Program-made: the position numbers and the translations under genes
Part shown: in pieces, positions 1 to 48,410 of the stretch
How the letters are laid out: each line of letters begins with the position of its first letter
Position numbering within the stretch: the first letter of the stretch is position 1
Notes under the pieces: generated by a model
The model's database searches: none
Told to the model about the DNA's origin: nothing
What the model saw: the letters and a program-made list of their open reading frames with translations, nothing else
Source: an uncultured Bacteroidales bacterium
GTDB taxonomy: Bacteria > Bacteroidota > Bacteroidia > Bacteroidales > Paludibacteraceae
Direction: 5' to 3'
Length of the DNA: 48,410 nt
NCBI GenBank assembly: GCA_902799185.1
Contig: CADBZO010000007.1
Location: 1-48,410, forward strand

Positions 1-15
1 AGTGCCTTATGACGC

Positions 16-44
16 AAAAAACGACCCTTGTGAGGTCGTTTTTT
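16..44 (-). terminator. Terminator downstream of tRNA-Phe
   Basis: An 11-bp perfect stem (16-26 pairing with 34-44) with a 7-nt loop. Its outer pairs are A/T runs, so it carries a U-tract in either direction. It lies just past the 3' end of the minus-strand tRNA-Phe and is its likely intrinsic terminator; it could also stop plus-strand transcription entering from the left edge. Confidence 0.8.
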
Positions 45-45
45 G

Positions 46-118
46 TGGTGCCACCGAGAATCGAACTAGGGACACAAGGATTTTCAGTCCTTTGCTCTAC
101 CAACTGAGCTATGGCACC
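46..118 (-). tRNA. tRNA-Phe (anticodon GAA)
   Basis: On the minus strand the gene starts GGTGCCA at 118 and its acceptor stem closes with TGGCACC (complement of 47-53), followed by discriminator A. The D-loop (AGCTCAGTTGG), anticodon loop CTGAAAA and T-arm GTTCGA are all present. The length is 73 nt and the 3' CCA is not encoded. The anticodon GAA reads phenylalanine codons. Confidence 0.95.
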
Positions 119-197
119 GGGAGGTGTGCCCCTCAATCGGGAAAACCGGCCTCCGCCGGAAAGGGCAAAAAATATGCTCTTCGAACGAAAGCGGGTG

Positions 198-229
198 CAA
201 AGGTACTGCTTTTTTTTGACATACGCAAA
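198..229 (-). promoter_or_regulatory. Bacteroidota-type promoter for tRNA-Phe
   Basis: Read on the minus strand: TTTG (226-229), exactly 20 bp, then TACCTTTG (198-205), matching the -33 TTTG / -7 TAnnTTTG consensus of the primary sigma factor in Bacteroidota. The spacer GCGTATGTCAAAAAAAAGCAG closely resembles those of the other promoters in this window. It points at tRNA-Phe about 80 bp away. Confidence 0.8.
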
Positions 230-266
230 TATTTTTGCATTTTTTTTGTAAATAAGTGTGTTTTTC

Positions 267-297
267 TTGCAAATATGGCAGAAAAATAGTAATTTTG
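267..297 (+). promoter_or_regulatory. Promoter for trmO
   Basis: TTG at 267-269, a 20-bp spacer, then TAATTTTG at 290-297, fitting the TTTG / TAnnTTTG model. The trmO ATG at 331 lies 34 bp downstream. This placement argues for the 331 start rather than an upstream in-frame ATG at 256, which would lie before the promoter. Confidence 0.7.
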
Positions 298-330
298 CAG
301 TCCAAAGAGCCGGAAAATCCACTAAATAAT

Positions 331-1227
331 ATGGAATTGAAAGTGATTGCATATGCGCGGAACGGGCATACGGACAAGTTTGGTATTCCGCGCCAGAGCC
401 GGGAGGAGAGCCCTATCCTGACCCGCATCGTTTTTGAACCGGAGTACAGCGTGCCGGAGGCGCTGCGTGGCATAGAGGGCTACAGCCATCTGTGGCTGAT
501 ATGGGGTTTCAGTAATGTACGAAGAGACGATGTACAAAATACGAAAGGGTGGTCTCCGACGGTTCGTCCGCCGCGGTTGGGAGGCAACAGGCGGATGGGC
601 GTTTTTGCTACCCGGAGTCCTTTCCGGCCGAACCCGCTTGGACTGAGCAGCGTCCGACTCGTCGAGGTGCGGAGGACGGAAGACCGGATGGAGTTGATTG
701 TGAGCGGGGCGGATGTGCTGGACGGCACGCCGATATATGATATCAAACCGTATCTGAGTTTCAGCGACAGCCATGAGGAGGCGCGGAATGGTTTTGCGGA
801 GGAGACGAAAGACTACCGGTTAGAGGTAGATTGGTCCCGCGTGGAGGGTGATCTTTCCGATTTCCTCACGGAGACGTCATACGAATATCGCGGTAATGAC
901 GCGGTAATAACGCGCTTATCACGCGCTAATCACGCGCTTTTGGAGACTGAAAAGTCTGATATTGAGTACATCCTGAGTCAGGATCCACGTCCGGGGTACC
1001 AAGATGACCCTGAAAGGGAGTATAAGATGGATTATGCGGGGTGGAGAATAACATTTAATGTACAAAGGGACAATGGGCAATGTACAAAGGAGCAATGTAC
1101 AATGTACAAAGGACAATGTACAATGTACAAAGGACAATGTACAATGTACAAAGGACAATGTACGAAGGATGCAGAAAAGGACATAAAGGGGTGCGTAATC
1201 ATAAAAAAAATAGAAAAAATAAGATAA
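331..1227 (+). CDS. trmO: tRNA (t6A37) N6-methyltransferase TrmO (TsaA/YaeB family) with repeat-encoded tail
   Basis: 298 aa. TrmO methylates the N6 of threonylcarbamoyladenosine at position 37 of certain tRNAs, using S-adenosylmethionine. The start is set at 331 because the promoter -7 box ends at 297. The N-terminal half carries the family core: GIPRQSR near residue 17, HLWLIWGF near 55, GVFATRSPFRPNP near 90-102 and DVLDGTPIYDIKPY near 130-143. The normal domain ends around residue 238 (YAGWRITF). The remaining ~60 residues are encoded largely by a 7-bp/21-bp tandem repeat and read as repeats of QCTMYKG, unlike anything expected in the family. This gene probably lost its normal stop to repeat expansion, or the repeat grew at the original stop. 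The core is complete, so the enzyme is likely functional. Confidence 0.9.
   Translation: MELKVIAYARNGHTDKFGIPRQSREESPILTRIVFEPEYSVPEALRGIEGYSHLWLIWGFSNVRRDDVQNTKGWSPTVRPPRLGGNRRMGVFATRSPFRPNPLGLSSVRLVEVRRTEDRMELIVSGADVLDGTPIYDIKPYLSFSDSHEEARNGFAEETKDYRLEVDWSRVEGDLSDFLTETSYEYRGNDAVITRLSRANHALLETEKSDIEYILSQDPRPGYQDDPEREYKMDYAGWRITFNVQRDNGQCTKEQCTMYKGQCTMYKGQCTMYKGQCTKDAEKDIKGCVIIKKIEKIR
1060..1169 (+). repeat. Heptad tandem array at the 3' end of trmO
   Basis: Units of 7 bp (GTACAAA, GGACAAT, GTACAAT) arranged in a 21-bp higher-order unit repeated about four times with few mismatches. It is read through by trmO. The words GTACAA and AAGG recur in linkers before the sorting-like tails at 2728-2762 and 47325-47360. 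Confidence 0.85.
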
Positions 1228-1230
1228 TAC

Positions 1231-1261
1231 TTGCATATGTCGAAAAAAAGCAGTATCTTTG
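1231..1261 (+). promoter_or_regulatory. Promoter for the GH13 cluster
   Basis: TTG 1231-1233, a 20-bp spacer (CATATGTCGAAAAAAAGCAG), then TATCTTTG 1254-1261. It lies 48 bp before the first amylase ATG. No comparable promoter is seen before the next three amylase genes, so the four may share a transcript. Confidence 0.8.
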
Positions 1262-1309
1262 TAGCCGTTTTTAACATCGTTGAACCGTGAAAAATAGGAT
1301 TGCCCAACC

Positions 1310-2839
1310 ATGAAAAAGATTATTCTATCCGTTTTGTCCTGTCTCCTTTTTGCGGGCGCGTGTGCACTGCGCGCTGAAAATAAAGGAAATATAGAGCCCC
1401 TGCAGAAAAGTGAAGCAGAGGTTGCTCCGGAAGAGAGTCCTGCGAATATAGGTGTGCCGGCGGAGTGCGAGGATGTGATGTTACAGTGTTTCTACTGGGA
1501 CAGCTACAAGCTGACCAAATACGGCAGGACACGCTGGACGGATTTGCTGGCGGACAGTACGGCTATCCGTGAGAACTTTGACTTGGTATGGTTCCCGCCG
1601 AGCGGTTACGCCGGAGGCGACGCCGGTGACAGTTACGCTGCCGGCGGCGTGGGGTATTACCACCGCCAGGTGAGCCTGCAGAACAGTGCCTGGGGCATCC
1701 GTCTTAATCTGGACAAACTGATCAAGGCGTTGCACCGCGGGGATACGAAGTGTCTGGCGGATATAGTCATCAACCACCGCAACAACAAGAGCAACTGGTG
1801 CGATTTCTTTGAAGACAATTTCGGTCTCGGGTATGGCCGTTTCCAGTTTGACGAGAGTCATATCTGCCGCGGGGACGAGTGCTTCACAAGCAGCGGCTCT
1901 ACCTGTTACGGCAGTACCAACAAAGGTGCCGCCGATACGGGTACGAACGACGCCGGATGTCGTGATTTGGACCACAGCAACGAGTATGTACAGGAATGGG
2001 CGAAGACCTATGTGAAATGGATGATCGAGAAGGTGGGTTATGACGGTTTCAGGTATGACATGACGCGCGGTTATAACGGCAAGTACCTGAGCATGTACAA
2101 CGAGGCGGCGCAGCCGTATCTTTCCGTTTCGGAGTTCTGGATGGATAACGTGAATGACCAGATCGCCCATCTGAAGGCTGCCAATTACAATACGATGATC
2201 TTCGATTTCCCGTTGAAATGGGCTATAGGCAACGCTTTCAAGAACGGCACATACAGCCAGCTCAAGAACCCGTCTAACAGTCTTCGCGGGAAGGGACTGG
2301 GCAAATATGCCGTGACGTTCATCGACAACCATGATACCTTCGAGCGTTCGGACAACCAGGGCGGCGAGTTTATCAAGTACAATGCGGACCTGGGTGACGC
2401 CGACGTGAAGAGCAAGATTTTGCAGGCGAACGCATATATCCTGATGATGCCGGGTGTGCCGTGTGTGTTCTGGCCTCACTGGAAGAGCTATACGGAAGAG
2501 ATCAACCAACTGATAGCCATCCGTAAGTTCGCCGGCATCCACAGCGAGTCGGAGGTAACGGACGAGGAGTCAGGCGGTTATAAATACGGCGCCACTATCC
2601 AGGGTCATCACCGCCGTGTGTATCTGCGGCTGGGCAAGAACCGCGACATGACGCAGCCCGCCAACACCTATGTGGCGGCGCAGGGCAGCGAGTACACCAT
2701 CTATGTGGAGGTAGGCGAAGGAGTGGAGAATGTACAAGGAAAAGATGTACAAGGTACGAAGGTACTCAAGGACGGCCAACTCTATCTGATGTACCAAGGG
2801 GTCATGTACGATGTACAAGGACGGAGAATAAGCGAATAA
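1310..2839 (+). CDS. Secreted GH13 alpha-amylase (amylase A)
   Basis: 509 aa, predicted endo-acting alpha-1,4-glucan hydrolase exported across the inner membrane. A signal peptide is visible (MKKIILSVLSCLLFAGACA). The (beta/alpha)8 GH13 domain covers roughly residues 55-430, with region I DIVINHR, region II DGFRYDMTRG (nucleophile near D250), region III SEFW (acid/base near E275) and region IV FIDNHDT (near D342). The order and sequence of these blocks resemble plant/archaeal-type GH13 amylases. No separate carbohydrate-binding module is seen. The C-terminus (KVLKDGQLYLMYQGVMYDVQ, then GRRISE) matches tails on five other proteins here and resembles a short type IX secretion signal; that role is inference. 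The linker just before it is encoded by ATGTACAAG repeats. It is first of four tandem GH13 genes, 68 bp before the next. Confidence 0.9.
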   Translation: MKKIILSVLSCLLFAGACALRAENKGNIEPLQKSEAEVAPEESPANIGVPAECEDVMLQCFYWDSYKLTKYGRTRWTDLLADSTAIRENFDLVWFPPSGYAGGDAGDSYAAGGVGYYHRQVSLQNSAWGIRLNLDKLIKALHRGDTKCLADIVINHRNNKSNWCDFFEDNFGLGYGRFQFDESHICRGDECFTSSGSTCYGSTNKGAADTGTNDAGCRDLDHSNEYVQEWAKTYVKWMIEKVGYDGFRYDMTRGYNGKYLSMYNEAAQPYLSVSEFWMDNVNDQIAHLKAANYNTMIFDFPLKWAIGNAFKNGTYSQLKNPSNSLRGKGLGKYAVTFIDNHDTFERSDNQGGEFIKYNADLGDADVKSKILQANAYILMMPGVPCVFWPHWKSYTEEINQLIAIRKFAGIHSESEVTDEESGGYKYGATIQGHHRRVYLRLGKNRDMTQPANTYVAAQGSEYTIYVEVGEGVENVQGKDVQGTKVLKDGQLYLMYQGVMYDVQGRRISE

Positions 2840-2907
2840 GGAAGCCCGGCATGTATGCCGAGGGTGGAACGGATTGAAAGACAACCAACTAACTAAATTA
2901 TAATATT

Positions 2908-5900
2908 ATGAAAAAAATCTTTTTGTTCTTAGGGATGATGCTCTGTGCGGCGGTGATGTTCGCGCAAGAGGGTCTGAGCTATGGCGTGCTGGTGAACGGC
3001 AACACGCTGTTCCGGGCGGAGTACAAAGGGGTGAGCAGCATCTCCGGATTGCCGGAGTACAATGCCAAGGCCGCGATGGTAGCCGGCGACAAGTGCGTGC
3101 TGGTCAACCTCAGTAACGGGGATACCTGGACGGTGCCTCTGGACGACGCGAGTACGAAGAGTATCAGCCTGGGCAGCGGCTCGTACGTGGCTTCTGCGGA
3201 CGGATGCTATGATTTCTGGTTGAAACTCTCCTATGGCAATGACCAGCTGTATGTAGGAACGACCACAGACTGCGGCGAGGGAGAGGCGTATGAAGGTACT
3301 ACGCCGTGCTCGGAGTCGTTCGGCCTGTTGGTGGACGGAGTGTATGTAGCCGGTGTGAAGAATGAGGCTCCGTTAGATCCGAGTTTTATGGAATATCAGG
3401 TGAAAGGCGTGAAGCTGACTGCCGGTCAGAAGGTGCAGGTATATGACTCCTGCCATCAGGCTGCGTGGGTAATCAGCAAATATGCAGCGACGAGTTATGA
3501 GTTCCCCATAGAGGGAGACAGCTACAAGGTGACGGAAAACGGTACCTATGACTTCTATCTGAAATTCAAGATGGGCGAGGACGAACTGTATGTAGCCTGC
3601 CAGGGCTGCAAAGAGCAACCTCAGCCCGTTTCGGCAGTACCGAGCCAGTGCGGCGACGTGCTGTTGCAGGGATTCTATTATGACAGCTACGAAGTGTCGG
3701 AGAACCATCTTGGCACGACCACTTACGGCGATACCAAATGGAAGACTCTGCTGGCCCAGGCCGGTGAGATAGGCGCCTATTTCGACCTGATCTGGTTACC
3801 GCCCAGCGCTTATGCCAGCGGTACGGGTTATCACCCCAAACAATACTCGAACCAGAACAGCGATTGGGGCAGCCGTGCGGAGCTGGAGAAACTGATTGCA
3901 GCGCTGCATAACAGCGGCACGAAGGTGATTGCCGATATCGTCATCAACCACGTAGAGGCTATGTCAAACTGGTGCGATTTCGCGGTGCAGGATTTCGGCG
4001 AGTACGGCAAGTTCGAGCCGGACGGATCGTATATATGCAGCAACGACGAGATGAACAACGAGGCCAACAAGAAAGAGGCGGGCGAGTGTTTCGGTACTGC
4101 TACCGGTTCGCCGGACGACGGCGCCAACTGGGAAGCTGCTCGTGACTGGAGCCACGACAAAGTCTATGTGCAGGATATGTTCAAGGCTTATCTGAAATGG
4201 ATGAAGAACGTGATGCACTACGACGGCTGGCGTTATGACAAAGGTGACGGTTTCAACAACTGGCACATGGACAACTACAACAAGGCCTCCCAGCCGTATA
4301 TCGCTTTCATGGAATACTGGAGCGGCAACGACGAGATTATCAGAGGTATCGAGCAGGCCAATAGAAACGTGATGGCGCTGGATTTCCAGACCAAGTACAG
4401 TGCTTTTGACGGTATTGCCGGTTTCGACTACAGCAAGTGTAAAGGCAGCGGACTGCTTGGCCGCGGTTACAGCAAATATGCAGTCACGTTTGTGGACAGC
4501 CACGACTGGTTCCTGCGCGACAACGGCCAGGAGTTCGGCGGCAACGGCAAGTCCCTGACTCCGGAGCTGAAAGACCGTCTGCTGCAGGCGAACGCATTCC
4601 TGCTGAGTATGCCGGGCGTGCCGTGTGTGTTCTATCCGCACTGGGCGAAATACAAAGAGGAGCTGAAGGCGATGATCAATGCGCGTCACCTGGCCGGCGT
4701 TCACAGCGAGAGTGCCGTGAGCGACGAAGAGGCGGAGCAAGGCGGCTATAAGGTGACCGTACAAGGCAAGAACGGCTATCTGATCCTCTGTCTGGGTAAC
4801 AAAGCCGGCGCAACTTACTCCGGTTATACCAAGGTGGCTTCCGGCAACGGGTATGCTATCTGGGTACAGGCAACGGGCGATGTGGCTCCGGGTCTGGTAG
4901 TGACTCCGAGCCAGGCGTTCGAGGACAACGAGGCAGGTCTGACCGTAACAATGGAGGCCGTAGGCGGCAGCGGCAACGCACATATCTATTATACGCTGGA
5001 CGGTACGGAGCCGACCACCGCTTCGACGGAGTACACAGCCCCGCTGACCGTCAAGGAGACGACGACGCTCAAAGTGATGGCGGTGTGCGGTACGGCTCAG
5101 TCGAAGGTACAGGAGTACACCTATACCTACCGCGAGCCGCTGCAACACGGTATCCGCGTACGGTTCAACAAACCGGCCGAGTGGGAGAAGGTATATATCT
5201 ACGCCTGGATCCCGGGCACGGACGAGTCAGGCGAGCCTACTTCGGAGAATATCATGGGTGCCTATCCTGGCCAGCGTATCTATCAGGATACGGAAGGCTG
5301 GTTCAGCTATGAGTTCGACAACTCGCTCAAGGCCATCCATTTCTGTATCAACTCCGGCGACGACTGCGGCGGCGTGAATGTCCGCTCCAATGACCTGGAG
5401 ATTGATTACGACGCATGTTACGGCTGGCGCGAAGGCAAAGAGACAGAGAGCTCGGAGGAGGTGTTGCTGGATTGCGACACGTTGCTCAATCCGGCTTTCG
5501 ACCTGGTCATCAGTCCGGAGAGCGGTTTCTTCCGTGACCAGAACGAGGGTCAGGAAGTGACGATCAGTACCGTAGGTGCGGACAACGCGATGATCTATTA
5601 CACGCTGGACGGCTCCGAGCCGACGACGGCCTCCAACCCGTCGCAGGGCACGGCTACCTTCACCGTGAAGAACACCACGACGGTGAAGGCGTATGCGGCG
5701 CTGGACAAAGACCGTACGGCTACCTATACCGCTACCTATACCTACAAGGCTCCCCAGCAGGGCGCTATCACGGTGAAGTTTGTCAAACCGGAAGAGTGGG
5801 AGACGCTGTATCTGTATGCTTTCACGCGCGTAAAAGTAGGAAATAAATACAAAGACACTCCTTATGCGCTGGACGGCAAGACGACCAAATGGCCGGGTAT

Positions 5901-6225
5901 CAAATGGACCACTACGGATGGCGGATGGTACACCTATACCCTGCCGGCAGACATCCATGAGATCTATGTCATCTTCACGGAAGGCGACAAGAAACCGCAG
6001 ACCCAGGATATCTTCCTTACGGAGGACGCATGCTATGTATGGAACCCCGACTGCTGGCGTGCCGTGCTGGATCAAGATTGCGACGGTGTAGTAGAAGAAG
6101 AGGGAATAGAAGTAATAATTGATCAATCCAAGGAAAACAATGAAACGTACAAACTTATTATCGACGGCCAAATGGTTATTATCAACCATGGCGTTATGTA
6201 TGATGTTCTTGGCCGTAAGCTCTGA
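2908..6225 (+). CDS. Secreted multidomain GH13 alpha-amylase with starch-binding-like modules (amylase B)
   Basis: 1105 aa. Signal peptide residues 1-19. Two related ~95-aa modules (about 21-118 and 132-232) each end in a YDFxLK...LYV motif, suggesting internal duplication. The GH13 domain (about 245-655) has DIVINHV, DGWRYDKGDG (nucleophile near D444), FMEYW (acid/base near E469) and FVDSHDW (near D533); the usual N of NHD is S here. C-terminal parts alternate: a chitobiase-type C-terminal (CHB_HEX_C-like) domain with YYTLDGTEPTTAS (664-731), a CBM26-like module (745-845), a second YYTLDGSEPTTAS domain (865-948) and a second CBM26-like module (953-1061). The tail (IIDGQMVIINHGVMYDVLG) matches the family tail. 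Its last 86 bp overlap, out of frame, the start of the next gene, which is unusual. Confidence 0.9.
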   Translation: MKKIFLFLGMMLCAAVMFAQEGLSYGVLVNGNTLFRAEYKGVSSISGLPEYNAKAAMVAGDKCVLVNLSNGDTWTVPLDDASTKSISLGSGSYVASADGCYDFWLKLSYGNDQLYVGTTTDCGEGEAYEGTTPCSESFGLLVDGVYVAGVKNEAPLDPSFMEYQVKGVKLTAGQKVQVYDSCHQAAWVISKYAATSYEFPIEGDSYKVTENGTYDFYLKFKMGEDELYVACQGCKEQPQPVSAVPSQCGDVLLQGFYYDSYEVSENHLGTTTYGDTKWKTLLAQAGEIGAYFDLIWLPPSAYASGTGYHPKQYSNQNSDWGSRAELEKLIAALHNSGTKVIADIVINHVEAMSNWCDFAVQDFGEYGKFEPDGSYICSNDEMNNEANKKEAGECFGTATGSPDDGANWEAARDWSHDKVYVQDMFKAYLKWMKNVMHYDGWRYDKGDGFNNWHMDNYNKASQPYIAFMEYWSGNDEIIRGIEQANRNVMALDFQTKYSAFDGIAGFDYSKCKGSGLLGRGYSKYAVTFVDSHDWFLRDNGQEFGGNGKSLTPELKDRLLQANAFLLSMPGVPCVFYPHWAKYKEELKAMINARHLAGVHSESAVSDEEAEQGGYKVTVQGKNGYLILCLGNKAGATYSGYTKVASGNGYAIWVQATGDVAPGLVVTPSQAFEDNEAGLTVTMEAVGGSGNAHIYYTLDGTEPTTASTEYTAPLTVKETTTLKVMAVCGTAQSKVQEYTYTYREPLQHGIRVRFNKPAEWEKVYIYAWIPGTDESGEPTSENIMGAYPGQRIYQDTEGWFSYEFDNSLKAIHFCINSGDDCGGVNVRSNDLEIDYDACYGWREGKETESSEEVLLDCDTLLNPAFDLVISPESGFFRDQNEGQEVTISTVGADNAMIYYTLDGSEPTTASNPSQGTATFTVKNTTTVKAYAALDKDRTATYTATYTYKAPQQGAITVKFVKPEEWETLYLYAFTRVKVGNKYKDTPYALDGKTTKWPGIKWTTTDGGWYTYTLPADIHEIYVIFTEGDKKPQTQDIFLTEDACYVWNPDCWRAVLDQDCDGVVEEEGIEVIIDQSKENNETYKLIIDGQMVIINHGVMYDVLGRKL

Positions 6226-8422
6226 TGCTTACGCCAAGACGTTGTATCTGAATACAGGCGGCAGCAGTCTGTGGGAAACAGACGGAGCCGACAAGTTCGC
6301 AATCTGGCACTGGCAGGAAGGCCAGGAAGGTACCTGGTCGGAATGGATGACCCGGGTGGATGGCAATGTATGGAAAGCGGAAATCTCCGACAATAGCGAC
6401 AAGGTGATTTTCTGCCGTTTCAACAAAGCAGTGTCCTCTCCGGCTTGGGGTAACGACATGTGGAACCAGACGGATGACCTGGCGCCGGGAAGCAACGATC
6501 TTTTCACCATCACCGGCTGGGGCAACGGCAAGAGCCAGGGTACCTGGTCCGTATATGGCGGGGGCGGCGGTGACAACCCCGGGGGAGGAGACAACCCCGG
6601 TGGCGGTGACAACCCCGGCGGTCAGGGCGGCCAGGGAGGCAGCGGTAACACCGCGGGCTATAACTTCTACGCCATAGGATGGATAAACGGTGCTGATGCC
6701 GGTGAGGCGGCTTACGCCCAATACGACGACAAGTACAAGTTCGTGGACGGCAAACTGACCATCGACTGTAAGATGGGTAGTTATATTGCCATCAAAGATG
6801 ATGACGGTAACTTCTACTACTCCAAAACCCAAGCAACCATCGCGAATACCTCCGTCACGTACGATTGGGCGAACGGTTGGACTCCTTGCGAGAAATGGGC
6901 TATCCCGGAGGGTACCAATTATATCATCATGCGCGAGGTGAACTTCAAAGGTCAGATCAAGCTGGAGCGTGTCGATAAAGCTACTTACGACGCCTATCAT
7001 ATGGATATGGGCGGCAGTACCGGCGGCGGTGACGACACCTATACGCCGGGCGATTTCACGACCGCCGTGCCGAGCCGGTGTACGGACGTGATGCTCCAGG
7101 CGTTCTATTGGAACAGCTACAGCGGCGGCGATCGTACCTATGGTACCAGCACTTGGAAAGTGCTCAAAGACCAGGCTGACGAGATCAACGGTTCGTTCGA
7201 CCTGGTATGGCTGGCACCTTCCTGCCGTGCCAAGGATAACATGGGTTATCTGCCGAGCCAGTATCCGAACCAGAACAGCAACATGGGTACCGAGTCCGAA
7301 CTGAACGCCCTGATCAGTGCGCTTCATGCCGGTAAGACACGCGTCATCGCCGACGTGGTGATCAACCATGCGGGCGACCAGAACTGGGTGAACTTCCTCG
7401 TCCAGGACTTCGGCGAGTACGGCAAGTTCGAGCCGCAGAGCACCTGGATCACCAGCAATGACGAGGCGAAGGGACACGGCACGCTGGGTTCCAATGCGGA
7501 TGACGGCCAGGAGAGCAATGCCAACTACGGCTCCGCGCGTGACTGGGATCACAAGAACACCCAGGTGCAGGCGATGTGCCGCGCGTATCTCAAGTTCCTC
7601 AAAGGTGCGATGAACTACGACGGCTTCCGTTTCGACTATTGCGGCGGATTCCATGTGAGCCATGTCAACGACTACGTGTCTGCCGCCAAGCCGTATTTCT
7701 CCGTCATGGAGTATTGGAACGGCGACCCGAACGTCCTGAAACAGCGTATCGACGATGCCGGCAAGAACACGCTGACCTTCGATTTCGCCAGTTTCTATAC
7801 CTGCTACCAGCAGGGCATAGCCTCCAATAACTACAGCAAACTCCTCAACGCCGGTCTGCGCGGCAAAGGCTACGCCAAGTATGCCGTGAACTTCGTCGAT
7901 AACCACGACACCTTCAACCGCAACGATATCGGCAACTCCGACTGCGGCAACAGCAAGGACGGCAGTTCTTCGCTCAACAACAAAGAGCTCATCATGCAGT
8001 GCAACGCCTACATGCTCTCCATGCCGGGCGTGCCGTGTGTGTTCTGGCCGCACTGGTACAAGTACAAGACAGATATCAAGGCGCTGATCAAAGCCCGTAA
8101 GATGGCGGGTGTGCATTCCGAGAGCGAGGTGCAGGAGAGTGCCGGCAACGGCTACTACGAGGCTACCGTAACGGGCAAGTACGGCAAGGTCGTTCTCTAT
8201 CTGGGTTCGTCGGCAAGCAAAGCTGCGCCGCAGGGATACACCCAGGCGGTCAAGGGCAACAAGTATGCCGTCTATTACACCGGCAACGGCGACCCCAAGC
8301 AGGCGCTTGAAGAGGTCGGCGCCGACCACTCTTTCCGAGGGGAGAAGATCCTCCGGGACGGACGGCTCATGATTCGTCACGGAGAGAAACTCTATGACCT
8401 TACCGGACGGCAGGTGAGATAA
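6140..8422 (+). CDS. Secreted GH13 alpha-amylase with Gly-rich linker (amylase C)
   Basis: 760 aa. ATG 6140 is chosen because it starts a good signal peptide (MKRTNLLSTAKW, then a hydrophobic core to AYA near residue 33). An in-frame ATG at 6119 would add seven residues with no benefit. An N-terminal binding-like module (about 34-135, with FAIWHW and WNQTDDL) is followed by a linker of GGGDNP repeats (about 140-165), a second beta-rich module (170-290), then GH13 (about 315-680). Catalytic blocks are DVVINHA, DGFRFDYCGG (D499), VMEYW (E524) and FVDNHDT (D590). The tail ILRDGRLMIRHGEKLYDLTG is of the shared type. The first 86 bp overlap the end of amylase B in another frame, so translation is probably coupled. 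The stop codon is the first unit of a heptad array. Confidence 0.9.
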   Translation: MKRTNLLSTAKWLLSTMALCMMFLAVSSDAYAKTLYLNTGGSSLWETDGADKFAIWHWQEGQEGTWSEWMTRVDGNVWKAEISDNSDKVIFCRFNKAVSSPAWGNDMWNQTDDLAPGSNDLFTITGWGNGKSQGTWSVYGGGGGDNPGGGDNPGGGDNPGGQGGQGGSGNTAGYNFYAIGWINGADAGEAAYAQYDDKYKFVDGKLTIDCKMGSYIAIKDDDGNFYYSKTQATIANTSVTYDWANGWTPCEKWAIPEGTNYIIMREVNFKGQIKLERVDKATYDAYHMDMGGSTGGGDDTYTPGDFTTAVPSRCTDVMLQAFYWNSYSGGDRTYGTSTWKVLKDQADEINGSFDLVWLAPSCRAKDNMGYLPSQYPNQNSNMGTESELNALISALHAGKTRVIADVVINHAGDQNWVNFLVQDFGEYGKFEPQSTWITSNDEAKGHGTLGSNADDGQESNANYGSARDWDHKNTQVQAMCRAYLKFLKGAMNYDGFRFDYCGGFHVSHVNDYVSAAKPYFSVMEYWNGDPNVLKQRIDDAGKNTLTFDFASFYTCYQQGIASNNYSKLLNAGLRGKGYAKYAVNFVDNHDTFNRNDIGNSDCGNSKDGSSSLNNKELIMQCNAYMLSMPGVPCVFWPHWYKYKTDIKALIKARKMAGVHSESEVQESAGNGYYEATVTGKYGKVVLYLGSSASKAAPQGYTQAVKGNKYAVYYTGNGDPKQALEEVGADHSFRGEKILRDGRLMIRHGEKLYDLTGRQVR

Positions 8423-8468
8423 TTCGTAATTCGTAATTTGTAATTCGTAATTCGTAATTCGTAATTGA
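8420..8468 (+). repeat. Stop-anchored heptad array TAATTCG x7
   Basis: Seven head-to-tail 7-bp units (TAATTCG, one TAATTTG, last TAATTGA) fill the whole gap between amylase C and D. The first TAA is the stop codon of amylase C, and the array ends 2 bp before the next ATG. With period 7, TAA falls in all three frames. Confidence 0.9.
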
Positions 8469-8470
8469 TT

Positions 8471-10867
8471 ATGCGTAAGATTATTCTTAGTATATTGGTG
8501 ATGTGTGTTGCCTGCGTGAGTGCGCAGGTGACCACCTCGCCTACAGTCGTCGAACCGGGCTATACCGGTAAGATCACCATCACTTTTGACCCCAAGGGCG
8601 GCAACGGCGGTATGGCTTCCGCTACCAAGTGTTATGCCCATACGGGCTATTGTACCAAGACCCAGAACTGGCTGGGCGTGAAAGCCGACTGGCGTTCCGC
8701 TTCCGCTCCGCAGCTGACCAAGACCGCTGACGGCAAATGGCAGCTGGAGATAGATAATATGTACACCTATTATAAGATCCCTGCGGGTACGGAGGTGTAC
8801 GCGTTGGCGTTTGTGTTCAACGACGGTCCTAACGGTTCGAAGGAAGGCAAGACGGCTTCCGGCGGAGATATCTTCGTCGTGCTGGGCCAGGAGGCAACAG
8901 GCGATATATGGGCGGCTGTGGAAGGACTGACACCGACCACCAAGACGCGTCCCACCGGCGTGGACCAGGGTATCTACTACGGCTCGGACGGCACCTCGGT
9001 GACGCTCTGTACCTTTGCCGCGTCGAAGTCGGCGGCTGCCAAGAGGGTCTTCCTCATCGGAGATATGACGGACTGGAAGCTGGATGCGGCGCACCAGCTC
9101 TATAAGGACGACAAGTATTTCTGGATTACCCTCAAGGGGCTGGAGCCGGGTAAGGAATACCGCTTCCAGTATGCTGTGGAGCGCGCGGACGGCGTGAAGA
9201 AACAGATCTCCGACCTCTTCTCGGAGAAGGTCATCCACCCCGACGACCAGTGGGAGCCGCGTGCGGCGGACCCGACGCTGATCCAATATCCGCTGCAAGG
9301 GGCGGACGGAGGTTATGTGACGGTTATACAGACCAACAAACCGGCTTACCGGTGGTCGGACGCCACGCTGAACTTCAAGCGCCCGGACAAGAACAACCTC
9401 GTCATCTACGAGCTCTGGGTCTATGACTACACCGCCAAACGTACACTGGAGGGTGTGCGCGGGCGTCTGGATTATATCCAGCAGCTGGGTGTGAATGCCA
9501 TCGAGCTGATGCCGATTTGTGAGTTTGACGGCAACTATAACTGGGGCTACTCGCCCAACCACTATTTCGCGCCGGACCGCGCCTACGGATCGGAGAACGA
9601 CATCAAGGCTTTCATCGACGACTGCCATCAGCGCGGCATAGCGGTTATCCTGGATATGGTCTTCAACCACGCTACGGGGCTGAACCCGATGAACAAACTC
9701 TACCCGTACGGCACGGATCTGAAGAACAACCCCTGGTTCAACGTCACGGCGCCGCATAGCGACAATGTCTATGAGGACTGGAACCATGACTTCGAGCCGG
9801 CGCAGAAGATGTTCAAGCGCGCCATACAATACTGGCTCACGGAGTACAAGGTGGACGGTTTCCGTTTTGACCTGAGCCACGGCTTCTGCGGTACGACCAA
9901 GAACTCGGTGACCCACCTCAAGGACTACTACAACAACGCCCTGAAGGCTGTCTCTCCTACCGCCTATATGATCTGCGAGCACTGGGGAGACCAGATGGGC
10001 TCCGAGCGCCCGCAACTCATCAACGAAGGTATGCTCTGCTGGAACAACACCACCAATGCCTATTGCCAGACGGCGATGGGGTGGCTCAAAGAAGGCGATG
10101 CTTTCACGGAAGCGAACAAAGACGGCTATGTCTCTTATTGCGAGAGCCACGACGAGGAGCGTATGCAGTACAAGTGTAAGATGTGGGGCAACGGCACCAT
10201 CAAAACCGACCTGGCAACCCGTATAGCCCGCGTGCCGGAGAACGTGGCGATGAACGTGCTGCTCAACGGCTCGCATATGCTCTGGCAGTTCGAGGAGATA
10301 GGATATGACTTCTCTATCAACTGCGAGGCGGCGCATCCGAACGCAGGCGACAAGAGCGGCGACGACCAGTACCGCTGTAATATCAAACCCCGTCCCGAGG
10401 CAGCCGGTTATTTCAAAGACCCTGCCCGCGTAGCCGCTTATACCAAATGCGCCCAGGCTATCCGGCTCCGTACGAAGATCATGCCGGAGGTCTTTGCCGG
10501 CAACCCGACGGATGCCAAACTGGGGTCGGGGCAGAAAGTGCGCTACGTACAATGGGGCAGCAACGTCTATGTAGTAGCCAATTTTGATATCGCCGCGCAG
10601 AGCGCTACACTGCCTTCCGGCACCTGGTATGACTACTATGACGGCGGCACCAAGTCCGGCTCGCTCACCCTCCAGCCGGGCGAGCTGAAGATCTTCACGG
10701 GCAAGAAGGTGGACCTGCCGGCTATCAATACCGACCTGGAGAGTATGTTGCCGATAGAGACGGTCACCGCCACACCCGCAAGAGGTACCAAGATCCTCCG
10801 CGACGGACAGATTTATATTCTCCGCGGCGATAAAATATACACAATTACCGGCGCATTGGTGAAATAA
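8471..10867 (+). CDS. Secreted GH13 glucan hydrolase/branching-type enzyme with N-terminal E-set domain (amylase D)
   Basis: 798 aa. Start at ATG 8471 (MRKIILSILVMCVACVSAQ signal peptide); the TTG six bases upstream lies in the repeat. An early module (about 25-180) is followed by a CBM48/E-set-like domain (about 190-250, RVFLIGDMTDWKLD ... KEYRFQYAVE) and GH13. The lead-in VIYELWVYDYT and GYSPNHYFAPDRAYG are typical of the pullulanase/branching/isoamylase side of GH13, unlike the three amylases upstream. Catalytic blocks: DMVFNHA, DGFRFDLSHG (D467), ICEHW (E503) and ESHDEE (D561). The tail ILRDGQIYILRGDKIYTITG is shared. Exact specificity (alpha-1,4, alpha-1,6 or transglycosylation) cannot be read. 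As the only E-set member it may attack branched products of the other three. Confidence 0.87.
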   Translation: MRKIILSILVMCVACVSAQVTTSPTVVEPGYTGKITITFDPKGGNGGMASATKCYAHTGYCTKTQNWLGVKADWRSASAPQLTKTADGKWQLEIDNMYTYYKIPAGTEVYALAFVFNDGPNGSKEGKTASGGDIFVVLGQEATGDIWAAVEGLTPTTKTRPTGVDQGIYYGSDGTSVTLCTFAASKSAAAKRVFLIGDMTDWKLDAAHQLYKDDKYFWITLKGLEPGKEYRFQYAVERADGVKKQISDLFSEKVIHPDDQWEPRAADPTLIQYPLQGADGGYVTVIQTNKPAYRWSDATLNFKRPDKNNLVIYELWVYDYTAKRTLEGVRGRLDYIQQLGVNAIELMPICEFDGNYNWGYSPNHYFAPDRAYGSENDIKAFIDDCHQRGIAVILDMVFNHATGLNPMNKLYPYGTDLKNNPWFNVTAPHSDNVYEDWNHDFEPAQKMFKRAIQYWLTEYKVDGFRFDLSHGFCGTTKNSVTHLKDYYNNALKAVSPTAYMICEHWGDQMGSERPQLINEGMLCWNNTTNAYCQTAMGWLKEGDAFTEANKDGYVSYCESHDEERMQYKCKMWGNGTIKTDLATRIARVPENVAMNVLLNGSHMLWQFEEIGYDFSINCEAAHPNAGDKSGDDQYRCNIKPRPEAAGYFKDPARVAAYTKCAQAIRLRTKIMPEVFAGNPTDAKLGSGQKVRYVQWGSNVYVVANFDIAAQSATLPSGTWYDYYDGGTKSGSLTLQPGELKIFTGKKVDLPAINTDLESMLPIETVTATPARGTKILRDGQIYILRGDKIYTITGALVK

Positions 10868-10892
10868 TCATTATTCATTATTCATTATTCAT
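10865..10892 (+). repeat. Stop-anchored heptad array (TATTCAT)
   Basis: Four 7-bp units (TAATCAT then TATTCAT x3) start at the TAA stop of amylase D and run to within 8 bp of the GTG start of the kinase gene. The unit differs from the one before amylase D. Confidence 0.85.
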
Positions 10893-10899
10893 TACTCTC

Positions 10900-11544
10900 G
10901 TGTATATAGCCATAGCAGGAAATATCGGTGCCGGGAAGACGACGCTGACCAAGATGTTGGCGAGGTATTACGGATGGGAGCCGCGGTTTGAATCCGTGAG
11001 CTTCAATCCGTACCTGGAGGATTACTACGGCGATATCAACCGCTGGGCGTTCTGTCTGGAGACCTATTTCCTCAAAGAGCGGTTCAAGGATATGCTGGCG
11101 GTGCAGCGCGCCACGCACACCATCGTCCAGGACCGCTCGATCTTCGAGGGCGTCTATGTCTTCGTCCGTAACAACTACGAGCGGGGAGACCTCTCCAAAA
11201 GGGACTACGAGACTTTCATGGAGCTCTTCGACCTGATGAAAGGGCAGATGAAAATGCCGGATATGATGATCTACCTCCGTAAGTCCGTGCCCGCTCTCGT
11301 GGCGCAGATACAACGCCGCGGACGAGAGTACGAGCAGACGATGCAGATTGACTACCTGACCGACCTCAATGAGAAATACGAGGATTTCATCTTCCGCCGG
11401 TACGAAGGCCGCGTGCTCGTCATTGAGTCCGACGGAATGGATTTTGAGAACAACCCCGCCGATTTCCGCAAGGTCATCGACAAGGTGGACGCCGAGCTTT
11501 TCGGCCTCTTCAGCGAACATAACTGGTCAAACAATACAAAATAA
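10900..11544 (+). CDS. Deoxynucleoside kinase (dNK1)
   Basis: 214 aa; deoxyribonucleoside kinase family, which phosphorylates salvaged deoxynucleosides using ATP in the cytoplasm. The start is GTG at 10900, placing the Walker A loop GNIGAGKTT at residues 7-15, as usual for the family. The DRS-type motif (VQDRSIFEG, near residue 76) and a lid-like RRGREYEQ stretch (near 132) are visible. It is directly followed by a close paralogue, an arrangement reminiscent of paired dGK/dAK subunits in lactobacilli; substrate preference cannot be read from sequence. It probably lies downstream of the amylase genes only by position. Confidence 0.87.
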   Translation: MYIAIAGNIGAGKTTLTKMLARYYGWEPRFESVSFNPYLEDYYGDINRWAFCLETYFLKERFKDMLAVQRATHTIVQDRSIFEGVYVFVRNNYERGDLSKRDYETFMELFDLMKGQMKMPDMMIYLRKSVPALVAQIQRRGREYEQTMQIDYLTDLNEKYEDFIFRRYEGRVLVIESDGMDFENNPADFRKVIDKVDAELFGLFSEHNWSNNTK

Positions 11545-11578
11545 CTTAATCCCTTGACGAGGGGGCTTGAACAAGAAA

Positions 11579-11651
11579 GTCTTTCAGCGCAGCGGTCTTT
11601 CAGTGAAACGGTCTTTTAGCGCAGCGGTCTTTCAGTCCGCAGGACGGTCTT
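11579..11651 (+). repeat. 16-bp tandem repeat between the kinase genes
   Basis: Three 16-bp units beginning GTCTTTCAG / GTCTTTTAG and ending in GCGCAGCG or TGAAACG (11579, 11595, 11611), then a 20-bp variant (11627) and a partial unit. It occupies most of the intergenic spacer. No coding capacity is apparent. Confidence 0.8.
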
Positions 11652-11670
11652 GTTCGGCGACTCGCCGAAC
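11652..11670 (+). other. Palindrome before dNK2
   Basis: GTTCGGCGA C TCGCCGAAC is a perfect inverted repeat around one base, ending 3 bp before the dNK2 ATG. As RNA it would form a GC-rich hairpin right at the start codon and could limit initiation. No T-run follows, so it is not an obvious terminator. Confidence 0.6.
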
Positions 11671-11673
11671 AAT

Positions 11674-12321
11674 ATGCATATTGCTGTAGCAGGAAACATC
11701 GGGTGCGGTAAAACCACCCTTACCAACATGTTGGCCAAACATTATGGCTGGGAACCCCGTTTCGAGTCTGTAGAGTACAACCCCTATCTGGAGGATTTCT
11801 ATGCCGATATGGCGCGGTGGTCCTTCAACCTCCAGATCTATTTCCTCAACAAGCGTTTCAAGGACGTGGTGGAGATAGGCCGCTCGGACAAGTATATCAT
11901 CCAGGACCGCACCATCTACGAGGACGCGCGTATCTTCGCTCCCAACCTGCATGACCAGGGGATGATGTCAGACCGCGATTTTGACAACTACCGCGACCTC
12001 TTTGACCTGATGACCTCGCTCGTGAAGATGCCGGACCTCCTCATCTATGTCCGTGCCTCCGTGCCTACGCTCGTGGCGCAGATACAGAAACGCGCACGAG
12101 GGTACGAGCAGCAGATGAAACTCGATTACCTGCAAGGACTGAACGACAAATACGAGGCCTGGATCAAGGACTACAAGGGCAAACTGCTCATCGTGGAGGG
12201 CGACAAGATCAAGTTCGGAGACAACCCGGAGGACTTCCGATGGGTAACCGACCGTATCGACGCGGAGCTCTTCGGTCTCTTCCCCTTCGAGGTGGAGGAA
12301 AAGACCGGAAAAGAGATATGA
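11674..12321 (+). CDS. Deoxynucleoside kinase (dNK2)
   Basis: 215 aa, paralogue of dNK1. ATG 11674 is chosen so that the Walker A GNIGCGKTT falls at residues 7-15; the longer frame from 11650 would add residues read through a palindrome. The QDRTIYED motif replaces the usual DRS with DRT. Both copies share GWEPRFESV, NPYLEDFY/YY and the C-terminal DAELFGLF. The pair may form a heterodimer with divided purine specificity, by analogy with lactobacillar dGK/dAK; that is inference. No terminator directly follows; a promoter for a separate small transcript begins 44 bp downstream. Confidence 0.87.
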   Translation: MHIAVAGNIGCGKTTLTNMLAKHYGWEPRFESVEYNPYLEDFYADMARWSFNLQIYFLNKRFKDVVEIGRSDKYIIQDRTIYEDARIFAPNLHDQGMMSDRDFDNYRDLFDLMTSLVKMPDLLIYVRASVPTLVAQIQKRARGYEQQMKLDYLQGLNDKYEAWIKDYKGKLLIVEGDKIKFGDNPEDFRWVTDRIDAELFGLFPFEVEEKTGKEI

Positions 12322-12364
12322 CGGCAGACAAAATGAACTTTTTTGTGCGTTTTTTGCAAAAAAG

Positions 12365-12396
12365 TTTGGTCATTTGAAAAAATAAGTGTAACTTTG
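12365..12396 (+). promoter_or_regulatory. Promoter with no protein gene downstream
   Basis: TTTG 12365-12368, exactly 20 bp, then TAACTTTG 12389-12396. The element resembles the tRNA operon promoter at 24905 (TTTGGTCAT start). The next clear CDS begins over 330 bp away and has its own promoter, so this one likely drives the small transcript described next. Confidence 0.7.
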
Positions 12397-12402
12397 TACC
12401 CA

Positions 12403-12566
12403 AATTGACCAATGCATTGCATTTTGCAGCAACTAACACCAAAATGAAAAATCTAATGTCCAATTTTACCCCCCCCCGTCTGGCGGAATGTCGTAAATAG
12501 CGGTAGGGTAGAGTTTGGCAACGCGTTAGGCGGTGCGTGATTTTCATGTCACGTACTGCCTTTTTT
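12403..12566 (+). ncRNA. Candidate small RNA of about 165 nt
   Basis: Bounded by a good promoter (12365-12396) and a strong intrinsic terminator: a 13-bp stem, 12528-12540 with 12549-12561 (three G-T pairs), followed by six Ts (12561-12566). Inside is a run of nine Cs (12469-12477). A 17-codon reading frame starts at 12444 (MKNLMSN...) and passes through the C-run to a TAA, so a leader-peptide message is an alternative. I recognise no known RNA family (not SRP, tmRNA or RNase P by eye). The transcript start is estimated as ~7 nt past the -7 box. Confidence 0.5.
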
Positions 12567-12583
12567 GTGTATCATAGTGCCCC

Positions 12584-12620
12584 GCCTCAGGGCTTAAAAC
12601 AGAGGCAAAACGATCTTTGA
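12584..12620 (+). repeat. TA-cassette leader element, copy 1
   Basis: Contains CTCAGGGCTTAAAAC, then GAGGCAAAACGATCTTTGA. A closely similar block with the same word order occurs at 14161-14195, upstream of an unrelated toxin-antitoxin pair. Both lie about 35-55 bp before a TTTG / TAnnTTTG promoter. Confidence 0.65.
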
Positions 12621-12674
12621 CATACTGATATTACTGTAAAAAACAGGCAAAAAAGAAAGATTTTTGTGTAAATG

Positions 12675-12706
12675 TTTGCGTATGTCATGAAAAAGTAGTA
12701 CTTTTG
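12675..12706 (+). promoter_or_regulatory. Promoter for the ParE-type TA module
   Basis: TTTG 12675-12678, a 20-bp spacer (CGTATGTCATGAAAAAGTAG), then TACTTTTG 12699-12706. The antitoxin ATG lies 26 bp downstream. Confidence 0.75.
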
Positions 12707-12732
12707 CGTCGCAAACGCAAAATGATACAACT

Positions 12733-12987
12733 ATGGCACAAGAAACATTAAAAAGTCTCATCGCTGTCATCATGACGCTATCTGTGCAAGAGCAAGAACA
12801 AGTGATAGCAGAGCTGCAAGCTAATGTGCGGCAGATAAACCATGTAGATGAGTCTATCCGTCAGCAACTGATTGCCGGTGCAGAAGAGGGCATCGCTGAG
12901 ATTCAACGGGGCGAGTACTATACGAATGACGAGGTGCTCGAGAGGATGAATCAACGTCTGGAGCATAAATACGCAGTTGCTGTATGA
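12733..12987 (+). CDS. Putative antitoxin of a ParE/RelE-type module
   Basis: 84 aa, small and polar with a Gln/Glu-rich helix (LSVQEQEQVIAELQANVRQI) and a C-terminal segment (YTNDEVLERMNQRL) of the kind that wraps toxins in such modules. I do not recognise a DNA-binding fold with certainty. The call rests mostly on context: it overlaps the toxin gene by 4 bp (ATGA), antitoxin first, under its own promoter. Such antitoxins normally neutralise the toxin and repress the operon. Confidence 0.75.
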   Translation: MAQETLKSLIAVIMTLSVQEQEQVIAELQANVRQINHVDESIRQQLIAGAEEGIAEIQRGEYYTNDEVLERMNQRLEHKYAVAV

Positions 12988-13304
12988 GTGAGAAGATAGT
13001 TTGGTCGGATAGAGCTGAGAGAGCATATGGTCAGATAATTGACTATGTGGCTGATGAATTTGGAGCTACTCGTGCTAAACGATATATGAAAGAGGTTTAT
13101 GAGACCGTTGACAAGTTGCCGGAGAACCCCAAGATGGGTCAGATAGAACCCTTATTAGAAGGTAGCCGATATGAGTTTCGCCGATTGATAATAGGTCATT
13201 TGACAAAAATCATCTACCGAGTATCAGAGGAGCACATTGAGATTGCAGATGTTTGGGATACGCGTAAGAGCCCCGAAGAACTCGTAGCGCGTTTCAAGGA
13301 ATAA
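12984..13304 (+). CDS. ParE/RelE-family toxin
   Basis: 106 aa. The typical fold markers of the ParE/RelE superfamily are visible: an N-terminal WSDRAERAYGQIIDYV helix pair, then PKMGQIEPLL, YEFRRLIIG, KIIYRV and a final strand IEIADVWDTRKSP. ParE-like members act on gyrase and RelE-like members cut mRNA at the ribosome; which applies cannot be decided here. It is translationally coupled to the antitoxin through ATGA and followed by a terminator. Confidence 0.85.
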   Translation: MSEKIVWSDRAERAYGQIIDYVADEFGATRAKRYMKEVYETVDKLPENPKMGQIEPLLEGSRYEFRRLIIGHLTKIIYRVSEEHIEIADVWDTRKSPEELVARFKE

Positions 13305-13330
13305 TCTCCTAACGCATATTTCTATTTTGC

Positions 13331-13364
13331 CTGACATGAGAGAAATCTCGTGTCTTGCTTTTTT
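13331..13364 (+). terminator. Terminator of the ParE-type module
   Basis: The stem GACATGAGA / TCTCGTGTC (13333-13341 with 13346-13354, one G-T pair) is followed by TTGCTTTTTT. The CTGACA...CGTGTC design recurs in the terminator of the PIN module at 14933. Confidence 0.8.
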
Positions 13365-13385
13365 ATGTATATCAGTATGATTAAA

Positions 13386-13406
13386 AGTGCAAAAGTGCAA
13401 AGCAAA
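13386..13406 (+). repeat. AGTGCA spacer repeat, copy A
   Basis: AGTGCAAAAGTGCAAAGCAA; the same words recur at 14096-14131 and 14994-15026, always in the same orientation and between cassettes of unrelated genes. Confidence 0.75.
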
Positions 13407-13418
13407 TTTTTGATAAAG

Positions 13419-13468
13419 CCTAGGTAGTCCTAGGTAGACCTAAGAAGACCTAGGTAGTCCTAGGAGAA
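13419..13468 (+). repeat. 10-bp CCTAGGTAGT array upstream of the four-helix gene
   Basis: Five 10-bp units: CCTAGGTAGT, CCTAGGTAGA, CCTAAGAAGA, CCTAGGTAGT, CCTAGGAGAA. It ends 8 bp before the ATG. A second 10-bp CTAG array follows the same gene. Confidence 0.85.
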
Positions 13469-13476
13469 AAAAAACA

Positions 13477-14049
13477 ATGAGCAATAGAGATACACATTAT
13501 TTCGTGCAGAGCGTGCCGAACTACAAAGACCTGCTGTTCTTTCGCAAGTCGGTAGCGCTGTATGATGTGACTTTTGCTTTTTGTGAGCGCTACCTGACGA
13601 AAGGCGATCGGACCATCGACCAGATGGTACAAGCTGCACGAAGCGGCAAGCAGAATATCATCGAGGGGTCGGAAGCGGCTCCGACATCGAGCGAGACGGA
13701 GATCAAGTTGCTCAATGTGGCTCGTGCGAGTTTGAAGGAGTTGCAAGCCGATTACGAGGACTACTTGCGCGCAAGAAAGATGACGATGTGGGATGAGAAG
13801 CATGCGCGATATGAAGGATTGCGGAAGTACTGCCGAGAGACGAATGACAGCGAGGCGTATATGAAGCAGATCGAGAAGATGAATGATGAGGAGATAGCGA
13901 ACATGGCGATCACGATGTGCCACCAGGTGGATGTAATGATGACGAAGTACATCGGAGTCAAAGAGCGGGAGTTTGTAGAGAATGGCGGTATCCGCGAAGC
14001 CATGACACGTGCCCGCCTCCAATACCGCAACGACCACCCGGAGAAATAG
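13477..14049 (+). CDS. Four-helix-bundle protein (23S rRNA intervening-sequence / Avd-like family)
   Basis: 190 aa, almost entirely predicted helix. The core LLFFRKSVALYDVTFAFCER (near residue 19) and MVQAARSGKQNIIEGSEA (near 50) are diagnostic for the four-helix-bundle family that includes proteins of 23S rRNA intervening sequences and the Avd accessory protein of diversity-generating retroelements. The C-terminal part (GGIREAMTRAR) fits the suffix-domain subgroup common in Bacteroidetes. Molecular function of this subgroup is unknown. No reverse transcriptase or variable repeat is nearby, so a DGR is not supported. A paralogue lies at 47479-48039. Both copies have CTAG-rich short tandem arrays on both sides. 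Confidence 0.8.
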   Translation: MSNRDTHYFVQSVPNYKDLLFFRKSVALYDVTFAFCERYLTKGDRTIDQMVQAARSGKQNIIEGSEAAPTSSETEIKLLNVARASLKELQADYEDYLRARKMTMWDEKHARYEGLRKYCRETNDSEAYMKQIEKMNDEEIANMAITMCHQVDVMMTKYIGVKEREFVENGGIREAMTRARLQYRNDHPEK

Positions 14050-14088
14050 TTAGACCTAGTTCTCCCTAGTTCTCCCTAGTTAGACCTA
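14047..14088 (+). repeat. Stop-anchored 10-bp TAG array downstream of the four-helix gene
   Basis: Units TAGTTAGACC, TAGTTCTCCC, TAGTTCTCCC, TAGTTAGACC. The first TAG is the stop codon of the gene. The period is the same as in the upstream array but the unit differs. Confidence 0.87.
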
Positions 14089-14095
14089 GAAAAAG

Positions 14096-14131
14096 AAAGT
14101 GCAAAAAGTGCAGAAAGTGCAAAGCAAAAAA
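14096..14131 (+). repeat. AGTGCA spacer repeat, copy B
   Basis: AAAGTGCAAAAAGTGC, then AGAAAGTGCAAAGCAAAAAA. Its end is identical to copy C at 14994-15026. Confidence 0.75.
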
Positions 14132-14160
14132 TAAGATAAAAAGATAAGAGAGATGGCCGA

Positions 14161-14195
14161 GTCTCAGGCATAAAAGGAGGCAAAAAGATCTTTGA
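14161..14195 (+). repeat. TA-cassette leader element, copy 2
   Basis: CTCAGGCATAAAAG, then GAGGCAAAAAGATCTTTGA, paralleling copy 1 at 12584-12620. It precedes the PIN module promoter by 35 bp. Confidence 0.65.
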
Positions 14196-14230
14196 TTTAT
14201 TGAAAAAGACTGAAAAAATGTAGGCAAGTC

Positions 14231-14261
14231 TTGCATATGTCGTAAAAAAGCAGTACCTTTG
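14231..14261 (+). promoter_or_regulatory. Promoter for the PIN-type TA module
   Basis: TTG 14231-14233, a 20-bp spacer (CATATGTCGTAAAAAAGCAG), then TACCTTTG 14254-14261; the antitoxin ATG is 29 bp downstream. Nearly identical to the promoters at 1231 and 23479. Confidence 0.8.
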
Positions 14262-14290
14262 CAGCAACAAAGGTAAAACAACAACGATAT

Positions 14291-14485
14291 ATGGAAGATG
14301 TAGTATTAAAAATGCCGACCACAGACGTAGCGCTGATAATGCAGTTTGCAAGTCGTATGGGGTGGACGATAGAGAGTCGTCGCAACCCTGTAGCGCGTTT
14401 CATTGAGGCGTGCTCCAGAAACAATGCCGCGCTGACCGATGAAGAAATCCAAGCAGAGGTAAATGCCGTTCGATATAACAAGTAA
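14291..14485 (+). CDS. Putative antitoxin of the PIN module
   Basis: 64 aa. Small, with FASRMGWTIESR and a C-terminal helical stretch (ALTDEEIQAEVNAVRY). It is the first gene of the pair and its stop codon lies one base before the toxin ATG, so the two are probably translationally coupled. Identification as antitoxin rests on size, order and partner; the family is not recognised with certainty. Confidence 0.75.
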   Translation: MEDVVLKMPTTDVALIMQFASRMGWTIESRRNPVARFIEACSRNNAALTDEEIQAEVNAVRYNK

Positions 14486-14486
14486 T

Positions 14487-14903
14487 ATGAACGTCATATT
14501 AGATACCAATATTTGGATTTCCTTCCTGTTCGGGAAGCAGTTGCAGAGTGTTGCATCTGTATTTGACAATGCGAACATTAAGGTTTATGTGTCTCCAGAG
14601 CAAGTAACGGAGATACAATCCGTATTGTCTCGTCCCAAGATTCGCGAACATATATCCCATGAGTCGATAGAAACAATGTGGGAGTTAATGCGCACACGAT
14701 GCTATCCAATTGAGGACTATCCCGCGGTTGAATCATCTATCCGCGATGTCAAGGATGCATATCTGCTGGCTATGGCAGAAGCCATACCAGCGAGTGTGAT
14801 AGTAACCGGAGATAAGGATTTGCTGGTGCTTAAACAGCATAAAGAGACAGCAATAATGACCTATCAAGAGTTCTTGGTATTATTGTCCGAAATTAGACTT
14901 TAG
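14487..14903 (+). CDS. PIN-domain toxin (ribonuclease)
   Basis: 138 aa with start ATG 14487, giving the canonical N-terminus MNVILDTNIWISFLFG. PIN domains are Mg-dependent RNases; the acidic residues are visible as D6 in LDTN, E in SPEQVTEIQ, D in VKDAYLLAMA and D in VTGDKDLL. The pattern fits the PIN-family toxin group common in Bacteroidetes and cyanobacteria. An upstream in-frame ATG at 14463 would overlap the antitoxin by 23 bp and displace the motif from the N-terminus. A terminator follows. Confidence 0.87.
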   Translation: MNVILDTNIWISFLFGKQLQSVASVFDNANIKVYVSPEQVTEIQSVLSRPKIREHISHESIETMWELMRTRCYPIEDYPAVESSIRDVKDAYLLAMAEAIPASVIVTGDKDLLVLKQHKETAIMTYQEFLVLLSEIRL

Positions 14904-14932
14904 GTGTAATATTCCTACATTTATAAATTCAG

Positions 14933-14967
14933 TCTGACACGTTACGAAAGTTTCGTGTCAGTTTTTA
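14933..14967 (+). terminator. Terminator of the PIN module
   Basis: Perfect 8-bp stem CTGACACG / CGTGTCAG (14933-14940, 14953-14960) followed by TTTTTATT. The stem resembles the terminator at 13331 although the genes are unrelated. Confidence 0.85.
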
Positions 14968-14993
14968 TTGTAGTCTTTTTCAATATAATCAAG

Positions 14994-15026
14994 AGTGCAA
15001 AAGTGCAGAAAGTGCAAAGCAAAAAA
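14994..15026 (+). repeat. AGTGCA spacer repeat, copy C
   Basis: AGTGCAAAAGTGCAG, then AAAGTGCAAAGCAAAAAA. It lies between the PIN module terminator and the AT-rich operon, in the same orientation as copies A and B. Confidence 0.75.
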
Positions 15027-15053
15027 CGAATAATAACATAAAATCAAAATATT

Positions 15054-15668
15054 ATGACAGAAAACTCAATAATAAATAGGATGACACTATACGATATATT
15101 TACACTTATAGTACCAAGTGCATTGGTATTTTGGGTGTATGACTATCCCCAAGCAAAATGTTTCGATAATTGGATTGGGTACATAGCGTTCTTCGGCATT
15201 ATTTTGATGGTGGGGCTTGTTTTGAAAACTATCGGCACGTGGTGGAGCAGTTTGTGGTGGAGGAATAACACCGATATTATTTATGAAGAAGACGAGAAGC
15301 GTTTCAAAGAAAGTAACAAATTCCCATTTTGTGCAATTATGCATGCATTGGTATGTGATCCCATCAAATACATCACAAGCCCAATAGTTTTATTGACTTA
15401 CAATCGGGATGATGCCAAACTTAAAGAATATTACAAACAATACAATAAAGCATATGAAAATAGTTACTATTGTAAGCGTATAGAGATATTAGAGAGCCAT
15501 GTGGCATTTCTGCAAACATGGATTTGGGCATTGGTAGCGATTATGTTCCAAAGTAAAACCTATTTTTGGTGCATTTTAGGGATTATTTATATATGCCTTG
15601 TAACGATGCTCGCAATACAAAGAAAAATTTATAATATGGTTTTGGAATACAATGATGAAACAAAGTAA
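15054..15668 (+). CDS. Unknown membrane protein, AT-rich operon gene 1
   Basis: 204 aa; no family recognised. Likely four membrane segments: about residues 13-30, 41-62 and two near the C-terminus (about 150-170 and 172-192). Between them is a charged loop with a hydrophobic patch. There is no signal peptide. It overlaps the next gene by 17 bp, so the two are probably made together. Codons here are much more A/T-rich than in the amylase or rpo genes, which suggests acquisition by transfer. Possible roles such as phage defence or membrane signalling are guesses from context (next to TA modules), not from motifs. Confidence 0.65.
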   Translation: MTENSIINRMTLYDIFTLIVPSALVFWVYDYPQAKCFDNWIGYIAFFGIILMVGLVLKTIGTWWSSLWWRNNTDIIYEEDEKRFKESNKFPFCAIMHALVCDPIKYITSPIVLLTYNRDDAKLKEYYKQYNKAYENSYYCKRIEILESHVAFLQTWIWALVAIMFQSKTYFWCILGIIYICLVTMLAIQRKIYNMVLEYNDETK

Positions 15669-16314
15669 TAGCGAAGCCAAATGTGCTATCGCGTTATGCG
15701 TGGTAGTATGCATTAGCCTAATATTTTGGTGTTGTGGTTATTTTTATAATCACCTTTCCCAATTGGCACCTCAGAATGAGGCGTTGGGTAATTGGTATAA
15801 TTTTTCATCGCCCATTATAGCTATTGCTAATGTATTAGCTTTTATCGGTTTGACAATTGCTATTTATATAGGTGAGCGCGATCAGCAAAAGACACATGAA
15901 AAAATAAATATTCAAAATACTATACTATCCAAACTTCAACATGTTGAGGAAGAGTTGGCAGCAAAGGAACTATCGTTACGAACAGGCTCTGTTAAAGTAA
16001 TGCATTTGTATACTATTTATATCGTGCTATATCGGTATGAAAACTACTTCAAAAATCTTCCTTCTTTGTCTATTTTAAAGAAAAGAAAAGAAGAAAAAGA
16101 AAATGCGGAAAAGATAGTTCAGCAAGTAAAAGAAGGAAAAGAAATGTTTTTAAGTAAATACCAAAATTTTAAGCAAAATGAGAGATATTTCATTGATAGT
16201 AGCGAATGTAAGGATTTGGCGAATAAATTAAATCTGATTATTGCCTACTTGGAGGAATATGAAATGTCTATTTTGCAAGACATATCTATCACTATATTGG
16301 AAAATCCTAAATAA
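15652..16314 (+). CDS. Unknown two-TM coiled-coil protein, AT-rich operon gene 2
   Basis: 220 aa (ATG 15652 or 15655). Two membrane segments: about residues 10-31 and 52-73 (SPIIAIANVLAFIGLTIAIY). A helical, Lys/Glu-rich, coiled-coil-prone region follows (about 76-190), probably cytoplasmic. The layout of TM, short loop, TM and long helical tail resembles putative abortive-infection proteins of the AbiC-like type, but I see no diagnostic motif and the resemblance is only architectural. It overlaps gene 1 by 17 bp; gene 3 follows after 10 bp. Confidence 0.6.
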   Translation: MMKQSNSEAKCAIALCVVVCISLIFWCCGYFYNHLSQLAPQNEALGNWYNFSSPIIAIANVLAFIGLTIAIYIGERDQQKTHEKINIQNTILSKLQHVEEELAAKELSLRTGSVKVMHLYTIYIVLYRYENYFKNLPSLSILKKRKEEKENAEKIVQQVKEGKEMFLSKYQNFKQNERYFIDSSECKDLANKLNLIIAYLEEYEMSILQDISITILENPK

Positions 16315-16324
16315 TTAAAATCAT

Positions 16325-16609
16325 ATGGCAAATAAAATTTTATATCTTTCTAATAGACGAACTGCCAGCGCAATTTTTGTTGGTAATTTCATCCGAGGTG
16401 GTATTGGTATCAACGAAAGAGCGTGGGTACGTGAGTACGCTCAACCGGGAGTGATTATTGAATTGCGTGATGGAAAAACACGAAGAATGTTGTTTTCCGG
16501 CAACTATGCTCAGGTGTGCCAATACTTAAAGCTTTTGAATGAAAGCCAACGCCAAATCAATAGTGCTATACCAAAATTTTTGGATCCAGAACCGCCTGTG
16601 GGGTATTGA
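16325..16609 (+). CDS. Unknown small protein, AT-rich operon gene 3
   Basis: 94 aa, soluble, no membrane segment; family not recognised. Notable stretches are LSNRRTASAIFVGNFIRGG and a Pro-rich C-terminus (FLDPEPPVGY). It starts 10 bp after gene 2 and shares its A/T-rich composition, so it is probably in the same transcript. Confidence 0.55.
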   Translation: MANKILYLSNRRTASAIFVGNFIRGGIGINERAWVREYAQPGVIIELRDGKTRRMLFSGNYAQVCQYLKLLNESQRQINSAIPKFLDPEPPVGY

Positions 16610-16628
16610 TTTTAAAGGACAATATATT

Positions 16629-16799
16629 ATGATGTTAATAATTAAAAGGTGGATTGCACGCTGGAATGCATGGCGTCATCCCAAAAATATGAAAGAAATA
16701 GAAACAAGTCTACATGAGAAAACAAATGAAATGCTGGTAAAAAACGCAAAGCTGCTCGAAGAATATAATCGTCGTAGAGATGAGCGAACAGAAAAATAA
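16629..16799 (+). CDS. Unknown 56-aa basic protein, AT-rich operon gene 4
   Basis: Start at ATG 16629 (or 16632). The longer in-frame version from 16539 would overlap gene 3 by 71 bp and seems less likely. The peptide begins with an amphipathic, Trp/Arg-rich segment (MLIIKRWIARWNAWRHPKN) and ends in a charged helix (EEYNRRRDERTEK). Membrane-surface association is possible. No family recognised. Confidence 0.45.
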   Translation: MMLIIKRWIARWNAWRHPKNMKEIETSLHEKTNEMLVKNAKLLEEYNRRRDERTEK

Positions 16800-16823
16800 T
16801 AACATAAAAACACATAATACATT

Positions 16824-19800
16824 ATGAAAAACTTACTTAATCTTAAAGGACTGTGTCGGAGCAGTCAATTAGCACTCAATTCCGACGGTCGAACGACGGT
16901 CGAACGACGGTCGAACGACGGTCATGTACGACGTCACTTACCTGTCGGACTGACAAAACTCCTTTCTCTTTTCCTCCTCCTCACCCTCGGAGTGGGACAG
17001 ATGTGGGCGTGGGATTTGAAGAACTTCAACAATCCTTACATTTATTTCCTTAACTCCCAAGGATGGAATAAGGCTGCCGTTATCTATGGACGAGGTCACA
17101 ACGATGGTAGCTATACAAAAGTAGCTAATATGGGTTTAGTTACAAACACAAACTTGTATTATGTATACATCAATGATTATTGGGGAGATAAAGGCTTTAA
17201 CCAAATAGCCGTAATGGAGGCAGAGAAATCGGGAAGTTCTTGGGGAGATGCTGGGCAGAGAATTGAAGATCGATGGAAAGATGTCACAAACAAAACTGGC
17301 ATAAAGTGGGACATGGACATGAGTGATGACTATAGTACTTATTATATCACATCCACTGGCTCGGATAATATTGATATGACATGCAAATCCACCTCTGCAA
17401 CCGGTTGGACTAGTATTCCCAAATGCACTACCACTCTTCAAGTGCAGACACGAAATAGTACCGGAACATACACAACAATTGCATCCAGTGCTCCTGCAAC
17501 ACTAACAATCGGTGGTACGTACCTGAGCGGTAATGGGTCATCTACTACTGCGTATGACGCGAACAATTGGCCAATAGCTTCAACTTTTAATTCAGTTATC
17601 TCCGGCTTGGCAAAGGTTAAATATGCCAGCATGGACAGCAAATATCAATTCGATGGATGGTATGTATCAGGTTCTCAGGTAGAGACAGGAACAGAATATA
17701 CTTTCAACCAAACATCCAACACGACAGTAGTGGCTAAATTTACCCGTGTCAAATATACTGTAACTTTTGACCAACAATCCGGTTCCGGCGGATCCTATAG
17801 TGTAACTGCCACTTACAATTCTGCTATGCCATCTGCAACAATGCCAACTCGTTCAGGTTATACGTTTGCGGGTTATTATACTGGGACATCTGGTAGTGGT
17901 ACTAAGTATTACAATGCAGACGGCACGAGCGCTAAGCCATGTGATTTAACAGGAGACATAAAACTCTACGCAAAATGGACGCAAACTGTTACTTTAGATG
18001 CCAACACGTCGCATGGCGGTAGCGGAAGTGATGGTAGTGCTACTGCCACATGGAACGGAACTGCTTTGAGTGGTATTTCTCACCCGAGCGGGGCGACAGG
18101 ATACACGCGTACGGGTTATTTTACAGAAGCTACCGGTGGAACGAAAGTGCTGAATGCTAATGGTACATATGCAGGTTCTGACATTTCCGGCTATATAACA
18201 AGCTATAAATGGAGCAGAACAAGCTCTACAACCCTTTACGCACAATGGGACAATCATTATACCGTGACTCTTGATAATCAAAGTGCAAATTCAGTAGGAA
18301 CGGAAGCAGTGACCGCCACTTACGGTTCTGCAATGCCGGCTATTACTGTGCCCAAGAAAACCGGATATATCTTCGGCGGTTATTATACCGGAACAAACGG
18401 AGGGGGCACGCAGTACTACAATGCGGATGGTACAAGTGCGCGCACTTGGAATATTGACTCTAATACCACCCTTTATGCCAAGTGGACAGGTATTACCTAT
18501 CATGTAGAGTTCAACGCAAATGGCGGAACCGGTAGTATGGAAAAGCAAAATTTGGTTTATGGAACTTCAACAGCTTTGACCACCAATACTTTCACCCGCA
18601 GCGGATACTATTTCTTGGGTTGGAATACGACTGCCGACGGTTCAGGTACTGCTTTACACAATGGCAGATCTGTAACCACCATGACCAGCCGTGCCGGGCA
18701 AACGATTACGCTCTACGCCCAATGGGCACAACTGCACACATTATATTTTGTTCAAGCAGGCTGCAACTGGAACCCTCCTTACGCATATGCTACAATTACT
18801 TATGATGGGCAGACATATTATCCTTTAGAAACAGGTAATGGAACCGCCATGACCAGTGTGGCAGGAGGCATTACCTTAACGAATGTGTCGTACAATGATA
18901 GTCATTCTTTCGGCTTATTCAAAATAGATGATGTACCGGAAGGTTCCCAAATTAATTTCAATAACAATAGCGGTTCTTGGAGATTTGGCTCAGTACAGTC
19001 ATGGAGTGCAGACAAGCCTTATCTGGTATATGGTAATAGCACATGGTATGCATTGGATGAAGGATCCACCAATACCATTTCTGCGGTGACCACAATGTCT
19101 GTCAAAATGGGTTCAAACTTCTATCCGATTGATAAACATGGAGAAGAACAATATGCTATAGCAGAATTCCCCGGCAGTAGCACATGGCACGGTTTTATCT
19201 TCCATAACTGGCTTTCCCAGAGTAATTCCGGATGTTCAGCTACAGGAGAAGGATCGAATATTCCAATATCCAATGGTGAAAGCAACGTATGGACATTAGA
19301 TAACTCAAATGAAGTACATTTCCAAACTACAGTTAAAGGAGAGTATAAATTTGCACTGAAAGGTTATAGCGGAAATGCTCCTCAGGTGAAAATATACTAC
19401 CCGGTAGCAGTAAATCTCGCTTTAGACAAAATTGAAGCTAAGGCAGGAAGTTCTACAACCGTCACTTTGACAGCCAGCCCACAACAATCCTATTTGATTA
19501 CTTCTCCGACTTACTACTATCAGATGAGTACGGATGGCGGAACTAATTGGACTACGATTGCAACTTCCGGTGAGAGAACTTATGCACATACCTTTGCTGC
19601 TACTACTTGCAAGTTCCGTGTTATCTTGCAAAATGACGAAGGGCTGAAGAGCAGTTCCGATGCACAGGATTTCACCGCTTATTCCACCAAGTCGTTCTAT
19701 GTCTATAACCCGTATACCTCAAGCGGTTGGAGTACATTGCACCTCTATACGTATGATAGCAATGATGGCGATAGGCTTTATAATGGTTCATGGCCGGGGC

Positions 19801-22433
19801 AGGCAAGCGGCAGTTGTGAGCATGGAAATGCCATTGTAGCCAAAGGTGGCAACTGGTATTATATCACCATAGATGAGCGCGCTAACTATTTTATGTTAGT
19901 GGGAGATGAAACCTATAGTGATCACCAGACTATGGCTTGCTCCGTAGGTAATTATATCGCGGATGCAAAGTATATGATTTTCACGGAGAATAATGCTAAT
20001 TACGTGCGTGAATACCAAGCCAAAGGCGCTTCCGACCTCCGTCTGAAATATACTGATGGTTCCGGAAAAGAGTTGTATTCCGATATTTATAATACCACAT
20101 TGGATGGCACTTCGGTGATTGCATCTCTGTGGATGAACGCCAGTGCTTCTTCTCCGACCTTAGTAATACAGCGAGGTAACGGAACAAATTCTTGGACAGA
20201 TGCGGTTACTTATTCAAGCACAAGTTTTACAAACTTGATTCCTGAAGGTAAAGATAATCACGGCTATGTATTCCAGATGGATTTGCACCTCTCATCACCG
20301 GCAGTCAGCAATGTAACGGAATACACCGGACCGTTCTATGTCCGCACGAATGGTTTGGACGGAGGTTGGAATGACTACAAGAAAGCCGACCACCTGATGG
20401 TTAACAGCGAAGCTTCTCTAACAGCCGGCTCGCCTGCTTATAACTACTATCTCTGCAAGTGGACAACCAGCGGTACCAATGTCAAGTTCACGGTAGCCAA
20501 TGACTACAACAAAGAGTTGGTGGCATCTTTAGTAGGCGATGTGAATAGTACAGATCCTTTGTATAACACGGAGTATTTACCGGCCAATGCGAATGTGCGT
20601 TTTGCATGGAACAGCCAGACGAACACCCTCACCCGTGCATACCTGAGCGGTTCTACCAGTGCTTCTGACCGGTTCTTGGTACTGGAGGAGAAAACGAACG
20701 GAGAAGAAGCTTACGTTAACGGCAAGATTTACAACGAGAGTGGTGTTGCTCTGACCGGTGGCGGACAAGTGAGCGGACTGAACGAGCACGAACTGCTGTT
20801 TGCGGATAACGGAAACTGGGTGTACCAGTTGGTGATGCAAGCTAATCCGGGCGCAAAAGCGAATGTAACTGCTAAATTCAATAATAAAGAGCAGGATTTC
20901 ATGACTAACGTGGCGTTGATTGGCGGAACTGGAAGTACGAAATATACATATCGTATCACCTATGACTTCAAAACCAATGTTTTGACCAATGCATGGGTTC
21001 CGGATGCAACGATAAATACCAATATCGTTGACTTGAATTCTAATGTTATGCTAATCCGTAATGGTCAAGATGCCGCTGAGGAATTGAAATTTGGAGGCGA
21101 TTACTCTATCACCGGTGCCAAGAAACTGATTAGCGTCATGCAGTTTGACTACGACAACATGGTAGACAGAATGGGCTCTTGGAACTCGCAGGCATACCAA
21201 TATTGTATGTACTATATCTCCTTCCCGTTTGATGTAGAGGTTAGCGACATCTTCGGTATCGGAACATATGGAACCGACTGGAAACTGCAATACTATGACG
21301 GTGCAGAACGTGCATCCAAAGGTTTCTTCCGTGGCGATGGTACGACTACGTTCTGGAAGGATGTACCGGCTAACGGCAAGTTGGATAAGTATGTAGGCTA
21401 CAGCCTCTTGCTCAACCGCATTAAGTTCAATGACGGAACCAGCGATATTTGGGAGAACAAGGCTGCCGGCAGCTCCGTTTACCTCTATTTCCCATCATCC
21501 GCAGACGCAGGCACAATAAAAAGCGATACCTACGAACTTGTTGTGCCCGAACATGAATGTACGCTGCCTCAATCTTGGACAGACGAAAATGAAAGAACAC
21601 ATTACCACAGAATAACCGACAGCCACTGGAATATGATAGGCGTGCCTATTCTTGCCAATAGTACGGTTGATGATGGACTCGAATCTATCCTTGGTACGGA
21701 AGGTGAATTCCGTTATTTATACGCATGGAACTATGGCGATAATAGTTTGAGTGTGGCGGATGCGGAAGCATCATTTACGTTCCAAGCGATGAAAGCCTAT
21801 ATGGTGCAATATCATGGCAAAATCACTTTTACCGGTGCAGGTATCTATAAGGCTCCGGCTGCTTCGGTGGCTGCACGCAGAGCTCCTGAGACACGCAATC
21901 TCAATATTGAATTGCAAGTGCTCAACGCAGACGAACAGGAGATCAACCATACCTACGTCAAGATGCAAGAAGGTGCGGAAGCAGACTTCAAACTGAATGA
22001 GGATTTGTGCATGGTTACCAATAGTCGTGCTGTCAATATCTATACCTACGCCGGTAGTTACGACGTGGCAGCCAATGTGCTGCCGGTTGAGAATACAACC
22101 ATCCCTGTTGGCGTGTTAGTCAATAAGGCAGGCACATATTCTTTCACCATGCCGAGCAACTTCAGTGGCGAAGCGATATTGGTAGATACCTATGCGCAGA
22201 CACGCACCAACCTCGCTTTGGAGGATTATGAGGTCCAATTGGAGAAAGGAGCTTTCAACGACCGCTTCTATCTGGAGTTGGATATCCGCAAAGTACCGAC
22301 GGCGATAGACGGCGTGACGGACGGAAACGGCTCCCTCAAGGACGGCAAGGCGCATAAGTTCATCGAGAACGGCGTACTCTATATCGTCAAAGACGGCCAA
22401 GTCTTCGACGCCCGCGGAAACAAAGTAAAATAA
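16824..22433 (+). CDS. Giant secreted InlB-repeat protein 1
   Basis: 1869 aa, probably cell-surface or released. An unusually long N-region (about 41 aa, including DGRTTVERRSNDG encoded by an 11-bp repeat) precedes a signal core (LLSLFLLLTLGVGQMWA, cleavage about residue 62). After a ~240-aa N-terminal region come four InlB-type (Listeria-Bacteroides) beta repeats at about 310-390, 390-475, 478-555 and 557-637, recognisable by SGYTFAGYYTG and TLYAKW endings. A stretch near 955-1060 (FYVYNPYTSSGWSTLHLYTY ... SWPGQ) resembles a CBM26-like starch-binding module. The long C-terminal part is beta-rich and unassigned. The tail (FIENGVLYIVKDGQVFDARG) is of the family shared with the amylases. An adhesin or glycan-binding role is inferred. 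Confidence 0.82.
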   Translation: MKNLLNLKGLCRSSQLALNSDGRTTVERRSNDGHVRRHLPVGLTKLLSLFLLLTLGVGQMWAWDLKNFNNPYIYFLNSQGWNKAAVIYGRGHNDGSYTKVANMGLVTNTNLYYVYINDYWGDKGFNQIAVMEAEKSGSSWGDAGQRIEDRWKDVTNKTGIKWDMDMSDDYSTYYITSTGSDNIDMTCKSTSATGWTSIPKCTTTLQVQTRNSTGTYTTIASSAPATLTIGGTYLSGNGSSTTAYDANNWPIASTFNSVISGLAKVKYASMDSKYQFDGWYVSGSQVETGTEYTFNQTSNTTVVAKFTRVKYTVTFDQQSGSGGSYSVTATYNSAMPSATMPTRSGYTFAGYYTGTSGSGTKYYNADGTSAKPCDLTGDIKLYAKWTQTVTLDANTSHGGSGSDGSATATWNGTALSGISHPSGATGYTRTGYFTEATGGTKVLNANGTYAGSDISGYITSYKWSRTSSTTLYAQWDNHYTVTLDNQSANSVGTEAVTATYGSAMPAITVPKKTGYIFGGYYTGTNGGGTQYYNADGTSARTWNIDSNTTLYAKWTGITYHVEFNANGGTGSMEKQNLVYGTSTALTTNTFTRSGYYFLGWNTTADGSGTALHNGRSVTTMTSRAGQTITLYAQWAQLHTLYFVQAGCNWNPPYAYATITYDGQTYYPLETGNGTAMTSVAGGITLTNVSYNDSHSFGLFKIDDVPEGSQINFNNNSGSWRFGSVQSWSADKPYLVYGNSTWYALDEGSTNTISAVTTMSVKMGSNFYPIDKHGEEQYAIAEFPGSSTWHGFIFHNWLSQSNSGCSATGEGSNIPISNGESNVWTLDNSNEVHFQTTVKGEYKFALKGYSGNAPQVKIYYPVAVNLALDKIEAKAGSSTTVTLTASPQQSYLITSPTYYYQMSTDGGTNWTTIATSGERTYAHTFAATTCKFRVILQNDEGLKSSSDAQDFTAYSTKSFYVYNPYTSSGWSTLHLYTYDSNDGDRLYNGSWPGQASGSCEHGNAIVAKGGNWYYITIDERANYFMLVGDETYSDHQTMACSVGNYIADAKYMIFTENNANYVREYQAKGASDLRLKYTDGSGKELYSDIYNTTLDGTSVIASLWMNASASSPTLVIQRGNGTNSWTDAVTYSSTSFTNLIPEGKDNHGYVFQMDLHLSSPAVSNVTEYTGPFYVRTNGLDGGWNDYKKADHLMVNSEASLTAGSPAYNYYLCKWTTSGTNVKFTVANDYNKELVASLVGDVNSTDPLYNTEYLPANANVRFAWNSQTNTLTRAYLSGSTSASDRFLVLEEKTNGEEAYVNGKIYNESGVALTGGGQVSGLNEHELLFADNGNWVYQLVMQANPGAKANVTAKFNNKEQDFMTNVALIGGTGSTKYTYRITYDFKTNVLTNAWVPDATINTNIVDLNSNVMLIRNGQDAAEELKFGGDYSITGAKKLISVMQFDYDNMVDRMGSWNSQAYQYCMYYISFPFDVEVSDIFGIGTYGTDWKLQYYDGAERASKGFFRGDGTTTFWKDVPANGKLDKYVGYSLLLNRIKFNDGTSDIWENKAAGSSVYLYFPSSADAGTIKSDTYELVVPEHECTLPQSWTDENERTHYHRITDSHWNMIGVPILANSTVDDGLESILGTEGEFRYLYAWNYGDNSLSVADAEASFTFQAMKAYMVQYHGKITFTGAGIYKAPAASVAARRAPETRNLNIELQVLNADEQEINHTYVKMQEGAEADFKLNEDLCMVTNSRAVNIYTYAGSYDVAANVLPVENTTIPVGVLVNKAGTYSFTMPSNFSGEAILVDTYAQTRTNLALEDYEVQLEKGAFNDRFYLELDIRKVPTAIDGVTDGNGSLKDGKAHKFIENGVLYIVKDGQVFDARGNKVK
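16884..16923 (+). repeat. 11-bp GACGGTCGAAC array inside giant protein 1
   Basis: Three perfect 11-bp units plus a 7-bp partial, encoding DGRTTVERRSN-DG ahead of the signal peptide core. The same array, in the same frame and place, occurs at 40798-40837 in giant protein 2. Confidence 0.9.
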
Positions 22434-22494
22434 GTTCTAGTAAATCCAGAATATCAAGAATATCCAGAATATCCAGAATATCAAGAATATCCGG
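22431..22494 (+). repeat. Stop-anchored 9-bp array (AATATCCAG)
   Basis: Starts at the TAA stop of giant protein 1 (TAAGTTCTAG, TAAATCCAG) and continues with AATATCAAG / AATATCCAG units to AATATCCGG, about 20 bp before the next ATG. The period is 9 bp. Confidence 0.85.
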
Positions 22495-22513
22495 TAAGTA
22501 AACAATGACGATT

Positions 22514-22888
22514 ATGAAAAACAGAATAATGATGATATTGGTGGTAGGTGCGCTGACGGCGTGCCTGCTGCCCCTCGCCCTTAACGCACAGACAGCCCAA
22601 GAGTGGCAGTCCACCTCGACGATGCAGGGATCCGGCAGTGTCTATTCCTCGCAAGTAACAACGGTTGGTGCTGCGAGTGTAGGTAATATGGCTACCACCA
22701 CTTATTCGCCGTCCAGTGCTCCTTCTCGCCCGAGACGCGAGAGTGCTTATGACCCATTTGCGACAAACAAGGATGCCGGCGATGCGGATCCCAATTCCCC
22801 CATCGGTGATGCGGTATTGCCGTTGCTGCTGATGGCGGCAGGCTTCGGGCTCTATATTGCTCTGCGCAGACGGAAAGAGACAGCGTGA
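22514..22888 (+). CDS. Small exported protein with C-terminal membrane anchor
   Basis: 124 aa (ATG 22514; 22505 is also possible). Signal peptide about residues 1-26 (ends LALNAQ). The middle is Ser/Thr-rich and low in structure. The C-terminus has PNSPIGDAVLPLLLMAAGFG, more hydrophobic residues, then RRRK. A short P-x-G-D motif plus one TM helix plus an Arg cluster resembles tripartite sorting signals (sortase/exosortase style), but no cognate enzyme is in the window. Family not recognised. It follows giant protein 1 across a 9-bp repeat array. Confidence 0.65.
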   Translation: MKNRIMMILVVGALTACLLPLALNAQTAQEWQSTSTMQGSGSVYSSQVTTVGAASVGNMATTTYSPSSAPSRPRRESAYDPFATNKDAGDADPNSPIGDAVLPLLLMAAGFGLYIALRRRKETA

Positions 22889-22910
22889 CGGACTCACGCT
22901 AACGAAGAAG

Positions 22911-22968
22911 TAATCGTTCGAGTGAAACGAGAAAAGCAATAATCGTTCGAGTGATACGAGAAAAGAAA
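22911..22968 (+). repeat. 29-bp direct repeat, two copies
   Basis: Two adjacent 29-bp copies starting TAATCGTTCGAGTGA (22911-22939, 22940-22968) with four differences. Each contains CGTT...AACG or a near match able to form a small hairpin. Confidence 0.75.
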
Positions 22969-22988
22969 TAGCGTGAAAGCGCTATTTC
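22965..22988 (+). other. Hairpin GAAATAGCG / CGCTATTTC
   Basis: Perfect 9-bp stem (22965-22973, 22980-22988) with loop TGAAAG. It has no immediate T-run, but TTTTTT follows at 22999. It may be a weak terminator or an mRNA 3'-end stabiliser for the upstream gene. Confidence 0.5.
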
Positions 22989-23006
22989 CATAATGCATTT
23001 TTTGTG

Positions 23007-23043
23007 GAAAGCCTTCGCAGGGATGCGCGGGCTTTCGTTTTTT
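23007..23043 (+). terminator. Intrinsic terminator
   Basis: GAAAGCC (23007-23013) pairs with GGCTTTC (23030-23036), with an inner CGC / GCG stem, followed by GTTTTTT. It probably ends transcription from 16824-22888. Confidence 0.75.
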
Positions 23044-23478
23044 ACACTTATCCTTGACTCCGTATTGCCTCCGGTTTTAAAATTGTTATATAGAATATTA
23101 TGTGGATATTTCAAGTGAACGGATTTGATTTGACAATGTTTTTTATGTTTATTGCCTCGGGCGGTTGTAACTCCTTAAGGAGTGTAGATTTGGGTGATGG
23201 AATGACATGGGAGCTTGCTCATAATGGCACTCAAGCGCACAAAGCTACATCAGCCCAAAGGGCATACAAACGACAGAGGTGTAAATTTAGGTTTTTGTTC
23301 CAATCAATCTGTTTAATTTGTGTAATTTGTGAACGAGAATTGTCTTTAATTGTTGATAATTGTTGACTGAAAGAAAATAATCAGAGGAATAGCAAAATGG
23401 TTTTTTAGTTTTTTGTCTGATTTTAATAGGGCACTGGTGAGTAGATAATAGAAAATGCGCCTAAAATCGCCTCCTCTC
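23044..23478 (+). other. Intergenic stretch without a convincing gene
   Basis: About 435 bp. An 88-codon open frame at 23100-23366 looks non-coding: biased to Cys/Arg-rich sequence, no homologous look, no promoter. The right part is AT-rich with near-repeats of AATTGTTGATAATTGTTGA and an inverted AATCAGA / TCTGATT pair. It may be decayed gene sequence. Confidence 0.5.
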
Positions 23479-23509
23479 TTGCATATGTCAAAAAAAAGCA
23501 GTATCTTTG
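23479..23509 (+). promoter_or_regulatory. Promoter in front of the ATPase remnant
   Basis: TTG 23479-23481, a 20-bp spacer (CATATGTCAAAAAAAAGCAG), then TATCTTTG 23502-23509. It remains a consensus promoter although the gene after it has lost its 5' part, so it may now serve the recombinase gene. Confidence 0.78.
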
Positions 23510-23563
23510 CACCGGATTTAAATACGATGAAAAGTGTAGGATCACTGTTTTTATCGTGTATAG

Positions 23564-23896
23564 TCGATAAAATTCTATATTAATATAGAGAAAGTGATAG
23601 AAAATATCGTATTCCAGCAGTTGGTACACGACGGATACGAAGTGCAAGTGGGGCAATTACAGGCAGGAGAAGTCGATTTTGTCTGTACCAATAGTGCGAA
23701 GGAAAGAGTTTATATCCAAGTGGCATATCTATTAGCCGGCGAAGAGACTATTCAGCGGGAGTATGGAAGTCTGCGTGCCATAAAAGACAATAATCCTAAG
23801 TATATTATTTCAATGACGCCTTTAGTCAAACGAAATAATGACGAAGGCATTATTCATCTCGGGTTGCGGGAATTTCTTGTTCATGGGTTAGTATGA
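23564..23896 (+). pseudogene. C-terminal remnant of an AAA+ ATPase with DUF4143
   Basis: About 100 residues match only the end of DUF4143-type ATPases: VIENIVFQQLVHDGYEVQVG, then VDFVCTNSAKERVYIQVAYL and a final YIISMTPL. In the family this follows ~300 residues containing a Walker ATPase, all absent here. The frame is open back to a stop at 23561; a GTG at 23594 could start it. A 5' deletion has joined the remnant to a promoter. Its last codon overlaps the ATG of the recombinase (ATGA), so it may survive as a translated leader. Confidence 0.75.
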
Positions 23897-24876
23897 TTCA
23901 GCATTTTTTGGACTATATTGCCATCGAGCGGAAGTACTCGCCGAGGACGGTGGAGGCATACCGCGACGACCTGCGGGATCTCTGCCGGTTCCTGGGATGG
24001 GGCGACCCCCTGACCGATGAAGGGATACTGGCGCCGGTGAGCGAAGAGAAGATCCGCGGCATTGGCGAGGACGACGTGAAGACATGGATGCTGGAGATGG
24101 TGGAGAAGCAGAAACAGTCGCCGAGGTCGGTGAAGAGAAGACTCTCCGCCTTGCGCAGTTTCTATAAATGGGCCTTGCGGCAGGGATTAGTGAACCGCGA
24201 CATCACCCGGCGTATCATCTCCCCCAAAGCCGACAAACCGCTGCCGGTGTTCTTCCGGGAGACAGAGATGGAAGCGGCGGAGAAGAATTACGAATTAAAA
24301 ATTAAAAATTACGAAGGCGGCGCGGATGATATATTCGGTGCGCTGCGCGATGCCTTGATCATCGAGATGCTGTACCAGACCGGGATGCGCCAGGCGGAGC
24401 TGTTAGGACTGACGGATAGCGACATCGACCTGGCGCAAGGCCAGATACGCGTGTTCGGTAAACGGCGCAAGGAGCGGGTGATACCTGTCGGCGAAGGGCT
24501 GGTGGCGCAGATCAGAGACTATCTGGAGGAGCGGGAGCGTCTCATCCCGGCACCGCAGACATTCTTCGTGAAGCAGAACCGGGCGGGTGAGATGGTGCCG
24601 ATGACGAAAAACACCTTATATACTATCGTGCGCACGCGTATGGGAGAGGTGAGTACGCTCAAGAAACACTCGCCGCACGTGCTGCGGCACACGTTCGCTA
24701 CGGCGATGCTCGATAACGGCGCGGACATCCGCACCATCCAGGCACTCCTCGGACACGCCTCGCTCAGTACGACCCAGGTCTATACCCATACAACCTTTGA
24801 CCAGATAAAACGCGTCTATATGGCTACTCATCCGCGTGCAAAAGGGCAAAGTAAGCCTGAAAAACAAGAAAAATGA
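23893..24876 (+). CDS. Tyrosine recombinase, XerC/XerD type
   Basis: 327 aa. Site-specific recombinase of the XerCD class, which resolves chromosome dimers at dif. The N-terminal SAM-like core-binding domain spans about 1-105 (IERKYSPRTVEAYRDDL) and the catalytic domain about 145-310. Catalytic residues are visible: R166 (TGMRQAELLGL), a Lys in KRRKERVIP, H262 and R265 (HVLRHTFAT), H288 (GHASLSTTQ) and Y297 (VYTHTTF). The length is slightly above the usual ~300 aa because of a linker (132-141, NYELKIKNYE) encoded by a 28-bp heptad repeat. The ATG overlaps the upstream remnant by 4 bp. XerC versus XerD cannot be decided. Confidence 0.88.
   Translation: MIQHFLDYIAIERKYSPRTVEAYRDDLRDLCRFLGWGDPLTDEGILAPVSEEKIRGIGEDDVKTWMLEMVEKQKQSPRSVKRRLSALRSFYKWALRQGLVNRDITRRIISPKADKPLPVFFRETEMEAAEKNYELKIKNYEGGADDIFGALRDALIIEMLYQTGMRQAELLGLTDSDIDLAQGQIRVFGKRRKERVIPVGEGLVAQIRDYLEERERLIPAPQTFFVKQNRAGEMVPMTKNTLYTIVRTRMGEVSTLKKHSPHVLRHTFATAMLDNGADIRTIQALLGHASLSTTQVYTHTTFDQIKRVYMATHPRAKGQSKPEKQEK
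24286..24313 (+). repeat. Heptad array inside the recombinase gene
   Basis: AATTACG, AATTAAA, AATTAAA, AATTACG: four 7-bp units, 28 bp. The reverse complement closely matches the intergenic heptads at 27341-27375 and the words of the array at 8420. It encodes the interdomain linker and the frame stays open. Confidence 0.85.
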
Positions 24877-24904
24877 CTTAAAAATGCATTTTTTTGCAAA
24901 AATA

Positions 24905-24936
24905 TTTGGTCATATCAAAAAAAAGCACTACCTTTG
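24905..24936 (+). promoter_or_regulatory. Promoter of the tRNA-tuf operon
   Basis: TTTG 24905-24908, a 20-bp spacer, then TACCTTTG 24929-24936, about 55 bp before the first tRNA. Confidence 0.8.
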
Positions 24937-24991
24937 CACGCTTTTTCGTCGGAACGAGGTCTAAGTACGCTAATCACCGCCGAACGTGAGC

Positions 24992-25064
24992 GCCTCTATA
25001 GCTCAGTTGGTAGAGCACTAGATTTGTAATCCAGCGGTCGTTGGTTCGAGTCCGACTAGAGGCT
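24992..25064 (+). tRNA. tRNA-Thr (anticodon TGT)
   Basis: 73 nt. Acceptor GCCTCTA pairs with TAGAGGC; anticodon loop TTTGTAA gives TGT. D-arm AGCTCAGTTGG and T-arm GTTCGA are present. First of four tRNAs before tuf. Confidence 0.95.
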
Positions 25065-25083
25065 CAAAAGATCTTTGAAAACC

Positions 25084-25165
25084 GGGTGTGTTCCAGAGTG
25101 GCCAAATGGGGCAGACTGTAAATCTGCTGTCTTCGACTTCGGTGGTTCGAATCCATCCGCACCCA
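25084..25165 (+). tRNA. tRNA-Tyr (anticodon GTA)
   Basis: 82 nt with the long variable arm expected of bacterial tRNA-Tyr. Acceptor GGGTGTG pairs with CGCACCC (one G-T); anticodon loop CTGTAAA. Confidence 0.95.
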
Positions 25166-25194
25166 CATAACAACGCGGCAGTGCTGCTCGCGAC

Positions 25195-25267
25195 GCGAAA
25201 GTAGCTCAGTCGATAGAGCACTAGCCTTCCAAGCTGGGGGTCGCGGGTTTGAGTCCCGTCTTTCGCT
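25195..25267 (+). tRNA. tRNA-Gly (anticodon TCC)
   Basis: 73 nt. Acceptor GCGAAAG pairs with CTTTCGC; anticodon loop CTTCCAA gives TCC. Confidence 0.95.
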
Positions 25268-25273
25268 CTCAAT

Positions 25274-25345
<72 letters not shown>

Positions 25346-25391
25346 CAGATCGCGTGAAAACGCGAACTCTGGTCTCCAGAGACATTCATAA

Positions 25392-25427
25392 GGTTGGTCA
25401 ACGGTCGAACATTGACCGGCCTTTTTT
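25392..25427 (+). terminator. Terminator or attenuator between tRNA cluster and tuf
   Basis: A 10-bp stem (GGTTGGTCAA with TTGACCGGCC, two G-T pairs; 25392-25401 and 25412-25421) followed by TTTTTT. It would end many tRNA transcripts before tuf and may set the tRNA to EF-Tu ratio. Confidence 0.75.
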
Positions 25428-25489
25428 AAGTTAAAAAGACAATTAAACAATTTTTGTTTATTAACGTTAATAAAAATTAAAGAATTACT

Positions 25490-26677
25490 ATGGCAAAAGA
25501 AAAATTTGACCGTTCGAAACCGCACGTTAACATCGGTACCATCGGTCACGTTGACCACGGAAAAACGACTCTGACCGCAGCTATTACCACCGTATTGGCA
25601 AAGAAGGGTCTTTCGGAGCAGCGTTCGTTCGATTCTATCGATAACGCTCCTGAGGAGAAAGAGCGTGGTATTACTATCAACACCGCTCACGTAGAGTATC
25701 AAACCGCTAACCGCCACTACGCACACGTAGACTGCCCGGGCCACGCTGACTATGTAAAGAACATGGTTACCGGTGCTGCCCAGATGGATGGTGCTATCAT
25801 CGTAGTAGCTGCAACTGACGGTCCGATGCCTCAGACTCGCGAGCACATCCTTTTGGCTCGCCAAGTAAACGTACCGCGCCTGGTTGTATTCATGAACAAG
25901 TGCGATATGGTGGACGATCCGGAGATGCTTGACCTCGTTGAGATGGAGATGCGTGAGCTGTTGAACTTCTATGATTTCGATGGCGACAACACCCCGGTTA
26001 TCCGTGGTTCTGCACTGGGTGCACTGAACGGTGTTCCGCAGTGGGAAGAGAAGATCATGGAGCTGATGGATGCTTGCGACAACTGGATCCAGCTGCCTGT
26101 ACGTGCCGTTGACAAACCGTTCCTGATGCCGGTTGAGGATGTATTCTCCATCACCGGTCGTGGTACTGTAGCAACGGGTCGTATCGAGACCGGTGTCATC
26201 AAAGTAGGTGACGAGGTTCAGCTCATCGGTCTTGGTGCTGAGGGTAAGAAATCCGTTGTAACCGGCGTTGAGATGTTCCGCAAACTGCTGGATCAGGGCG
26301 AGGCTGGTGATAACGTAGGTCTGCTCCTCCGTGGTATCGACAAAGACGAGGTTAAACGTGGTATGGTATTGACTCACCCGGGTATGGTTAAGCCGTACAG
26401 CGAGTTCAAGGCTTCCGTTTATATCCTGAAGAAAGAGGAAGGCGGCCGTCACACTCCGTTCCACAACCACTATCGTCCGCAGTTCTACATCCGTACCATG
26501 GATGTTACCGGTGAGATCACTCTGCCGGAAGGAACTGAGATGGTAATGCCGGGTGATAACCTGGAGATCCAAGTCAAACTGATCTACCCGGTAGCTTGCT
26601 CCGAGGGTCTGCGTTTCGCAATCCGTGAGGGTGGCCGTACCGTAGGTTCCGGTCAGATCACCAAACTGATTGACTAA
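25490..26677 (+). CDS. tuf: Translation elongation factor Tu
   Basis: 395 aa, the normal length. EF-Tu carries aminoacyl-tRNA to the ribosomal A site as a GTP complex. G-motifs: GHVDHGKTT (about 18-26), DCPGHADYV (about 80-88), NKCDMVD (about 135-141) and SALGALNG (about 173). Domains 2 and 3 are complete, ending [11 protein letters not shown]. It is preceded by four tRNA genes and followed by tRNA-Trp and secE. Confidence 0.98.
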
Positions 26678-26686
26678 TACAGTCGG

Positions 26687-26716
26687 TCGAAAGTCAAAAG
26701 TCGAAAGACAAAAGAC
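26687..26716 (+). repeat. Heptad array after tuf (TCGAAAG / TCAAAAG)
   Basis: TCGAAAG, TCAAAAG, TCGAAAG, ACAAAAG. The same two heptads in the same order occur at 28006-28033 before rplK. The array begins 10 bp after the tuf stop. Confidence 0.8.
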
Positions 26717-26760
26717 TATAAAAACCGCTCGGGGTGTCGAGCCTCGGCAAATCCTCAACC

Positions 26761-26789
26761 AAATCAACGAGCGCACTGCTCGTTGATTT
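26761..26789 (+). other. 12-bp perfect hairpin between tuf and tRNA-Trp
   Basis: AAATCAACGAGC (26761-26772) pairs with GCTCGTTGATTT (26778-26789), loop GCACT. No T-run follows. Likely a processing or mRNA-stability element at the 3' end of the tuf message; a terminator on the minus strand is less likely. Confidence 0.6.
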
Positions 26790-26857
26790 GAGAGGAGGAA
26801 GCGCAACAATTATACGAGTTACTTAGTAATGAAGTCATTGATTGCCGCTTCCGACGA

Positions 26858-26928
26858 ACGGAAGTCCTCCAATGGTAGGAGAGCGGTCTCCAAAACCGTC
26901 AATGTGGGTTCGATTCCTGCCTTCCGTG
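26858..26928 (+). tRNA. tRNA-Trp (anticodon CCA)
   Basis: 71 nt. Acceptor ACGGAAG pairs with CTTCCGT; anticodon loop CTCCAAA gives CCA. It sits between tuf and secE, a common place for tRNA-Trp in bacteria. Confidence 0.95.
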
Positions 26929-26944
26929 CAAAAGAACAATCAGA

Positions 26945-27015
26945 TTGTTTGAAATAGTTTGAAGGTTTGAGATAGTTGACAATATCAAACACAAAGCATC
27001 AAACAACATCAAACA
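26945..27015 (+). repeat. GTTTGA / TCAAAC inverted microrepeats before secE
   Basis: The left half holds three GTTTGA words about 9 bp apart (26947-26970), the right half three TCAAAC words (26985-27013). Together they can fold into a long imperfect stem. Nothing coding is seen. Confidence 0.65.
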
Positions 27016-27154
27016 AAAACGAAAGTTCGATGTTACAAGACATAGCTTCCAATTCGACTTTAGCGGGGTGCTAGAGCCGGATTGTGGTGCGCAAAAGGGG
27101 TTGGTCGCAAGATAGCCCCGACAGAGTAAAAGAAAATTTAAAAAATCTACTAAT

Positions 27155-27343
27155 ATGGCTTTTGTAGAAAACGTAAAAGAATCGTACAACGAACTGGTTC
27201 ACAAGACGACCTGGCCGACCCGCAAAGAGTTGGCTCAGAGTTCAGTGATAGTATTGATTGCTTCCATTATACTGGCACTGATTGTGTGGCTTATGGACTG
27301 GTGCTTTGAGAGTATCATGACGTTTGTTTACGGCTTGTTCTAA
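27155..27343 (+). CDS. secE: Preprotein translocase subunit SecE
   Basis: 62 aa, the short bacterial form. An N-terminal amphipathic helix (FVENVKESYNELVHKTTWPT, the conserved TWPT box) is followed by one membrane segment (about 30-48, VIVLIASIILALIVWLMDW). SecE clamps SecY in the inner-membrane channel. Position before nusG is conserved in bacteria. Its TAA stop is the first unit of a heptad array. Confidence 0.95.
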   Translation: MAFVENVKESYNELVHKTTWPTRKELAQSSVIVLIASIILALIVWLMDWCFESIMTFVYGLF

Positions 27344-27375
27344 TTCGTAATTCTTAATTTTTAATTTTTAATTCG
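27341..27375 (+). repeat. Stop-anchored heptad array between secE and nusG
   Basis: TAATTCG, TAATTCT, TAATTTT, TAATTTT, TAATTCG: five units, the first TAA being the secE stop. It ends 7 bp before the nusG ATG and is close to the reverse complement of the array inside the recombinase gene. Confidence 0.88.
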
Positions 27376-27382
27376 AATTAAG

Positions 27383-27934
27383 ATGGCTGAGAACAAAAAA
27401 CAATGGTATGTCCTGCGCGCTATCAGCGGCAAGGAGAACAAGGTAGAGGAGTATATCAACAATGCTCTGGTATCAAGTTCGCTCTTCCGCGAGTACGTGT
27501 CGCAAGTGCTTATCCCGCGCGAGAAAGTAGTGACTCTCAAAAACGGCAAGCGTACCGAGAAGGAGCGTAATCTGCTTCCGGGCTACCTGCTGGTAGAGTG
27601 CTATCTCTGCGACGAGAGTTTCCCGCTTTTGCGTAATATCCCGAATGTACTGGGATTCCTGAGCGGCGGAAAGACGACCGTCAAACCGGAACCGGTTCCC
27701 CAAGCCGAGGTCAACAAACTGGTTGGTCTGGCTACGGAGTCCGAGACACGCGCTGCAAGCGAAGTGACCTTCCTTGTAGGCGAGAGCGTGAAGGTGGTTG
27801 ACGGACCGTTCAACGGCTTCAAAGGAACGGTACAGGAGGTAGCGGACGACAAGCATAAACTCAAAGTGGTCGTTACGATCTTTGACCGCCAGACTCCTCT
27901 GGAGCTGGGCTACAACCAGGTAGAAAAAGAGTAG
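27383..27934 (+). CDS. nusG: Transcription termination/antitermination factor NusG
   Basis: 183 aa. NGN domain from residue 6 (QWYVLRAISGKENKVEEYI) and C-terminal KOW domain (VKVVDGPFNGFKGTVQEV, about 131-148). It binds RNA polymerase across the cleft and links it to the ribosome or Rho. Typical neighbours secE upstream and rplK downstream. Confidence 0.96.
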   Translation: MAENKKQWYVLRAISGKENKVEEYINNALVSSSLFREYVSQVLIPREKVVTLKNGKRTEKERNLLPGYLLVECYLCDESFPLLRNIPNVLGFLSGGKTTVKPEPVPQAEVNKLVGLATESETRAASEVTFLVGESVKVVDGPFNGFKGTVQEVADDKHKLKVVVTIFDRQTPLELGYNQVEKE

Positions 27935-28005
27935 GAGACTCTGTTACAGGTCGTTAGTTACTACTCGGTAGTTTCAACATTATTAACCGACTGAGGGTAA
28001 TCGTG

Positions 28006-28033
28006 TCGAAAGTCAAAAGTCGAAGGTCGAAAG
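28006..28033 (+). repeat. Heptad array before rplK (TCGAAAG / TCAAAAG)
   Basis: TCGAAAG, TCAAAAG, TCGAAGG, TCGAAAG, closely matching the array at 26687. It lies in the nusG-rplK spacer, where a ribosomal-protein binding site would also be expected; I cannot identify one confidently. Confidence 0.8.
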
Positions 28034-28072
28034 CCCGTTTGCAAGTCAAAAACTATTAACAACAGTAAAACT

Positions 28073-28495
28073 ATGGCTAAAGAAATTGCTGGTTTTATCA
28101 AACTCCAAATCAAGGGTGGCGCAGCCAACCCTGCACCTCCGGTAGGCCCGGCTCTGGGTTCGAAGGGTGTGAACATCATGGAGTTCTGCAAACAGTTCAA
28201 TGCCAGAACGCAAGACAAGGCAGGCAAAGTGCTGCCTGTAATCATTACCGTTTACGCCGACAAGTCGTTTGACTTCATCGTTAAGACTCCTCCTGTAGCT
28301 ATCCAGCTTCTGGAGGCTGCCAAGGTGAAGAGCGGTAGCGATCAGCCGAACCGCAACAAGGTGGCTACTATCACCGAAGAGCAGGCTACGCAGATCGCTC
28401 AGGACAAGATGGTGGATCTCAACTGCTTCACCGTAGAGTCCGCGCTCAAGATGGTCAAGGGTACTGCTCGTAGTATGGGTATCACCGTTAAGTAA
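28073..28495 (+). CDS. rplK: 50S ribosomal protein L11
   Basis: 140 aa. N-terminal domain with [20 protein letters not shown] (about 8-27) and the rRNA-binding C-terminal domain ending [11 protein letters not shown]. It binds the GTPase-associated region of 23S rRNA. Followed 27 bp later by rplA. Confidence 0.97.
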
Positions 28496-28522
28496 TAACC
28501 GTTTCAATCAACATCAACAATT

Positions 28523-29212
28523 ATGGCAAAACTGACAAAAAAACAGAAGCTTGCTGCTGAGAAGATTGAAGCAGGTAAGCTCTACACCGTTGAAGAGGCA
28601 GCAGCTCTCGTAAAAGAGATCACTACTACCAAATTCGACGCTTCCGTAGATATCGACGTCCGTCTGGGTGTTGACCCCCGTAAGGCCAACCAGATGGTAC
28701 GCGGCGTGGTAGCCCTTCCTAACGGAACCGGTAAGACCGTACGCGTTCTCGCACTCTGTACTCCGGACCAGGAGGCAGCTGCCAAAGAGGCAGGTGCTGA
28801 CTATGTAGGTCTGGATGAGTATATTGAAAAGATCAAAGGTGGATGGACGGACATTGACGTCATCATCACCCAGCCTCAGATCATGGGTAAGATCGGTGCC
28901 CTGGGTCGTGTGCTCGGTCCTCGCGGATTGATGCCGAACCCCAAGAGCGGTACCGTTACCATGGACGTTGCGAAAGCTGTCAAAGAGGTGAAGGGCGGTA
29001 AGATTGACTTCAAAGTTGACAAGTTCGGTATTGTACACACCTCGATCGGCAAGGTAAGCTTCACCGCTGAGAAGATCGCCGAGAACGCACTCGCGTTCAT
29101 CGAGACTATCAAGCACCTGAAGCCGGCTGTATCGAAAGGCGAGTACATCAAGAGCGTTTATCTTTCCAGCACTATGAGTCAGGGTATTAAGATCGATACC
29201 AAATCGCTTTAA
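28523..29212 (+). CDS. rplA: 50S ribosomal protein L1
   Basis: 229 aa. The L1 signature is visible as [20 protein letters not shown] (about 120-139). L1 forms the mobile stalk at the E site and in many bacteria represses its own operon. Followed 23 bp later by rplJ. Confidence 0.97.
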
Positions 29213-29235
29213 TCTCTTAAAAACAACAGACAAGT

Positions 29236-29766
29236 ATGAAAAAGGAAGATAAAAATCTGGTCATTGAGGCCCTTGGCGCACAACTCGCCGAGTACTCGCA
29301 CTTCTACCTCGTAAACATCGAGGGACTGGACGCTGCGAAAACAAGTGAGTTGCGTCGTGCGTGCTTCAAACAGGACATCAAACTCTTGGTAGCCAAGAAC
29401 ACGCTGCTGCACAAAGCCCTCGAGAAAAAGGGCGTTGAGGCGGAGATCTTCGCTGCTCTCAAGGGTAACACCGCACTTATGCTCAGCAATACCGGTAACG
29501 CTCCGGCAAAACTCATCAAGGAGTTTACCAAAGGCGACAAGACCGGTGAGGCTAAGCCCGAACTCAAGGCTGCATACGTAGAAGAGACTGTTTACGTAGG
29601 CAAGCAGAATCTCGAGTTCCTGAGCGCTATCAAGTCCAAAAACGAACTCATCGCGGAATTGGTTGCATTGCTCCAGTCGCCTGCGAAGAATGTCGTTTCT
29701 GCACTTCAGAGCGGACAGAACACCATTCACGGTGTACTCCAGACGCTCGGCGAGCGCGCCGAATAA
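29236..29766 (+). CDS. rplJ: 50S ribosomal protein L10
   Basis: 176 aa. Base of the L7/L12 stalk. Typical features are VNIEGLDAAKTSELRRAC (about 26-43), LLVAKNTLLHKAL and a C-terminal helix that holds L12 dimers. Only 23 bp from rplA, so no room for a separate large leader. Confidence 0.95.
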   Translation: MKKEDKNLVIEALGAQLAEYSHFYLVNIEGLDAAKTSELRRACFKQDIKLLVAKNTLLHKALEKKGVEAEIFAALKGNTALMLSNTGNAPAKLIKEFTKGDKTGEAKPELKAAYVEETVYVGKQNLEFLSAIKSKNELIAELVALLQSPAKNVVSALQSGQNTIHGVLQTLGERAE

Positions 29767-29768
29767 TA

Positions 29769-29800
29769 ATCGAAATATCGATATATCGAGATACCGGTAT
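29769..29800 (+). repeat. 8-bp array between rplJ and rplL
   Basis: ATCGAAAT, ATCGATAT, ATCGAGAT, ACCGGTAT starting 2 bp after the rplJ stop. It is another local unit with a different sequence and period 8. Confidence 0.7.
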
Positions 29801-29850
29801 TTCAAAAAACAAATTAACTGAAAAAAATAATCTTTTAAATTTATAAGACA

Positions 29851-30231
29851 ATGGCAGATCTTAAAGTTATTGCTGAAACATTAGTTAACCTTACCGTTAA
29901 GGAAGTGAATGAACTCGCTACTATCCTGAAAGAGGAGTATGGCATCGAGCCCGCTGCTGCTGCAGTTGCAGTTGCTGCTCCTGCTGCAGGTGGTGCAGCT
30001 GCTGAGGCAGCAGAGGAGAAGACCTCGTTCGATGTAGTACTGAAGAGCGCAGGTGCTAACAAACTCCAGGTTGTAAAGGCTGTTAAAGAGCAAACCGGTC
30101 TTGGTCTGAAAGAGGCTAAGGACATCGTAGATGCAGCTCCTTCAACCGTTAAGGAAGGTGTTGACAAAGCTACCGCAGAGGCTCTGAAGAAGGCTCTCGA
30201 AGAGGTAGGTGCTGAGGTAGAGCTGAAGTAA
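29851..30231 (+). CDS. rplL: 50S ribosomal protein L7/L12
   Basis: 126 aa. N-terminal dimerisation domain, Ala-rich hinge ([20 protein letters not shown], about 34-53) and C-terminal factor-binding domain ([20 protein letters not shown], then [15 protein letters not shown]). Present in multiple copies per ribosome. Confidence 0.97.
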
Positions 30232-30266
30232 TACCCCGCTAACCAACCACTCTAACGGAGTGGAAT

Positions 30267-30306
30267 AGGTTTAGATCCCTATGCAAATGGGGGTCTAAAC
30301 CTTTTC
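30267..30306 (+). terminator. Attenuator/terminator between rplL and rpoB
   Basis: AGGTTTAGATCCC pairs with GGGGTCTAAACCT (one bulge), loop about 10 nt, followed by TTTTC. Position between rplL and rpoB matches the partial terminator known in other bacteria, which lowers rpoBC relative to ribosomal protein expression. No promoter was identified in the remaining ~150 bp before rpoB. Confidence 0.7.
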
Positions 30307-30464
30307 TGCTCAATAGGACAGAATGGTAAACAAACTGAAAAATTTGGTAATTATTATAAGGTGAATGTTAAAATAACCTAAAAGAAACACACCGTCGATT
30401 TAGATTTAAATTATTCATTACCAACAGTTTGATTCTGTTAAACAATTATCAACCATCTAAAATA

Positions 30465-33400
30465 ATGGCTACAAGTAAAAAACAGCAGAGAGTCAATTTC
30501 AGCCGTATGCAGAAGCATATGCCTTATCCTGACTTTCTGGAGATTCAGTTGAAGTCCTTCCAAGATTTCGTGCAGATGGATTCCACTCCGGAGCAACGTC
30601 GTAAAGAGGGACTCTTTAGGGTATTCTCGGAGAACTTCCCGATTCAGGACACCCGCAACAGTTTCACGCTGGCATTCTTGGACTATTCGGTGGACCGTCC
30701 CCGCTACACGATTGAAGAGTGTATCAAACGCGGTCTGACCTACAGTGTGCCCCTGAAAGCCAAGCTGCGTCTGAGCTGCGAGGATCCCGACCACGAGGAT
30801 TTCGATACCGTGGTATCCGATGTTTATTTAGGTACTATTCCGTACATGACGCCGAAAGGCACGTTCGTCATCAACGGTGCCGAACGCGTGGTGGTGAGTC
30901 AGCTGCACCGTTCGCCGGGTGTGTTCTTCGGCACGAGCATGCACTCCAACGGCACGAAGCTCTATTCGGCGCGTATCATCCCCTTCCGCGGATCGTGGAT
31001 TGAGTTCGCTACGGATATCAACAAGGTGATGTACGCTTACATCGACCGTAAGAAGAAACTGCCGGTGACCACCCTTCTCCGCGCTATCGGTTTCGAGTCC
31101 GACAAGGACATCCTCAACTGCTTCGATCTGGCAGAGGAGGTGAAGGTCAACCGCGAGACGCTGGAGGCTTGCATGGGTCGCAAGCTGGCAGGATACGTGA
31201 TGAAGCCGACCATCGAGGATTTCGTGGATGAGGATACCGGCGAGGTGTCGTCCATCGAGCGTAACCAGATCGTGGTGGAGCGTGAGGAGGAGATTACTCC
31301 GGAGATTATTGACATCATCCTGGAGTCCGGTTCCAAATCCGTCCTGCTGCATAAGGACCAGGAGCGCGAGAACGATTTCTCGATTATCTTCAACACCCTG
31401 CAGAAAGACCCGGCCAAGACGGAGAAAGAGGCGGTGCTGTATATCTACCGCCAACTGCGTAACGCCGAGCCGGCGGATGACGCTACGGCGCGCGAGATGA
31501 TCCAGAACCTGTTCTTCTCCCAGAAGCGTTATGACCTGGGCGAGGTAGGCCGTTACCGTATCAACCGCAAGCTGAACATGTCCATCCCGGAGGACACCCG
31601 CGTACTGACCAAGGAGGATATCATCGAGATTATCAAGTACCTTGTCATGCTCATCAACAGCAACGCCGAGGTGGATGATATCGACCACCTGAGCAACCGC
31701 CGTGTCCGCACGGTAGGCGAGCAGCTGTTCAACCAGTTCGGTATCGGTCTGGCCCGTATGGCGCGTACCGTACGTGAGCGTATGAACGTACGCGACAACG
31801 AGGTCTTCACTCCGACCGACCTGATTAACGCCAAGTCCATCTCGTCGATTATCAACAGCTATTTCGGAACCAACGCGCTGAGCCAGTTCATGGACCAGCA
31901 GAACCCGTTGGCTGAGATTACCCATAAGCGCCGTATGTCGGCTTTGGGTCCCGGCGGTCTGAGCCGTGACCGCGCCGGATTCGAGGTGCGAGACGTACAC
32001 TATACCCACTACGGCCGTCTCTGTCCTATCGAGACGCCGGAAGGCCCGAACATCGGTCTGATCTCGTCCATGTGTATCTATGCGAAGATCAATGACCTGG
32101 GCTTCATCGAGACGCCGTACCGCAAGGTGGAGAACAGCGTGGTGGATCTGGACAACGACCATGTGGTATATCTGTCCGCCGAGGACGAGGAGAACCAGGT
32201 GGTAGCCCAGGGTAACGCGCCGCTCCGCGAGGACGGTAGCTTCATCCGCTCGAAAGTCAAGACCCGTCTGGGTGCCGAGTTCCCGGTAGTGGCTCCGGAC
32301 CAGGTGAACCTTATGGACGTAGCTCCCTGCCAGATAGCTTCGGTAGCGGCAGCGCTCATCCCGTTCCTCGAGCATGATGACGCCCACCGTGCGTTGATGG
32401 GATCGAACATGATGCGCCAGGCTGTACCTCTGATCACTTCGGAGGCGCCTATCGTAGGTACCGGTATCGAGGAACAGCTCGTGACCGACAGCCGTACGCA
32501 GATCGTGGCAGAGGGTACGGGTACGGTGACTTATGTCGATGCCGACGTCATCCGCATCCGCTACGAGCGTACGGCAGAGGAAGAGGCTGTCAGCTTTGAC
32601 TCGCCGGAGAAAGAGTACAAGATGCCTAAGTTCGAGAAGACCAATCAGAACACCACCATCGACCTCCATCCGCTGGTCCGCAAGGGCGACACGGTGGAGA
32701 AAGGCCAGATCCTGACCGAGGGTTATGCTACCCAGGGCGGGGAGCTGGCGCTCGGCAAGAACCTGAAGGTAGCTTATATTCCTTGGAAAGGTTATAACTA
32801 TGAGGATGCTATCGTATTGAGCGAGCGCATCGTACGCGAAGACATGTACACCTCCGTACACGTAGTGGAGCAGCTGCTCGAGGTGCGTGACACCAAACGC
32901 GGTATGGAGGAGTTCACCGCCGATATCCCGAACGTATCCGAGGACGCCACCAAAGACCTGGACGAGAACGGTATCATCCGTATCGGTGCTTACGTCCAGC
33001 CGGGTGATATCCTGGTAGGTAAGATCACTCCTAAGGGAGAAACAGATCCGAGCCCGGAGGAGAAGCTGCTGAAGGCTATCTTCGGTGACAAGGCCGGTGA
33101 TGTGAAAGATGCTTCGCTGAAGGCTTCTCCCTCGCTGGACGGTGTGATCATCGACAAGAAACTCTATACCCGTGCTACCAAGGACCGCAAGCAGAAGATG
33201 GAGGACAAGGAGACCCTGCAGAAGATGGATCTCAAGTTCCGCGAGAAAGCAGACGCGCTTCATGACCTGCTCATCGACAAGCTCTACGGCATCCTCAACG
33301 GCCGCCAGGCTGTATCCGTGAAGGATATCCTGGGTACCGAGCTCATCAGCAAGGGCCAGCATTTCAGCAAGGAGCGTCTGAATGAGATCGACTACTTCTC

Positions 33401-34277
33401 CGTATTACTGGAGGGATGGACGGCTGACGAGCACAAGAATGAACTCGTGGCGCAGTGTATCATGAACTATATCGCCAAATACAAGGAGATGGACGCAACG
33501 CTCAAGCGCGAGAAATTCAACCTCACTATCGGCGACGAGCTGCCGAACGGTATCATCCAGATGGCGAAGGTCTATATCGCCAAACGCCGTAAGATCCGCG
33601 TGGGTGACAAGATGGCCGGTCGTCACGGTAACAAAGGTATCGTATCCAAGATCGTGCGCGTAGAGGATATGCCGTTCCTGGCTGACGGTACGCCGGTGGA
33701 TATCGTGCTGAACCCGATGGGTGTGCCTTCCCGTATGAACATCGGTCAGATCTTCGAGGCCGTACTCGGTTGGGCAGGTGCCGAACTGGGTGTCAAGTTC
33801 TCGACTCCGATCTTCGACGGATGTACGATGGAGCAGTTGGACGAGTGGACCGACAAAGCCGGTCTGCCCCGTGCCGGCAAGACCCAGCTCTACGACGGCG
33901 AGACCGGCGAGCCGTTCGACCAGATGGCTACCGTAGGTGTGACCTACTTCATGAAACTGGGCCACATGGTGGACGACAAGATGCACGCCCGTTCTATCGG
34001 TCCGTACAGCCTCATCACCCAGCAGCCGCTCGGCGGTAAGGCGCAGTTCGGTGGCCAGCGTTTCGGTGAGATGGAGGTCTGGGCACTGGAGGCACACGGT
34101 GCCGCCCACGTGCTGCAAGAGATCCTGACTATCAAGTCCGACGACGTGACCGGCCGTGCCCGCACCTACGAGGCTATTGTCAAAGGAGAGAACTTCCCGA
34201 CCCCGGGTCTGCCCGAGTCGCTTAACGTGCTGTTGCACGAGTTGCAAGGTCTCGCACTCAGTATCAACATGGAATAA
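30465..34277 (+). CDS. rpoB: DNA-directed RNA polymerase subunit beta
   Basis: 1270 aa, the Bacteroidales-typical size. ATG 30465 is chosen ([16 protein letters not shown]); an in-frame ATG 36 bp upstream adds an unlikely leader. The rifampicin pocket is the sensitive type: [18 protein letters not shown] followed by SALGPGG. Also visible are the fork-loop region [14 protein letters not shown] and the C-terminal clamp segment [20 protein letters not shown]. Followed by rpoC after 12 bp. Confidence 0.98.
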
Positions 34278-34289
34278 TGGAGGACTATT

Positions 34290-38576
<4,287 letters not shown>

Positions 38577-38589
38577 TACTTTAATCCAT

Positions 38590-38610
38590 GATTGCGCGCT
38601 CTGCGCAATC
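38590..38610 (+). other. Hairpin after rpoC
   Basis: GATTGCGC / GCGCAATC with loop GCTCT, 14 bp after the rpoC stop. No T-run; it probably stabilises the mRNA 3' end ahead of the terminator at 38625. Confidence 0.55.
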
Positions 38611-38624
38611 GCCGGACAGATGAT

Positions 38625-38658
38625 AAGAAAGGAGAGTGTTGCGCTCTCCTTTCTTATT
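38625..38658 (+). terminator. Terminator of the rpoBC operon
   Basis: Perfect 12-bp stem AAGAAAGGAGAG / CTCTCCTTTCTT (38625-38636, 38644-38655) with loop TGTTGCG. The T content of the right arm plus ATT serves as the U-rich end. Confidence 0.85.
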
Positions 38659-38739
38659 GGTTTGAAGAAAGGACAATGTGGAAAAATTGACGAAAGTATG
38701 GCAATAAATTGACAAAAATAAGAAAAGCGCCTTGAAAGA

Positions 38740-38771
38740 TTTGCATATATAAAATTAATTTTATATCTTTG
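38740..38771 (+). promoter_or_regulatory. Promoter of the MntA/HepT module
   Basis: TTTG 38740-38743, a 20-bp AT-rich spacer, then TATCTTTG 38764-38771, 23 bp before the ATG. The spacer contains the palindrome AAAATTAATTTT, a possible operator for autoregulation. Confidence 0.75.
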
Positions 38772-38794
38772 CAACGTGATTTAGAAAATAAGAA

Positions 38795-39088
38795 ATGAAA
38801 ACGACATCTGAATATATAGAGACATTGAGACAGCACGCACCGATTTTGCGTGAGCGTTTCGGTATGACTTCTATGCAACTTTTCGGGTCTGTGGCTCGCG
38901 GCGAACACAATGAAGAAAGCGATGTGGATGTGTTCGTGGAAATGCCCGCAACGCTGCGTGGAGTAGGCGGAGCACATGAATATTTAGAGCAATTAACCGG
39001 AAGGCATGTGGATATGATATTAAAACATCGTAGTTTAACGCCCTTCTTCCTAAATGAGGTTAAAAGAGATGGAATTAGAATATTCTGA
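38795..39088 (+). CDS. MNT-type nucleotidyltransferase antitoxin (MntA-like)
   Basis: 97 aa. The motif LFGSVARGEHNEESDVDVFV (about 29-48) is the GS-x(n)-DxD signature of minimal nucleotidyltransferases. In characterised HEPN/MNT modules MntA transfers AMP to the HepT toxin and blocks it. It overlaps the HEPN gene by up to 35 bp, the usual order for this system. Confidence 0.9.
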   Translation: MKTTSEYIETLRQHAPILRERFGMTSMQLFGSVARGEHNEESDVDVFVEMPATLRGVGGAHEYLEQLTGRHVDMILKHRSLTPFFLNEVKRDGIRIF

Positions 39089-39473
39089 AAATGTACGCCT
39101 CGTGCATGAAACGCTTTTGAACATACAGAAAGCGATTTCGATGTTGTTAGAGTGGAATAAGGATGTGGAGAACGTAGATGAATGGTTGATGTCCCCCCTC
39201 GGAATGCAACGATTGGCTGGCAATGCAATGATGATAGAAGTCATTGGCGAGGAAGTTAAGAAGGTGGAAAAACGTCTTGGGATGGAGTTCCTGAACCAGC
39301 GTCCGGAAATACCTTGGCGTGATATAATGGGAATGCGAAATCACATAGCTCACGGCTATTTCGACATCAATGAGGAGTATGTGTTATCCGTAATCAAGAA
39401 CGACCTTGCTCCGTTATTGGAGGCAGTAGAGTATTTGATTCAGATAACCGACGAGTACTACTTAACGGCATAA
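39054..39473 (+). CDS. HEPN-domain toxin (HepT-like, DUF86)
   Basis: 139 aa from ATG 39054; ATG 39069 (MELEYSEN) is an alternative with a shorter overlap. An all-helical HEPN domain, with the RNase motif Rx4HxY seen as RNHIAHGYF near residue 101. RLAGNAMMIEVIGEEVKKV is typical of the DUF86 branch. HEPN toxins cut RNA and are inactivated by their MNT partner. No terminator is seen before the next module. Confidence 0.9.
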   Translation: MRLKEMELEYSENVRLVHETLLNIQKAISMLLEWNKDVENVDEWLMSPLGMQRLAGNAMMIEVIGEEVKKVEKRLGMEFLNQRPEIPWRDIMGMRNHIAHGYFDINEEYVLSVIKNDLAPLLEAVEYLIQITDEYYLTA

Positions 39474-39498
39474 CAAATCATAACGCACAAATAAAAAT

Positions 39499-39548
39499 AA
39501 AATCATTTAACTAATCTCTTTGTTTAACTTTTTTAAATTTTAATGCTT
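39499..39548 (+). promoter_or_regulatory. Shared leader, copy 1 (before YafQ-type module)
   Basis: AAAATCATTTAACTAATCTC, then TTTGTTTAACTTTT and AATGCTTATG. An almost identical ~50-bp leader precedes the giant gene at 40762, and a shorter version precedes 40115. TAACTTTT is close to the TAnnTTTG -7 box, so this is a plausible promoter. Confidence 0.65.
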
Positions 39549-39761
39549 ATGCAGACAATGACTATACAATATAATCCGGCGAACGCATTAGTACAGCCGA
39601 TAATCGAGTTGATCCAGCAAGTGAAAGGCATTAAGATTATCAGCCGTTCGGATGAGTATGTGCCAAATGAAGTAACAAAGGCTGCAATGAGGGAAGCTCG
39701 GGAAGGTAACTTGAAGACGTATTCAAGTGTGGATGAAATGATGAATGATATTCTTGGATAA
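39549..39761 (+). CDS. Antitoxin of the YafQ-type module
   Basis: 70 aa from ATG 39549 (ATG 39543 gives 72 aa). The N-terminus is short and beta-prone (MTIQYNPANALVQPIIELI). A C-terminal neutralising-type segment (KAAMREAREGNLKTYSSVDE) is typical of RelB/DinJ-like antitoxins in Bacteroidetes. It ends 2 bp before the toxin ATG. Confidence 0.8.
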   Translation: MQTMTIQYNPANALVQPIIELIQQVKGIKIISRSDEYVPNEVTKAAMREAREGNLKTYSSVDEMMNDILG

Positions 39762-39763
39762 AT

Positions 39764-40051
39764 ATGTACGAGTTAAAACCTACTAGTCAATTCAAGAAAG
39801 ACCTAAAGTTGAGCCAACGCAGAGGCTGCAATATGGATAATATTAAGACTGTATTGGAGTACCTTCGTCGAGACGGACAAGTACCGAATGAGTATCTTCC
39901 ACATAAATTGGTAGGAAGAAACTATAAAGGCTTTTGGGAATGCCACATTGAGTCTAACTGGTTGTTAGTATATGATGTGCAAGAAGCAGTATGTTTGGTG
40001 GCATTAGTGCGTACCGGCACACACTCGGATTTGTTTAAGAAATCAAAATGA
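39764..40051 (+). CDS. YafQ-type mRNA interferase toxin
   Basis: 95 aa. RelE-superfamily ribosome-dependent RNase of the YafQ branch: YELKPTSQFKKDLKLSQRRG at the start, PHKLVGRNYKGFWECHIESN (about 46-65) and WLLVYDV, then the diagnostic RTGTHSDLF near the C-terminus. The His residues in PH, CHI and THS and the final Phe match the catalytic pattern of the family. Confidence 0.9.
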   Translation: MYELKPTSQFKKDLKLSQRRGCNMDNIKTVLEYLRRDGQVPNEYLPHKLVGRNYKGFWECHIESNWLLVYDVQEAVCLVALVRTGTHSDLFKKSK

Positions 40052-40073
40052 TTTATAACTCAAAATAAATCAA

Positions 40074-40114
40074 TAAAACCCAATTTTTTTGTTTAACTTT
40101 AAAAATTAATGCAT
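40074..40114 (+). promoter_or_regulatory. Shared leader, copy 2 (before ParE-type module)
   Basis: TTTTTTTGTTTAACTTTAAA, then AATTAATGCATATG. It matches the 3' two-thirds of the leaders at 39499 and 40714. Confidence 0.55.
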
Positions 40115-40363
40115 ATGAGTGCGGCGCAGGCAATAGCAAGTGAGAGATTTTTAGCAGCAATGGGTCCGATGATAGAGGATGAGCAGAAGATGAATACTGT
40201 GTTGAACTATATCATTTCTCTTCGTGCAGACAACGCTCCGTGTCAATTTTCCGAGCAGGAGATAGTAGCTTTTGCGGACAAGGCAGAGCAGGAATATGCA
40301 GCGGGGGTGGGGATGATGAGTCATTCGGACTTTATGCAGGAGGTTGCTACATGGCAGAGATAA
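40115..40363 (+). CDS. Antitoxin of the second ParE-type module
   Basis: 82 aa from ATG 40115 (ATG 40109 adds Met-His). Helical, with FSEQEIVAFADKAEQEYAAG and MSHSDFMQEVATWQR at the C-terminus. It resembles in layout, though not in sequence, the antitoxin at 12733. It overlaps the toxin gene by 13 bp. Family not recognised; role assigned from partner and order. Confidence 0.72.
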   Translation: MSAAQAIASERFLAAMGPMIEDEQKMNTVLNYIISLRADNAPCQFSEQEIVAFADKAEQEYAAGVGMMSHSDFMQEVATWQR

Positions 40364-40674
40364 AATGGCATGATAGCGCCCGCGAACATTTACGAAAAAT
40401 CTTTAACTTTAATATTGATCATTTTTCGGAGAGTTATGCGTATTCGATTTTAGGTGAAGTGTTAGACGAAGTGCAAGATCTAGAGAACTTTCCGCAAAAA
40501 GGCGCACCGGAACTCTTACTCGACGGGAGAGAATACGAATATCGTCGTCTTGTGATTAGAGAGAATTACAAAGTGATTTATTTTCTGGCAGGGGACGAAG
40601 TGCACATCGTTGCGGTATGGGATGTTCGCCAAAATCCGCAAATGCTCATCCAAACAGTAGTAGTCGCAGAATAA
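40351..40674 (+). CDS. ParE/RelE-family toxin
   Basis: 107 aa from ATG 40351; an open frame further upstream is in antitoxin DNA and is not used. ParE-type features: IKWHDSAREHLRKIFNFNID, FPQKGAPELLL, YEYRRLVIRENYKVIYFL and a final VHIVAVWDVRQNP. It resembles the toxin at 12984 in motif order. Gyrase poisoning or mRNA cleavage cannot be told apart. Confidence 0.85.
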   Translation: MAEIKWHDSAREHLRKIFNFNIDHFSESYAYSILGEVLDEVQDLENFPQKGAPELLLDGREYEYRRLVIRENYKVIYFLAGDEVHIVAVWDVRQNPQMLIQTVVVAE

Positions 40675-40713
40675 AATCGCAAATAATCAATACCGATTAT
40701 ATTTAATATCATT

Positions 40714-40761
40714 AAAATCATTTAACTAATCTTTTTGTTTAACTTTAAAAATTTAATGCTT
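40714..40761 (+). promoter_or_regulatory. Shared leader, copy 3 (before giant protein 2)
   Basis: AAAATCATTTAACTAATCTT, then TTTGTTTAACTTTA and AATGCTTATG; nearly identical to the leader of the antitoxin at 39549 although the genes are unrelated. Confidence 0.65.
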
Positions 40762-43700
40762 ATGAAAAATTTAACATTCAAAGCAGCGATGTTGAACGAC
40801 GGTCGAACGACGGTCGAACGACGGTCAACCGACGGTCAAAGCCAACGTCACTACAAGCAAACCCCTCTATCGAAACGATGGAAGGTCTTAATGACGCTCG
40901 TCTTCCTCTTCACCCTCGGCATCGGACAGATGTGGGCGGCGGATCCGAAATTATCAATTGCGAATCCGGATCAAAATGAATATTCTCAAGATGGGGTCTA
41001 TGTAACAAGTCCTGTTGTAGCAAATGCTAAAATGGGTAACCAAACAAATCAAAAATGTTTTTATGTGACTTCTACTCAGACAACAGCTTCTTTGAATATC
41101 TTTTCTAAATTAACCAATATCAAGTCTATTAGTTTTGATATGGTGAGAAATACTGGCGGTAGTTCTTTGGGTAATGCAGTTTCATTATATGTTTCTAAAG
41201 GAGATGCATATACAATACCTACGTCGACAGATTTCTCTGCTAAAAGAAATAATTCGGATAATGTAACTTCCTTGGAGAATGTTCAGGCAATAGGTAATAA
41301 TGTCGCAAATCAAGTTACCAATATATCTGTTACATTTACTTCGAATGTCAAGGCAATTGAATTTAGAAATGTTTATTCGAGTGGAACTTATGTTCGTAAT
41401 CTTGTAGTTACCTATGAAAGCGGAACATTGCCTGATACGTATCTAAAAGCCACAATGTTAACATCTGCCAATGATGCTATCAATATGGATGTTGAGCCAA
41501 CAGGCGTAGAGAATGCCTCTATTACAGCAAATACGGATGTTTCTAAGAAGGCAGCGATAAGTGAGAAAAACTATTGTAAAATGGATGGAACATTTACAAT
41601 TAATCTTGGTACAGGAAAAACGTTTGTAGCAGGAGATCAGATTATTGTGGATGTTTGTGCGAGTGCCGTAAAGAAACAAGTCGGCATTACAATCGACTCT
41701 AAAACGATTAATACATACCTTGCAAATACTATATATTCGCAGTTAGCATATGTTGTTAAAACAGGTGATGGAATTATAGGTGAGCAGACAGCAACATTTA
41801 CAAGAAGTTCATCGGATACCTATATTCATAGCGTATCTGTTCTTCGTGCTCCGGCTGCTGCAACAACATATACTTTGACGCTTAATTCTGCGGGAGGAAG
41901 TATTGCAAGTTATGATGGATGGACGTTGAATGAAGGTGTATATACGAAGAGTGGAATTACTAGTGGAACATCTGTTGCACTTCTGGCCCTCACGAAATCT
42001 GGATATCGTTTGAATGGTTGGAAAGATGGTGATAATGCAGATTATACATCTCCGGTAACCGTAACGGGTAATTTGACGTTAACTGCTCAGTGGGCGAAAG
42101 AATATGCTGTTTCTTTCGCAGCAGGAGACCATGGAACCAATACCATGGATCCGGCAAAATACATTGCCGGTGAGACGGTTGAATTGCCTGATTGTGGGTT
42201 TGTGTCTGATGATGCTAACTATGTATTCGATAAATGGGCTATTAGTGGTGTTGCCGGTACGACGGAAGGTAATCCTGGTGATGAGTTTGCAATGCCTGCA
42301 GGTGCTGTGACAATAACTGCTCAATGGAGAGAAATAGTCAATCGAACGATAACATTGGACGCTAATGGCGGTACAATAGCAAGTTATGACGGATGGGATA
42401 AAGAAGGCAATGTATATTCGAAGACGGTGACGGAAGGTACGGAAGTATCGCTGTTGGCGTTCACAAAGTCTGGTTTGCAGTTGATGTTCTTCCGTGATGG
42501 CGACGACAATGAGTATTCGAGCTCTGTAACGCTGAACTCTAATCTTAACCTCAAGGCTATCTGGGGTAAAGAGAAAGAAGTTGAGCTTTACTACTGGGAA
42601 GGAAAAGAAGGTGGAGCTATCGAACGCGGTGGTACGGCAGTGAGTGTAGATAAGGATGGAAATCCTACTACGGGGAATGCGGATGTAAATGCTTTGGTGA
42701 GCCCTTATTACACAATAAGGGTGCAGGGTAAGTATGATTATTCTAACCCTTATGTCAAGATTACGACAGATGAGTCTGTTAAGACTGGAGATAAAATCAC
42801 TTTTACAGGCTTCATTAATAAAAACCAACAGAAAGATGCAGCTATGCTGATGAAGGCGGGTGATAAGGAGCTGTTTGCAGAAACCACATCATTGCCTAAC
42901 ATCGCATATCCGGCAGAAACTCCGGGAAGTCCTGAAGAAAGAGAGTATACTATTACAACTACCGGTGTTGATGCAACAGCTCTTGACTTAATGCGTAATA
43001 GTGGTCATACAGGAACTAACTGTTTCGTGACCAAACTCGCTATTACTGGTACTCGTATTGTAGAAGATATGTCTCCGGCTGCGACGCCGAGTATTTCTGT
43101 TCATCCTGCAACGGCTAGTTATACGTGGAAGCAAACAATTCAGGCATTGACGGTAACGGCAACTGTTTCGGATGGCGGTACGCGCCATTATCAATGGTAC
43201 AAAGAAGCAGGTGAGACAGACACCAAGGTGGGTACTGACGCTGCTTCCTATACTCCGACTGAAAGCGGTACCTATTATGTAGTAGTTACGAACAAGAAGA
43301 CCGGTTATGAGGATGCTTCGGCTACTTCTGATAATGCAGTAGTAACTATTGGAACTCGTCCGTCGTACACGGTAACCTATTATGATGGCAGTACTCCTCT
43401 TGGTGAAGAGTCCGTATTGGAAGAGGCTAATCCGGCAGAGTATGCAGCGAAGCAAGCAAAATCCGTATATGGTGTAACTGGTTTGTATGAGTTTAACGGC
43501 TGGTACAATAACAGCGATTTGACTGAGGCTCATAAGATTGCTAACATCGCAGCCCTTTCTATTACGGCAAATACTCCTATCTATGGTCAGTGGACTCGTA
43601 TTGAGGCTGAGGATGTTAACTTGGTAGAATACGCTGAAACTATTGCAGGTAACGAAAGTACTGAAGATGAATTCAATGCTTTCAAGACTTGGTTCTCTGG

Positions 43701-46700
43701 AAAGGGTTATGCGTATGCTAATCTCAATGCGTTGGACAACAAGGAAGGCAATAATGGCGCATACTTGGGCTTGAAGACGAAATCGGATGCCGCATACATC
43801 GCATTCAATGTTCCTGCTAACAAGCGTGTGACCGTTAAGTTAGGTTATATGGCTCAGGCTGCTGAGATGTATATCAATGGCACAAAGGATGAGAGCCAGG
43901 CTCTGACAGGTGGTTCGACCGGTAGTGGCAACAACTATGCTGATTGGTACTATGATGTAACCGAGGCCTCAACCTTGAAGCTAAAGATGACGACAGGTAG
44001 TACATGTGTTGTTAAGTCTATCACGATTGGTGATATTCCTACCTTGAACAACGACGCTACGCTGAAGAGCCTGAAGATCGCAGGCACGGATGTTGCTGGT
44101 TTTGCCGCTTCTACTCTCAATTATTACTATGAGTTGGATTATGGCTTCACTTCGTATCCGGCAGTTACCTATCAGAAGAATGATGATAACGCAACTGTTG
44201 TTTATCAGGATGCTTCTGATCGTTCGGACGATTGCTCGATCGTTAAGGTAACGGCAGAAGATGGTGTTACGGTTAACCAATACATCATCCATTTCTACGC
44301 AGCTCCGAAGTATGGTGTTGAATTGATCAAAGCTACGCATACTGGCGAACACACGGCGGATAAGGCTGGTTATTGGAAGGATGATGTAACTATCGATAAA
44401 AACACGCAAGGTGGTGGTAAACTTGGTAGTGCTGATCACTATTTCGGTTTGACTCTTGGCAACGAAAAGACGTTCAAAGCAGGTGACCTGGTTGTTATCA
44501 AAGCTTCGAATATCTCTTCCACGGTTGAGTTGTTTGATAAGAAGACCTTCTCAACAGACCAGGCTGACTCGTTGACTTATCTGAATAAGGGTAACTTTGA
44601 CAGCCACTCTAAGATGTACACCTTCACCTTGACGGCTGATGCTGACAAGTTGTATCTCTATCGTACCAAGACGGCTAATAGCCAAATGAATCCGACGGTA
44701 GATTATATCGCTGTATATCGCCAGATGGCTCCGTTCATTGAGAGCTTTGAGATTGCAGGTGTTGAGGACTTTGTTATTGACCAAGATCTCAAGACCATTA
44801 CTGCTTCGGTGGCTAATACGTTTGACGTAACGGCTCTGACTCCGACGGTTAAGTACTGGGCAAACGGAACAGCAAAAATTAGTCCGACTGTTGGTGAGGC
44901 CGACTTTACGGATCCTGTATCCTATACAGTATCTAGCGGTTATGCAGAGGATGCAACAGGCGACTATGCTCCTGTGACTTACACGGTAACGATTACTAAG
45001 GTTGTTCCGGCTGAAACTCCTGATATCACTACCAATCCTGCAGGTGCTAACTACTATGAGGGCGCAACTATCACTGCTTTGAATGTTGAGGCTTCGGTAA
45101 CTGATGGCGGTACATTGAGTTATCAATGGCAAGAGCAAGAGGGGGAGAATTGGAATGATATCACCAATGCTACTAGTGATTCTTATACCCCGACTGTAAG
45201 TGCTATTGGTACATACAAGTATCGCGTTGTTGTAACGAACACGCTCACTGGTCATCCGGCAGCTCAGGCTACTTCGGCAGTTGCAACTATCGTTATTGCA
45301 GAGGATCCGAGTTGCAAGGCTATCGGTTATAATACTACGACCAATTTGGCTACGACTACAGAAGTTGTTATTGATGCTACTACCGGTTTGAAGCATAAAT
45401 CGTCGAAGTCAAGCACTACGACCAGTACTATTAATCGTTCTATCTCGGAAACAACTGTAACAGCTATTAAGCTGGACGGTAGTTCAGAGTATTATGACAT
45501 TTATACGACAGAGAAGAATATCGGTTCTATCGCTATCTCAATGACTTCCGGCGGTAGTGATCAAATAAAGTATGCAGTAGTCTTCTGTACTTCTGCTGCC
45601 TTTGATGCTAACAATGTAAGTGGAGCAATGACTCTGACCGGTGGAAATAAGAATGAGCCGCAGGTAATCAATACGGTTGATGGAGATGACATTCCTCTTG
45701 GAACGAAGTGCGTTCGTATTATGCGTCAGTATGGAACATATGGTAGCAGTAGTAGTAATTATCTCTATTATGCTCGCGTATGTCTCATTGAGCCGGCACA
45801 GGAAGTATCTGCAACTGTTACGGCTGAGCCGGCAAGTGCAACCTATTGTCCGAGCGATGCTATAGCTCAGTTGAGTTATGCTTTGAGTATCGAGGAAGGC
45901 GCAAGTGCTGCTTACCAATGGTATAAGGGTTCTGTTGCAATTGAGAATGCAACCTCTGCAACTTATACCCCGACCGAAGCAGGTGTATACAAATGTACAG
46001 CTTCGTTGACCAAGACCGGTCGTATGCCGAAGAATTTGACATCTGCTGATGCTACTATCGTTATCAATACGGCTACGGCTATTACAACTGCTCCTGCTAA
46101 CCAACGTGGTGCGAAGGATGCACAGGTAACTTTGAGCGTTGTAGCAGTTGGCGAAGGATTGAGCTATGAGTGGTTTACTTGCACGAACCAAGCAGGTGAG
46201 GGTGCAGTTGCTCTTGATCCGGCTCAGACGGGTACTTCGATCAACGTGACCATTACTGAGAATATGCATCAATGGTATAAAGTTGCTGTTCATGGTGCAT
46301 GCGGCGATGAGTTTGCTACGGCTCTTGTAGAAGAATGGCACGAAGTAGCTCAAGCAGATGTAACCGAATCGCAGGAATGGGATTGGAATAAGACCTCTAA
46401 TGCAGCAGCATGGAGTGGCGTGGCTAATATCCAATTGACCGGAGATGACAAGACTACTGACTTTGTGATGGCTAACACTAGCAGCACGATGCCGAATAAC
46501 AACAATTTCCATTCGGATATGCTTGTTGTAAACGGTGAGTATCCTGCTCGTCCAACGCAAGATGGTGGTGTCTTCCAAGGTTATGCTGTTAAATTCCACA
46601 CAACCGTTCCGGGTAAGGTAACTGTTGTATATCGTGGAACAGGTAATAGCGCTAATGTTAACTTGGTGATTAATGATCACGAGTTCGGAAATGAGCAAGA

Positions 46701-47433
46701 TTGGCATACTAAATCGCTTGTTGTTCCGGCAGGTAATGTGGTTATTACAGAGAAAGCAGGCGGCGTACTCCGTATTCGTTCGATCGAGTTCAAAGCAGCA
46801 GCAAAACTTGATCCTGATGCTACAGAAGACGCTACTCTCGGTGGTTACGAGCGTGACGTAACGGAAGGTCAGTATGGTACTATCTGCTTGCCGAACGGCG
46901 GTGTGATGGTCGGTGCTGCAATCTTTGAGGTGGCTTACATGACCTATCAGAACAACGCTCCTTACAAGGTATTCTTCGACGAGGTACTGAGCGGCGAGAT
47001 GGTAGCAGGTCGTCCGTACATCTTCATGCCGAATGAGAATGCAGAGAAGATCGCAGTATTCTATACGGATAACGCTAATGCTGACGCTGGCTACTACAGA
47101 GGATTGCATGGTACGTACAATCGCATAGAAGGCAATGACCTGTATGGCAAGTATATCTTCTACAACAACACAATCTTTATGTCGGAGAACCAGGCTAACT
47201 GGCTGAATGCGAACCGTGCGTATATCGTCTTGAGCGAAGTTCAGGATTATGAGACTCCGGCATCTGCAGGTCGTCGCCGTGTATCCATGGGCGTAAATGC
47301 TCCGGCAATCGCTACTGGCCTTGAGGATGTACAAGGTGGCAATGTACAAGCTACCAAGGTACTGATTGACGGTCAGTTGTATATCCTCCGCGGCGAAAAG
47401 ATGTATGACGCCAAGGGCCAGCTGGTAAAGTAA
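40762..47433 (+). CDS. Giant secreted InlB-repeat/Ig-like protein 2
   Basis: 2223 aa, start ATG 40762. As in giant protein 1, a long N-region with DGRTTVERRSTDG (about 13-25) precedes a signal core and TLGIGQMWA (cleavage near 60). Residues ~370-620 hold InlB-type repeats (LTLNSAGGSIASYDGW, LTAQWAKEY, ITAQWRE, LKAIWGK). Ig-like or PKD-like modules follow, each with a YQWY/YQWQ core (near 805, 1450, 1715). A unit with PTLNNDATLKSLKIAGTDV (near 1095) resembles a cadherin-like/DUF4988-type beta repeat only loosely. The C-terminal ~200 residues lead to the tail VLIDGQLYILRGEKMYDAKG, shared with the amylases. Surface adhesion or glycan binding is inferred. Codons are more A/T-rich than in the rpo genes. 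Confidence 0.82.
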   Translation: MKNLTFKAAMLNDGRTTVERRSTDGQSQRHYKQTPLSKRWKVLMTLVFLFTLGIGQMWAADPKLSIANPDQNEYSQDGVYVTSPVVANAKMGNQTNQKCFYVTSTQTTASLNIFSKLTNIKSISFDMVRNTGGSSLGNAVSLYVSKGDAYTIPTSTDFSAKRNNSDNVTSLENVQAIGNNVANQVTNISVTFTSNVKAIEFRNVYSSGTYVRNLVVTYESGTLPDTYLKATMLTSANDAINMDVEPTGVENASITANTDVSKKAAISEKNYCKMDGTFTINLGTGKTFVAGDQIIVDVCASAVKKQVGITIDSKTINTYLANTIYSQLAYVVKTGDGIIGEQTATFTRSSSDTYIHSVSVLRAPAAATTYTLTLNSAGGSIASYDGWTLNEGVYTKSGITSGTSVALLALTKSGYRLNGWKDGDNADYTSPVTVTGNLTLTAQWAKEYAVSFAAGDHGTNTMDPAKYIAGETVELPDCGFVSDDANYVFDKWAISGVAGTTEGNPGDEFAMPAGAVTITAQWREIVNRTITLDANGGTIASYDGWDKEGNVYSKTVTEGTEVSLLAFTKSGLQLMFFRDGDDNEYSSSVTLNSNLNLKAIWGKEKEVELYYWEGKEGGAIERGGTAVSVDKDGNPTTGNADVNALVSPYYTIRVQGKYDYSNPYVKITTDESVKTGDKITFTGFINKNQQKDAAMLMKAGDKELFAETTSLPNIAYPAETPGSPEEREYTITTTGVDATALDLMRNSGHTGTNCFVTKLAITGTRIVEDMSPAATPSISVHPATASYTWKQTIQALTVTATVSDGGTRHYQWYKEAGETDTKVGTDAASYTPTESGTYYVVVTNKKTGYEDASATSDNAVVTIGTRPSYTVTYYDGSTPLGEESVLEEANPAEYAAKQAKSVYGVTGLYEFNGWYNNSDLTEAHKIANIAALSITANTPIYGQWTRIEAEDVNLVEYAETIAGNESTEDEFNAFKTWFSGKGYAYANLNALDNKEGNNGAYLGLKTKSDAAYIAFNVPANKRVTVKLGYMAQAAEMYINGTKDESQALTGGSTGSGNNYADWYYDVTEASTLKLKMTTGSTCVVKSITIGDIPTLNNDATLKSLKIAGTDVAGFAASTLNYYYELDYGFTSYPAVTYQKNDDNATVVYQDASDRSDDCSIVKVTAEDGVTVNQYIIHFYAAPKYGVELIKATHTGEHTADKAGYWKDDVTIDKNTQGGGKLGSADHYFGLTLGNEKTFKAGDLVVIKASNISSTVELFDKKTFSTDQADSLTYLNKGNFDSHSKMYTFTLTADADKLYLYRTKTANSQMNPTVDYIAVYRQMAPFIESFEIAGVEDFVIDQDLKTITASVANTFDVTALTPTVKYWANGTAKISPTVGEADFTDPVSYTVSSGYAEDATGDYAPVTYTVTITKVVPAETPDITTNPAGANYYEGATITALNVEASVTDGGTLSYQWQEQEGENWNDITNATSDSYTPTVSAIGTYKYRVVVTNTLTGHPAAQATSAVATIVIAEDPSCKAIGYNTTTNLATTTEVVIDATTGLKHKSSKSSTTTSTINRSISETTVTAIKLDGSSEYYDIYTTEKNIGSIAISMTSGGSDQIKYAVVFCTSAAFDANNVSGAMTLTGGNKNEPQVINTVDGDDIPLGTKCVRIMRQYGTYGSSSSNYLYYARVCLIEPAQEVSATVTAEPASATYCPSDAIAQLSYALSIEEGASAAYQWYKGSVAIENATSATYTPTEAGVYKCTASLTKTGRMPKNLTSADATIVINTATAITTAPANQRGAKDAQVTLSVVAVGEGLSYEWFTCTNQAGEGAVALDPAQTGTSINVTITENMHQWYKVAVHGACGDEFATALVEEWHEVAQADVTESQEWDWNKTSNAAAWSGVANIQLTGDDKTTDFVMANTSSTMPNNNNFHSDMLVVNGEYPARPTQDGGVFQGYAVKFHTTVPGKVTVVYRGTGNSANVNLVINDHEFGNEQDWHTKSLVVPAGNVVITEKAGGVLRIRSIEFKAAAKLDPDATEDATLGGYERDVTEGQYGTICLPNGGVMVGAAIFEVAYMTYQNNAPYKVFFDEVLSGEMVAGRPYIFMPNENAEKIAVFYTDNANADAGYYRGLHGTYNRIEGNDLYGKYIFYNNTIFMSENQANWLNANRAYIVLSEVQDYETPASAGRRRVSMGVNAPAIATGLEDVQGGNVQATKVLIDGQLYILRGEKMYDAKGQLVK
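40798..40837 (+). repeat. 11-bp GACGGTCGAAC array inside giant protein 2
   Basis: GACGGTCGAAC x2, GACGGTCAACC, then GACGGTC; same unit, frame and location as 16884-16923. Confidence 0.9.
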
Positions 47434-47474
47434 ACTAGTAAACTAGATTAACTAGATAAACTAGAATAACTAGA
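47431..47474 (+). repeat. Stop-anchored 9-bp TAAACTAGA array
   Basis: TAAACTAG, TAAACTAGA, TTAACTAGA, TAAACTAGA, ATAACTAGA. The first TAA is the stop of giant protein 2 and the array ends 4 bp before the four-helix gene ATG. Confidence 0.9.
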
Positions 47475-47478
47475 AATT

Positions 47479-48039
47479 ATGATGACTCTCAACCCAAACG
47501 GCTTTCTGCGGTACCCCGGTGCATACCGTGAGCTCGACTGCTACAAGAAGAGCGTGGTGCTGTATGATATGACCTATTGGTATACCAAACGCTACTTGCA
47601 AGCATCTGACCGGACTTACGGTCAGATGCAGCAGGCAGCGCGGTCAGGCAAGCAGAATATCGTGGAGGGGCTGGAAGATTATATCACATCGCGGGATACC
47701 GGTTTGCATCTGGTAAACGTCGCCCGCGGCAGTTTACAGGAACTGCGCGAGGACTATGAGGACCAGTTACGCAGTAGCCGCCTATGCCTTTGGCAAAAGG
47801 GACATGAGCGCTATGACGGGTTGTTGCGGTTCTGCCGCAATCACAATGAACCGGAAGATTATTCGCGATATTATGAAAAGTGGTCTATTGAGGAACTATG
47901 CAATACCGCATTGACCCTGATTCATCAAGTGGACAGGGGATTACTGAAAATGCTGGCTGCCATGGAATCCGATTTTCTTGCCAACGGCGGAGTCCGTGAG
48001 CAGATGACCGCCGCTCGTAAGCAGCAGAGAGGTTATTAG
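47479..48039 (+). CDS. Four-helix-bundle protein, paralogue 2 (IVS/Avd-like)
   Basis: 186 aa (ATG 47479 or 47482). It shares with 13477 the blocks ELDCYKKSVVLYDMTYWYTK, MQQAARSGKQNIVEGLED (near 57), LVNVARGSLQELREDYED and the ending NGGVREQMTAARK. All helical, soluble, suffix-domain subgroup of the 23S rRNA intervening-sequence family. Function unknown; no DGR parts nearby. CTAG-rich 9-bp arrays lie on both sides, and a 50-aa peptide gene follows. Confidence 0.8.
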   Translation: MMTLNPNGFLRYPGAYRELDCYKKSVVLYDMTYWYTKRYLQASDRTYGQMQQAARSGKQNIVEGLEDYITSRDTGLHLVNVARGSLQELREDYEDQLRSSRLCLWQKGHERYDGLLRFCRNHNEPEDYSRYYEKWSIEELCNTALTLIHQVDRGLLKMLAAMESDFLANGGVREQMTAARKQQRGY

Positions 48040-48089
48040 AAATAGTGAAACTAGAAAAACCAGATAAATAGTAGAACTAGACCAACTAG
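48037..48089 (+). repeat. Stop-anchored 9-bp CTAG array after four-helix paralogue 2
   Basis: TAGAAATAG, TGAAACTAG, AAAAACCAG, ATAAATAG, TAGAACTAG, ACCAACTAG. The first TAG is the stop codon. It ends 19 bp before the next ATG. Confidence 0.85.
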
Positions 48090-48108
48090 AATTATAAAAC
48101 AAACAAAT

Positions 48109-48261
48109 ATGAAAAAGAAAATGTATAAACAACCACAAATCGAGGTTACCAGAGTTGCTTCTATGAAGTTGATGGATGGTTCTGCATTAATCGGAACTGA
48201 TCCGCAGCAGCAGGGAGGCATAGGAGGGAATGCTCCGAAACGCGGCGACATCATCGACTAA
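48109..48261 (+). CDS. 50-aa peptide of the Bacteroidales small-peptide type
   Basis: Read directly: ATG AAA AAG AAA ATG TAT AAA at 48109 to TAA at 48259-48261. The N-terminus MKKKMYKQPQIEVTRVASMK has the basic start, Y-x-x-P and I-E-V core seen in many short Bacteroidetes peptides, followed by LMDGSALIG and a Gly/Gln-rich end (QQQGGIGG ... DIID). Such peptides are often thought to be secreted or modified precursors, but no maturation gene is visible before the window ends. A strong terminator follows 48 bp downstream. An ATG at 48121 is an alternative start. Confidence 0.7.
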   Translation: MKKKMYKQPQIEVTRVASMKLMDGSALIGTDPQQQGGIGGNAPKRGDIID

Positions 48262-48308
48262 ACATTCCAAGACGAAGCGGTGTTCCTTCTATGGGACATC
48301 CGGACAAA

Positions 48309-48346
48309 ACACATCAAAGGCAGCCGTGGGGCTGCCTTTGATGTGT
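48309..48346 (+). terminator. Strong terminator after the 50-aa gene
   Basis: Perfect 17-bp stem ACACATCAAAGGCAGCC / GGCTGCCTTTGATGTGT (48309-48325, 48330-48346), loop GTGG. No long T-run after it, so it could also be bidirectional or an mRNA end stabiliser. Confidence 0.75.
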
Positions 48347-48347
48347 A

Positions 48348-48381
48348 ATCGTGCATCCATGCACGATGCGGGGGGGGGGGG
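48348..48381 (+). repeat. Palindrome followed by a 12-G tract
   Basis: ATCGTGCAT CC ATGCACGAT (48348-48367) is a perfect inverted repeat. Two bases later a run of 12 Gs begins (48370-48381). Such homopolymers slip in replication or may reflect a sequencing/assembly limit. Confidence 0.7.
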
Positions 48382-48410
48382 AGAGCTAGAGCGGGAACAG
48401 GCGAAAATGC

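Follow-up and report, generated by a model that had tools for sequence, protein, structure and literature searches.

A conserved 86-nucleotide overlap between the sorting-like tail of one amylase gene and the signal peptide of the next in an uncultured Bacteroidales bacterium

The 3' end of an amylase gene in an uncultured Bacteroidales bacterium is also the beginning of the next amylase gene, read one base later on the same strand. This locus raises the question of whether 86 shared nucleotides can encode a C-terminal tail in one frame and a signal peptide in the other, or whether the overlap is an error. Palleja et al., who surveyed 338 genomes, judged 715 of 715 co-directional overlaps longer than 60 bp to be artefacts and gave 56 bp as the longest real one (PMC2478687). 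A later study of overlap lengths dropped overlaps above 59 bp as artefacts (PMC3887535). Prodigal allows a same-strand overlap of at most 60 bp (PMC2848648) and, by this published maximum, the starts described here are not callable if the upstream genes are also called at full length. A sorting tail that overlaps a signal peptide is not described in any of the open-access papers among the matches listed.

Geometry of the overlap and nature of the tail

The window analyzed, a stretch of 48,410 nucleotides, comes from a draft genome of 2.43 Mb in 55 contigs. Its features, and the further overlaps of the same genome, are listed in Table 1. Gene 1 ends in ...NETYKLIIDGQMVIINHGVMYDVLGRKL-stop. Gene 2 reads MKRTNLLSTAKWLLSTMALCMMFLAVSSDAYA from its ATG, followed by KTLYL; this ATG sits 85 nt ahead of the last base of gene 1, in the +1 frame. 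The gene 2 share of the overlap is MKRTNLLSTAKWLLSTMALCMMFLAVSS; the frame then continues across the gene 1 stop with DAYA and the mature start KTLYL, and the predicted cleavage site falls 10 nt beyond that stop. Both products scored above the gathering threshold of the alpha-amylase family PF00128 (E values of 3.7e-8 for gene 1 and 4.2e-11 for gene 2), in agreement with a sequence-only reading of the window that had taken both for GH13 enzymes. The same reading had assigned gene 2 a signal peptide running to AYA, and we also found an n-region, a hydrophobic core and a cleavage motif there, judged by hydropathy and by the residues at -3 and -1. By eye, the stretch between genes 2 and 3 (8423-8465) contains short tandem repeats of the TTCGTAA type, and a GGGDNPG linker is repeated in gene 2 between its N-terminal modules (around 6560-6640).

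Table 1. Coordinates of the overlapping amylase genes and of further overlaps in the same genome
Feature	Position	Strand	Basis
Gene 1, predicted secreted GH13 alpha-amylase; carries CBM26 and chitobiase-C-type modules and a C-terminal tail at its end	2908..6225	+	Pfam
Gene 2, predicted secreted GH13 alpha-amylase starting within gene 1, +1 frame	6140..8422	+	Pfam; start region kept in 16 genomes
Dual-coding overlap of the gene 1 and gene 2 amylases (C7), 86 nt	6140..6225	+	
Gene 1 C-terminal tail, predicted three short strands	6145..6222	+	Tail profile, structure model
Gene 2 predicted signal peptide: n-region, hydrophobic core, AYA	6140..6235	+	Hydropathy, profile
A-rich, weakly folded candidate initiation region of gene 2, within gene 1 linker codons	6120..6139	+	
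Tail of gene 2 itself, without overlap (gene 3 starts at 8471)	8339..8419	+	
Tail of gene 3 (GH13), without +1 overlap	10784..10864	+	
Overlap family 2, 71 nt, before a BspA-type LRR protein	G000:C8:56614-56688 (L226; L165-L194)		
Overlap family 3, 71 nt, F5/8-type-C protein tail shared with the lipoprotein-like signal of the following GH3 enzyme	G000:C6:29688-29756 (L211, L255-L284)		
Two C13 paralogous pairs, 38 nt, n-region only, before LRR proteins	C13:4627, C13:16175 (L239, L240)		

The tail of gene 1 is about 27 residues long and belongs to a family with 92 matches in its own genome to a tail profile at E ≤ 0.1. It had been noticed on five other proteins of the window, and the profile indeed matched at 2753, 8339, 10784, 22350 and 47350. 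A model of the gene 1 C terminus, built from 5 sequences (mean pLDDT 73), predicted a helix followed by three short strands in the tail (pLDDT in the tail block 64, 82 and 81). Searches of the genome revealed SprA, a protein of the type IX translocon (SprA_N, E value of 6.7e-186), and nine TIGR04183 domains over the cut-off. When three tails of the window were compared with NCBIfam and Pfam, no family, TIGR04183 included, was matched at E ≤ 10. Like the type IX C-terminal domain (CTD; TIGR04183 Por_Secre_tail), the tail is C-terminal, apparently strand forming, and located on predicted secreted proteins of Bacteroidota (PMC11285876). In contrast, the CTDs described there for Porphyromonas gingivalis comprise 67 to 108 residues in a seven-strand beta-sandwich, far from the short tail and three predicted strands found here. 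The targeting signal of P. gingivalis HBP35 was mapped to its 22 C-terminal residues (PMC11285876), which makes a short sorting signal conceivable for a tail of this length. The earlier term "sorting-like" is plausible for this tail, although no NCBIfam or Pfam model covers it, and we do not call the tail a type IX CTD.

Conservation, loss and exchange of the overlap among related genomes

The last 157 residues of gene 1 were used as a query against 178 same-genus genomes and gave a match at E ≤ 0.001 in 115. In 50 of these genomes, our own included, the junction that follows the best match was examined; the other 65 of the 115 were weaker gene 1 matches. All genomes are drafts, the named relative records are metagenome assembled, and several of the records matching gene 1 come from ruminants (yak omasum, goat reticulum and red deer). 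The overlap was present without any indel in 16 of the 50 junctions (G000, G147, G131, G191, G097, G006, G181, G003, G156, G015, G063, G076, G182, G073, G130 and G185). The 28 overlapping codons are free of gaps in the gene 1 codon alignment of these genomes. Within the first 28 columns, the protein alignment of gene 2 shows 16 gap cells, and a further such alignment also gaps one column, yet the DNA needs no gap in either case. Gene 2 starts at -85 in 14 of the 16. In G063 the ATG at -85 is absent and an in-frame ATG is available at -94, and in G130 the ATG lies at -82. A signal-peptide profile built from 14 of the 16 sequences and run over all 178 genomes placed the 16 overlaps on top (E ≤ 2e-12), followed by G151 at 8.6e-9; nothing else fell below 1e-5, and no further carrier was detected by this profile in the 178 genomes.

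A frameshift error at the junction that fakes the overlap, or a true start of gene 2 further down, would fit the verdict of the survey on long co-directional overlaps (PMC2478687) and the draft state of the genomes analyzed. Either is extremely unlikely, given that the same indel-free overlap is repeated in 16 genomes and that two more overlap families, described below, recur at 30 of 31 and 23 of 30 loci. Moreover, gene 2 has no signal peptide without the start at 6140, as its mature part begins 10 nt past the gene 1 stop, and where the ATG at -85 is missing, another one lies in frame 9 nt upstream or 3 nt downstream. On the 16 indel-free genomes, together with the two further families, we reject a frameshift or assembly artefact; the overlap at 6140-6225 is confirmed as real and conserved.

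In 32 of the remaining 34 junctions, the next frame has its first ATG at or after the gene 1 stop, and two (L077 and L079) were unreadable. These 32 junctions show that the overlap is not essential to the gene 1/gene 2 pair. About 25 of the 34 carry a different type of tail, YNILGQ...GIVIQNGHKFLL, and with this type an overlap was never longer than about 1 nt at readable junctions. These tails are on related amylases, for example L045, L046, L049, L050, L052-L058 and L061-L069 (loci L031-L080). Relatives with a clean junction and a frameshift had been named beforehand as grounds for doubting the overlap; the clean junctions of the relatives show no frameshift there but carry another tail and another signal peptide or, in G151, a new signal peptide next to the decayed former one. 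This genome (L037) retains the tail, and its gene 2 begins 15 nt downstream of the stop, where it has an ordinary signal peptide. The former +1 frame can be recognized (PTNSSSTVASLLSTTAQCSMCLVAASN), with GTG in place of ATG, a Gln in the core and a hydropathy of 1.22. We infer that this decayed frame is a relic and not a precursor.

Other genomes point to joint loss and replacement. In G174 (L042/L123), gene 2 is absent from the locus, the body of gene 1 adjoins those of G131 and G191 in the tree, and the gene 1 tail resembles that of a later cluster gene in G131 and G191. With gene 2 gone and a different tail on gene 1, the overlap tail and gene 2 would have left together. Between G181 and G003, the gene 1 body is 90% identical, the tail 96% and the signal peptide 100%, against 44% for the first mature part of gene 2. 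For G006 and G163, identity amounts to 71% in the body of gene 1 and 77% in the mature domains of gene 2, and the tails and signal peptides are unlike. From these comparisons, the overlap behaves as a single unit between exchangeable modules. In a tree of gene 1 bodies covering 46 of the 50 loci, the overlap requires 11 changes, and branches with good support force at least 5 of them. Its clustering barely exceeds that of shuffled labels (66 of 500 as low). As several rows of this tree are short or sit on long branches, it does not distinguish gain, loss and exchange. A plasmid search with gene 2 returned 8 records, none of which reached 80% query coverage.

Selection on both frames and the start of gene 2

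To examine selection on the second frame, we redrew the codons of the overlap with the gene 1 amino acids fixed and codons chosen by local usage (20,000 draws per sequence, 16 sequences). The +1 frame was open in 1.7 to 8.3% of the draws, and 0 to 0.65% combined an open frame with the observed hydropathy; these values hold for each sequence and must not be multiplied, since the overlap sequences are related, those of G131/G191 and G181/G003 being nearly identical. Synonymous differences, expressed as the fraction of differing codons among codon pairs that encode the same amino acid, amounted to 273/1516 (0.18) in the gene 2 frame of the overlap, compared to 0.46 to 0.57 in four downstream blocks. 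In the gene 1 frame they amounted to 702/2124 (0.33), compared to 0.36 to 0.52 in eight upstream blocks. The synonymous constraint across orthologues that had been proposed as a check is thus strong for gene 2 and mild for gene 1.

We also simulated drift along the tree of the overlap at three settings, one at the observed nucleotide divergence and two lower. When only gene 1 was preserved, the +1 frame stayed open in 6 to 7 of the 16 tips on average. At the three settings, 0, 0 and 1 runs out of 500 each left all 16 open (1/1500), and none of the 1500 runs kept an open frame, the ATG and the hydrophobicity in all 16 tips. Versions with 300 runs gave 0, 0 and 1 runs with all frames open and 0/900 with all three properties. 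When only gene 2 was preserved, the gene 1 frame remained open in all 16 tips in 16 to 26 of 300 runs, so that only the G..YD..G motif of gene 1 discriminates there; this motif was kept in 2 to 3 of 16 tips, and none of 900 runs kept it in every tip. The hydropathy threshold and the motif positions used in these comparisons were chosen after inspection of the data.

The tails themselves differ in the same direction. We compared the 16 overlap tails with 29 control tails of the own genome. The residue at Y-2 is V in 15 overlap tails and A in 1, whereas the controls have K in 19, A in 2 and V in none. M at Y-1 occurs in 16/16 overlap tails versus 4/29 controls, and V at Y-8 in 16/16 versus 0/29. 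The core residues K at Y-16, I at Y-7 and G at Y+4 are shared by all 16 overlaps and by 28, 29 and 29 of the 29 controls. The free positions of the tail are bent toward the needs of the signal peptide. Together, these results support selection on both frames of the overlap and, with its recurrence in 16 genomes, bear out the dual coding of tail and signal peptide that the sequence-only reading had proposed.

The signal peptides of gene 2 were assessed by hydropathy and by the residues at -3 and -1, which revealed the basic n-region, hydrophobic core and small-X-small site of a Sec signal peptide. K or R follows the Met in most of the 16, and A-X-A or L-X-A stands at the expected cleavage place, with AEG in G131/G191 as the exception. 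The best 12-residue hydropathy in the +1 frame ranged from 1.96 to 2.59 in the 16 overlaps and from -0.91 to 1.58 in the 29 controls, which rules out that the tails are always hydrophobic in this frame. Across the 89 readable tails of the own genome, the other high values belonged to the overlaps on C6 (2.83) and C8 (2.05) and to one tail without overlap, C4:3013 (2.25). This tail, the sole one of 84 non-overlapping tails to reach that value, has a stop in its +1 frame. In 68 of these 84 tails, the +1 frame was more hydrophobic than the +2 frame (Wilcoxon p 3.7e-6). Codons for Ile, Leu, Val, Phe and Met carry T at the second position, so that reading one base later gives Phe, Leu, Ser, Cys, Tyr and Trp. 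The tail is thus predisposed toward a +1 signal peptide, but it is not a ready-made one.

This bias is what one would expect if the gene 1 tail alone were selected, with the hydrophobic +1 frame as a by-product of composition and gene 2 poorly or not exported from the 6140 start. The tail at C4:3013 and the much deeper synonymous depression of gene 2, which marks gene 1 as the stronger partner, agree with such an explanation, as does the finding that the redraws of overlap families 2 (C8) and 3 (C6) fairly often leave the +1 frame open, with medians of 0.31 and 0.76. However, these medians fall to 0.002 and 0.001 when the observed hydropathy is also required, just as the redraws of the first family did, none of the 29 control tails attains the hydropathy of the 16, and the +1 frame was not kept under drift with gene 1 alone preserved. 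Furthermore, G151, which has a new downstream signal peptide, lost both the old ATG and the core. We regard the by-product explanation as very unlikely and prefer a +1 frame maintained as the export signal of gene 2.

The region in front of the gene 2 start is A rich, with a mean of 49% A in the 20 nt before it compared to a background of 28%. Its folding energy over [-30,+20] averaged -2.3 kcal/mol in the 16 overlaps and -9.3 at the same place in the 29 control tails, and this interval belonged to the 5% of gene 1 windows with the weakest folding in 13/16 overlaps versus 3/29 controls. Bacteroidota prefer A-rich, unstructured translation starts. With such a site inside gene 1, the linker codons of gene 1 would double as the initiation site of gene 2.

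Coupled translation had been suggested for the two genes. In this scenario, ribosomes leaving gene 1 feed gene 2 and fix the stoichiometry of two cosecreted amylases, as might be expected for neighboring, same-strand, overlapping genes of two related enzymes. Termination-reinitiation requires short overlaps, and a spacing of about 20 nt nearly abolishes it (PMC10666635); if this can be extrapolated to long overlaps, a start 85 nt ahead of the stop exceeds the permitted range. As gene 2 also has its own A-rich, weakly folded site and 32 of the 50 junctions manage without an overlap, the suggestion was not supported, and we consider coupling unlikely. Internal initiation fits the apparent start of gene 2 better. 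A programmed +1 frameshift fusing both enzymes is not favored either, with an in-frame stop 9 to 33 nt before each start and an in-frame ATG in 16/16.

Recurrence in other gene pairs and its implications

Of the 92 tails of the own genome, 89 were examined (one of the three left out has no stop in its contig), and five overlap the signal peptide of the next gene, all in the +1 phase (Table 1). Several candidates were not counted: C19:40277, in the +2 phase and open from -37, is followed by an ordinary signal peptide starting at +9; C6:40509 (+2) has its start at the stop itself; at C23:16531 (+1, about 20 to 26 nt) the next protein is not obviously secreted; C19:38698 and C7:116347 are open in +1 with an ordinary start after the stop; and seven further frames offer no convincing start. 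Overlaps like those of the C13 pairs, of 35 to 38 nt, are seen in many relatives (L285-L310).

The C8 family was examined in the own genome and the best 30 of 141 matching genomes, so that its fractions, from the closest relatives, are at the upper end. The overlap was found at 30 of 31 loci (68 nt in 27 and 71 nt in 3; 27 distinct sequences); at the exception, L192, the two genes only just meet and the signal peptide of gene 2 is a different one. For the C6 family, the best 30 of 95 matching genomes, again the closest relatives with an upper-end fraction, yielded 23 overlaps of 71 to 80 nt (20 distinct sequences). At six other loci of this family the upstream protein is without a tail (ending in ...VKL or ...VKF) and the signal peptide of gene 2 comes after or at the stop, and at one locus the upstream frame was not seen. 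The start regions of both families are A rich (0.49 for C8 and 0.48 for C6) and weakly folded (mean -2.6). The ATG is drawn from the [D/N]-G codons of the tail in 24 of 27 distinct C8 sequences and 15 of 20 distinct C6 sequences. The idea that this pair commonly spells ATG was rejected, as it does so in only 7 of the 75 own-genome tails that have it, 2 of them open to the stop.

If tail and overlapping signal peptide had been copied as a cassette, the three overlap families would share one origin. All tails do belong to one family, and tail and signal peptide change together, as between G006 and G163. In a comparison of 14, 28, 23 and 24 tails, however, the overlap tails of different families were no closer in protein identity to each other (0.35 to 0.39) than to control tails (0.36 to 0.38), and nucleotide identity between families was only slightly higher (0.51 to 0.55 versus 0.47 to 0.50). 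The start also differs, at -85 in the first family and -67 to -79 in the others. The tail comparison leaves copying between families unsupported, and we find a common cassette rather unlikely; since the overlap tails resemble each other no more than they resemble controls, their sequences favor separate origins of the three families.

Taken together, it is very likely that gene 1 and gene 2 form a genuine same-strand overlapping pair, including the following mechanism. The 3' end of gene 1 would encode a short tail that probably serves as a signal for export or surface sorting. From an internal ATG, in the frame shifted by one base, these nucleotides would also provide the n-region and core of a Sec signal peptide for gene 2. 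Both products would be translated, with ribosomes probably beginning gene 2 independently within gene 1, at the A-rich, weakly folded site in the linker codons. As for the order of events, the signal peptide would have been overprinted on an older tail: the strands of the tail are rich in NTN codons that would turn into TNN codons in the +1 frame, and its [D/N]-G pair may spell the ATG. Once formed, the overlap would weld both signals, which would be kept, replaced or lost jointly while the gene 1 body and the mature domains of gene 2 vary around them.

Conservation between species and selection on both frames, by which the survey text recognizes real co-directional overlaps (PMC2478687), are both found at this locus, the latter as judged from our simulations and codon comparisons. 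The closest parallel described there is holD/rimI of Enterobacteria, likewise a same-strand overlap of a C terminus with an N terminus that is kept between species. Unlike the overlaps here (86, 68 to 71 and 71 to 80 nt, with two sorting-type signals superposed and several gene pairs involved), holD/rimI measures 32 to 56 bp, and no targeting signals are mentioned for it. Overprinted and antisense genes of Escherichia coli resemble the present case in that a second frame was recruited on an existing coding sequence (PMC4683798, PMC7103648, PMC9927249). As described, they are separate embedded or antisense genes, whereas here the second frame would be the signal peptide of a large conserved enzyme.

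We think it probable that, within this lineage, the sorting tail serves as a birthplace from which signal peptides arise again and again. In the +1 reading, the strand-forming codons of the tail would repeatedly have become the export signal of the next secreted protein and given rise to a class of long, phase-fixed overlaps of 68 to 86 nt. Three gene families of one genus keep overlaps of this length over many species, against the view of long overlaps as errors, and the exported enzymes of such pairs may be annotated without signal peptides. With dozens of non-overlapping control tails in the same genome, a relic in G151 and a loss in G174, the system is a good test bed for the origin of dual coding. 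If the birthplace reading is true, two sorting signals would have been welded into one heritable unit, beyond the reach of standard gene finders.
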